From: a virus
DNA length: 38,948 nucleotides
Strand: one strand, 5' to 3'
Virus record (IMG/VR): IMGVR_UViG_3300025141_000275
Span: 1 to 38,948 of that record
Positions 1 to 38,948 of the stretch are shown one piece after another; position 1 is the first letter of the stretch; the number at the start of each line of letters is the position of its first letter. The translations under genes were made by a program, and so were the position numbers. The notes below the pieces were generated by a model. It made no database searches, had not been told where the DNA came from, and was given only the letters and a program-made list of their open reading frames with translations.

Positions 1-110
1 GCCGCCCCTAATGCAAGTTCAGTTACGTCACCAGAGTTGTCAAGATAGATAACCTTATCAGCAGTACCTGTTAGGGTAGTAATTTCATCTGGACCATTTA
101 CGGTAGGCAT
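1..110 (-). CDS. Tail-fibre-like protein, N-terminal part (cut by left edge)
   Basis: The ATG at 110-108 is preceded by an AGGAGCCAGGA ribosome binding site, and the frame stays open to base 1, so the 3' end lies outside the window. The first 13 residues, MPTVNGPDEITTL, are identical to the start of the propeller protein at 360-2120. The similarity continues through a DKV.Y stretch to TELALGA. This is a shared N-terminal module of the kind that attaches a fibre to the particle (inference). The missing part is probably the frame that enters the window at its right end (38685-38948); see findings. It is the next gene in the late minus-strand block after 143-349. Confidence 0.75.
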   Translation of the reverse strand, partial: MPTVNGPDEITTLTGTADKVIYLDNSGDVTELALGA

Positions 111-142
111 TCCTGGCTCCTATTTAATCGTTTCGTCACTCA

Positions 143-349
143 TTAGATGCTATATCTCCACTCCATGTTATTGCTATTCATAATGAATGCTTCAGCGGTC
201 ACATCTTCAATCAGCAGAAATAATCCACTTGGATACTGCGAATACTTTACTCCGTCAACCGTAAGCCCCGTATCATCAATGGAAGCAGTGACCGTATCTG
301 GATACATTATCAGTACCATTTGACTATCTTTTTCTATAATTAGTTTCAT
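143..349 (-). CDS. Hypothetical 68-aa late protein
   Basis: I do not recognise this 68-residue protein. It has an ATG start with a GGAG ribosome binding site about 7 bases upstream and lies between two fibre-type genes on the same strand. The composition alternates beta-strand-like hydrophobic stretches (KLIIEKDSQMVLIMYP, then GLFLLIEDVTAEAFIM) with no signal peptide, no clear membrane segment and no cysteines. The ending, NMEWRYSI, is aromatic. A small beta-rich accessory tail protein would fit the location, but that is inference from position only. Confidence 0.6.
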   Translation of the reverse strand: MKLIIEKDSQMVLIMYPDTVTASIDDTGLTVDGVKYSQYPSGLFLLIEDVTAEAFIMNSNNMEWRYSI

Positions 350-359
350 TTATTCGCTC

Positions 360-2120
360 CTACCCTGAACTCAGAGTTGTATCCCCGATACCCTGTATCA
401 AAATACTTGTAGCCGATAATGCAGGGCCAACCTTCCCATAATCCACAGGTGAATCTTTTGTTGTAGCTAACGAACCGTCAGCTTGCATGAAATATGTTTC
501 ACCTGTCGTTAATCCAGATACTCCTGTATTTGTTCCACCTGTAATTGTGATTGTTCCAGTTGCGGTGTCAGATATAGCCGCTTCACTAATTCCGAACCAC
601 GAAATCGCAGTAGTTGCGCCTAACACGGGCGTAAGCATCGCAGCAGCGGCTTGTTTGTATGTTGGGTTTGTCCATTGGCTAGTCGTTAGAGCTGCGTTAT
701 GAGACGAACCCATCCATCCATCATTACAATTCGTTCCAACCCCGCCGTCAAGTAAGTTTGTTCCCTCATTATCTTCCAACATACCTGTTCCTATAATAGT
801 TAATGTTGGAGTGGCTGTGCCTAATGCCCCAAGCTCGATAGTACCAAAATAGTTTATGTGGTCGCCTTGATTCTGAATCACATAAGTGTCTGTCGTTCCC
901 ATTCTAGTAATCGAACATCCCTGCCATTGAGTAGCTGGGTATCCCATATCTTGACCTGAAGAATATGCCCCTGTGGTAGCTGAACCTGCTGTAATCGTGT
1001 AGATATTCCAAGCTGTTGTTTTTGATGTAGTCATGTCTCTACCACCTGCAAAAACTTTTGCGCCGTTGCTCGTGGTGGCTAGAAAATTCTCATGTCCATA
1101 CTGACCATCGCCACCGAAATCGCCAGTGAATATATCCTGTTGGTCAAGTGATAGTGTAGTTCCTGAGACTGCAATGGTAGTTACTGCACGAGTGGTTCCT
1201 GTTCCACTCCAACATACCAACCGAGCCACGCTCGGAAGCCAAACCATATTCCCAACGCCAACGGCTGCATTTGCAGTCGTACTCACTAACGCCGATCCTA
1301 TCGTGATAGTTCCGCCTGATTCAGATACAACGAACCAACTGCATGTAGGCCCTGAAAACATCGAATAGCAAGCTACCATCTGATTATTAGTTGTGTCGTA
1401 AGTTAAAGTAGCGTTATCTTGTGTGCCAAGTGCTATAGCATAAAGTCCCGATACCTGTTCGGCGGTTTTCGTTACAGTAGTTCCTGAAACCGTAGCGGTT
1501 GCAAGTGTCGGGCCAGGAGCTGCGCCTCCAAATGTATCTGCGCCCCACATATACCACACCTTGTATGTGTCAGGATCGTAGGCCATCCCCATATTGTAGG
1601 GTCCCATCCAACTCATATAATCAGCAGCAATTTGAATCGACGTACCAAAAGTGAGTGTACTCCCCGAAATTGACGCGGCGGCTGTGTATAACTTATAACC
1701 GCCGCCGCCGCTATCCCATTCATTCGATGGGTAAAATATAACGACCTTATCTTCTTCCGCGTGATAGATTCCGTAGACTCTTGTCATGGTTATAGAAATT
1801 GATGTGCTTGTTGCTGCGGCATACCTTCCGAATGCTGCGGATACTCTATTATCTGCAACAGCCGAAACCGTACCATCTGAGTTAAGCGCAACGGATATTC
1901 CTGCACCAGATATAGCGCCCGAAGCGACCATTTCTTTTGTGCCACCACTCGCAGGTATCGCTGAGAATGTGGGAGCACTAGTGGCTCCTGCGGAAGTTAA
2001 AACAGTATCAGCAGCACCAAGAGCTAACTCAGTAATAGCTCCATAGTTGTTACTATAAAAAACTTTATCGTTACCACCTTCTAAGGTAGTAATCTCGTCT
2101 GGACCGTTTACTGTAGGCAT
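360..2120 (-). CDS. Tail fibre / receptor-binding protein with beta-propeller-like repeats
   Basis: This 586-aa protein has three visible parts. Residues 1-60 are the MPTVNGPDEITTL module followed by the ADTVLTSAGATSAPTF-type linker common in environmental phage fibres. Residues about 110-470 hold repeated units of about 50 residues in which strand pairs such as VVIFYPSNEW or VWYMWGAD alternate with (I/V)SG(S/T)T(L/V)T.G, as expected for propeller blades. Residues about 540-586 carry a GLTTGETYFMQADGSL...VGPALSATSILIQ ending, a frequent C-terminal motif of phage surface proteins. The start ATG has a TAGGAG site nine bases upstream. It most likely binds the host surface; which ligand cannot be read from sequence. 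Unlike the edge gene that shares its N-terminus, it carries a full-length sensor domain. Confidence 0.75.
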   Translation of the reverse strand: MPTVNGPDEITTLEGGNDKVFYSNNYGAITELALGAADTVLTSAGATSAPTFSAIPASGGTKEMVASGAISGAGISVALNSDGTVSAVADNRVSAAFGRYAAATSTSISITMTRVYGIYHAEEDKVVIFYPSNEWDSGGGGYKLYTAAASISGSTLTFGTSIQIAADYMSWMGPYNMGMAYDPDTYKVWYMWGADTFGGAAPGPTLATATVSGTTVTKTAEQVSGLYAIALGTQDNATLTYDTTNNQMVACYSMFSGPTCSWFVVSESGGTITIGSALVSTTANAAVGVGNMVWLPSVARLVCWSGTGTTRAVTTIAVSGTTLSLDQQDIFTGDFGGDGQYGHENFLATTSNGAKVFAGGRDMTTSKTTAWNIYTITAGSATTGAYSSGQDMGYPATQWQGCSITRMGTTDTYVIQNQGDHINYFGTIELGALGTATPTLTIIGTGMLEDNEGTNLLDGGVGTNCNDGWMGSSHNAALTTSQWTNPTYKQAAAAMLTPVLGATTAISWFGISEAAISDTATGTITITGGTNTGVSGLTTGETYFMQADGSLATTKDSPVDYGKVGPALSATSILIQGIGDTTLSSG

Positions 2121-2129
2121 CGCTTACTC

Positions 2130-2552
2130 CTATGTAACGGTAATAACAAACGCTCCAGGAGAGCCGCCTAAAAACTGTACTGCATCACCGTCTGTACAAG
2201 TTACAGGACTTGTTAAAGTCCCATAAAGAATAAAGTTAGCAGAAGCAGTATTTGTAGCGTGATTCCACAAACCAAAATGTGTGGCAGTAGCCCAATCGCC
2301 ACCAGAAGCGGCAGCAAATGTTATTGACCCTGAATTTGATGTAGAACCACCAGACGCTGCATTCCAGCCGCCTGACGTAATGTACGACTTACGAACATAT
2401 CCATTTGTAGCAGGTAGTTCATTTATGCCTGTGTCCGTTGGGTCTGCAGTATGCAGAGATGCGTAATATGTTGCATCGGGACTCATTAGATAGCTACTGC
2501 CATCTATCAGGCGTGTAATGATACTGTTTTCTAATTGATCACTTGCACCCAT
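2130..2552 (-). CDS. Tail-fibre-like structural protein (gp80/LamG-free short type)
   Basis: This 140-aa protein opens with a helical segment (SDQLENSIITRLIDGSSY), followed by YYASLHTADPTDTGINELP and a NGYVRKSY stretch. That architecture (a helical N-terminus, then a Y.aLhtadPt.tG..E....GY.R motif and a beta-rich C-terminus) is widespread in small phage tail-fibre or tail-tip proteins. Glycine/serine-rich strands (SGGSTSNSGSITFAAASGG) and a WNHAT..A..I.YGTLTSP segment support a beta-structured virion protein. The ATG at 2552 follows TTAGGAG. It lies directly upstream of the propeller fibre gene in transcription order, with nine bases between them, so co-translation is likely. Family membership is recalled from pattern only. 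Confidence 0.65.
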   Translation of the reverse strand: MGASDQLENSIITRLIDGSSYLMSPDATYYASLHTADPTDTGINELPATNGYVRKSYITSGGWNAASGGSTSNSGSITFAAASGGDWATATHFGLWNHATNTASANFILYGTLTSPVTCTDGDAVQFLGGSPGAFVITVT

Positions 2553-2570
2553 ATTTTTCTCCTAATTAAA

Positions 2571-2613
2571 TGTGGCAGGGCAGTTACTCCCCAGTATGTT
2601 CTACCCTACCACA
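2571..2613 (-). terminator. Hairpin downstream of capsid genes (possible partial terminator)
   Basis: Read on the minus strand, GTGGTAGGG pairs with CCCTGCCAC (plus an A-T pair) around a 22-base loop. The stem is continuous only as minus-strand RNA because it uses a G-U pair; the plus-strand copy has a mismatch there. It is followed by ATTTAATT rather than a long U-run. It sits in the 74-base gap between the capsid-associated gene and the tail genes, where partial termination or RNA end protection would separate highly expressed capsid genes from tail genes. Confidence 0.45.
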
Positions 2614-2626
2614 CTCTATTACAAAA

Positions 2627-3043
2627 CTAGAGGTCTCGTGGGGTAGCTAATACTAAAACGTATGTAGCGTCACCTGCACTTGTACCTGCCATATTTTGTT
2701 CATGGTTGCCTACAGACCAACCAAGACCTCGCCCCAAAAACTGTGCGTTTTCAAAGCAGACTGCAACGGTATCACTAGCTGCCATAGCGACAACTGTTGT
2801 ACCTAAATCAGCCCTCTGTGAAGGGGGCCTGTTACCAGCTTCCATAGTGACATCGTCACCTGCAGCACCTTGATCAGTGAAAATAAAAGTTATTTTCTTG
2901 TCAAGATGACCGCTCAAGTCGACGTTGAAACCATCAGCGCCAGTAACTATTAAAGTACCTAACGTACCAAAAGCACCTGCATTGAGATCTGCGGATTCAG
3001 TATTAAGGGTAAGGTCAGTTACCGTGACTGTTGTTATAGCCAT
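2627..3043 (-). CDS. Probable capsid-associated / head decoration protein
   Basis: This 138-aa protein is encoded 13 bases downstream of the major capsid gene. It has a strong GGGAGG ribosome binding site eight bases before the ATG. It is beta-rich with small residues (VTVTDLTLNTESADLNAGAFGTLG) and a segment KKITFIFTDQGAAGDDVTMEAGN typical of compact beta-sandwich virion proteins. It ends in GDATYVLVLATPRDL. No catalytic motif, cysteine pattern or membrane segment is visible. Small beta proteins encoded next to the coat gene in tailed phages are often decoration or head-fibre proteins, so that role is inferred from size, fold-like composition and position. I cannot assign a named family. Confidence 0.6.
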   Translation of the reverse strand: MAITTVTVTDLTLNTESADLNAGAFGTLGTLIVTGADGFNVDLSGHLDKKITFIFTDQGAAGDDVTMEAGNRPPSQRADLGTTVVAMAASDTVAVCFENAQFLGRGLGWSVGNHEQNMAGTSAGDATYVLVLATPRDL

Positions 3044-3056
3044 TTATCTATCCTCC

Positions 3057-3923
3057 CTATGTACCTTCAGTGCCGTAGATGTAGCACAATGCGTATGGTC
3101 GAGTTACCTTAGCACCGTATAGATGCAAGCCCTTCAAAGCGTCTGAGAAGCTTGATTCTGGACGGTATGCCTCAGTATCGTTAAGTTGCTCAGCAAATGT
3201 AGCAGCCATATCAACACCAGTTTGGATGTAGAAGTTAACTCCTGCACCAGCTAATGAAGATAAGTTGTTTGATACATATACATCGAATCCTGCAGCTCGC
3301 CCAATATTACCATTTTTTAGGTCGTCTCGGTTAGCTACAGTACCATATGATACGAATCGATCATCTTTGAGCAACATACCCTCAAACCAAGGTGGCACTA
3401 CAGCCCAACGCCCCTGTGTAGGTACGTTTTGCTCAGTTAGCGCAACACCTGCGTTTACTAGAGATACATATGCATTTGTTTCACCACCGCCAGTGCCGAT
3501 AGTTAATACCGCACCACCACCGCCAGTTACATTATTTGTTGATCCAGCCTGCAATACGCCTGCTAGATATGTGTCTACTGCATCAGACATCTGATATGCA
3601 GCTTCCCTCGTGGCAGCGTCCATCAATTTTGGCTTCTGCTGCCATCGGTCTATGTCATCAATCTCGAAATTGAAGTATTTAGCTTGTGTAATTTCAAGAA
3701 CCATGTCAGAGCCTTGCAAAGTCTCGGGGTTATTAATAGCCCCGTTCTTTGTGTAATCCGCAATGGTTATTGTTCCCAAGCTGTTTATCCGCACAGAGTC
3801 ACCAAAGTTCTTGATTTCTCCTTCATAATCGCGGTTTAGACGAGCCGCAAATACATGCGCCTTATCTAAGTTTTCGAGAATTCTGCCAGACCAAATTTGA
3901 GGAATAAAATTATCAATAGCCAT
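3057..3923 (-). CDS. Major capsid protein, P22 coat-like (HK97 fold)
   Basis: The 288-aa product forms the icosahedral shell. The N-terminus FIPQIWSGRILENLDKAHV followed by RDYEGEIKNFGDSVRI is the signature of P22-gp5-like coat proteins. Later segments (FEIDDIDRWQQKPKLMDAA, then YQMSDAVDTYL, and AVVPPWFEGMLLKDDRFVSYG) match the spine-helix and P-domain region of the same family. It is shorter than P22 coat (about 430 aa), so the extra insertion domain of P22 is probably absent. The ATG has an AAGGAG site nine bases upstream. The gene follows the scaffold gene and precedes a probable decoration protein, the usual order. Assignment is from recalled family motifs and context. Confidence 0.9.
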   Translation of the reverse strand: MAIDNFIPQIWSGRILENLDKAHVFAARLNRDYEGEIKNFGDSVRINSLGTITIADYTKNGAINNPETLQGSDMVLEITQAKYFNFEIDDIDRWQQKPKLMDAATREAAYQMSDAVDTYLAGVLQAGSTNNVTGGGGAVLTIGTGGGETNAYVSLVNAGVALTEQNVPTQGRWAVVPPWFEGMLLKDDRFVSYGTVANRDDLKNGNIGRAAGFDVYVSNNLSSLAGAGVNFYIQTGVDMAATFAEQLNDTEAYRPESSFSDALKGLHLYGAKVTRPYALCYIYGTEGT

Positions 3924-3935
3924 AGCTATTACTCC

Positions 3936-4727
3936 TTATACTCCTTTTTGCAAAACGTTATCGACTACTTCTTTTGGAAGAGCAGCAATTTCGCCTTGCG
4001 TCATTTTTGACAATTTCTCAAGATTCAATCCTCGATATGACGTAGAACCACCTGCTCTAGAAGGCGAAGCTCCATTTTGGGGGTCGGCACTCTTTCTTTT
4101 TGAGCGTCGAGCCGAAGAAGTATCTTCATTAGCCATACTATCAATAGCATCTTCAGCATCTTTAACTGCTTCTGCTAGAGTTTGTCCCGGCTTCATATTC
4201 CATGTATCAGCAGACAAAAGATTAGGATCAATTCCTTTACCCCTTGCGTATGCTATTACTTGGTTTGAAGCCGTTTGTAAGGCTGCTTCATTTAAATCTG
4301 GTGAGTCGTTTGTTATATCGTTAGATTGACCAAGTTCTTGGAGTAGCTCAGATCGTAAAGTCTCACGTTCAGTTTGTTTATCAATTTCGTATCGTTGATT
4401 TCTGATTTCGTTCATAACATCTTCCGATGCCATGTCTCGAATTCCTAATTCAAACAAATCACGAAGTTGATTAATCTCCTGACGCACAGTCTGTAAATCA
4501 TCTTGCGACACCATAGAATTTGTACGATTTTGAAGTTGGTCAAGAGCAGATGTAGCGCGACCGATCATTGGACGCATTTTGTCCAATTCATCTTTTGTTG
4601 CGTATTCCGTCTCAAGAACTTCTGCCGAGTCTTCATCCTCAAGAATAAATGTATCCTCAGCGACATCTAGATCGTCGTTGGGAGCATCCATATTACTTTG
4701 AGAAATGGGAGCAGCTTCGTTAACCAC
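3936..4727 (-). CDS. Probable capsid scaffolding protein
   Basis: This 263-aa protein is encoded immediately before the coat gene. The first 45 residues are very acidic (APNDDLDVAEDTFILEDED). The middle is predicted helical and coiled-coil-like (residues about 50-145, for example MRPMIGRATSALDQLQNR and RNQRYEIDKQTERETLRSEL). A basic, disordered linker (ARRSKRKSADPQNGASPSR) precedes a C-terminal helical tail ending in GEIAALPKEVVDNVLQKGV. An acidic N-terminus, helical rod and small charged C-terminal domain next to the coat gene is the classic scaffold layout. The start is GTG (VNEAAPI) with AAGGAG six bases upstream. The function is inferred from organisation, not from a recognised family motif. 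Confidence 0.75.
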   Translation of the reverse strand: MVNEAAPISQSNMDAPNDDLDVAEDTFILEDEDSAEVLETEYATKDELDKMRPMIGRATSALDQLQNRTNSMVSQDDLQTVRQEINQLRDLFELGIRDMASEDVMNEIRNQRYEIDKQTERETLRSELLQELGQSNDITNDSPDLNEAALQTASNQVIAYARGKGIDPNLLSADTWNMKPGQTLAEAVKDAEDAIDSMANEDTSSARRSKRKSADPQNGASPSRAGGSTSYRGLNLEKLSKMTQGEIAALPKEVVDNVLQKGV

Positions 4728-4770
4728 TTGGTTCTCCTTTCAATTATTGTCTTGTATTTTTATAAGTTCG

Positions 4771-7700
4771 TCAATTACTAGCTGTTACCATTGAAGGCCC
4801 AAACGATGGGTTATAAGTATTCATCGTTTGCACTTGAGGTCTAATTCGTCCAATTAGCTCTAAGTCTTCTCGCAATCTCCCTCCTGAATTAGCATCAGCA
4901 ATAAGTAATTGTTTTCGTTGATCAGTAATTAATGGAGTTAATTTATTTATTATGCGCCCTAATAAAACTCCCACTTGTTGCCTTTGTGGATCTGGGTCTG
5001 CACGTAAATCTTCAACCATTGTGCTAAATAATTCGTAATATGGCGGCGTGTTATCTATTCCAATAACAGCAGCAATTGCATTTTGTACTTGTGGTCTTTG
5101 ATAAATATCATCACCTATAGCGTAATAAGTGCTTTCATTTACACGCTGTCGAGCATCCCAATAGGGTTGAAAGACTGGATGTATTTTAGCTGGAGATCTA
5201 TTTTCAATTATTGATATTTGTTCAGGACTTAATTGTTTATATAATTCGCCAATTTTTCTATTAAATTCAGGCCAAACAACTTCATTCGTCCCTGGGACTG
5301 AACTAGAATCAAGTGCATTCCAATACGCACTTAACGCCTGTGTATTTGGATCATCTGATGTAGTGTTAGTTATTTCTGTTTCAAAAAACTCATCTTGTGT
5401 TTTACGTGCTTTCCAAGAACGATACCTGATATTAGTTAACTCAGCTAATACTTTAGAAATATCAATTGGTACTACATATCCAAGATTAGGATCAGGAATA
5501 TTCCCTCGCCACCGCAAGAATGCTTCAGCTAATTTTTCTTGATCTCGTTCTGCAGTTTCATTAATCATCATTTTATTTAATCTAGAAATAGCATTTACAT
5601 CACCAGAATCAGCTAACCTTTGCAAGTTTTCAGTTAGTTCTTGCCTGTTATTTGGAAACTGTTGGTCAAACAAACTTCTTGCTGCACCAGTTAAATCGGA
5701 ATATTCAGTTATTTCTACTTCTGAAAATGTTCCATTATCTTCATAAATAAGACCAAGTTCCATTTTTTCTTCAGGTTCTAAATTATCAACCCACTCAAGA
5801 ACATCTTTTTGTTGCATTTCGGACATAGATAATGGAGATGTTTTTAATCCTAAAAACGCACCCATAGCTAATGGTATTGACCCCACACTTGTACGCCCCT
5901 CAACAATATCTTCAGTTACATCTGATACATAAAACGGAGTGTATGAATTTTGAGCCATGTTACGCACAGTACTAATAGTGCCAGTCGTGTCATTCAACAT
6001 ATTAAAGGTTACTTTATTGCCGTAAAAATCACTGCCCTGAATTGAATCGTATAATCTTTGCATCATTGGACTAGCTTTTTGACGCATGCCTTTAAAAAAC
6101 ATAGACTCAGGGCCTTCAGCTACACCCGTAACTAAAAGTCCTGCTAATGAATCATATGGACCAAACAAAGAAATATCTCTACCGCCTATATTACGAATAC
6201 GCATAAAGTTTGTATTCCAATACGGAGTACCTTGTTTTGAAAATTTCATTGGTCGCCAGTCAGTTTCTTCACTTCTAATACTATTTAAAGATTCCACAAT
6301 AACTGCACCAGTCATTATGGTAGTTAGCATTAAACTGCGAGCTAATTGTCCCGATGAATCATTACGAAATGCTGCACCGCTTAACATTTCTAATTGAGAT
6401 TTAAAAAATCTTGGAGCAAATAATGCGGCTTGCGCAATAGTTCCGGGCTGATAGTTATCTGCATAACCTGTAGAAGCGTTAATCATTTTTACTACATCAG
6501 CTTGTTGTGATGCGGGCATTTCCTTGCCTTTAAGCAATTTGTAAATACCTTTACCTTCACGCCATTTTTTAAACATAAGCATTCGATTAGCATTACCAAT
6601 ACGAGAGAAATGTATATTAGACATATCTCTACCTTTACCTAATGTTTTACCAATGTTTTTAGTAATGTTGTTTCGTTCAGCAACACTACCTAATGCTTTA
6701 ATAACTGGAGTATTAGGTTGCAATAAAAATTCTTCTTGGCCTCCTGGATGCGTCCACACTCCACCTAGTTCTAAAAATTCATCGATTAAATCTTTATTAG
6801 ATTCCATCCACTGATACCACGAATCATCATCTCTAACAACGCTTTTAGTAACCATCCACCATGAACGCGCAAATTCAATTGGATGCGCACCAGCAGCAAA
6901 AACTCCCTGAATACCAGTTCCCGAAAAGTCTAGCGTTGCAGATATTTGCCGCATTTCAGCGTTTAAGTCTGCAAACATCTTTAATGCCCCTGATGGTTGC
7001 GATGGTGCTTTTAACCCTGGAGTAGCAGCAAATTCTCTTGCTACATCAGGCATAACACGGGTTGCTCCAGGCATCATTGGAGCTAAACGCTCTAACTGCT
7101 CAACTCCTAATTGATTATTAAATCGAGTAACAAATTTGTTAATCTGCTCTTTAACATCAATTAATTCTTTTTGCGCTTCAACTGCTGCTTCTAAACGCTT
7201 AACCATACGATCATTTACTTTTTGATTAGCATTATTAATGTATTTTTCATATGCTCCTGCTGAAGAAAACATTCGTTTAGCGTATCGAACTAATTTAATT
7301 TTTGTATCGTATTCACCGTTTGAATATTCCATTGCAGAACGGTCTAACATTTTTTGTATTGCTTCTGATTCTGCAGCGTTAGCAGCACTTCTTGTTTCTT
7401 CTATATTTATATCTGCATTTTTTTGTTGTATTTCACCAAAGCCTTGATTAACTTCATTGTATTTTTTCATTGCTTGAATATACAATTTATTTAAATTAAG
7501 AAATCCTTGCCTAATTGATTGATTTGTTTCAATTGGATTTGGATTAATAAGTGCTCCAATACGATCTAACTCGCTTGTAGGAAACGCATCTATGCCTTTA
7601 ATGCCAGCACCCTTATTTGCTGCTTGAGATTTAGCCAGTAATTTCATTTGAAAACGAGCAACAGCGTCAGCCTGTTTAGGATTTTCAAGGAATGCCTTCA

Positions 7701-10700
7701 TAGCATCTCTATCAATTTTATTTCTTAACATGCCATCAAGAACTAATCTAATTAGCGCAGGATCTCCCCATTCAACATGTGCGCGAGTTGTCTTATCTTG
7801 CAAGGCAAGAAATCTAGGACTTGAAGTAGTGCGAAAGAATTCTTTAATGTCTTTATAAAAATTTTGCGGATTGTCTCGTGTAGCAAAATAAGGTGCGGTT
7901 GAAAATTCTTCTGTAAGAGTTTCTATTATTAAATCATCCGTTACATAATAAGGTGCAGTTCTTTGCGTTAGGCGTTTAGCAACAGGTAGACGTAAGGGCC
8001 AAGAATCTTCCGTAAATCCCTCTTTAAACATAATATCTTCAACTTGCCCTTGAAAATTACGTTGCGCTGCACGAGTTGCTCTATCAACTTCTGAACGCCC
8101 AAGTTCGTCAATATTTGTAGGTCTTTGAACAGTCTCTGGTAAAGCTAATCCATAACGAGCAAATTCTTTAGTAAGTTTAATGTATTCTTTTTTTATTTCT
8201 GCATCTAATTTTTGTAAAAATTTATCCCAACCAATAGCACGAATATAATTTTGTTCGTTTTCTAGCCACGCTTTTCTTCCCGGATTATTCATAAAATCAT
8301 TTTGAATGTCAGCCCCACCTAGTATTGAACCTTGAGTATCACCAATACTTGCACCTGTACTTCTTAATTGATTTTCAGCAGTTTTTAAGTTACCTCTAAC
8401 TGCTCTACCCTCTAATACAAGTTGCCCAACATCTCGATTTAATTTTCCAAAATCTCCCATTGCGTCATTAATTTCACGCATATTTTCTTGCAATTCACGA
8501 GCAGGAAATCTTGCAAAGTTATTGTCCTTTACCATTCGTGTTAATTCATTCTCAATTCGATTTAAAATTTTATCTGAATATTTAGCCATTTCTTCAATAA
8601 CAGCGCGTTCACTTTCTTCAGTTAACCTTTTGTCAGGGTCCATTGCGCGTGTCATTTTTCCAAGAATTGCGTTGTATTGTTTTTGTAATCCTGGATTAGC
8701 AATATCTAATTGCTCAAATGCAGTTCTACCTATTTTTCTTACATTATCTTTAAAAATCTGACCGTTTAAACTGTCTAAACCTGCTCTATAACGTAATGCA
8801 AGCATGTCAGGAACACTATTTATAAATGATAAACTTTGATTGTTTTCAGCTAATTCAGTGATATTAAATTGTAATTCTTGTGGTCTTAACCCAGGAGACT
8901 GTCGACCAGTTCGCTCTTGATATTGAGTTTTTTGAGCATCGCCACGCGGCAAATTAGCTAAATCAAGAGTTTGAGTAAATTGAAACTGCCTTCCTATTCC
9001 ATAACCACCTAGCAAAGTACGCCCATCAGGTGTTCGAAACATATTGGAATTCTCAAGAAAATCACCCAAAGGAATCCAACCTGATTCATTAATTCCTTCT
9101 CCTACACGACGCTGTTCTGCTGCAGCATCAACAAAATCAAACTGCGTTACTGACCTTCCAGCATCATCTAACTGAACTTCTTCCGCATAACGAAGGCGTT
9201 CAATAGGTTCAACTATTTCAATCCAATCGTTAACTGCTTTTTCTCCCCACACATCAGCACTTCTTGCATCAAAAATAACTGCTTCAACAGTATCTCCTGT
9301 ATCTGGAATAACTACACTTTTACGAATGACATTGCCACTAGGTACGTATACCATTGGCCCTTCATGCTTTACCCCTGCAAAATCAGTATATTGACGTACT
9401 TGTATTAACCCTAAATCTTTATCAAAATCACCAGTAGTTAAATCTGCAGATTTTTGAAGATTGCTTTTAGGAAATTCGTAATCCCATAATTCCCTTTGTC
9501 TTCCCACGGAGTTTTTAACTTGTTGTTTACCGCTTGTGTAATCTAAAGCTATTGTTGCTGCTTGTGGATTAAAGCGTCCACGTAAAACAGTACTTAATAA
9601 TCTGTCTAGTAATGATGGGTCTTCAGGAGGTTGTGTTGCATCCCAATCATTTTGAGCGCGTTGCCTTTCAATAGCTAATGCTTTAGCTGCTGTATTTTTT
9701 CCTTTTCCCATAAGTCTTCCCCATGAATTAAGCTGTTCACCTAATTCAATCCACAAATCTTCGCTTATTAAATTTCCAGAATCAGGATCTAATACGTAAT
9801 TTATAGGAATTTTTCTAAATTGAGATTTATTTCTTGGATCTTTTTCTATTTTACTAAGAGTAAGAATTGCATTTTTCTTTGCTCCACTTTGTCTTACAGC
9901 CCCTCTATTACGACTAATAAATGTTTGCATGTCTTTAGACAAATTCGGTTTAGCTTCAGGTATAGGAGCAGTAAATTCTGGTCTACTAAGTGACTCAACG
10001 TCAAAAACCTCATTAGTATTTATAGCTTCAACAAGTCGTGCATTCTCTAGCTCATCAAAAATCGGACCAACTTCTCTTGATAAGCTTGCAAATTCTTCCG
10101 CTGCTTCGGGGTCATTGTAGAGGTCGTTAAATCGCTTCCCTCCATATTTTTCGGAAAGGTCTGAGATAAGTCCGCCAACCTGTTGCGCTTTACTGATGTT
10201 TTCAAATCTATTTCTTGTGCCTTCATATCCGCCATATTCCCCAAATCGGCTGGCTGCTCCGCCACGAATTCTTCCTGAGTCAAGTATTCTCCCCTTTCTT
10301 GGGCCGCCTGTGTACGCCATCATTATGACATCTGGACGACCAAACATATCTGTATCAAAATCGGCTCTTACACCTGCATTTTCAAATTGGATACGACCAA
10401 TTTCCTGGAATCCTGCATCTTGAAAAAATGCAGACATTGGGCCACCATCCATAACTGCAACAGTTTTTAAATTATGATTTTCTATTGCATCCACAATTGC
10501 TTGTCCAGCTACTCCACGAGTAGTAATTCCCCATCTATCATCAGGTAATGTTTGATGAGGTTTTATTTCACCTTCTTCAAGAAGTTGCTGTTTTTCTAAT
10601 TGTCTTGCTGCAAACGCATCTGGACCATCAACAAGAACTTCTGGTTCTAACATGCGCAAATCGTCAAGATGCCCACTATCAGATACCTTTAATGCTATTC

Positions 10701-13113
10701 CACCTTCTTCTGATTGAAGCCATTGCCCAGAAAAATCTTCATTCTTTGGAGTACCCAAAAACGCATTTAAAACGTTGGTAGCTTGCTTAACATCTTGTTT
10801 ACGAATACCAAGATCTTCTTCTAATGATTTTTGTATTGACTGTTGCCTAGCGAAAGCACCTAAATCTGTGTCAGGTAAATCTTTTTTAACAATCTCTTTT
10901 GATTCGGCTGCAGTTCGTAATGTTTCTAAATATTTCTTTTTAGTAGGTCGCCCTGCATCACTAACATCAAGTAATTGCTTAGCAACAGGAGATAAATTTT
11001 CATATGTATCAATATCACGCATTATTAAATCAGCAGCGTTTTCTTGAGCGTCGCCTGATTTTATTCCTGCATATAGATTAGATAAAAATTCACGTAATGC
11101 AGGATCAGTAATACGAATAGATACATCATCTATCTTTGCGCTTTGACTTCGAGGAATGTTACCCTTCGCTGTTCTTGCTTCAATATCAGCAAATCTAGTT
11201 CGGTTTTCTTGCCGTTTATAGATACGTAATACATTTCCTGCATTATCAAAAAAAGCTTTAGATGGAGATTTTCGTATAGCGTCTAAAGTATTTGGATTGT
11301 CAGCAGTTAATCTTACTTGATCTTCAGGATCAGGAAATCGAAGTTGTGCTCGTCCTAAATCAAATTCCTGTGTTTCTTTGCGAGATCTTAAAAATTTATT
11401 TAATGCTTTAAGATTTTCTAAATACCCTTTACCAGCTATAGCACTACCGGGAGTAAGCTCTAGAATATCTGTATCAGTCATTGTATCGTAAGCATCTTCA
11501 CTGCTTAATCTTTGAACTTCTAATTCAGGTGCTGATTCATCCATTTCTAGATATTTTGCTATAGCTTTATTTGAATCACTATATGGATTTGCAGCACCCC
11601 TACCTGTAAGTGGTAATGGCAATGTTTGACTGATATTAAATTGGTCTGGGTTGTTTCGAATAACTTCTGTTACTGCAGCATTAATCTTTTTATTATCAAG
11701 ATTACTTGTAATGCTTTTATCCCATATGCTGACTCGTTTGCCATCCAAGTTATTTACTTTAAATGCATCATCAGCGCGCGGTTTTAGTAAGCCAGATTCT
11801 AATTCATTAAAATCTTCTAAAAATCTACTAGCTTCAACATACTCTTCAAGATACGTATCCGCTTTAATTTCAGGCTCTCCACGTTCAATTAATAAACGCT
11901 TCATACCTTCGATCCATTCCAATGATTCTGGACTTTCTTCATTTAATATGTCTTCAATAATTTTCCAATTTGGAGTGTCTTCAATTGGATTTAATTCAGC
12001 TTCCGCTACTTTTTGAGAAAAAATATCTGTACCACCAGTATTTTCAATGTTTTCAATAAAGTCTGCAAGATTTTTTTGAGATCTATTAACAGCTTCATTA
12101 GCTTGATTTTTTAGTTGTTGATATTTAGGAAGCTCTCCACTTCTAGCTGCACTAGCATCTACTCCTGATAAAAATGGGGATCTTAATTGCTCGTCTTCAA
12201 ATAAGAAACTTGGACGATCTACTACATCAAGTACAGTCTTTTGTATTGCATCTGGTTCAACTAATTTAGGATCTCCCCATGTATCTAAATCAAAACGATA
12301 CCCTTCAGCTAATACTTGGTCGGGTAAATTGCGTACTCCTGCTTCCCATTCAGCAAGGCTTTGCATTGGAATACCTAATCCAGTCCTTGCAGCAATCTGT
12401 CGCTCACTCCAAATTCTTCCAAGTTTACGTTGATCAATAAGTCCTGGGAATTTAGTTGGTAAATACGCACCAGTTCTTGCAGCTATCCCACCAGCTAATA
12501 ATGCTGTTCCTAAACCAGCACCTAATTTAACAGACCAATGAGCATCTTCTGGTAATGCATCCATTGCTGAACGCCCTAATCCAGCAGTAACTATATTAGT
12601 TCCAGTCTCCATACCTAGTTTGTAAGGCAGTTTTCCAGCAAATGTACCAAATGGTTCAGTTGCTCCTACTCCAAAACGCCCAAGTGGTTGAGCTACTCGT
12701 TCAACAACACGACCTAAAGTAGGAGTACGACCACCTAATTTAGCAAGTTGTCCAGCTTTGCTTGCTGCTCGACTTGCTGTTGCTATTCCTTTTGCACCCC
12801 AGCCAACTCCTGGCAATGCAAACAATAAGTTACTTGGACGTGAACCTTCTCGAAGTATAAAGTTTCCTATTTCATCAATAGGACCTGGCGCTTCAGGTAT
12901 TTTAAATCCAGCACGTTCTGATATTGGCTTATCAACTGCAGCTATTACGCTTCCAATTTTTCCTAATGTTGATTGTTGTTCTTGCGGAGGCTGAAACTTA
13001 AACTGCATGTCTTCTTCAGCTAGAATTTCTCCGGGCTGAACTACTTGTCCAATACCAGATACCCCAGAAGGAGTAGTTGTACGAGCTTGTTCCTGAAAAG
13101 AACGGTAAACCAT
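4771..13113 (-). CDS. Giant internal virion / polyvalent protein (2780 aa)
   Basis: This gene is about a fifth of the window. Residues about 75-230 hold glycine-rich amphipathic stretches (LLFALPGVGWGAKGI, KLGAGLGTALLAGGIAAR) that could interact with membranes. Around residues 865-960 a GNAT-like polyvalent segment appears (AGFQEIGRIQFENAGVR, then FGRPDVIMMAYTGG). The middle is long, helical and charged. Near residues 2270-2370 a hydrophobic helix (SLMLTTIMTGAVIVESL) precedes GGRDISLFGPYDSLAGLL and QKASPMMQRLYDSIQGSDFYG, a motif set I recall from C-terminal parts of podovirus internal proteins and 'large polyvalent' proteins. It is probably packaged and ejected with the DNA. The ATG follows GAGGTAGTA and lies just after the upstream gene's stop. 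Confidence 0.75.
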   Translation of the reverse strand: MVYRSFQEQARTTTPSGVSGIGQVVQPGEILAEEDMQFKFQPPQEQQSTLGKIGSVIAAVDKPISERAGFKIPEAPGPIDEIGNFILREGSRPSNLLFALPGVGWGAKGIATASRAASKAGQLAKLGGRTPTLGRVVERVAQPLGRFGVGATEPFGTFAGKLPYKLGMETGTNIVTAGLGRSAMDALPEDAHWSVKLGAGLGTALLAGGIAARTGAYLPTKFPGLIDQRKLGRIWSERQIAARTGLGIPMQSLAEWEAGVRNLPDQVLAEGYRFDLDTWGDPKLVEPDAIQKTVLDVVDRPSFLFEDEQLRSPFLSGVDASAARSGELPKYQQLKNQANEAVNRSQKNLADFIENIENTGGTDIFSQKVAEAELNPIEDTPNWKIIEDILNEESPESLEWIEGMKRLLIERGEPEIKADTYLEEYVEASRFLEDFNELESGLLKPRADDAFKVNNLDGKRVSIWDKSITSNLDNKKINAAVTEVIRNNPDQFNISQTLPLPLTGRGAANPYSDSNKAIAKYLEMDESAPELEVQRLSSEDAYDTMTDTDILELTPGSAIAGKGYLENLKALNKFLRSRKETQEFDLGRAQLRFPDPEDQVRLTADNPNTLDAIRKSPSKAFFDNAGNVLRIYKRQENRTRFADIEARTAKGNIPRSQSAKIDDVSIRITDPALREFLSNLYAGIKSGDAQENAADLIMRDIDTYENLSPVAKQLLDVSDAGRPTKKKYLETLRTAAESKEIVKKDLPDTDLGAFARQQSIQKSLEEDLGIRKQDVKQATNVLNAFLGTPKNEDFSGQWLQSEEGGIALKVSDSGHLDDLRMLEPEVLVDGPDAFAARQLEKQQLLEEGEIKPHQTLPDDRWGITTRGVAGQAIVDAIENHNLKTVAVMDGGPMSAFFQDAGFQEIGRIQFENAGVRADFDTDMFGRPDVIMMAYTGGPRKGRILDSGRIRGGAASRFGEYGGYEGTRNRFENISKAQQVGGLISDLSEKYGGKRFNDLYNDPEAAEEFASLSREVGPIFDELENARLVEAINTNEVFDVESLSRPEFTAPIPEAKPNLSKDMQTFISRNRGAVRQSGAKKNAILTLSKIEKDPRNKSQFRKIPINYVLDPDSGNLISEDLWIELGEQLNSWGRLMGKGKNTAAKALAIERQRAQNDWDATQPPEDPSLLDRLLSTVLRGRFNPQAATIALDYTSGKQQVKNSVGRQRELWDYEFPKSNLQKSADLTTGDFDKDLGLIQVRQYTDFAGVKHEGPMVYVPSGNVIRKSVVIPDTGDTVEAVIFDARSADVWGEKAVNDWIEIVEPIERLRYAEEVQLDDAGRSVTQFDFVDAAAEQRRVGEGINESGWIPLGDFLENSNMFRTPDGRTLLGGYGIGRQFQFTQTLDLANLPRGDAQKTQYQERTGRQSPGLRPQELQFNITELAENNQSLSFINSVPDMLALRYRAGLDSLNGQIFKDNVRKIGRTAFEQLDIANPGLQKQYNAILGKMTRAMDPDKRLTEESERAVIEEMAKYSDKILNRIENELTRMVKDNNFARFPARELQENMREINDAMGDFGKLNRDVGQLVLEGRAVRGNLKTAENQLRSTGASIGDTQGSILGGADIQNDFMNNPGRKAWLENEQNYIRAIGWDKFLQKLDAEIKKEYIKLTKEFARYGLALPETVQRPTNIDELGRSEVDRATRAAQRNFQGQVEDIMFKEGFTEDSWPLRLPVAKRLTQRTAPYYVTDDLIIETLTEEFSTAPYFATRDNPQNFYKDIKEFFRTTSSPRFLALQDKTTRAHVEWGDPALIRLVLDGMLRNKIDRDAMKAFLENPKQADAVARFQMKLLAKSQAANKGAGIKGIDAFPTSELDRIGALINPNPIETNQSIRQGFLNLNKLYIQAMKKYNEVNQGFGEIQQKNADINIEETRSAANAAESEAIQKMLDRSAMEYSNGEYDTKIKLVRYAKRMFSSAGAYEKYINNANQKVNDRMVKRLEAAVEAQKELIDVKEQINKFVTRFNNQLGVEQLERLAPMMPGATRVMPDVAREFAATPGLKAPSQPSGALKMFADLNAEMRQISATLDFSGTGIQGVFAAGAHPIEFARSWWMVTKSVVRDDDSWYQWMESNKDLIDEFLELGGVWTHPGGQEEFLLQPNTPVIKALGSVAERNNITKNIGKTLGKGRDMSNIHFSRIGNANRMLMFKKWREGKGIYKLLKGKEMPASQQADVVKMINASTGYADNYQPGTIAQAALFAPRFFKSQLEMLSGAAFRNDSSGQLARSLMLTTIMTGAVIVESLNSIRSEETDWRPMKFSKQGTPYWNTNFMRIRNIGGRDISLFGPYDSLAGLLVTGVAEGPESMFFKGMRQKASPMMQRLYDSIQGSDFYGNKVTFNMLNDTTGTISTVRNMAQNSYTPFYVSDVTEDIVEGRTSVGSIPLAMGAFLGLKTSPLSMSEMQQKDVLEWVDNLEPEEKMELGLIYEDNGTFSEVEITEYSDLTGAARSLFDQQFPNNRQELTENLQRLADSGDVNAISRLNKMMINETAERDQEKLAEAFLRWRGNIPDPNLGYVVPIDISKVLAELTNIRYRSWKARKTQDEFFETEITNTTSDDPNTQALSAYWNALDSSSVPGTNEVVWPEFNRKIGELYKQLSPEQISIIENRSPAKIHPVFQPYWDARQRVNESTYYAIGDDIYQRPQVQNAIAAVIGIDNTPPYYELFSTMVEDLRADPDPQRQQVGVLLGRIINKLTPLITDQRKQLLIADANSGGRLREDLELIGRIRPQVQTMNTYNPSFGPSMVTASN

Positions 13114-13115
13114 TA

Positions 13116-14555
13116 CTACCTCGAACTTCTAATTTGACCTGCTCGTCCAGAACGAATTGCTGCTGCTTTGTTTCTGCTTGGAGAATTTGGCGAACGATAG
13201 TTAGTTGGAGTTCTATTAGGTGTACCTAATGCACCCCTACGAACACTACCCAAAGCGCCACCTAAACCACCGATACTTGGTCGTGCAGGTCGTGGTGCTG
13301 TATTCATAAGACCAGAACCAGTTTCTTTACGACCGCTCCATCTTCGCTTAGTAGCACCTGCTAAGTCAGTAAAGTCAGGCAACTCAAACATAGATGCAGC
13401 AGCATTCCAGTTTTCACGTTCCATCGGAGTAGATTTAGCTATTGTATCCATAGTTGGTGTTGCTAATTGCCCACCTTCGGGACCACCAAATAATAAAGCT
13501 GGATCAAGTCCTGCAGATGGACCTAATTCCATTAAGTTTTGATAAACTTCTGGGCTAACATTCATTTGTGCTTCACCAGTAGGCAACCCTTGCATAATAT
13601 TTCTACCTATTAACGCAGTAGAATTAAATCTATCTTGGTCTAATTCAGCTTGAGTTACTTCTGGCGCTACTTGAAATTGCGGTGCTGCTTGATACGCTTG
13701 AGTAGGTTGTATATTTATTTCTTCATAAAAGTCTTCAATATTAGGCGGATCTACTAAATGTGAAAGCTCTTGCATAGCTTGATTTCTAGCCGACGCTTCA
13801 GTATCGTCACCAAACGCATCAAGATAAAAAGCATTACTGTTTACTGCATTAGCAATAGTATCGGCGTAAGTATTCCAACTATCAGCTTTAGCTTGAATGC
13901 CAGCGAAATCTTGATTTTCATATGCATCTACAGCTGCTTGATATCGCGCCAATCCTTCTGGAGTAAGTCCCATTTCTGATTGAGTAGCAGGTTGAGTAGA
14001 CGGTTGAGCAACAGAAGGATCAGGTAACGTATTGCTAGGCTGATTACTAGAAAAGTCATTCCAGAAATTCATTCCACGATTAAAAAGATTTCCTCCCTCA
14101 GAATCAGAGCCAGCTAATAAATATACGCTCCATGGGGAAAACGGATGCTGTATAGAAATCTGAACATCTTCAAATCCCGGTATTCCTAATTCAGAAATAG
14201 GAGTATTTGGATACCCCAATCGCTCAACAGCAGTTTGAATAGCAGTTTCTATCTGCTTATTAACATCTCCCGCTACTTCATCGTGTGAATAGCCTAACTT
14301 GTTTCTGCCTCCATTTTCATAATTTTTAATATTAGATTGCCATAATCCAACACTGTCACCGTTATCGCCAGAAGTCCACGGATCAAACGCAGACTCAGCT
14401 TCTGCAATTATCCAAAACATCTTAGCAATGTCTTCAAACGTATTAAAACCCCACGGACGAAATGATTCGACTAAATCAATATTATAGTTTTTTTGGTAAT
14501 TATTTAAGCCTTGAACAGTTAAGTCCCATATAGCTTGGTCTTCCATTCTTGCCAT
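13116..14555 (-). CDS. Virion protein with N-terminal lysozyme/transglycosylase-like domain
   Basis: The 479-aa protein begins with a lytic-transglycosylase-like segment. A helix IAKMFWIIAEAESAFDPW carries a candidate catalytic Glu54, followed at residues 63-73 by GDNGDSVGLWQ. This matches the E-S...G...S.GLWQ pattern of SLT/lysozyme-fold muralytic enzymes. The remaining N-terminal region to about residue 165 is compatible with that fold. The middle is Gln/Pro/Ala-rich and probably disordered, and the C-terminus is very basic with many Gly, Arg and Ser residues (RRGALGTPNRTPTNYRSPN). Its start overlaps the stop of the upstream gene (TAATG). Position next to the giant internal protein suggests a particle-borne enzyme that opens the cell wall during DNA entry. 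The catalytic assignment is inference. Confidence 0.7.
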   Translation of the reverse strand: MARMEDQAIWDLTVQGLNNYQKNYNIDLVESFRPWGFNTFEDIAKMFWIIAEAESAFDPWTSGDNGDSVGLWQSNIKNYENGGRNKLGYSHDEVAGDVNKQIETAIQTAVERLGYPNTPISELGIPGFEDVQISIQHPFSPWSVYLLAGSDSEGGNLFNRGMNFWNDFSSNQPSNTLPDPSVAQPSTQPATQSEMGLTPEGLARYQAAVDAYENQDFAGIQAKADSWNTYADTIANAVNSNAFYLDAFGDDTEASARNQAMQELSHLVDPPNIEDFYEEINIQPTQAYQAAPQFQVAPEVTQAELDQDRFNSTALIGRNIMQGLPTGEAQMNVSPEVYQNLMELGPSAGLDPALLFGGPEGGQLATPTMDTIAKSTPMERENWNAAASMFELPDFTDLAGATKRRWSGRKETGSGLMNTAPRPARPSIGGLGGALGSVRRGALGTPNRTPTNYRSPNSPSRNKAAAIRSGRAGQIRSSR

Positions 14556-16927
14556 TAGCCGAATGACCCCCTTCTACCGCGTTGAGCATTTGCTAGTGTG
14601 TTTCGTGACCGCGCTGCGGCAGCAGCTTGTGCCCACGCACGTTGAACATTTTTATCGCCTTGTCCTTGTATTGTATTTACAATACTGCTGTCAAGAATAT
14701 TTGGCATATTAAATGAAGGCATTTTTGGCATACCAAATCTTGGACCACTGTATGATATTTCTGGCAAATCTATAAAATTAGGCACATCAATATCAGTAAT
14801 GGTTTCTTTAATGTCTGTTACCATTCCAGGTATTTTTTGTCCAATTTGTTGAGCAGCGCCTAACCCAAATCCTGGATCAATATTTGGTATTGAAGGCATT
14901 CCAAATCCTGGATCAATGTTTGGCATTGGGATATTTTTATAAAACCCAGGATCAATAGTTGCAACTGGATTAATATTTGGAATATTTGGTATAGACATAT
15001 TTGGCATTGGAGGCGTTGGAATATTTTGAATTGCGTTAATTCCAGCCGCAGCCTGATTAGTACTTATAGGACCTATTGGTGTCGGTATAGGCAATCTGCG
15101 TAATGCATTTTGCACAAGGCTATTTTGATTAGCATTATTATTTTGATTGGCGGTACTTGGAATAAGCGGTTGAATAGCTTGACTTCTAATACTTCCAGGG
15201 TCCATTCCAAATCCCGGCATTGGACGATTTCCCGGATATTCAAATCCAGGAACCTGACTAGCAGGAGGAGCAGGTGGTCCCGGAACATTAAAATTACCTC
15301 CGCCCGGAGCACTTCCGCCTGGAGTAACTTGTGTTTGTTCAGGTGGTTTGAATCCATCGCCAGCACCAATATCAAGACCAGGATTTGTTGGACCTGTACC
15401 TCCTGGACCTGTTGCTCCTGGACCGGGACCTGCTGGACTTGTAGTTGCGGGCGGAGCATTAAATAATCCTTGATTAGCATATAAATTACGAAGCTGTTCG
15501 TTTAAACCACCATAATAATTTTGGTAATCGTTAAATCTATTCGCAGGACTTACCCCTTGGAATCGCGGACCACCTTTCCATTGAGGGTCACCACGAAAGT
15601 TAGCCATACGCATGAGAGACGATCCGGGATCTCGAAGCATATCGTCAAGATATTCTCGTCCTTTTAAATCTTGTGCAGCATAGTTTATTCCTAGTTGACC
15701 ACCCTTTTGAATATTAGACATTGCTTCTTCAGCTAATTTAAATCTATTATCAAATTGAGCCTGTTGGCCTAATGGCAGATTGCTAACTGCTTCATTTAAT
15801 TTCCATTCGCCAGTGACAGGATCGCGCTCGAAATACCGAGAATCAGGCTTGAACTCTACAGGGCCTACATCTTCACGCGGCGGTGAAACTTCTTGCCAGT
15901 TTTCATCGTAGTATGTTTCTTTACCATTACGATTTGTAACAACATGAGGAATATCTGCAGTTCCGGGCCTATAACTATTGTTGTATCTACCATCAGTACC
16001 AATATCACCCGAAATTCCTGAAGGTGTGCCTTCGGGGAATCTTGCAGTATCATCACCAGTACCTCCATACACAGGACTATCTAATGAACCTACCATTAGT
16101 AATTCTGGTAAATATGACATTAAATCACCAGAAGATATTGCAGATATATCTGATTCCGATAAACCGCTAGGTCCTTCCTGAAGCATAACCTTAAAGATTT
16201 CTTCGTCAGTAGCTTGTGGAATTCCTTGAATAGAATCTTCAAAACCTTGTTTTAAAATTTCTAAAAACTCCGTACTATTGGCACGAATATGGTCAATTAC
16301 AATTTTGTCTTTTTCTAAATCTTCGCCTTTACTTGGAGAAAAACCAGAAGGCAATTTAATGCGACCACGATTATCGCGTGGAAAATATTTAGCCTGAAAC
16401 GATCTCCATCGAGCATCACGCTCTGCTGTCGTAATACCTTTAGAAGTTAACGGTTCAAATAGGTCATACCATGTTTCGGTAAATGCTTCAGGTATATCAG
16501 AAGAAGAAGCAGTTCTGTCTCCACCAACGTCATCAAGAAGACGTAGCCAGTTATTTATCTTCATACCTGTAGTGCTTGGGAAATCTTTGATATTCCCTGT
16601 AATCATTTGAATTAATTCATCGTCGCTATCTGCACTGCTGCGCATACGTTCAATAAATTTAGTAAACTCAGGATTATATCTGTCAGTTATTTGACTTCCG
16701 CGTAACCATTCGCCTAACCATCGAGCAGGAGAAAGCGGGCCATGTAAAAGTTTACCTCGATCGTCTTGTGGACGGTCGTCCATTTGTCTTGGAAAACGTA
16801 ACCATTTCCACCAATTAATATCTTCTGGTTTCCAGTCTTGATCAAAATCACCTTGTTGTGACCATTTATCAAAAATACGCTGCTGTACTTCACTAATAAA
16901 TTCTTGTTGAAGATCCTTAGTAGTCAT
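14555..16927 (-). CDS. Pro/Gly/Asn-rich virion protein with IDPGF repeats
   Basis: I do not recognise a family for this 790-aa product. Residues 1-290 look globular and Trp-rich (WKPEDINWWKWLRFPRQMDD; SPARWLGEWLRGSQITDRY). Residues about 490-545 are a collagen-like Pro/Gly stretch (GPGPGATGPGGTGPTNPG). Residues about 655-690 repeat IDPGF three times with MP and PNI spacers. The end is basic (RSRNTLANAQRGRRGSFG). The ATG has AGGGGG six bases upstream and overlaps the stop of the previous gene. Sitting between the portal and the lysozyme-like and giant proteins, it is probably another ejected or internal virion protein. The long low-complexity tail resembles regions that cross or line a channel, but that is speculation. 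Confidence 0.65.
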   Translation of the reverse strand: MTTKDLQQEFISEVQQRIFDKWSQQGDFDQDWKPEDINWWKWLRFPRQMDDRPQDDRGKLLHGPLSPARWLGEWLRGSQITDRYNPEFTKFIERMRSSADSDDELIQMITGNIKDFPSTTGMKINNWLRLLDDVGGDRTASSSDIPEAFTETWYDLFEPLTSKGITTAERDARWRSFQAKYFPRDNRGRIKLPSGFSPSKGEDLEKDKIVIDHIRANSTEFLEILKQGFEDSIQGIPQATDEEIFKVMLQEGPSGLSESDISAISSGDLMSYLPELLMVGSLDSPVYGGTGDDTARFPEGTPSGISGDIGTDGRYNNSYRPGTADIPHVVTNRNGKETYYDENWQEVSPPREDVGPVEFKPDSRYFERDPVTGEWKLNEAVSNLPLGQQAQFDNRFKLAEEAMSNIQKGGQLGINYAAQDLKGREYLDDMLRDPGSSLMRMANFRGDPQWKGGPRFQGVSPANRFNDYQNYYGGLNEQLRNLYANQGLFNAPPATTSPAGPGPGATGPGGTGPTNPGLDIGAGDGFKPPEQTQVTPGGSAPGGGNFNVPGPPAPPASQVPGFEYPGNRPMPGFGMDPGSIRSQAIQPLIPSTANQNNNANQNSLVQNALRRLPIPTPIGPISTNQAAAGINAIQNIPTPPMPNMSIPNIPNINPVATIDPGFYKNIPMPNIDPGFGMPSIPNIDPGFGLGAAQQIGQKIPGMVTDIKETITDIDVPNFIDLPEISYSGPRFGMPKMPSFNMPNILDSSIVNTIQGQGDKNVQRAWAQAAAAARSRNTLANAQRGRRGSFG

Positions 16928-17220
16928 TAGCGACCCCCTTGAGATTGCAAGAGCGATGATTGAATTGCTTGTGTTTGCTCAGCTACAATGTTATTTATTA
17001 CACCTCTAGCCTGTAAGCAAAATTCATCCTGACAATATCGTAAGTCATTTCCATGCCCATGTGCGTCAAATACTTGATACATTTCTTCAAATGACCATTT
17101 TGTTAAATCAATATAATCTTCAGTTGCAAACGCATCCGCAATGTAAAGCAGTGCTTTAGAGTTTAATGCTAACGCAGAAGCGGCTACTTCATGCATTGCA
17201 TTTGATAATTCACCAGCCAT
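16927..17220 (-). CDS. Hypothetical 97-aa protein downstream of portal
   Basis: This 97-residue helical protein starts inside the portal stop (TAATG), with GGAG 11 bases upstream. It ends by overlapping the next gene in the same way, so the three genes are translationally coupled. The sequence is Ala-rich at the start (HEVAASALALNSKALLYIADAF), has an acidic and aromatic middle (DYIDLTKWSFEEMYQVFDAHGHG), and two cysteines (residues about 63 and 68). No known motif is visible. Its place between the portal and internal proteins suggests a head-tail connector or assembly factor, on position alone. Confidence 0.65.
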   Translation of the reverse strand: MAGELSNAMHEVAASALALNSKALLYIADAFATEDYIDLTKWSFEEMYQVFDAHGHGNDLRYCQDEFCLQARGVINNIVAEQTQAIQSSLLQSQGGR

Positions 17221-19082
17221 TATCTAAACATCTCCTGTATTTGGTCTACCTGTACATTTTCTTGCGATTCTTCAACAACAGGTTGTGTTGGGTCAAACAT
17301 CTGCTGCATAGACGGTCGCTGGTTTTGTGTAGGTACACCTCCGGGCATTTCGTTTAATGACTCCCCAAGTAAGTTGTTTCTATATGAAATTAACACATCT
17401 TCAGCAGTTGTATTAAGTCCTTGCAACATCATAAGTGTACGCACTTGCTCTGCAGGTTCGGACAAGAACAATCGAGCTACTGCAGCCTTCATCATTTCTT
17501 CTTGTGGGTTTTCAATACCACCCTTCTCCATTGCGGTTTGAGGTGAAAGGGTTCCTTGGTAGACGGCGTATAAGTCAGCCCAGAGTCGAGCATTTCTTGC
17601 ATCGAGGGCCGCTTGGTCTGAAGTATAGAATTCCACGTAGGTTTCATAATACCCAGATATCTCATTTGGTTTAATACTAATTGAACTAGGCGCACCTTTA
17701 ATACCTCCGAACACAGTAACTGGAGCTTCTAAAATATTTTCAATACATTGCAAGATACGACGATTCATTACTGTTACTGCCGAACGCAATGAGTTATTTG
17801 GACCTTCTAGCTTAGCTGCGGCGTTACGCACATTCATGTCAGCTTCAGTAGCAGTCTCTACTCCACGCTGCACATTACCAGACAAAATACTTGCTTTAGA
17901 TAATTCGTTAGTGTAATCGTGTACTTTGTTAATTAAATTAAACGCACTCATTGGAATTTCAGGAAGACTTTCAAATCTAATTTCCTGATCATCCATAAGA
18001 TTAATGCGCTTTCCAGGGCCAATCTCAATCGGTGCATCGTTGTCTTCAGAAATATTTTTAGTAATAACTGGAGCAAATGTAGAAAATCTCATTTGGATGT
18101 CAACGGCTGTAAGCTGTCTAGCTTCAGTTTCAAGCATTGGATGTACATAACGCAGAATGCCTACGTACTTTTCTTCTGGTTTAGCTTCAGCAGAAATTTC
18201 TCCCCATCCAGAATCTCGAATAACGTATGGTACATAGCCTGAGTACACAGGGTTTTCTTCTGTCGAACGCGCAGTTTCCCAGTGGTATGGATTAATACCT
18301 TCGTGAACGCGCTCACCCTTACACCAAATTACGTACTCGCCGGGGCTGTCACCATGAGGCTTTGTCCACATCTCGACGTATTCCACTTTGTCTGTGTCTT
18401 TATAGTCGGCAAGGTGATCATCCAATCCATACATGCGACGTGCGTCGCCAGCGTATATTTTATAAAACTCGTATACATACTTAGGGTCATAACAATCACT
18501 AGGGTCTTCAATGATTGTTTCTGTAGGGCAATTCATTATGCTCCACAAAAATTCAGACTCACCTAGCTTTTTTAGTTCGCGCCTGTACGCTAGTTTTTCT
18601 TTTCGTGACGCATCATCGCTAGGAGGGTCAGGTACTAAATCCCAACGTAACGCCTTTTTAAGAATAATACGACCGTCTTTAATCAGTTTCTTTTTGCCTT
18701 GCGAAATAGGGTCGCCTTGTTGAATTTTTACTTGGTCCCAGAATGAACGTAAAAACTGACGCTTACGTTCAGCTAGGTCTTGTTCTTGTTGTTGCTCAGA
18801 GTTAGTTGGGCGAGCGGGTACAAAAATATGTGGCGTAGTCAAAATATGGTCAGCAAGGTTATCGACAGCATTACGTGCGGTGGGTGGTATCGTTGCGCCG
18901 ATACCCTGCTGAATCCATTCTCTTGGAATAATCTGCGTCTTGTTTGGATAATCAAGATTGTAATAATCGTTGTCTAAGTCTACGGCTGCAAAGTAGTTTC
19001 CGTACACTTCACGCTTAAGCATGAGGAATCTATTAAAATCATTGTCCATAGAGTCATATGATTCGTATTCTGTAGATACCAT
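17220..19082 (-). CDS. Portal protein
   Basis: The 620-aa protein forms the DNA entry/exit ring at one capsid vertex. Supporting features: it follows the large terminase directly (stop codon and ATG are adjacent), it has the usual portal length, and it has the expected helical core. That core contains the long segment SKASILSGNVQRGVETATEADMNVRNAAAK split around G-V-E-T-A-T-E-A, a motif common to podovirus-like portals just before the crown helices. An aromatic, acidic N-terminus (YNLDYPNKTQIIPREWIQQG) and FYKIYAGDARRMYGLDD in the stem/wing region also fit. The C-terminus is Gln-rich and probably flexible (PTQNQRPSMQQMFDPTQP). No catalytic activity is expected. Confidence 0.88.
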   Translation of the reverse strand: MVSTEYESYDSMDNDFNRFLMLKREVYGNYFAAVDLDNDYYNLDYPNKTQIIPREWIQQGIGATIPPTARNAVDNLADHILTTPHIFVPARPTNSEQQQEQDLAERKRQFLRSFWDQVKIQQGDPISQGKKKLIKDGRIILKKALRWDLVPDPPSDDASRKEKLAYRRELKKLGESEFLWSIMNCPTETIIEDPSDCYDPKYVYEFYKIYAGDARRMYGLDDHLADYKDTDKVEYVEMWTKPHGDSPGEYVIWCKGERVHEGINPYHWETARSTEENPVYSGYVPYVIRDSGWGEISAEAKPEEKYVGILRYVHPMLETEARQLTAVDIQMRFSTFAPVITKNISEDNDAPIEIGPGKRINLMDDQEIRFESLPEIPMSAFNLINKVHDYTNELSKASILSGNVQRGVETATEADMNVRNAAAKLEGPNNSLRSAVTVMNRRILQCIENILEAPVTVFGGIKGAPSSISIKPNEISGYYETYVEFYTSDQAALDARNARLWADLYAVYQGTLSPQTAMEKGGIENPQEEMMKAAVARLFLSEPAEQVRTLMMLQGLNTTAEDVLISYRNNLLGESLNEMPGGVPTQNQRPSMQQMFDPTQPVVEESQENVQVDQIQEMFR

Positions 19083-20444
19083 TTACCACCTCCGCATCCA
19101 GGGTTCAGATTCTGAAAAAGTTAAATACGAACCAGCGTTCGCTCCACGCGATGTATTGCGTCGCTTCTTTGCTTTTTCAACAGCCAAAGCTAATGCTATT
19201 ACGCAATCGTCATGATACCCGACTGGAGCAGAGTATCTAATCTGTCCACCTGCCATAACTTTACCCTCATAAAGATTTAATTCTTTACGCAATTGTTCGT
19301 CGTTCTTTAAGAAGTGTACCCTCTTATGCTCAATTTCGGCAGCTAACCCAGAGATTATCTTTGCCTTTGATTGGTTTGTAAATTTAAATGGCGACACTGA
19401 GCACCCTTCACGGCGCAACATATCCACTACAGGCTCACCTACACCAGACGCATCAGTGTGAATTGTTTGACATGCAAACGAATGAAACAAGTTTGTCACG
19501 CGAGGTACAAGCACTGTGTAATCAAGACCACTGAATCTGTCCATAGCTACAACTGACATGGTTGGAATGTCTACTACATACGCAACGGTGTAGTCGTTTA
19601 GCTTTCCAATGTCTAAGCCCATCAAAAACGGCCCGTCAAAAATTTGCCAGTCTTCTACATCAAACAATTCGTCGTTGCTTTTAAAGACTTGCCCATCATC
19701 TTCTGCCCACTCAGCTAAATACTGCTGCTTGAACTCGTTGTCAGTCAGGTCTTCACGCATCAACTCTAATTCTTGAGGGTCAATATACGGATTTTCTGTA
19801 GATGCAACTGAAAATGCATTAAAACGGTCTTCATTAGTGTCTAATCCACGCTGAAAGTAGGAGCGAAAGCGACTTTTGCCTTTAGCAATACCGATTGCTC
19901 GCAGTACCCCCTTAGAATCTGTCAATGCGGGCATAAAGTTTGCCCATGCTTCTTCGTTAATGTCATGCGCTTCGTCAACAAAGGCTGCAGTGACCCTATC
20001 ACCCTGCAAAGACTTCGGATCGTCTGCTGTTTTGGCCTGAATTCGCCCACCATGCGCTAAATCTATGATTTTTCTCTGCTTGTCATGGCCTTTTTTGAGT
20101 TGAGTAAGGGGTCCGTGGTCTGGAACGAACAATTCCCAGATAGGTTCCCAAATTTTCATGGCAAGCTCATAGTTAGGAGCAATAACGTACACCATTGAGG
20201 GGCGGTGTATCTTTGAACTATCACGTCTTTCAGTAAATGCTTCACGTACAACCTCTGCAACAATGGCAGTAGTCTTACCACTACGTCTTCCGCAAGCGCC
20301 AATCATCCTTGTGTGCTTTAACGGGTCTGACGCAGGGATGTGAATAAGGTCTTCTTGCCAAGTAAACGGCTCGTAAGCTACTTTTCCGGGCATCATGGCT
20401 TCCCAAAGCGGGTGATACCAGTCTTCCTTCTTTTTAGGTAACAT
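19083..20444 (-). CDS. terL: Terminase large subunit
   Basis: This 453-aa packaging ATPase/nuclease shows all key motifs. An adenine-binding Q motif lies near FTWQ (27-30). Walker A is GACGRRSGKTT (49-59) and Walker B is AAFVDEAHDI, with D157 and E158. The RNase-H-like nuclease has acidic residues in LMGLDIG (D278), HTDASG (D331) and GYHDDCVIALALA (D412/D413). Length is typical. I chose the ATG at 20444; a TTG directly before it is possible. The gene overlaps the preceding gene by 11 bases and is followed immediately by the portal. It translocates DNA into the prohead and cuts the concatemer. The packaging strategy cannot be fixed from sequence alone. Confidence 0.95.
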   Translation of the reverse strand: MLPKKKEDWYHPLWEAMMPGKVAYEPFTWQEDLIHIPASDPLKHTRMIGACGRRSGKTTAIVAEVVREAFTERRDSSKIHRPSMVYVIAPNYELAMKIWEPIWELFVPDHGPLTQLKKGHDKQRKIIDLAHGGRIQAKTADDPKSLQGDRVTAAFVDEAHDINEEAWANFMPALTDSKGVLRAIGIAKGKSRFRSYFQRGLDTNEDRFNAFSVASTENPYIDPQELELMREDLTDNEFKQQYLAEWAEDDGQVFKSNDELFDVEDWQIFDGPFLMGLDIGKLNDYTVAYVVDIPTMSVVAMDRFSGLDYTVLVPRVTNLFHSFACQTIHTDASGVGEPVVDMLRREGCSVSPFKFTNQSKAKIISGLAAEIEHKRVHFLKNDEQLRKELNLYEGKVMAGGQIRYSAPVGYHDDCVIALALAVEKAKKRRNTSRGANAGSYLTFSESEPWMRRW

Positions 20445-20850
20445 CAACTACTCGCATTGACTTCTGGAGCAACGCGACTACGTCCATTACGTCTACTTCT
20501 TCCTGCACTTCAGACGGCTTACCTAAGAATGTGTCGCGCCAAATGGTTAATGCCTGTGCATCACGGCTTTGTACCGCTTGCATCAAGCTTCCGTACCATA
20601 AATCGGCATGACCTTCTTCCATTATTTGGTCCATTAACTGAGTGCGAAGCAGTTTCATGTTCTCGTGCATCTTACTAGTTGGAAATCGAGAGCCTTTAAC
20701 GACATGACCAGACTCATCGCGTACAACTAACTGCTTGTCGATGTTTTCCTGGACTGACCACTTGCCATCTTTGACTAAATCACGCACTGAATCGCGGTCT
20801 AAGTCGCCGTACCCCTTCTCAATGCGCTCTACTAAATCGCTATTTGACAC
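20434..20850 (-). CDS. Putative terminase small subunit
   Basis: The frame starts at GTG 20850 with AGAGGTG four bases upstream. The start overlaps the stop of the winged-helix gene, and the frame runs into the large terminase. This gives 138 residues, typical for a small terminase. The N-terminus (SNSDLVERIEKGYGDLDRDSVRDLVKDG) looks helical with acidic spacing. The middle includes SKMHENMKLLRTQLMDQIMEEGHADLWYGSL, a likely oligomerisation helix. The C-terminus is acidic (PSEVQEEVDVMDVVALLQKS). No classical recognition sequence stands out, so the assignment rests on length, helical pattern and location immediately before terL. An upstream in-frame start would lengthen it inside the previous gene and lacks a good ribosome binding site. 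Confidence 0.6.
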   Translation of the reverse strand: MSNSDLVERIEKGYGDLDRDSVRDLVKDGKWSVQENIDKQLVVRDESGHVVKGSRFPTSKMHENMKLLRTQLMDQIMEEGHADLWYGSLMQAVQSRDAQALTIWRDTFLGKPSEVQEEVDVMDVVALLQKSMRVVDVT

Positions 20851-21109
20851 GGAACACCTCTTTTCCCTCGTCAGTAACTCGTAAGGTTCTTGCAGTGTTG
20901 TTAGCATAACGGATTAAGCCATTGTGCCGCATCTTACTCAGGTAATACTTCACCATAGAAGTGCTGCTAATACCAGCCATGTCTCGTAAATCACGGTACG
21001 AAGGCGAAAATCCATGTTCTCGCTGGTAAAAAAGTATCTGCGCAAAAAGATTCTGCATCTTGTGGTACTTTTTGTCACTACGCATTTTCTCTAATTGGTA
21101 GCTATTCAC
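20840..21109 (-). CDS. LexA-like winged-helix DNA-binding protein (no peptidase domain)
   Basis: The 89-aa product matches the N-terminal DNA-binding domain of LexA almost end to end. It has a helix (LFAQILFYQREHG), FSPSYRDLRDMAG, a recognition-helix region ISSTSMVKYYLSKM (about 47-60) and the wing GLIRYANNTARTLRVTDEG. The C-terminal S24 self-cleaving domain of LexA is absent, so this is not an SOS repressor of the usual kind. The start is GTG at 21109, overlapping the stop of the preceding gene (TAGTG), with GAGGG ten bases upstream. It lies second-closest to the terminase genes in the first part of the late transcript. It probably regulates the phage's own promoters; the GAAC-containing sites nearby are candidate targets (inference). 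Confidence 0.85.
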   Translation of the reverse strand: MNSYQLEKMRSDKKYHKMQNLFAQILFYQREHGFSPSYRDLRDMAGISSTSMVKYYLSKMRHNGLIRYANNTARTLRVTDEGKEVFRVK

Positions 21110-21372
21110 TAGTAATATTCCCTCACACCATTTTTCCACTCTTTCCACCGAATAGCATCACGACCAAGCAGTAGGGCAGCTAATACTTCGTCGTAATTTA
21201 ATTTGCCCGGAATGATGTCGGTCATAAAAGATGGTCCCTCAGAATCAAGAGTTTCTACAATTGTGTTAATACAATGAGTTGTTGCTTTCATTGGGTCTTC
21301 AAATAAAAGAAGTGCCTCTATCGCTTCGATTCTTGCGTCACGTTCACGCTCAGATATTTCTTTATTTGTCAT
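21109..21372 (-). CDS. Hypothetical protein, paralogue of 21362-21673 product
   Basis: This 87-aa product resembles its upstream neighbour: both have an arginine-rich RDARIE/REARIE opening, a DP(M/I)KA...HCI block, TDIIP.KLNY(D/E)EV and ALLLGR(D/N)AI. The pair therefore arose by tandem duplication. I recognise no domain. The conserved HCI and DIIP.KLNY blocks suggest a small helical fold. The ATG at 21372 lies inside the end of the first copy (11-base overlap), and the ribosome binding region GAGAGGCAAT matches that of the first copy, AGGAGGCAAT, as expected from duplication. It is followed by the LexA-like gene. Confidence 0.75.
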   Translation of the reverse strand: MTNKEISERERDARIEAIEALLLFEDPMKATTHCINTIVETLDSEGPSFMTDIIPGKLNYDEVLAALLLGRDAIRWKEWKNGVREYY

Positions 21373-21673
21373 ATTGCCTCTCTCGCTCCTGCTTCGCTAG
21401 GGATTCTTTCACATGCGGATATTCTGACCATTCATCGTCATATTGTTGTTCTTGAATAGCATTACGGCCAAGCAATAGAGCGCCTATTACTTCTTCGTAG
21501 TTTAATTTTTTTGGAATAATGTCTGTTCTAAGTTCATCATAAATATCTTCCCATTCTGCAAGCCTGTCGATGCAGTGATTCATTGCTTTTATCGGGTCTA
21601 CAATTGCGAGATTAGCTTCAAAATGCTCAATTCTCGCTTCACGAACCCAGTCAGGTACTGTTTTATATTGCAT
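21362..21673 (-). CDS. Hypothetical protein, first gene of the late block
   Basis: This 103-aa product heads the minus-strand block, with a perfect AGGAGG four bases before the ATG. It shares the blocks REARIE, DPIKAMNHCID, TDIIPKKLNYEEV and GALLLGRNAI with the next gene. It differs from that gene by an acidic insert (RLAEWEDIYDELR) and a charged tail (DDEWSEYPHVKESLAKQERER). No family is recognised. Being first in the transcript, next to the divergent control region and upstream of a DNA-binding protein, it could have a regulatory or takeover role. That is a guess from position. Within its sequence lies a third copy of a GCTAGGGAT stretch that also appears twice in the control region. Confidence 0.75.
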   Translation of the reverse strand: MQYKTVPDWVREARIEHFEANLAIVDPIKAMNHCIDRLAEWEDIYDELRTDIIPKKLNYEEVIGALLLGRNAIQEQQYDDEWSEYPHVKESLAKQERERQYDK

Positions 21674-21693
21674 ATTGCCTCCTTTAGAACATA

Positions 21694-21723
21694 AGTGTAG
21701 AACAAACCACTAGCAAACCGCAA
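21694..21723 (-). promoter_or_regulatory. Candidate late promoter
   Basis: On the minus strand a TTGCGG (-35-like, 21723-21718) is separated by 18 bases from TACACT (-10-like, 21699-21694). Transcription would start near 21687, just upstream of the AGGAGG of the first late gene. Both boxes deviate from consensus, so confidence is low. The repeated AGAACATAAG (21686-21695) overlaps the -10 and start, as an operator would. Confidence 0.3.
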
Positions 21724-21726
21724 GTA

Positions 21727-21760
21727 GCTAGGGATTTTTCCCCGGAATTTCTCAGAAATT
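21727..21760. promoter_or_regulatory. Dyad symmetries in the divergent control region
   Basis: GCTAGGGATTTTTCCCC (21727-21743) is nearly repeated as GCTAGGGATATATCCACC at 21964-21981, and both contain a GGGA/GGAT...TCC dyad. Directly next to it, AATTTCT-C-AGAAATT (21746-21760) is a perfect 15-base palindrome. These lie between the two divergent gene blocks, so they are candidate operator sites. No protein can be assigned with certainty. Confidence 0.45.
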
Positions 21761-21785
21761 TGTATGCAGGTTTTGTGGTCGGACA

Positions 21786-21816
21786 CCTCTCCCTTAATAG
21801 GGGAGGGGGGGTTGGG
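21786..21816. promoter_or_regulatory. G-rich hairpin / possible G-quadruplex
   Basis: CCTCTCC (21786-21792) can pair with GGGGAGG (21800-21806) around a C-TTAATA loop. The G-side continues into a seven-G run and then TTGGG. The plus strand thus has four G-tracts within 17 bases (21800-21816), enough for a compact quadruplex as an alternative fold. No U-run follows, so it does not look like a terminator. Confidence 0.4.
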
Positions 21817-21819
21817 CTT

Positions 21820-21846
21820 TTGACCTCCCACCCATAGACCTATACC
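21820..21846 (+). promoter_or_regulatory. Candidate early promoter
   Basis: TTGACC (21820-21825) is followed after 15 bases by TATACC (21841-21846), itself within a TATACCTATAAC stretch. The spacing is short for a sigma-70 promoter, so this is a weak prediction. The predicted start would fall at about 21853-21858, next to the second AGAACATAAG copy (21856-21865). No gene other than the short frame at 21871 lies between here and 22043. Confidence 0.3.
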
Positions 21847-21870
21847 TATAACGCCAGAACATAAGCAAAC

Positions 21871-22029
21871 ATGGCACGTACCTGTACGACGCCGGATCTA
21901 CCGCAACCCGTCGCAAGCACTGCCGGACCGCTCACGACTACACGCAAGGCGAGCCGCACGAGTGCTAGGGATATATCCACCCTGAGCAAACCCAGACCCG
22001 ATCGACTATCCTTAAGAGGTAGTGAATAG
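21871..22029 (+). CDS. Possible small Thr/Ser/Arg-rich ORF (52 aa)
   Basis: An open frame from ATG 21871 to TAG 22027-22029 would encode 52 residues rich in Thr, Ser, Pro and Arg (MARTCTTPDLPQPVAS...). Its stop codon overlaps the AGGAGG that serves the next gene, as in compact operons. Against it: there is no clear ribosome binding site before its ATG, the composition is low complexity, and this stretch is GC-rich, where long open frames arise more easily by chance. It may instead be untranslated leader. It lies just after the proposed early promoter. Confidence 0.3.
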   Translation: MARTCTTPDLPQPVASTAGPLTTTRKASRTSARDISTLSKPRPDRLSLRGSE

Positions 22030-22042
22030 GAGGTTAGTCAAA

Positions 22043-22198
22043 ATGACTACCAAGAACGAGAGCCGATCCACGACGGACGGACGAGAACACGAGTGGCGCT
22101 TAGGTTGGAAGATCAAGGCGCAGAAGTTAACCGAGATCGCAGAGCTTGATTTATTGCACCAAGCGCAAGCGCCTGAAGCATTTAGGGGTCAAGATTAA
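22043..22198 (+). CDS. Hypothetical 51-aa protein, first well-supported early gene
   Basis: ATG 22043 follows a perfect AGGAGG (22029-22034) at eight bases, giving one of the strongest initiation signals in the window. The 51-residue product (MTTKNESRSTTDGREHEWRL, then GWKIKAQKLTEIAELDLL, ending FRGQD) is charged and helical in its middle, with no recognised motif. Its last 53 bases overlap the next gene in a +1 frame. That next gene lacks its own good ribosome binding site, so the two are either coupled or joined by frameshifting. Codons are GC-rich compared with most genes in this window, which suggests a separate origin for this cassette. Confidence 0.6.
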   Translation: MTTKNESRSTTDGREHEWRLGWKIKAQKLTEIAELDLLHQAQAPEAFRGQD

Positions 22199-22787
22199 GC
22201 GCGACGAGGACCGCCAGCAGCGCGAGAATATCGACTCTGGAAAGTACCCTAGGTCCCTGGCGATTTCACAGGACACTTTAACTGGTGAGACTGAAGGAAT
22301 AGCCCGCCTTGGGTGGCGCTTAGAGATGCTTAGCCTTGGTAAGAGCATCCTAGCGCTAGCATGGGAGCCACTAGAGGACCCTGACCAGTACGATCAGCGC
22401 CTCGAGTTCTCCGAGCGCCTGAACGAGGCTGCAGCGCAGATTCTGAACGATAGACATATTTTCTATTATCAATATCACCGCGCTGTATATTTTGGGCTGC
22501 AAGATAGCTTCATTAGTGAAACTGCTCTAGACATGGCCGAGAATGCGGGCAGCCTTGGCGAGTGGTCCGATCGACTATGGAGGCCAGAGCGCGAGGAGCG
22601 CGAGGAAACCCAGTCATGGCGACAGGGTACTGCCTCGGTCGCGTGGGCTTTTGCTGAAGAGCAATCTAGGCAAGAACTAGCGTGGGCAACTGGTCCGCAC
22701 CCGAATACAGGTCAGGAAAGCGCTTGGTCAATCCTTGAAGCTGCTTATGAGAAGCACAACGGCCGGTACTCTCGCTATCGCGAGTAG
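22146..22787 (+). CDS. Hypothetical 213-aa protein of the GC-rich cassette
   Basis: The longest start is TTG 22146 (the upstream stop is at 22128-22130) and no strong ribosome binding site precedes it. It probably relies on translation of the overlapping 51-aa frame. The protein begins with a basic segment (CTKRKRLKHLGVKIKRDEDR), then has helical, Trp- and Glu-rich parts (IARLGWRLEMLSLGKSILALAWEPLED; EWSDRLWRPEREEREETQSW) and ends NGRYSRYRE. No domain is recognised. GC-rich codons (CGC, GCG, GAG) differ clearly from the AT-rich structural genes, a sign of recent acquisition. A strong terminator follows 20 bases after its stop, so the cassette forms its own transcription unit. Confidence 0.6.
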   Translation: MIYCTKRKRLKHLGVKIKRDEDRQQRENIDSGKYPRSLAISQDTLTGETEGIARLGWRLEMLSLGKSILALAWEPLEDPDQYDQRLEFSERLNEAAAQILNDRHIFYYQYHRAVYFGLQDSFISETALDMAENAGSLGEWSDRLWRPEREEREETQSWRQGTASVAWAFAEEQSRQELAWATGPHPNTGQESAWSILEAAYEKHNGRYSRYRE

Positions 22788-22806
22788 ACCCGAGCGGTCA
22801 AAAAAA

Positions 22807-22832
22807 GGCGCCCTCCGGGGCGCTTTTTTTTT
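22807..22832 (+). terminator. Strong rho-independent terminator
   Basis: GCGCCC-TCCG-GGGCGC (22808-22823) forms a six-pair GC stem with a four-base loop, followed by a run of nine T. An A-run immediately before it (22799-22806) would let it also act on the opposite strand. It closes the GC-rich early cassette. Confidence 0.9.
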
Positions 22833-22889
22833 GGGGTCGCTGCAGGTCCGCGACAGGTCCCACCAGATTTACATCCCCTCCAGGAATCT

Positions 22890-23042
22890 ATCGCGGTTTC
22901 AATTATTAGAAACCTAGCCAGAGAAAAAAACATAAGCGAACCAATAGATGTTAGTCTGGGACTAGAAAGGAACAATATTAGAGAAATCAAGAAAAAACGT
23001 CGCTCTGTATGGACGATAGCGGCGCTTAAATTAGTCCAGTAA
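22890..23042 (+). pseudogene. Start-less helix-turn-helix-like reading frame (remnant?)
   Basis: One frame reads without stop to TAA 23040-23042 and encodes segments such as IRNLAREKNISEPIDVSLG and LERNNIREIKKKRRSVWTIA. These resemble a Cro/C1-type helix-turn-helix (first helix, turn, recognition-like helix, then a basic stretch). The frame is open upstream into the terminator but contains no ATG, GTG or TTG and no ribosome binding site in a useful place. It may be a decayed gene, a gene using a rare start such as ATT, or chance. It includes the AGATGTTAGTCTG repeat. Confidence 0.3.
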
Positions 23043-23078
23043 TACTAGGAGTCATTTAAAAAACGAAAGGAACAACGA

Positions 23079-23309
23079 ATGACAACGACGATGGAGGCTG
23101 AGCAGGTGAGGTCCCTGCTCATCCACTTACAAACAATAGATGAGGAATACCTAGCGCACTTCTACGAAGGCTGCGACCCCGCAAGTGTGACATGCATGAG
23201 CTACATTCGCGAGAAGTGGGTGACATTCAGACGCGACCAAGTCGCATGGGTGTTATCACTAGATCCAAATAACTTTGCAAGATTACTAGAGTTAGCAGAT
23301 CAAGGATGA
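23079..23309 (+). CDS. Hypothetical 76-aa early protein
   Basis: ATG 23079 follows AAAGGA nine bases upstream. The 76-residue acidic product is mostly helical (EAEQVRSLLIHLQTIDEEYLAHFYEGC; YIREKWVTFRRDQVAWVLSL; ARLLELADQG) and has two cysteines (about residues 31 and 38). No recognised family. Its stop overlaps the ATG of the next gene by four bases (ATGA), so the two are translated together. Small early proteins of this size in phages often act on host proteins, but nothing in the sequence proves that here. Confidence 0.65.
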   Translation: MTTTMEAEQVRSLLIHLQTIDEEYLAHFYEGCDPASVTCMSYIREKWVTFRRDQVAWVLSLDPNNFARLLELADQG

Positions 23310-23662
23310 ATAGATATATCTTCGGTCAATACGCTCACCCGCTAAAACCAGAACCGATTGATTTTGGCGAGAAGTGTACCGAGTGTGAAAGAGATACATC
23401 TTTCGGCTCAGGATTATTTGTAAATCGAATCCCATCACAAATGGAACATGAATCACCTGATGGTGAGTTTGAATTGCGTGATGGCTGGATGTGTTGGGAG
23501 TGTCAACAAGTGGAGTGTGACGAGTGTCCAATAGGTGAACTGACCCTTGAATATCAGATAGTAGACGGCACGATACTGTGCCCTAGCTGCTTAGATGAAC
23601 AAGTCTCAGTAGGTGCAGTATGGGAAGATCCAGATACAGGATTCTTCAGATACCGAGAGTGA
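23306..23662 (+). CDS. Small zinc-ribbon-like protein with four CxxC pairs
   Basis: The 118-aa product has four CxxC pairs at residues 24/27, 63/66, 71/74 and 92/95 (KCTECERD, MCWECQQ, CDECPIG, LCPSCLD). This is enough to bind two zinc ions in two treble-clef or ribbon units. Between the first and second pair is an acidic loop; no catalytic motif is visible. The start codon overlaps the upstream stop (ATGA). Tandem hairpin terminators lie just after the stop, so this ends a two-gene operon. Such proteins often bind nucleic acid or RNA polymerase; that role is inference. No specific family is recognised. Confidence 0.7.
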   Translation: MNRYIFGQYAHPLKPEPIDFGEKCTECERDTSFGSGLFVNRIPSQMEHESPDGEFELRDGWMCWECQQVECDECPIGELTLEYQIVDGTILCPSCLDEQVSVGAVWEDPDTGFFRYRE

Positions 23663-23668
23663 AATGCA

Positions 23669-23688
23669 GGGAGGCCTTCGGGCCTCCC
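23669..23688 (+). terminator. UUCG tetraloop hairpin after zinc-ribbon gene
   Basis: GGGAGGCC-TTCG-GGCCTCCC is a perfect eight-pair stem with the very stable UUCG loop, starting seven bases after the stop codon. Only GATTTCC follows, so by itself it may act as a 3'-end stabiliser. The next hairpin supplies the U-run. Confidence 0.75.
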
Positions 23689-23706
23689 GATTTCCATACG
23701 TAGACC

Positions 23707-23727
23707 AGGCCACTCGGCCTTTTTTTT
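23707..23727 (+). terminator. Second terminator in tandem
   Basis: AGGCC-ACTC-GGCCT followed by T7 (23721-23727). The stem is short but GC-rich and the U-run is good. Together with the UUCG hairpin just upstream it ends the plus-strand unit before the convergent minus-strand DUF932 gene. Confidence 0.8.
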
Positions 23728-23787
23728 ATTTCCGAAACAATCCCAGAGATAGACAATCACCACCAGTACAGATGTTAGTCTGAGGTA

Positions 23788-23977
23788 GGAAACTTTTTAC
23801 CCTCTATATAGTATTTATTTTTAAGTTACCTATGGGACGAAACGTCAGTCCCTAGTATAGGTCAGCAACAAAAGAGGAAACTGAGTTGCCTTATACATAG
23901 CAACAAATAACTAGAAAAGTTTCCTCGAGTTTCCTATTGAGTTACCTTCGCTCGAGCAGAGAAACTTTAAGGAAACT
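23788..23977. repeat. AGTTNCC repeat field (candidate origin or operator array)
   Basis: In 190 non-coding bases the heptamer AGTTNCC occurs in direct orientation at 23824 (A), 23884 (G), 23918 (T), 23928 (T) and 23940 (A). The inverse, GGAAACT, occurs at 23788, 23876 and 23971, and AGAAACT at 23960. GGAAACT-G-AGTTGCC (23876-23890) forms a near-perfect palindrome, and the two AGTTTCC at 23918/23928 are ten bases apart, one helical turn. GTTGC-N10-GCAAC (23885-23904) and GACG-AAA-CGTC (23836-23846) are further dyads. The stretch is AT-rich between the heptamers. The same motif recurs in the divergent promoter region at 25815. Iterons of an origin or clustered operators would look like this. 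Confidence 0.6.
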
Positions 23978-23991
23978 CTGGAGAAACACAC

Positions 23992-24018
23992 AAAAAAAGA
24001 GACCCTTGCGGGTCCCTC
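23992..24018 (-). terminator. Terminator of the DUF932 cassette
   Basis: On the minus strand AGGGACCC-GCAA-GGGTCTCT forms an eight-pair stem (one G-U) with a four-base loop. It is followed by a run of seven U (plus-strand A-run 23992-23998). It lies about 70 bases beyond the stop of the 24090-25352 gene. Confidence 0.85.
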
Positions 24019-24089
24019 TTAATGAGTGCCTTATTTGAGTTGTAGTGAATCAAAGAAGGTTAGTTGGGGGTACACTCCTGTACATACTA

Positions 24090-25352
24090 CTACAGTATCC
24101 GAACTGTATCAGTTTCAGTTTTACCATCTGGATAATGCGCAGTAATCTCAGCCATTAGATTAGGCTTGCCCGTTAGCTCATTGAATGAAGCTCGACCTGC
24201 TGCCACAGCATAATCATCAACAACTTTACCGAAGCCCCACATCTGCTTATTAGTGTCACCCGTCAGCACTGAAGCAAAGTTAGTATCGAGACTACGAATG
24301 TTTTTAGGACGCTCTAGGCTGCCATGCTGTAGATACTCTGTACCAGCCTGTAATGCATGATAGAGAGTGTTGCCACGCTCACGCGCATAGTTCTTGAACA
24401 CGCCATCCTTGATATCTACTAGGTTACGCTGCTTGCGATTTAAGGTAGGAACCTCATCACCTTCAGACAACGTAATCCCATCATCAGACCAAGTGTAGAA
24501 AGGATCTTTAGGATCGAGTGACATGGTGAGCTTGCTGCCCTTACCTGTTACAAGATCTTGCCTCCCAAAGTAATCGTCTACAAGCTCGACAAAATTATCC
24601 ATATCGATTTCAACTTCAGATAAATTACCTAGCCATTCACGATACCTAGCCCACTGTTGAGACTCTCGAGTCAGAGCACCTTGCAAAGCTTTTATCTTTT
24701 GGCTAATGTCGCCAGAGTGACGAATCGCCACAGCTTTAGTTGCCTGTCCAAAACTAGCTACCAGAGTATTCATACACACTGGACGCACACTAGTTTGGAA
24801 TACGCGCAACGAATGAGCGCCTACCTTACTATCGTGAGCTACCAAGTATGAGTCTATAGAATCTTCAGAGTCCCCCGGTATGTTAAACCCATCGTCAGGC
24901 AAGTCAGCAACAAAGAACACGTCACGCCCACCACGCAAACTACCTGCACTCGACCACTTGATATCGCTAGTAGGGGTAGCTGATACCTTGGATAGTACCT
25001 CAGCTAATTGAGAGTTCTGAACAGCCTTGAATGATTTACCAACCACTCCCAGAGTATCCACGTACTCAAATTTTTTAGCAGGAATATCAGTCCATGGTGT
25101 TAGAGGCTTTTGCTCAGTCAATTGCCATCGCTCAACAAATTGAGTATCTGAAATTAACGAGCGACCCACATCACCATGCTCACGATTAAAAGCAGGAGAC
25201 AGCTTGACCTCCCAATCAAGATTAGCTGCCTTCAACATTTCACCTGCAGTCACTGAGTCACTTACACTTTGGCCCAGACCATGCCACGGAAGCTTACGTC
25301 CCGTGAATGCAAAACTTTCCTTACCATTTCTACGCTCTATTTCATGTGCCAT
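24090..25352 (-). CDS. DUF932 phage/plasmid-like protein
   Basis: The 420-aa product matches the DUF932 family. It has an N-terminal MAHEIERRNG...FAFTGRKLPWHGLGQ, then TAGEMLKAANLDWEV, later YVDTLGVVGKSFKAVQN, a central FFVADLP segment, and DSYLVAHDSKVGAHSLRVF followed by TSVRPVCMNTLV. Length is as usual. Its biochemical role is unknown in general; proteins of this family are spread among phages and plasmids. It is on the opposite strand to the surrounding early genes, sits five bases after a small partner gene, and has its own terminator. The ATG follows AAAGGA. The flanking intergenic regions carry the AGTTNCC/GTTTCC repeats, which suggests cassette-specific control. Confidence 0.85.
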   Translation of the reverse strand: MAHEIERRNGKESFAFTGRKLPWHGLGQSVSDSVTAGEMLKAANLDWEVKLSPAFNREHGDVGRSLISDTQFVERWQLTEQKPLTPWTDIPAKKFEYVDTLGVVGKSFKAVQNSQLAEVLSKVSATPTSDIKWSSAGSLRGGRDVFFVADLPDDGFNIPGDSEDSIDSYLVAHDSKVGAHSLRVFQTSVRPVCMNTLVASFGQATKAVAIRHSGDISQKIKALQGALTRESQQWARYREWLGNLSEVEIDMDNFVELVDDYFGRQDLVTGKGSKLTMSLDPKDPFYTWSDDGITLSEGDEVPTLNRKQRNLVDIKDGVFKNYARERGNTLYHALQAGTEYLQHGSLERPKNIRSLDTNFASVLTGDTNKQMWGFGKVVDDYAVAAGRASFNELTGKPNLMAEITAHYPDGKTETDTVRIL

Positions 25353-25357
25353 TTTTA

Positions 25358-25675
25358 TTAGTCCTTTACTATTTCTGTTTCCATTAAACTCATGTTGGGT
25401 ACAACTGGAGATAACGTAAGCTCAGCAATTATTTCTTTTAATTTCTGAATATTCTCGTCAATCTCATTCGGCCTGTATACGCCTATATACAGAGTCCCAT
25501 CACCATCGTTAGAAGTAATCTCGAATGAATCAGCGTTGAATTCAATCCGATCTACATCTTTGTCAATGTCTTCTACCGCTGCAAGCAGAGCATTTAACAT
25601 GTCTATCACGCGCACTGTTTTTCTCTCATCAATCTCGGCTAGTGCCTCCGAAATTAAAGTTTGTTCAGGTGTCAT
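25358..25675 (-). CDS. Hypothetical partner of the DUF932 protein (105 aa)
   Basis: I place the start at ATG 25675 (MTPEQTLISEALAEI) because AAGGA lies six bases upstream; a longer frame up to 25732 lacks such a site. The product is acidic and helical at the start (RKTVRVIDMLNALLAAVEDIDKDVDRIEF). A beta hairpin follows (FEITSNDGDGTLYIGVYRP), and it ends with a second helix (ENIQKLKEIIAELTL). No family is recognised. It is co-transcribed with and just upstream of the DUF932 gene, whose ribosome binding site overlaps its stop. A complex between the two products is plausible but not shown. Confidence 0.65.
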   Translation of the reverse strand: MTPEQTLISEALAEIDERKTVRVIDMLNALLAAVEDIDKDVDRIEFNADSFEITSNDGDGTLYIGVYRPNEIDENIQKLKEIIAELTLSPVVPNMSLMETEIVKD

Positions 25676-25790
25676 TATGTTTCCTTTCACTTGACACTTC
25701 TTCCTAGCTAGTAGCGTAACATATATTCGCAATGCTATGTAAAATAAGGTGCTTAAGATAATCAGTGACTCCAGGCATGTAGAACAATTG

Positions 25791-25831
25791 TGGTAAAATA
25801 ATGGAGCGTCAACAAGTTTCCAAAAGGAAAC
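25791..25831 (+). promoter_or_regulatory. Extended -10 promoter and GTTTCC/GGAAAC dyad
   Basis: TGGTAAAAT (25791-25799) is an extended -10 element for the replication operon; no clear -35 is seen. Sixteen bases downstream AGTTTCC-AAAA-GGAAAC (25815-25831) forms a dyad, and AAGTTTCTCG follows at 25836. The motif equals that of the repeat field at 23788-23977. TGTAGAACAA at 25778-25787 also occurs in the other divergent region (21696-21705). The position just after the promoter fits an operator. Confidence 0.5.
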
Positions 25832-25901
25832 AAAAAAGTTTCTCGACTGTGGAGGTCAGTTGTGAGGACGTAATAAAAAGTGTATAGAAAGGAAAAGGAA
25901 T

Positions 25902-26570
25902 ATGGCAAAGCAATTGCCCCCAAACATGAAAGGTTATGTAATGGTAGAAGATAGGATTCCTATCTTTTACAAGGACTACCCAGATGGTCGAATCACGTCA
26001 GAGGTAGTGGCGTTTACAGAAGATTCAATCATCACGAGATCGTTTATCTACAGGAACGCAGAAGAACAAGAAAAAAATCTTCCGTTATCAACAGGGATTT
26101 GCAAGGAAGTCTTTACTAATGGACAGCCTAAGTATGTTGAGGTTTCGGAGACAAGCTCAATCGGACGCGCATTAGCAAACTATAATATCCGAGGCGAAGA
26201 CGAGGACGGCAACCAAGCCAAGCGACCAAGTCTTGAGGAAATGCAAAGTGTTCAGGCATTGCAAGAGGACGCTGCTAATCCACAGACAGGACATTTAGTT
26301 GAGGCTGCTGTAGCTGCCGGTGGAACACTTATAAATTCCACGCCACCACTTACTCAGGATGATTACGTAGGTAGCGCAGGTGAAAACGAGTTTATCCAAA
26401 CTCAGACACCAGTAGCTGTTAGCAACACGCCACAATGCCCTACAGGTCATGGCGATATGGTATGGAAAGAAGGCATAAGCCAGAAAACCAACGAACCGTA
26501 TGCATTCTGGTCCTGTAGTCAGTTTCCTGCCTGTAGAAGTTCTGCTGACAAAGACGGCAAAGTTAAATAA
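25902..26570 (+). CDS. Putative ssDNA annealing/binding protein with zinc-ribbon tail
   Basis: The 222-aa protein opens the replication operon. Residues 78-96 (KYVEVSETSSIGRALANYN) match the 'ETS(S/A)IGRAL' signature I recall from ERF/Rad52-like phage annealing proteins and related early proteins. A disordered acidic/Pro-rich linker (about 100-175) leads to a C-terminal zinc-ribbon-like unit with C179, H183, C205 and C211 (QCPTGHGDMVWKEG and WSCSQFPACRSS), similar to the DNA-binding ribbons at the ends of topoisomerases. Two overlapping AAGGA sites precede the ATG. The role would be to coat or anneal single strands during replication or recombination; nuclease genes downstream in the same operon fit this. 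Confidence 0.6.
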   Translation: MAKQLPPNMKGYVMVEDRIPIFYKDYPDGRITSEVVAFTEDSIITRSFIYRNAEEQEKNLPLSTGICKEVFTNGQPKYVEVSETSSIGRALANYNIRGEDEDGNQAKRPSLEEMQSVQALQEDAANPQTGHLVEAAVAAGGTLINSTPPLTQDDYVGSAGENEFIQTQTPVAVSNTPQCPTGHGDMVWKEGISQKTNEPYAFWSCSQFPACRSSADKDGKVK

Positions 26571-26824
26571 TGTCGAGGATAACCAAAGACGACATAGAGA
26601 ACAGGCACATAATTCATTTAGTCGAAGTCAGTTGCTATTGGGATGATGGCGATTGTTCTGATGTCATACCCATGAAGTATGAGTGTGACAGTCGGGAGAG
26701 TTGCCCATTGTGTTCACATGACGCAATGCATGAAGCAAAAAACAACTGGACAGATAAGTCAGCATGGATGGAAGACTTAGCTGATGAGTTAAATGAGATA
26801 TCTGATTGGTTAAAGGAGGATTGA
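26570..26824 (+). CDS. Hypothetical Cys-rich 84-aa protein
   Basis: The ATG overlaps the upstream stop (TAATG). The 84-aa acidic protein has C22, C29, C39, C45, C48, H50 and H54 (SCYWDDGDCS, YECDSRESCPLCSHDAMHE), a likely single zinc site. A helical, Trp-containing C-terminus follows (SAWMEDLADELNEISDWLKED). No family is recognised. It lies between the annealing-like protein and the primase-helicase, whose AGGAGG ribosome binding site overlaps its end. An accessory replication factor is possible, on context only. Confidence 0.65.
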   Translation: MSRITKDDIENRHIIHLVEVSCYWDDGDCSDVIPMKYECDSRESCPLCSHDAMHEAKNNWTDKSAWMEDLADELNEISDWLKED

Positions 26825-26826
26825 AA

Positions 26827-28956
26827 GTGTCAGAATGGATCAGTAATGAACCAGACACCATCATAGCTGCTGACGATTTGAAGGAAGCATTATGGGAAGC
26901 AAGGGGTAGACCGCCGAGAGACGGTTTATGCCCTTGCCCACCAGGCTGCGCTAACGAGCACGACGATTCAAACCCGTCGTTTAACATCAGAACTATAGAC
27001 AATAAGTTGTTATTCAAATGCTTTTCATCTTGCAATCAGCAAGAAGCACTTCAAGCACTTATTGATAATGGATGGTGGAAAGCAAGTGAAGATGGTGAAT
27101 GGGACACAGCTTATGAGGACATGGCGAGAGAGTCAGGAATAGGTTTAGCAATGGATGGAGAAAATTATTGGGAGAATGATTTAGCCGCCACACATAATTA
27201 TAAATATTTTGATGAGGCAGGAAAGCCTATTGCAATTCATTTGCGATGGGATAGGGAAGACGGAACTAAATCAATGAGTTGGAAGCTACCTACTGAGGGT
27301 GCTTCTCATGGTTTAGGTGGTTTGAAAATGGAGCAAATCCCGTTATACGGATTAGAACAGCTAATCAACCAACCAGACGCACCAGTGTTTTTTGTTGAAG
27401 GCGAGAAGGCTGCTGAAGCCTGTTGGGAACAAGGCTTAGTAGCTGTTACCAACGCAGGAGGGAGCGGCCAGAAGAAATTCGGTTCAACTCTTGACCCATT
27501 AATGGGTAGAAAAATCTATTTATGGGCTGATAATGACGCTGTAGGACGCAAATTTATGATTAATTTGAAGTCTGAGCTACGTAAAATTACTTCAGATGTC
27601 AACGAAATCCATGTAAACGTGCCTTATAAGGGTGACGCATACGACTATTTTGCTACTGGTGGAGACATTGACGGCCTCTTAAAGAGGTCTGAGCCTGTCT
27701 TAATTCACCTCGAGCATGATAAATATAGAGTTGAACTACCTACTATTAGTGGTATTTTGCAACTTGAATTTTCTGGGGTGATACCACAGCGAGGCGCAGT
27801 ACAAGCTGATGCAACTATTACTGTGGATAATGAGAACTTCCGAACTCGGTTAAATCTCATGTCTACCAGTGCTAGGCAAGCGTGGATACGTGAAGCTAAG
27901 CAAGTATTTTCTGGATTTGAAATAGATTGGGCGCCGACCCTAAACAAAGCTATTGGCATGGTGACGACAGCAGTATTTGTTGACGATACTTTATCCGATC
28001 AAGCAGAGGCTGAAGAACCGCCTGAGTACAGATTTTTGGTACAGGAAACAATACCAGAAGGCTCCGTTTCATTATGGTTTGGCGATGGCTCGAGCTTAAA
28101 AACTACGAGCCTATTGCAATTGTCTACCTGTGTTGCATACGGTCACCCGTGGGCAGGACGTGAGACAGTGCCAACTAAAATGATGTTGCTTGATTACGAG
28201 AACGACGAAAACAATTTCATTCGCTACACCAGAAGAATGCAAGACGCATTAGGCATAGTCCCACAAAAAGGACGCATGTTTTATGAGAATGCTAGAGGAA
28301 TAGCTTTGAATGATTTAGTCGAGCGGCTGCGCATGTATATAGAGCGCCACGGAATCGGACTTATTGTGATTGACTCCGGGGCACTTGCCTGTGGTGGAAA
28401 GCCCGAGGAAGCTGAATCTGCGCTGACATTTTTCAATTCGTTAGCAAGGTTAGGGGATGATATAACGATAGTTGTGATATGCCATATCACTAAGTCTGCA
28501 TTGTCTACCCCAGCCATGAAGCGTGAAGCCACTAAGAAGCCATTTGGCTCTACCTTTTGGCACTCGTCTGCTCGGGCGACATTTTTTGTTGAACGGGATG
28601 AAGTTACTAAGGAACAGTTTGTAGTCAAGTTTAAAAACAGGAAGACAAATATTTCTGCACCACTTGACGACTTTGCTTTAGAGGTTACGTTTGACGACCC
28701 AGACGGTGGTATTTATTTATCGCCGATGGATTTTAGCCAAGTGAAATTAATGCAAGAACAGAGCAAAGAAAAGAAATCTCGAAAGGATGAAATCTTAGGT
28801 TTGTTGCAAGATACGCAGATGAGCTTGAATGATATCGCGTCAATACTTGAAGTCGAAACAGATACTAAAAAGGTGAAATCATTACGCTCTCAATTGAATA
28901 GGTTTGAGCGTGATGGATTGATAATGAAAACTGAAGAAGGTTGGACATTGGCATAA
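26827..28956 (+). CDS. Primase-helicase (CHC2-like zinc site, TOPRIM, RepA/RecA-fold helicase)
   Basis: I use GTG 26827 as start, because AGGAGG sits seven bases upstream, giving 709 aa. Visible parts in order: a zinc site with C35, C37, H45, C65 and C69 (LCPCPPGCANEHDD; FKCFSSCNQ). Then a TOPRIM domain with FFVEGEKAAEAC (about 187-198) and YLWADNDAVGRKF (about 232-244). Then a RecA-fold ATPase with Walker A WFGDGSSLKTTSLL (about 417-430), LLDYENDENNF, Walker B LIVIDSGALACGG (about 511-523) and VVICHITKSA. Last is a C-terminal winged-helix-like segment (LNDIASILEV..., about 655-709). It would unwind the fork and lay primers, with elongation left to a host polymerase. Confidence 0.9.
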   Translation: MSEWISNEPDTIIAADDLKEALWEARGRPPRDGLCPCPPGCANEHDDSNPSFNIRTIDNKLLFKCFSSCNQQEALQALIDNGWWKASEDGEWDTAYEDMARESGIGLAMDGENYWENDLAATHNYKYFDEAGKPIAIHLRWDREDGTKSMSWKLPTEGASHGLGGLKMEQIPLYGLEQLINQPDAPVFFVEGEKAAEACWEQGLVAVTNAGGSGQKKFGSTLDPLMGRKIYLWADNDAVGRKFMINLKSELRKITSDVNEIHVNVPYKGDAYDYFATGGDIDGLLKRSEPVLIHLEHDKYRVELPTISGILQLEFSGVIPQRGAVQADATITVDNENFRTRLNLMSTSARQAWIREAKQVFSGFEIDWAPTLNKAIGMVTTAVFVDDTLSDQAEAEEPPEYRFLVQETIPEGSVSLWFGDGSSLKTTSLLQLSTCVAYGHPWAGRETVPTKMMLLDYENDENNFIRYTRRMQDALGIVPQKGRMFYENARGIALNDLVERLRMYIERHGIGLIVIDSGALACGGKPEEAESALTFFNSLARLGDDITIVVICHITKSALSTPAMKREATKKPFGSTFWHSSARATFFVERDEVTKEQFVVKFKNRKTNISAPLDDFALEVTFDDPDGGIYLSPMDFSQVKLMQEQSKEKKSRKDEILGLLQDTQMSLNDIASILEVETDTKKVKSLRSQLNRFERDGLIMKTEEGWTLA

Positions 28957-29381
28957 TGGGCTACTACAAACAGAAAGAGATAGAGGCAATGGATGATGAC
29001 GGACTAGCTAAAGAAGCTATTAAGAAAAGGAATAGAAATAACAGAGCAAGAGGTAAGGTGTATGAAAACAGAGCGGCAGAAATCGTTGGAGGGAAAAGAA
29101 ATCTCGACAAGTCAAGACCGCATACGGATGTTGAGAATGCGTTCTCGGTCTACGAGATTAAATCAACACAATCAAAGACCCCAACATGGTTGGAGAAGGC
29201 CACGGGCCAACTCAAACTGGCAGCTACAGAGTCGGATAAGTCAGCAGGAGGAGTAATAAAAATTTACACCAAAGGTTCTAAGGCTCGATTCTTTTTGATT
29301 AAAGAAATATACGAAGGAAAAGGAAGCATGTTTTTTGAAGGTGAAGGGAACAATTTTTATGAAAATAACGAACAAAGCTAA
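28956..29381 (+). CDS. PD-(D/E)XK nuclease, putative Holliday-junction resolvase
   Basis: The ATG at 28956 overlaps the upstream stop (TAATG), giving 141 aa. A basic N-terminus (KKRNRNNRARGKVYENRAAEIVGG) carries the conserved Glu37. D58 (HTDVENAFSVY) and EIK (E67-x-K69, YEIKSTQSK) then complete a PD-(D/E)XK active site. A further TGQLKLAA helix and RFFLIKEIYE strand fit a compact archaeal-Hjc/VRR-like resolvase fold. Length is typical of small resolvases. Placed after the primase-helicase and before an exonuclease-like gene, it probably trims or resolves branched DNA before packaging. The fold is inferred from the motif; substrate specificity is unknown. Confidence 0.7.
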   Translation: MGYYKQKEIEAMDDDGLAKEAIKKRNRNNRARGKVYENRAAEIVGGKRNLDKSRPHTDVENAFSVYEIKSTQSKTPTWLEKATGQLKLAATESDKSAGGVIKIYTKGSKARFFLIKEIYEGKGSMFFEGEGNNFYENNEQS

Positions 29382-30252
29382 CCTGCCTAGACCAATAGTC
29401 CTAGCATTAAGTGAAGATAATTACTCTAAAGGTGACGCAGATTTTTCGGTGACTGAGCTAATAGACTCACCAAGAATTTCTCAGCTTAAGAGCAGATACG
29501 CAGAATACGTGCAACAAGACGCACTAGACATGCTGTATATGTTTGATGGTAAAGCCGTTCACTATCTGCTAGAACAAGCAGGAAAGCAAATCAAAATTAC
29601 TGAAGGGATAGTAGAGAAAAGGTTTCATGCTGAGCATGATGGAGTAAAGGTAACTGGAGCAGTTGATTATTTCGATATGGAGCGCAAGGTTATCCAAGAC
29701 TACAAGCGAGTCTCAGTGTGGGAATTTATTTTTGGTATGAAGGAAGACAGGATTAGGCAATTGAACCTGTACAAACTGTTAGCTGAGGCTAATGGGTATG
29801 AAGTACGAGGACTGGAAATTGTATATTTGTTTCGTGACTGGTCAGAAGCCATGTCAAAGCGTACTAAAGATTACCCACCAGAAAAAGCCGCAGTAGTAAA
29901 AGTGCCAATATGGAATAAACAAACTACATTAGATTATCTTTCAGAGCGCGTGGCGTTGCACAGGGAGGCTATCGAACAGCCAGATACGCAATTAGTTCTT
30001 TGCTCGCAGGAAGAAAGATGGCAAGGTGAAACCACCTACGCAGTTAAAACAAGTGCTACCGCACCTAGAGCTAGGAAAGTATTCGATAATTATAATGAGG
30101 CGGCACAATGGCTATCAGACAATCGCAAGCAAGGCATGATGATTGAGACGAGGCCAGGTACACCAAGACGCTGCGAATCATATTGCACTGTCTCTACATG
30201 GTGTAACCAATACAAAGAAATGGCTACATTGCAGGGAGGTTTTGGGATATAA
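29359..30252 (+). CDS. Cas4/RecB-like PD-(D/E)XK nuclease with Fe-S cluster cysteines
   Basis: I place the start at ATG 29359 (AAGGG ten bases upstream), giving 297 aa. The nuclease core shows H68 (GKAVHYLLEQ), D103 (TGAVDYFD), D-Y-K at 114-116 (VIQDYKRVS) and Q134-x-x-x-Y138 (RQLNLYKLLAE), the RecB/Cas4 order. Four cysteines, C215 near the middle and C272, C276 and C282 at the end (RRCESYCTVSTWCNQY), match the split Fe-S cluster ligands of Cas4/AddB-type nucleases. The start overlaps the previous gene by 23 bases. A 5'-3' exonuclease that feeds the annealing-like protein of the same operon is the simplest model; no CRISPR array is present. Confidence 0.8.
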   Translation: MKITNKANLPRPIVLALSEDNYSKGDADFSVTELIDSPRISQLKSRYAEYVQQDALDMLYMFDGKAVHYLLEQAGKQIKITEGIVEKRFHAEHDGVKVTGAVDYFDMERKVIQDYKRVSVWEFIFGMKEDRIRQLNLYKLLAEANGYEVRGLEIVYLFRDWSEAMSKRTKDYPPEKAAVVKVPIWNKQTTLDYLSERVALHREAIEQPDTQLVLCSQEERWQGETTYAVKTSATAPRARKVFDNYNEAAQWLSDNRKQGMMIETRPGTPRRCESYCTVSTWCNQYKEMATLQGGFGI

Positions 30253-30258
30253 TCAATT

Positions 30259-30289
30259 GAAGCACTTCCTGTTCCGGTGCTTCCTCTTT
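30259..30289 (+). terminator. Hairpin after nuclease gene (weak terminator)
   Basis: GAAGCAC (30259-30265) and GTGCTTC (30277-30283) form a seven-pair stem with an 11-base loop, followed by CTCTTTC. It starts seven bases after the stop codon of the nuclease gene, so it probably ends the replication operon at least partly. Confidence 0.55.
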
Positions 30290-30290
30290 C

Positions 30291-30349
30291 TAGTGGGCAG
30301 GACGAGTAGGTTTTTTTAATTCGTTTTTCCTGCTCGTCACTGTCCGCTA
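30291..30349 (+). ncRNA. Long hairpin RNA element
   Basis: TAGTGGGCAG-GACGAGTAGG (30291-30310) pairs with CCTGCTCGTC-A-CTGTCCGCTA (30329-30349). This gives about 20 pairs with a few G-U pairs and one bulged A, around an 18-base U-rich loop. No protein frame explains it. It follows the terminator-like hairpin directly and could be an RNase III site, a 3'-end stabiliser or part of a small RNA. Typing it as RNA is inference. Confidence 0.45.
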
Positions 30350-30364
30350 CTAATTTATAGTAAG

Positions 30365-30384
30365 ATCCTCTTGAAAGAGAGGAT
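30365..30384 (+). promoter_or_regulatory. Hairpin over the ribosome binding site of the next gene
   Basis: ATCCTCT-TGAAAG-AGAGGAT is a perfect seven-pair stem. Its 3' arm contains the AGAGGA that serves the TTG start at 30391, seven bases downstream. Folding would hide the ribosome binding site. The TTTTATTTT after the stem also gives it a terminator-like look. Confidence 0.55.
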
Positions 30385-30390
30385 TTTATT

Positions 30391-30684
30391 TTGCCCAATT
30401 TTTTAATCTCCCCAGATGGAAAACCCATACGACGTTTAGTCGAGTACGAAGACGCAACCGAAATTCGTTGCGAGATGTGCGAAGACTGGTGGTGTACGTA
30501 CCATGACGAACATTTCTACGACTGTGAATGTATACTCGAAGAATGGATGGATGAGATGGATGGCTTTAGCGATCTCATTCATGAGCATGGTTTTAAGATA
30601 AAGGAATTGCCCAATGGAACTACAACACACCCAGAAGACATCGAAGAACTCGTCGAATTCTACTCCACAAAAACCACCGCATAA
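30391..30684 (+). CDS. Small acidic Cys/His-rich protein, TTG start
   Basis: The start is TTG 30391, seven bases after AGAGAGGA; no other in-frame start with a ribosome binding site exists before the cysteine region. The 97-aa product is strongly acidic. It has clustered ligands C27, C30, C35, H38, H41, C45 and C47 (RCEMCEDWWCTYHDEHFYDC), suggesting one or two zinc ions. The rest is helical and acidic (EEWMDEMDGFSDLIHEHG). No family is recognised. It is the last early gene, separated from the replication operon by three hairpins. Its expression may therefore be set by RNA structure. A host-interacting role is possible but not demonstrable here. Confidence 0.6.
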   Translation: MPNFLISPDGKPIRRLVEYEDATEIRCEMCEDWWCTYHDEHFYDCECILEEWMDEMDGFSDLIHEHGFKIKELPNGTTTHPEDIEELVEFYSTKTTA

Positions 30685-30785
30685 AAAATCTTTTTTAAAA
30701 AAGTATTATTTGTAATACCAGATGTTCGACTGCCGCGAGTAAAATTAAATTTCCCAGCCTGACTACATATGATACAGTGGAGACT

Positions 30786-30818
30786 ATTGACGCTATAACC
30801 TCCATCGCAGCAGTCAAT
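30786..30818. repeat. Hairpin 1 of the convergent intergenic region
   Basis: ATTGAC-GCT (30786-30794) pairs with AGC-A-GTCAAT (30809-30818), nine pairs with a bulged A and a 14-base loop. It lies in the 199-base gap between the last early gene and the end of the late block. The only other items seen in the first part of that gap are an A/T palindrome (ATCTTTTTTAAAAAAGTAT) near 30690 and no gene. Confidence 0.5.
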
Positions 30819-30822
30819 AAAT

Positions 30823-30884
30823 GGTGTGACTAGGGAATCCGGTCCTTTCCCGGTATGCTTCCTAGTCATCTCCCTAGTCGCACC
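30823..30884. repeat. Hairpin 2, 14-bp stem next to the thermonuclease stop
   Basis: GGTGTGACTAGGGA (30823-30836) pairs with TCCCTAGTCGCACC (30871-30884) without interruption (one G-U). The 34-base loop contains CCGG..CCGG and another CCTAGTC that offers an alternative pairing. It begins exactly at the stop codon of the late thermonuclease gene and no U-run follows. It probably acts as a strand-end structure where the two transcription blocks meet. Confidence 0.55.
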
Positions 30885-31240
30885 TAACTCTTTAAAGTCT
30901 TAGTTCCACCGTAATACTCAACAGCATGACCATTTTCAATAAGTGCATCATTTAGATTTACGCCATCGCAAATTAACTCACCAAGTATTCGACCATATTT
31001 ACCACGACCATGACTGATAAGTATTATTTCTTCAACTTCAGAAACTGAGCGCTTAGTAAACTCCTTAGCTAATAGACCCTTTGCTTTGACTTCAAGGTTT
31101 CTTGTTCGGCTTTCCCATGTATCTAGCCCCATGAGTCGTATTCTTTGACCTGACAACCACACATCGAACCCTAAATCTATATGCACATCAACAGTATCGC
31201 CATCGACAACACGATCAAGAGTCACTCTATACTGATACAT
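30884..31240 (-). CDS. Thermonuclease (SNase-like) nuclease
   Basis: The 118-aa protein is a compact staphylococcal-nuclease homologue. RVVDGDTVDV supplies the metal-binding aspartates (D13, D15), IRLMGLDTWE supplies R35, D40 and E43, and KYGRILGEL supplies R84. These correspond to the Ca2+ and catalytic residues of SNase. GVNLNDALIENGHAVEYYGG is the conserved C-terminal helix. It starts with an ATG overlapping the stop of the preceding gene (TGATG). No signal peptide is visible, so it acts inside the cell or in released lysate, for example degrading host DNA. Being last in the late block, after the lysis genes, it is probably expressed late. Confidence 0.9.
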   Translation of the reverse strand: MYQYRVTLDRVVDGDTVDVHIDLGFDVWLSGQRIRLMGLDTWESRTRNLEVKAKGLLAKEFTKRSVSEVEEIILISHGRGKYGRILGELICDGVNLNDALIENGHAVEYYGGTKTLKS

Positions 31241-31557
31241 CAGTCATTCTCCAAGTCATCGACCCGATCTTCAAGATCCTCGATCGCCTCCTCTAAGTCT
31301 GACGAGTCGAACGCTTTGCCGACAGTGTACATTCTAGCCATTTCCTGAGTCATGACGATTTTGTCCTTCAGTGCTTTGATGTCGTTTTGCAACACTGCGA
31401 TATCAACGGTGGTTTGTTCTTCCTGAATAACTCCAACGGTAGAGGAAAGACTTCCCACTGTGGAATCCAACTGAGCGACGTACCAAATTATTCCGAATGC
31501 TTGAGCGATGATGGCAATGACAATGCCTATCGACATCTTGATGTTGCTAAAGTCCAT
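31240..31557 (-). CDS. Membrane-anchored coiled-coil protein (spanin-like candidate)
   Basis: The 105-aa product has one membrane segment near the start (residues about 9-28, MSIGIVIAIIAQAFGIIWYV) and then a long heptad-like helix (DIAVLQNDIKALKDKIVMTQ), ending very acidic (LEEAIEDLEDRVDDLEND). A single N-terminal anchor and a periplasm-spanning coiled coil next to endolysin and holin genes is the layout of inner-membrane spanins and of some other lysis accessories. No outer-membrane partner with a lipobox is seen, so the assignment is tentative. The ATG follows stop and spacer of the upstream gene; its own stop overlaps the thermonuclease start. Confidence 0.65.
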   Translation of the reverse strand: MDFSNIKMSIGIVIAIIAQAFGIIWYVAQLDSTVGSLSSTVGVIQEEQTTVDIAVLQNDIKALKDKIVMTQEMARMYTVGKAFDSSDLEEAIEDLEDRVDDLEND

Positions 31558-31638
31558 TAATCATCTCGCTTCCTAATTTCAATCTCATTACTGAAAGCCT
31601 CGAACAATTTACCTACTCAGTTTCGTCTGCCATTTAAA

Positions 31639-31785
31639 CTACGAAGATTTTTTCTTCGCAGAGGTTTTCTTTTTAGCAACTGGTTTTTCAACTACTTTTT
31701 CTTCAACTTCAGAAGCTGCTTCTTCAGAAACAAGCGTTGCTTCAGCTACTGCTTTTATATTTAAACTACGTTCCATTCTATCCAT
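31639..31785 (-). CDS. 48-aa Ala/Glu/Lys-rich protein overlapping the holin gene
   Basis: A frame of 48 residues starts at ATG 31785 within the last codons of the holin gene (eight-base overlap), with AAAGG eight bases upstream. The product begins MDRMERSLNIKAVAEATLVS, continues Glu-rich, and ends in a lysine cluster (AKKKTSAKKKSS). No family is recognised. The very basic C-terminal tail resembles those of phage holins and nucleoid-binding proteins. The overlap and ribosome binding site favour a real gene over chance. Only about 80 bases separate it from the next gene, and nothing else was seen in that gap. Confidence 0.55.
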   Translation of the reverse strand: MDRMERSLNIKAVAEATLVSEEAASEVEEKVVEKPVAKKKTSAKKKSS

Positions 31786-32050
31786 TATTTTTACCTTTCT
31801 TTGCGGAAATAAATCTGCCAGTTTTTGGATCTCGTTTTAGAGTAACCAAACTAGCTGTATCATCTCCTACTAACTTTTGAGCTACGCCAGACTTAACAAC
31901 ACTAACAAAAGCACTCACTACTACTGTAGCAATTAGCGCCATAGCATCCATGTCGATATCAGCTATGCTCATACCTGCTATTACTCCGACCGCAGCCTGG
32001 ACAGCAGTTGACGTAGCACGTTCTAAAATATCTCTATATTCTTCAGGCAT
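31778..32050 (-). CDS. Holin, r1t-like
   Basis: The 90-aa protein has the length and layout of r1t-type (class II) holins of phages from Gram-positive and related bacteria. An N-terminal amphipathic helix (YRDILERATSTAVQAAV) leads into a first membrane segment, VGVIAGMSI. A second hydrophobic helix follows (ALIATVVVSAFVSVVKSG), and the tail is positively charged (KRDPKTGRFISAKKGKNNG). It makes the membrane lesion that frees the endolysin at lysis. The ATG follows CGGAGG and overlaps the stop of a 13-codon frame. It lies immediately downstream of the M23 endopeptidase, giving a standard lysis cassette. Confidence 0.75.
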   Translation of the reverse strand: MPEEYRDILERATSTAVQAAVGVIAGMSIADIDMDAMALIATVVVSAFVSVVKSGVAQKLVGDDTASLVTLKRDPKTGRFISAKKGKNNG

Positions 32051-32091
32051 TAATACCTCCGCCCTTTTTTCTTTTTTGTACCTTTATCCAT
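32050..32091 (-). CDS. Possible 13-aa basic peptide between endolysin and holin
   Basis: A minimal frame, MDKGTKKKKGRRY, starts at ATG 32091 five bases after GGAG and stops at a TAA that overlaps the holin ATG (TAATG). The frame carries the holin's CGGAGG inside it, so its translation could control access to the holin start. It is too short for a firm call. Confidence 0.35.
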   Translation of the reverse strand: MDKGTKKKKGRRY

Positions 32092-32093
32092 AG

Positions 32094-32750
32094 TTACTCC
32101 ATATCTTCTTCTTTGCCTTGTAGTGTATCAATAATGTCATTCAATATGCTCTGCGCAGCATCCATCATGTCATTAGCTTTTTTCTGTTGCTCGTCAATAT
32201 CTTCAGCATCAGGATCAAGCAGGTAATCTGCAATAGGCTTTCCTTTAAATCCATCGAATAAAAAGTTAAGCGGATCATTTAAGCCTTTAGATCTAGAAAA
32301 ATAAGGGTTGTCCATAATTGTGCAACCCCAATGAAGATGTGGTCCAGTAGATTGACCTGTGCTTCCTATGACTCCAATTTGGTTTCCGCATTTGACGGAT
32401 TCAGAACGCGAGACACTTGGCGCGGAATCAAAATGAGCGTATAAAGTGTAGCCAAGAAGACTCCCGTCGCTATCATTGTGACGCAAGAAAACAGAGTTAC
32501 CAAAGATAGCCGCCACATTTTTTCTCCACGCGACTGTTTCTTCGGTCGTGAATACATCATTAACTACTCCATCCATAGGTGCGTATACAGGTGTGCCAAT
32601 AGGAGCAGCCAGATCTAAGCCAGAATGCCCCTTACCTTTTGATAAAGTCTCGCGCACAACGCCAAACCTGCTTGATATCGTGCCCGTAACGGGCCATCCG
32701 CTGTAACGATTTAAGCTGTCTACTTCGCCATGAAACACTAGTCTTGCCAT
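32094..32750 (-). CDS. M23 (LytM-like) endopeptidase, probable endolysin
   Basis: The 218-aa protein contains a full zinc-metallopeptidase M23 domain: GHSGLDLAAP gives H42 and D46, LYAHFD gives H106, and GPHLHWG gives H138 and H140 (the HxxxD and HxH zinc and catalytic set). It cleaves peptide cross-links of peptidoglycan. There is no signal peptide or membrane anchor, so release by the adjacent holin is expected. After residue 160 an acidic helical tail follows (DEQQKKANDMMDAAQSIL). The ATG follows AGGGAG. Order with the holin and coiled-coil membrane protein supports lysis. An alternative role as a particle-borne wall hydrolase is less likely given position. Confidence 0.85.
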   Translation of the reverse strand: MARLVFHGEVDSLNRYSGWPVTGTISSRFGVVRETLSKGKGHSGLDLAAPIGTPVYAPMDGVVNDVFTTEETVAWRKNVAAIFGNSVFLRHNDSDGSLLGYTLYAHFDSAPSVSRSESVKCGNQIGVIGSTGQSTGPHLHWGCTIMDNPYFSRSKGLNDPLNFLFDGFKGKPIADYLLDPDAEDIDEQQKKANDMMDAAQSILNDIIDTLQGKEEDME

Positions 32751-32761
32751 ACAAAAACTCC

Positions 32762-32812
32762 CTTATCCACTTACCATTCCCGATAAGTATTAGTAACACT
32801 AATAAGGATAAG
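32762..32812 (-). promoter_or_regulatory. Three-way hairpin element upstream of the endolysin
   Basis: CTTATCC (32762-32768) pairs with GGATAAG (32806-32812). Inside it, CTTA/TAAG (32770-32787) and ATTAGT/ACTAAT (32789-32803) form two smaller hairpins. The element occupies the 72-base gap between the small basic protein and the endolysin. It could be an RNA processing or attenuation site, or contain a promoter; nothing decides between these. Confidence 0.35.
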
Positions 32813-32822
32813 ACAATGTCTA

Positions 32823-33026
32823 TTACGTACGCTTCTTAAAACCCATCAAGGTCTTTGCAAGACTTGCTTGACGTTGTGTACGTTTTGAAAAATCTTTCTT
32901 ATTAGACATTACTTTATTGGCATAGGCAGCCGTACTCATGTCAGCAGCTTTAGCTTTTTTACCAAAGGCTCCTGGCCTTTTGATGGCATCTTTAATCCAC
33001 TTTTGTTTCTTGCTACTGTTAGCCAT
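32823..33026 (-). CDS. Small basic protein of the KWI.-AIK-RPGA type
   Basis: This 67-residue, strongly basic protein contains KWIKDAIKRPGAFGKKAKAADM followed, with no break, by AYANKV and RTQRQASLAKTLMGF. Small proteins with a W-I-..-AIK.PGA start are common in environmental phage genomes and have no known function. It has no membrane segment. The ATG is preceded by GTGAG seven bases upstream, and the gene follows a structural gene by two bases. A DNA-binding or capsid-internal role would fit its charge, but that is inference. Confidence 0.65.
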   Translation of the reverse strand: MANSSKKQKWIKDAIKRPGAFGKKAKAADMSTAAYANKVMSNKKDFSKRTQRQASLAKTLMGFKKRT

Positions 33027-33028
33027 AG

Positions 33029-33721
33029 TTAACTCACTTTCGTAAAGATTATATGTGTTTCTGCTTTAAGTGTAGAGCTTCCTGCCCCACTTGCAGCATA
33101 TTGAAGTTGTATTGTACCTGCAGTAACTCCATTTACTATAGTGCCATCAAAGGTCGTAGCGTTTACTATACCTGCTCCCTGTCCATTTAATGCCCATGCA
33201 CCGCCAATAGCTATAGGAGTATTAATCGTAGTAGATCCAGTAGCATTCCATGTAGGGTCACCTGTATGTGACCATGTTGCGGCACAACCTGCAGGACCAG
33301 TCCACCCTAGCTTTGCGTCGGGAGTTGCATCTGCATCGTATATAACAAATGCGTGAAATGTCCAGACTTCGCTAGCTCCAATAGCAAAAGACATGCCTAC
33401 TACATCAGATAATACAGTAGTGCTTGAAGTTACATCAGCAGCAAGCCGAACAGGCCGAGTAGAAGTAAGGATGTCAGTGCTTGTAATATTTCCATTGCTA
33501 TCTACTTTAAATTTACTTACTCCACCTGAGTCTTGAATGTCAAAGAAATTAACTCCTGCTGCATCGCCAATACGCATAACAATATTATTGTTGTCGGTAG
33601 CCCATAGCATAGGTACGAAGTCTCTTGAGCCTTCTAACACTTCTTTGTATTGATTCAAGTTGCCTGTTGTAGCGACACTACCTGCAGTAACAGATGTGAT
33701 GCCTGAATATGATGCGCCCAT
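33029..33721 (-). CDS. Tail-fibre-type structural protein (230 aa)
   Basis: The 230-aa protein contains the frequent fibre motif FDIQDSGGVSKFKVDSNGNIT, split here as DIQDSGG and KFKVDSNGNI, in its first third. The C-terminal half is beta-rich with Thr, Gly and Ala (DVVGMSFAIGASEVWTFHAF; AGTIQLQYAASGAGSSTLK) and has the W-x-F-x-A-F strand seen in virion-associated jelly-roll domains. Two cysteines are not conserved motifs. AAGGAG precedes the ATG. It lies between the 732-aa tail protein and the lysis genes. It probably decorates the tail tip or fibre; no specific family is claimed. Confidence 0.6.
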   Translation of the reverse strand: MGASYSGITSVTAGSVATTGNLNQYKEVLEGSRDFVPMLWATDNNNIVMRIGDAAGVNFFDIQDSGGVSKFKVDSNGNITSTDILTSTRPVRLAADVTSSTTVLSDVVGMSFAIGASEVWTFHAFVIYDADATPDAKLGWTGPAGCAATWSHTGDPTWNATGSTTINTPIAIGGAWALNGQGAGIVNATTFDGTIVNGVTAGTIQLQYAASGAGSSTLKAETHIIFTKVS

Positions 33722-33730
33722 AATAACTCC

Positions 33731-35929
33731 TTATGTAGTATACCTCTGTCCACGGTTCCATGAACCATTACCCCAATAGAATAACGGAGTTGTTATCGTG
33801 TTTGGAACTAATTCACTTAATGTAATACTAAATATTTCATAATCACTTTCTTCACCTCTACGAGTAGCAACAGATTGAATGTCTTGTATTTTAACTACGT
33901 AGTTTTGACCATCACGATCATAATATGTCATCTGCTTTGCAGGAGAATCAAATAAAAAGTTACGTTGTCTAATATATCCATCGCGCTGCTTACCACCACC
34001 GCGCAATTCTAATCCGTCAGATACTTCTACTTGCATACTCCAGGTACGTACACGTTGAGGCAATACAGCAGCTTCCATTGCTATAGAACGTGGCTGCGAT
34101 GCGTTAGCTGATGTAGCAGACTCATTAAAACCTTCTAATACATATCGTACTGAACGCCATCGCTCTAATGAAGCACCTTCCATTACATTGCCATCATTAG
34201 GTTCAATCATTACAGGTTCTGTTAATGCTGCGTAGTAATCTGTGTATGGACTACCTGTATTTAAATTAACCCATTGCTGCCCACCACCACTTGCTCCAAT
34301 TACGCGGTCATATACACCGTAATCAAACTGCCAATACAAATTCCACCACGAACTCCAGCTTGCATTGTCTACAATTGCCTGTACTGATGCAATGTATTTA
34401 TCAATGTTGACCGCATTTAAATCTACCCACGGTCCCCATACATATGAATAGTAATTAAGTACATTGTCAGAAATATTAGTATCAGTGCTAAAATCTTCTC
34501 CGGGACGTGGTAACGTAATATACCCATCCCAAATATTTCCCCGTCCATAACTTAAACCAGATGCTGTAGTTACCCGATTAACTGTTTGAATTACATGTAA
34601 TTGCTGGTTCTCGCCATGCGTTGAACCGATAGGGGTAACGCTTAAGTTACGTGCATTTCCATAACTGTTTACACCAATTGGATGAAACCCACCAATATTA
34701 GGATCGCCTTTTAATATGTGTGAATAATAATTACTATTATAGGTATGGTCGCCACTAATATATGTTTCTCCGTATGACCAATCAACTTCAAATGCTATGT
34801 ACAGCCATTCACCATCAGTAGTAATTGAGTTAATTTGTCCACTGTAAAAGTCGTTTGCTTGCACAGGAAAAATTTGCGCTAGTGAATTAGTTGCAGGATT
34901 AAATTGAACTAAATACCCGTCATATGTGCAATAAATGTTTCCATCACGATAAAGAACAGGAGAGTTTCCGTTAGTAAGATTGTCTACTTCCTTAGCACCA
35001 ATCCAGACATCCTCAGTACCTGTACCTGCGCTGTTTAATTTATAGATACCGTTTGTCTTAAACACATAAATTGTGTCATTGTGTTCAAGTAATCCAGTTA
35101 TAGTTTCAGTAGTTTCTCCAACTTGAACAGCTGCTGACCATACTGCAATACCTGTTGCGTTAGTACGTAGCTCTCCTCCAGCGTCAACACCATATAAAAT
35201 AGGATTTCCTGTTGTCTGTCCTTTAACTGTAAAATACAAAAAGTCTCGCTCAGTTATTCCTGCGGCATCAGCTAGTGTCCACGTAACACCACCGTCATTG
35301 GTATATACATAGTTAAAGCTCGTTCTAGCTTCTGTGGTACTAACCCCCCAAAAATCAACAAGGGTAATAAATACATAGCCATTAAACTCAATAATATCAA
35401 GCGGCAAATCATCTTTACGAAGAGCAGTACCACCCGTTGCAGTGGTATAAGATAAATCCCAATTATTACCAGCTGAATTCCATTTATAAATATCTCCAGC
35501 TAAAAGAAATGTGCCCTGACTGGTGTGCTTAACACGGCCAAAACCAGTAGGCACCCACTCTTGTAAGCCGAAGCCTGTAGTTGGATATGTTGATGGGTAG
35601 TAATATTGTCTTGTTGGTACTCGACTTAGCTTACCTGGCGTAGAGCCATCTACTCGCATTCCATAGTTATATACTAAAGGTTGATTTGTATCTGCTACAG
35701 GATACCCTACACCACCTGACCAGTTTTCAAAAGTAATAGGTACTTTAATCTCAGGAGGAACAGAACTAAAAGTAAACGCTTGATTGTCTACTCGAGGCGC
35801 TATAGCTGGAGCTAATCCTGTGCCATAACCTACCGCACCAGTTTCACTACTAGCTAAATTAAAGCCAATTTTGTCACCATCAACTTCAAAAAATACATCA
35901 TACGTACCACGATTAGAAGACTTAGCCAT
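33731..35929 (-). CDS. Large tail protein with beta-propeller-like repeats
   Basis: I start at ATG 35929 (MAKSSNRG), five bases after AAGAG, giving 732 aa; the longer frame lacks a good site. The middle (residues about 150-400) consists of repeated short strand pairs typical of propellers: GTFLLAGDIYKWNSAGNNW, NYVYTNDGGVTWTLADAAG, GLLEHNDTIYVFKTNGIYKL, PVLYRDGNIYCTYDGYLVQF. The C-terminal third is beta-rich with an immunoglobulin/jelly-roll-like RVRTWSMQVEVSDG and YVVKIQDIQSV. It overlaps the upstream gene's stop by a few bases. A tail hub or fibre-base protein with a sensor propeller is likely; I cannot name the family. Confidence 0.65.
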   Translation of the reverse strand: MAKSSNRGTYDVFFEVDGDKIGFNLASSETGAVGYGTGLAPAIAPRVDNQAFTFSSVPPEIKVPITFENWSGGVGYPVADTNQPLVYNYGMRVDGSTPGKLSRVPTRQYYYPSTYPTTGFGLQEWVPTGFGRVKHTSQGTFLLAGDIYKWNSAGNNWDLSYTTATGGTALRKDDLPLDIIEFNGYVFITLVDFWGVSTTEARTSFNYVYTNDGGVTWTLADAAGITERDFLYFTVKGQTTGNPILYGVDAGGELRTNATGIAVWSAAVQVGETTETITGLLEHNDTIYVFKTNGIYKLNSAGTGTEDVWIGAKEVDNLTNGNSPVLYRDGNIYCTYDGYLVQFNPATNSLAQIFPVQANDFYSGQINSITTDGEWLYIAFEVDWSYGETYISGDHTYNSNYYSHILKGDPNIGGFHPIGVNSYGNARNLSVTPIGSTHGENQQLHVIQTVNRVTTASGLSYGRGNIWDGYITLPRPGEDFSTDTNISDNVLNYYSYVWGPWVDLNAVNIDKYIASVQAIVDNASWSSWWNLYWQFDYGVYDRVIGASGGGQQWVNLNTGSPYTDYYAALTEPVMIEPNDGNVMEGASLERWRSVRYVLEGFNESATSANASQPRSIAMEAAVLPQRVRTWSMQVEVSDGLELRGGGKQRDGYIRQRNFLFDSPAKQMTYYDRDGQNYVVKIQDIQSVATRRGEESDYEIFSITLSELVPNTITTPLFYWGNGSWNRGQRYTT

Positions 35930-37232
35930 ATGCGCTCTTAACTGATGGAGCAAATGGCATTACTATACGGTCGCGTACCTCACTTTTTCTCCTATCAGCA
36001 AGAGCAATTCGAGTTTGTAATTGTTCCATTGATTCAGCACTCATGCCCTCACGTTCAAATAAAATTTGTGCTGCAGATGCATACAATATTTGCGCACTTG
36101 CGCCATCAACTTCTGTACGTCTTGTGTTTTGTGCAGTCCCTGTACCTAGACTACTAATGTAATCGCGCCCTTCAAGACGTAATTGATTTCCAGATCCAGG
36201 AACAAAGTTTAAATATACTTTTTGAATAACGTCGTCACGCCTGACTTCCCTGCCCATAAGGTGGTTGTAACGATCTGTAATACGGCTACTGTCACCAAAA
36301 TAGAACCAAGCCCTTTCAGCAAATAAGACAGTTCCCTGACTATCAGTTTCCGCCGTAATTGTGACTGATAACGCAGTACTATTTTTCCCTTCGATGTCTC
36401 CCTCTGCAATTAAAAGCTCCCATCCATTACCTGTATGCATTTGTGAGATGATAGCGTCAGATGAATCGCTCGTAATCGACGCATACACGCTCTGAGCGTT
36501 AGGAAAGCCTCGATAGTATACCCAAACACCAAATGTCATTTTGCGGCCTGCTGCGCTACTAGCTGTGACACTAGACATATTAGCTACATCTTGAGTGTAA
36601 GTAGCTACAGCACTGCCTGTGGTGTACAAGCGAGTACAACTGTCTCTGTATTTAGGCACTGTTACATCTGAAGTACTGTTTGATTCTAATGTCGCTGTAA
36701 AATTGACTGGAGTCCAGTTAGTTAAAGCATCAATATTAGCAGTAGAAAGGAGATTCCAACTTGTATCAGTGTCCATAGGGCTTTCTTCAAAGACCCGGAC
36801 AGGGCCTTGCCTAATTGCAGGAGGTATATTAAAACTCGAACTGTATCCATCACCAGTAAGTGTATCGTCATACACAATCTTAAACAGATCATCGATAACT
36901 CTATACCTGGCTTCGTCAATACATTGGTATTTAATAGCAGGATCGTACCTATGTAGCTCATACTTCTGGTAAATCTGCGGTGTAATAGTATACGCAGGGC
37001 TAAATGTCATTGTGCCACTACTAGAAATGAAACTATCTAACCGTCTTACTTCATAGATATTAGTATCTTGTATAGGACGTAAATAAAAATCGACAATGGA
37101 ATCGTCACCAAAACGGCCAAGCTTATTATCAACCATCGTGGTAGTAGTGCCTGTAGCAGTAGTTTCACCGACCCAATAATCTCCTATAAATTTAGAAAAC
37201 CCATGTAGCACGTCTATACCAAGCATACTCAC
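35922..37232 (-). CDS. Virion structural protein with carbohydrate-binding-like domain
   Basis: The start is GTG 37232 (MSMLGIDVLHGF), with GAGGTG five bases upstream and a four-base overlap with the previous stop. Residues 1-130 show GTTTTMVDNKLGRFGDD, RRLDSFISSSGTMTFSPAY and YELHRYDPAIKYQCIDEA. I recall these blocks from phage proteins encoded next to tail genes. The centre (about 150-330) has a jelly-roll-like pattern with DALTNWTPVNFTATLESNS and KMTFGVWVYYRGF, similar to carbohydrate-binding modules. A C-terminal helical part (SAQILYASAAQILFEREGM) could be a connector. It may join tail base and fibres. Function is inferred. Confidence 0.65.
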   Translation of the reverse strand: MSMLGIDVLHGFSKFIGDYWVGETTATGTTTTMVDNKLGRFGDDSIVDFYLRPIQDTNIYEVRRLDSFISSSGTMTFSPAYTITPQIYQKYELHRYDPAIKYQCIDEARYRVIDDLFKIVYDDTLTGDGYSSSFNIPPAIRQGPVRVFEESPMDTDTSWNLLSTANIDALTNWTPVNFTATLESNSTSDVTVPKYRDSCTRLYTTGSAVATYTQDVANMSSVTASSAAGRKMTFGVWVYYRGFPNAQSVYASITSDSSDAIISQMHTGNGWELLIAEGDIEGKNSTALSVTITAETDSQGTVLFAERAWFYFGDSSRITDRYNHLMGREVRRDDVIQKVYLNFVPGSGNQLRLEGRDYISSLGTGTAQNTRRTEVDGASAQILYASAAQILFEREGMSAESMEQLQTRIALADRRKSEVRDRIVMPFAPSVKSAYG

Positions 37233-37933
37233 GATGACACCTCAACATGCGTAGCGACATCAATAGTGACATCTGGATTTACTGTCAGAGTGCCTTCATT
37301 AGCTGTGGAGATAATAGACTCTGAGCCATACAAATCACGCTTAATCTGGACATCCCAGACATAATCGTACTCTCGCGCACCTAGAATAGAAGTCTCAGCA
37401 TGGGTTAATACTACCTGTGCTTCGCCATTTGGCCCATCAGTAACGTAAATGCCATCTCCTACTGTACGTTGTACTAACGCCCCAGAATCAGGCTCACTGT
37501 AACGAGCCTTAACCGTAAACCAAATAGAAGCAAGGTTACCTGCGGTAGCTAATGGGTATACGTTGTCTCGCAAATCTCTAAATCGTAGGTATAAAATAAG
37601 GTTGTCGCCGCGCCGCATTGTAATGTGCTGTACGGGTGCATAGACATTATCGCCAGCACTTTCTGGTATTTGTGAGACATAGCACTTAGCCATAAGCCTT
37701 GCACCAACTGTTTGTAGCGATGCCGTCGCATTAATAGCTATTCCTGCGTTTCCTGCTGCTGGATAAACCAATTGAAGTGCTCCCGTCGTTGCTATTGCTA
37801 TAGTAGCAGTTCCTGCTGCTGGTATTATTTCAAACAAATGAGCATTACCAGTTGCATTAACTGCAATACCAGCCGTTCCAGAAGCTGGAACAAACGCTCC
37901 CGTTGCTAATAATAAAGTAGACGATAGTGACAT
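37229..37933 (-). CDS. Baseplate-upper-protein-like with Ala/Gly repeats
   Basis: The 234-aa protein has two halves. Residues about 10-78 hold three imperfect repeats of about 21 residues built on P-A-(S/A)-G-(T/N)-A-x-I-A-(V/I), for example VPASGTAGIAVNATG, IPAAGTATIAIATTG and YPAAGNAGIAINATA. These resemble low-complexity shaft repeats. Residues about 95-230 resemble the BppU N-terminal domain: ITMRRGDNLILYLRFRDLR, IWFTVKARYSEPD, GEAQVVLTHAETSIL and YDYVWDVQIKR. AGGAG is five bases before the ATG. It probably attaches a fibre to the tail. The family name is recalled from pattern only. Confidence 0.65.
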   Translation of the reverse strand: MSLSSTLLLATGAFVPASGTAGIAVNATGNAHLFEIIPAAGTATIAIATTGALQLVYPAAGNAGIAINATASLQTVGARLMAKCYVSQIPESAGDNVYAPVQHITMRRGDNLILYLRFRDLRDNVYPLATAGNLASIWFTVKARYSEPDSGALVQRTVGDGIYVTDGPNGEAQVVLTHAETSILGAREYDYVWDVQIKRDLYGSESIISTANEGTLTVNPDVTIDVATHVEVSS

Positions 37934-37941
37934 TGCTACTC

Positions 37942-38265
37942 CTAGACTGAGTTAATTGACCACGGATATGCTCTATCACTACCGCCAGTACGTTCTAGCG
38001 TTGCTGAAAATGAAAACGGAGATGTTACTGGTTCTGTTTGAATAATTGGTTCAGTCTGTACACCTGAGAATGTTTGCTCAATAAATATTGCTACAGCACT
38101 ACCCGTCAGTACTTTTGTTTTTGTTCTAAGCCGTACAGAATCACCAGCTTGCATTGCAGATAGATCAATTTGCACAACATGCACACCTACAAACGTAGAC
38201 GTATTTAATGTTTGCTCAGTTCCATCAGTGGTTAATGTTCCAGAGTATTGTACTACTAATGGCAT
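37942..38265 (-). CDS. Small beta-rich virion protein (107 aa)
   Basis: The 107-aa protein is beta-strand-rich with few charged residues: PLVVQYSGTLTTDGTEQTLN, GVHVVQIDLSAMQAGDSVRL and SPFSFSATLERTGG. The Q-x-D-L-S-x-M-x-x-G-D motif is common in short tail-associated proteins of environmental phages. AGGA precedes the ATG by eight bases. It is flanked by the tail-chaperone-like gene and the BppU-like gene, nine bases from each. Probable minor tail or fibre component; no catalytic motif. Confidence 0.6.
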   Translation of the reverse strand: MPLVVQYSGTLTTDGTEQTLNTSTFVGVHVVQIDLSAMQAGDSVRLRTKTKVLTGSAVAIFIEQTFSGVQTEPIIQTEPVTSPFSFSATLERTGGSDRAYPWSINSV

Positions 38266-38274
38266 ATGTTTTTC

Positions 38275-38673
38275 CTAACTTGGTTCTGTCGGCCACGTCA
38301 TTTTTATGACATTCGTTTCGTTAACAGGTAAATCTCGAAGCGACTGCCGATATGTTTTCCATTCATCCTTCTTACTAGATGATAAGGGACTATCAATTGC
38401 CTGTGTCCAGTCTGAATCAACAAGCTTCTTATTTCGTTCGTTTCGATCGTTATCATTCCACGCCCGTGTTGGTTGCGGAATCGCTATTGTTCCCAATGGA
38501 CTCGGCGCTGAGTTATACTCTACCGCTTCGAGTGTTCCTTCTGGCAAGCCCAGAGCCGCTTCCATATCAGCAACTTGAACCTCTGCAGGTGTAGTTGGTG
38601 TGTTATTTTCTATGAGTATTCCGTTATGGTCAGTCACATATTTTGAGTCTACTTTTTGTCTAAAATATCTCAT
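38275..38673 (-). CDS. Tail assembly chaperone-like protein (Phage_tail_APC type)
   Basis: The 132-aa protein ends with the telling segment RNKKLVDSDWTQAIDSPLSS, then WKTYRQSLRDLPV and a final WPTEPS. This is the R..L..SDWTQ..DSPL...W..YRQ.LRDLP motif of the phage tail assembly chaperone-type family (PF16778 as I recall it). The N-terminus (FRQKVDSKYVTDHNG) is also typical of proteins next to fibre genes. GGAG is seven bases before the ATG. It probably helps fold or assemble the neighbouring tail fibres. Confidence 0.8.
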   Translation of the reverse strand: MRYFRQKVDSKYVTDHNGILIENNTPTTPAEVQVADMEAALGLPEGTLEAVEYNSAPSPLGTIAIPQPTRAWNDNDRNERNKKLVDSDWTQAIDSPLSSSKKDEWKTYRQSLRDLPVNETNVIKMTWPTEPS

Positions 38674-38684
38674 TGGTTAACTCC

Positions 38685-38948
38685 TTACGAAATCGCCAGT
38701 GAATACACATAGGTTGGCCCCACTATTGCCGTTACTGCCGCGTTGGATGTATTACCCCGAACGTCTATGCTCGTTATGGCCGCAGTCGGAAGCGGCCCAC
38801 CGTTAGTAATATTGGTTAATTGGGTCATGCCTCCATCGCGAAAAGTCCAGCCCATAGCGTTGATACCTGTACCTACGTAATCAGAGCCCCTCATCCCGAG
38901 ATACACCACCGATAAACTTACACCGTTATTCCCCGACGAAAATAATGT
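38685..38948 (-). CDS. Fibre-type protein, C-terminal part (cut by right edge)
   Basis: The frame is open from the right edge to the stop at 38685-38687, 87 codons before the stop, and it has no obligate start inside the window. The peptide TLFSSGNNGVSLSVVYLG...GMTQLTNITNGG...VRGNTSNAAV...YVYSLAIS is Gly/Asn/Thr-rich and beta-like. The leading TLFSSGNNG aligns with the TVLTSAGAT linker that follows the ELALGAAD motif in the propeller fibre. This frame is therefore probably the rest of the gene cut at the left edge (1-110); see findings. The tail-chaperone gene follows. Confidence 0.6.
   Translation of the reverse strand, partial: TLFSSGNNGVSLSVVYLGMRGSDYVGTGINAMGWTFRDGGMTQLTNITNGGPLPTAAITSIDVRGNTSNAAVTAIVGPTYVYSLAIS

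Follow-up and report, generated by a model that had tools for sequence, protein, structure and literature searches.

A field of AGTTNCC repeats between convergent genes of an uncultured tailed phage is a probable iteron-type replication origin

The repeat field and its setting

The window, by which we mean the whole 38,948-base stretch of DNA analyzed here, is a record of an uncultured tailed phage in which terminase, major head protein and tail proteins were matched. The ends of another contig, 3300020336_000019 (L239, L343), match the window at about 23432 and about 22512. Save for a short gap, this contig seems to span the genome with its order permuted circularly, and the window record is probably near complete.

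There is a non-coding region of 427 bases between two convergent genes at 23306-23662 (+) and 24090-25352 (-). The second gene encodes a DUF932 protein (Pfam PF06067), and it ends beside an array of AGTTNCC iterons at 23788-23977. A motif scan gives eight exact copies, at 23788(-), 23824(+), 23876(-), 23884(+), 23918(+), 23928(+), 23940(+) and 23971(-), and a ninth, AGTTTCT at 23960(-), has one mismatch. The original prediction of nine heptamers, five direct and four inverse, was right in both count and coordinates. It had also pointed to a pair with helical-turn spacing and to a palindrome, and both are present: the copies at 23918 and 23928 are 10 bp apart, and two facing iterons form the imperfect palindrome GGAAACT-G-AGTTGCC, read directly at 23876-23890.

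The array is not random. The eight exact copies in the 427-base region compare with 0.40 expected, and none of 5000 dinucleotide shuffles had as many. When the whole record was scanned for clusters of 7-mers, with one N allowed per 7-mer, the field was the largest cluster (8 copies), whereas ten shuffled genomes gave clusters of 4-5. The other 22 copies of AGTTNCC are scattered across the 38.9 kb, for a whole-record expectation of 17. These are short repeats at ordered spacing in non-coding DNA, as in iteron origins.

Within the field lies an AT-rich core, TCTATATAGTATTTATT, at 23803-23819 (+). Two 30-base segments, which begin at 23798 and 23808, have 77-80% AT, and the field has in this respect the AT-rich region of an iteron origin. 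The palindrome CTATATAG inside the core is found once in the window record. Counted from the core, the repeats stand at -13(-), 21(+), 75(-), 81(+), 115(+), 125(+), 137(+), 159(-) and 170(-), i.e., one iteron to the left and eight to the right. We presume that the core is the melting or helicase entry element. Between the core-proximal iteron and the palindrome there is an inverted repeat around CCTATGGGACGAAACGTCAGTCCCTAGTATAGG at 23827-23864 (+). It folds as a hairpin better than shuffled sequences do in the window (z -3.9), but its counterpart in a relative with other repeats (L036, described below) is not clearly distinct from shuffles (z -0.6), and the hairpin is at most weakly suggested as a priming or cruciform element. 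Thus the earlier description of the field holds for the repeats, while it overlooked the core, the hairpin and the relative in which the repeats are swapped.

On both sides the array is bounded, as had been claimed, by terminator-like sites, and these face inwards. For the rightward genes, a terminator and hairpin scan finds a hairpin at 23669-23688 and a terminator at 23707-23727 (+). For the leftward DUF932 operon, the site is at 24020-23995 (-), and L036 has a counterpart at 7248-7223, to the right of its array.

Changed repeats, conserved geometry and the primase-helicase

Two relatives carry the window's repeats. In these (L017 and L018) the primase-helicase is 97% identical and the array is nearly unchanged. 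Two others, L036 and L065 (contigs 2788500220_000005 and _000004), are relatives at about 72% and share the window's gene order; the L065 contig is apparently the same as one binned in a Halobacteriovorax MAG (L164). In the window, two adjacent small genes at 21109-21673 match a single L036 gene with 90% and 47% identity, an apparent tandem duplication. A whole-DNA similarity search of the phage collection gave no match to the window, and further scans for relatives through the primase-helicase, the DUF932 protein and a portal-like protein gave no additional origin sequence. Relatives collected through the exonuclease (L243-L312) were set aside as comparators, since they share the exonuclease with the window and not the primase-helicase. 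Two of them, L243 and L244, also carry a relative of the 28941-29381 protein.

The core is identical in all four relatives. In the syntenic intergenic slot of L036 and L065, however, the repeat differs and is (T)GTTGCG / CGCAACA. The L036 repeats stand at -13(-), 20(+), 75(-), 80(+), 124(+), 134(+), 161(-) and 172(-) from the core. All eight pair with window repeats within 3 bp and on the same strand, and the window's palindrome has a counterpart there, CGCAACACGTTGCG, at an equal distance from the core. None of 100,000 random placements matched as well, a figure to be read as a guide and not as a formal P value because both the core frame and the words were picked with the sequences already in view. 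Positions and strands thus match in spite of the different word: the heptamer has changed, but its spacing and orientation are kept. Selection on spacing together with an altered word would fit a protein-bound array whose reader has changed.

Since the iteron word has changed, its reader is expected to have changed too. The primase-helicase encoded at 26806-28956 (+), the presumed initiator, has a Cys-rich primase finger (read from the sequence), a TOPRIM domain, a RepA-like AAA_25 domain (PF13481, E 4e-22) with homology to RepA of WO phages, and a C-terminal winged helix. Few relatives of this protein are known. The protein is 75.9% identical to that of L036 over residues 1-640 but only 28.9% over residues 641-716 (28726-28956, +). 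Against L018, which has the window's repeats, the two parts are 96.2% and 100% identical. Thus, in this single sequence contrast, residues 641-716 have co-diverged with the iteron word, and we presume that they are the iteron reader. An 87-residue model of the C-terminus has a winged-helix block with pLDDT 90-94 from residue 30; AF2 modeled the full-length protein poorly (mean pLDDT 42), and the C-terminal domain alone was usable. The model matches winged-helix structures with Z up to 9.4, for a fold that is common, and the L036 copy of this segment gives weak HTH profile hits. The winged helix could instead serve protein contacts. Also in the window, an 84-aa gene at 26570-26824 has no tblastn match in L017 or L018 and is 29% identical in L036; it is possibly accessory cargo inside the replication operon.

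The origin reading and its competitors

We consider it likely that the array is the replication origin of the phage, and propose that the primase-helicase uses its C-terminal winged helix to read the iterons, opens the core, loads and primes. The original prediction had offered an iteron-type origin as one alternative, and this is well supported by comparison, through the conserved geometry with a changed iteron, the conserved core, the terminators, the co-diverged winged helix and analogous arrays in other phages. From the sequence we infer binding, melting, loading, origin activity and the identity of the binder. Copies of the primase-helicase would bind the AGTTNCC iterons via the winged helix (residues about 655-716), with the core flanked on both sides and the spacing fixed. 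The assembled complex would strain and melt the AT-rich core CTATATAGTATTTATT, the RepA-like helicase would be loaded onto the opened strands, and the primase domain would lay the first primers. The terminators at the edges are expected to keep transcription from entering the array. GC skew, which had been proposed as a check for an origin, was discarded as a signal; it tracks gene strand only and is uninformative. An origin with DnaA boxes (TTATNCACA) was also rejected: the window has 41 near-matches against 49 expected, and there is no cluster at the field. Elsewhere, in a phage contig, DnaA-box-like sequences are grouped in a short stretch that looks non-coding (L267:157-271), with TTATCCACA several times among them; this is a candidate DnaA-dependent origin, and L312:1101-1337 is similar.

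The counterpoint to this assignment is position, as the primase-helicase gene starts 2.8 kb from the array and the DUF932 gene adjoins it. Separate initiators act on iterons in RSF1010-type or other iteron plasmids, and the array could be a replication origin read by another protein, most plausibly the adjacent DUF932 protein, which would recruit the primase-helicase. We regard this as unlikely, though it is the best of the competing readings. The DUF932 gene ends 113 bases from the last window iteron, and a DUF932 gene also flanks the L036 array. The protein is 99% identical to that of L018 and 63% to that of L036, with the differences from L036 lying around residues 246-320 and at the C-terminus. 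The 25902-26570 protein, in its second half, likewise diverges from L036, and the winged helix is thus not the only segment that does so. In Arthrobacter phage AWGoat, a separate gene annotated as a RepA-like initiator precedes the primase-helicase. However, the DUF932 loci of other phages (L004-L016) have no such array and no core, Pfam recognizes no DNA-binding domain in the DUF932 protein, and the array of the Wolbachia phage WOVitB adjoins the RepA gene in a stretch where no DUF932 gene is annotated. A literature search on DUF932 function found no paper. Of the binders proposed originally, the DUF932 protein stays a candidate, but its partner encoded at 25358-25732 is an unlikely one: we rejected it as array reader, since it is 40% identical to its L018 counterpart although the repeats are the same. 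It is a fast-evolving small protein of the DUF932 operon, whose neighbors are 97-99% identical to those of L018. The C-terminus of the primase-helicase had not been named among the binders.

It is improbable that the array is instead a multi-operator or silencer, which a phage repressor would bind for transcription control or by which it would be titrated. Arrays of short inverted and direct sites do serve as operators, and the window encodes a repressor-like protein (20840-21148, phrog_362). Yet both neighboring genes end here, with terminator-like sites before the array, and no sigma-70-like promoter was found in 23663-24089. In the divergent region 21832-22145 there is no copy of the motif, and in 25733-25901 there is one. 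Moreover, an operator does not predict a core shared with sites beside the helicase genes of unrelated phages. The operator alternative of the original prediction is accordingly disfavored. Least probable of all is another cis site, such as a partition centromere, an att recombination site flanked by arm sites, a packaging site or a structural RNA, even though repeat arrays and hairpins occur in each of them. No integrase, recombinase or ParB was found among the window proteins searched against PHROGs, the gene for the large terminase begins 3.3 kb off, and no Rfam family reaches threshold (best E 0.63).

Comparison with known systems

The origins of phage-inducible chromosomal islands (PICIs) have an AT-rich region between two sets of iterons, directly 3' of rep (PMC6092414), and SaPI Rep and SCCmec Cch2 read iterons through a C-terminal domain (PMC7581432). 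The window resembles these in its short iterons around an AT-rich region, and its own initiator helicase is presumed, like theirs, to read the iterons through a C-terminal DNA-binding domain (PMC6092414, PMC7581432). The differences are several. The window helicase is RepA-like (AAA_25) and forms one protein with a TOPRIM primase, the core has one iteron to its left and eight to its right, and the window is a phage genome and not a satellite. The PICI origin is directly 3' of rep or pri-rep, whereas the array here is 3' of the DUF932 gene, between convergent genes. Because of this location and the different helicase family, we do not assign the array to the PICI kind.

The oriV of RSF1010 (IncQ) works with a RepA helicase, a RepB' primase and a RepC initiator, and has iterons, an AT-rich segment and possible priming hairpins. 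The window protein shares with this system the RepA-type AAA_25 helicase. The RSF1010 iterons, however, are read by the separate RepC, and no RepC-like protein was matched among the window proteins searched, several of which match nothing.

The initiator also has a likeness in WOVitB. The RepA of this phage is homologous to the window primase-helicase in its TOPRIM and helicase domains as well as in the C-terminal segment (hhalign E 2e-15, columns 128-707), and ten AGWTGGC repeats (0.04 expected) are found with CTATATAG among them. In contrast to the window, this array is directly 3' of the repA gene, and its iteron is different. AGTTNCC, TGTTGCG and AGTTGGC are similar words. We found no published description of the WOVitB origin in our literature search. 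For two more WO RepA genes (L347, L348), a weak TTCCTA array is the most that was seen. A GTTNGGA array follows a Zn/TOPRIM primase gene in Synechococcus phage S-H1, with a primase match that spans 80 residues only. A further phage contig has seven TGGAACA/TGTTCCA repeats (L305:4075-4271), and there are tandem CTTATTTTGGT-like repeats at L301:5418-5554.

A further likeness is to the putative origins of phages with D5-type SF3 helicases, which belong to an unrelated helicase family. A scan for the 17-mer core gave 54 viral stretches and at least 120 genomic stretches. For the 16-mer there are 134 loci, 92 of them inside ORFs of 120 aa or more; most look like chance matches in coding DNA, and the core alone is therefore no origin marker. 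However, two unrelated phage families have the identical 16 bases outside coding DNA and in the same orientation, at 98-126 bp past the D5 helicase gene. One family (L026/L076/L077/L079) has GGTTAY iterons around the core and the other (L045/L047/L054) has GGGAATA iterons; words and orientations differ from those of the window. The distances from the core match between the two families (-25/-23, 50/52 and 60/61). Among the core-bearing loci, the D5 helicase gave no further strong match. L078, a 67% relative, differs in its iteron (GGGTTAA) and has its core interrupted, and comparison of the helicase C-termini of L076 and L078 gave no clear signal for the iteron change. Several Bacillales D5 loci have repeat arrays near the gene end and the core is missing, and the core is therefore not universal. 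Repeats at three such loci (L212, L213, L210) are AGTTACC / AAGTTAC-like, close to the window word.

Convergence on an AT-rich string is a possible cause of the shared core, of which our literature search found no mention. More tentatively, the core could be a portable origin element used with unrelated helicases (RepA-like and D5-type SF3). Each lineage would then keep the core and the iteron distances, and joint changes of the iteron word and its winged helix would create new origin specificities. Should the shared core have a meaning, origins in unrelated phages could be sought by its sequence.

Few environmental phages have a known origin. In this case a probable origin can be named from sequence, along with its AT-rich core and a probable reader domain, and the natural swap of the repeat word at constant geometry makes recognition directly testable. 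Compared with the known systems, the field would be an ordinary kind of element, an iteron origin, in a new setting, and as a natural experiment on origin specificity it appears unusually clear.
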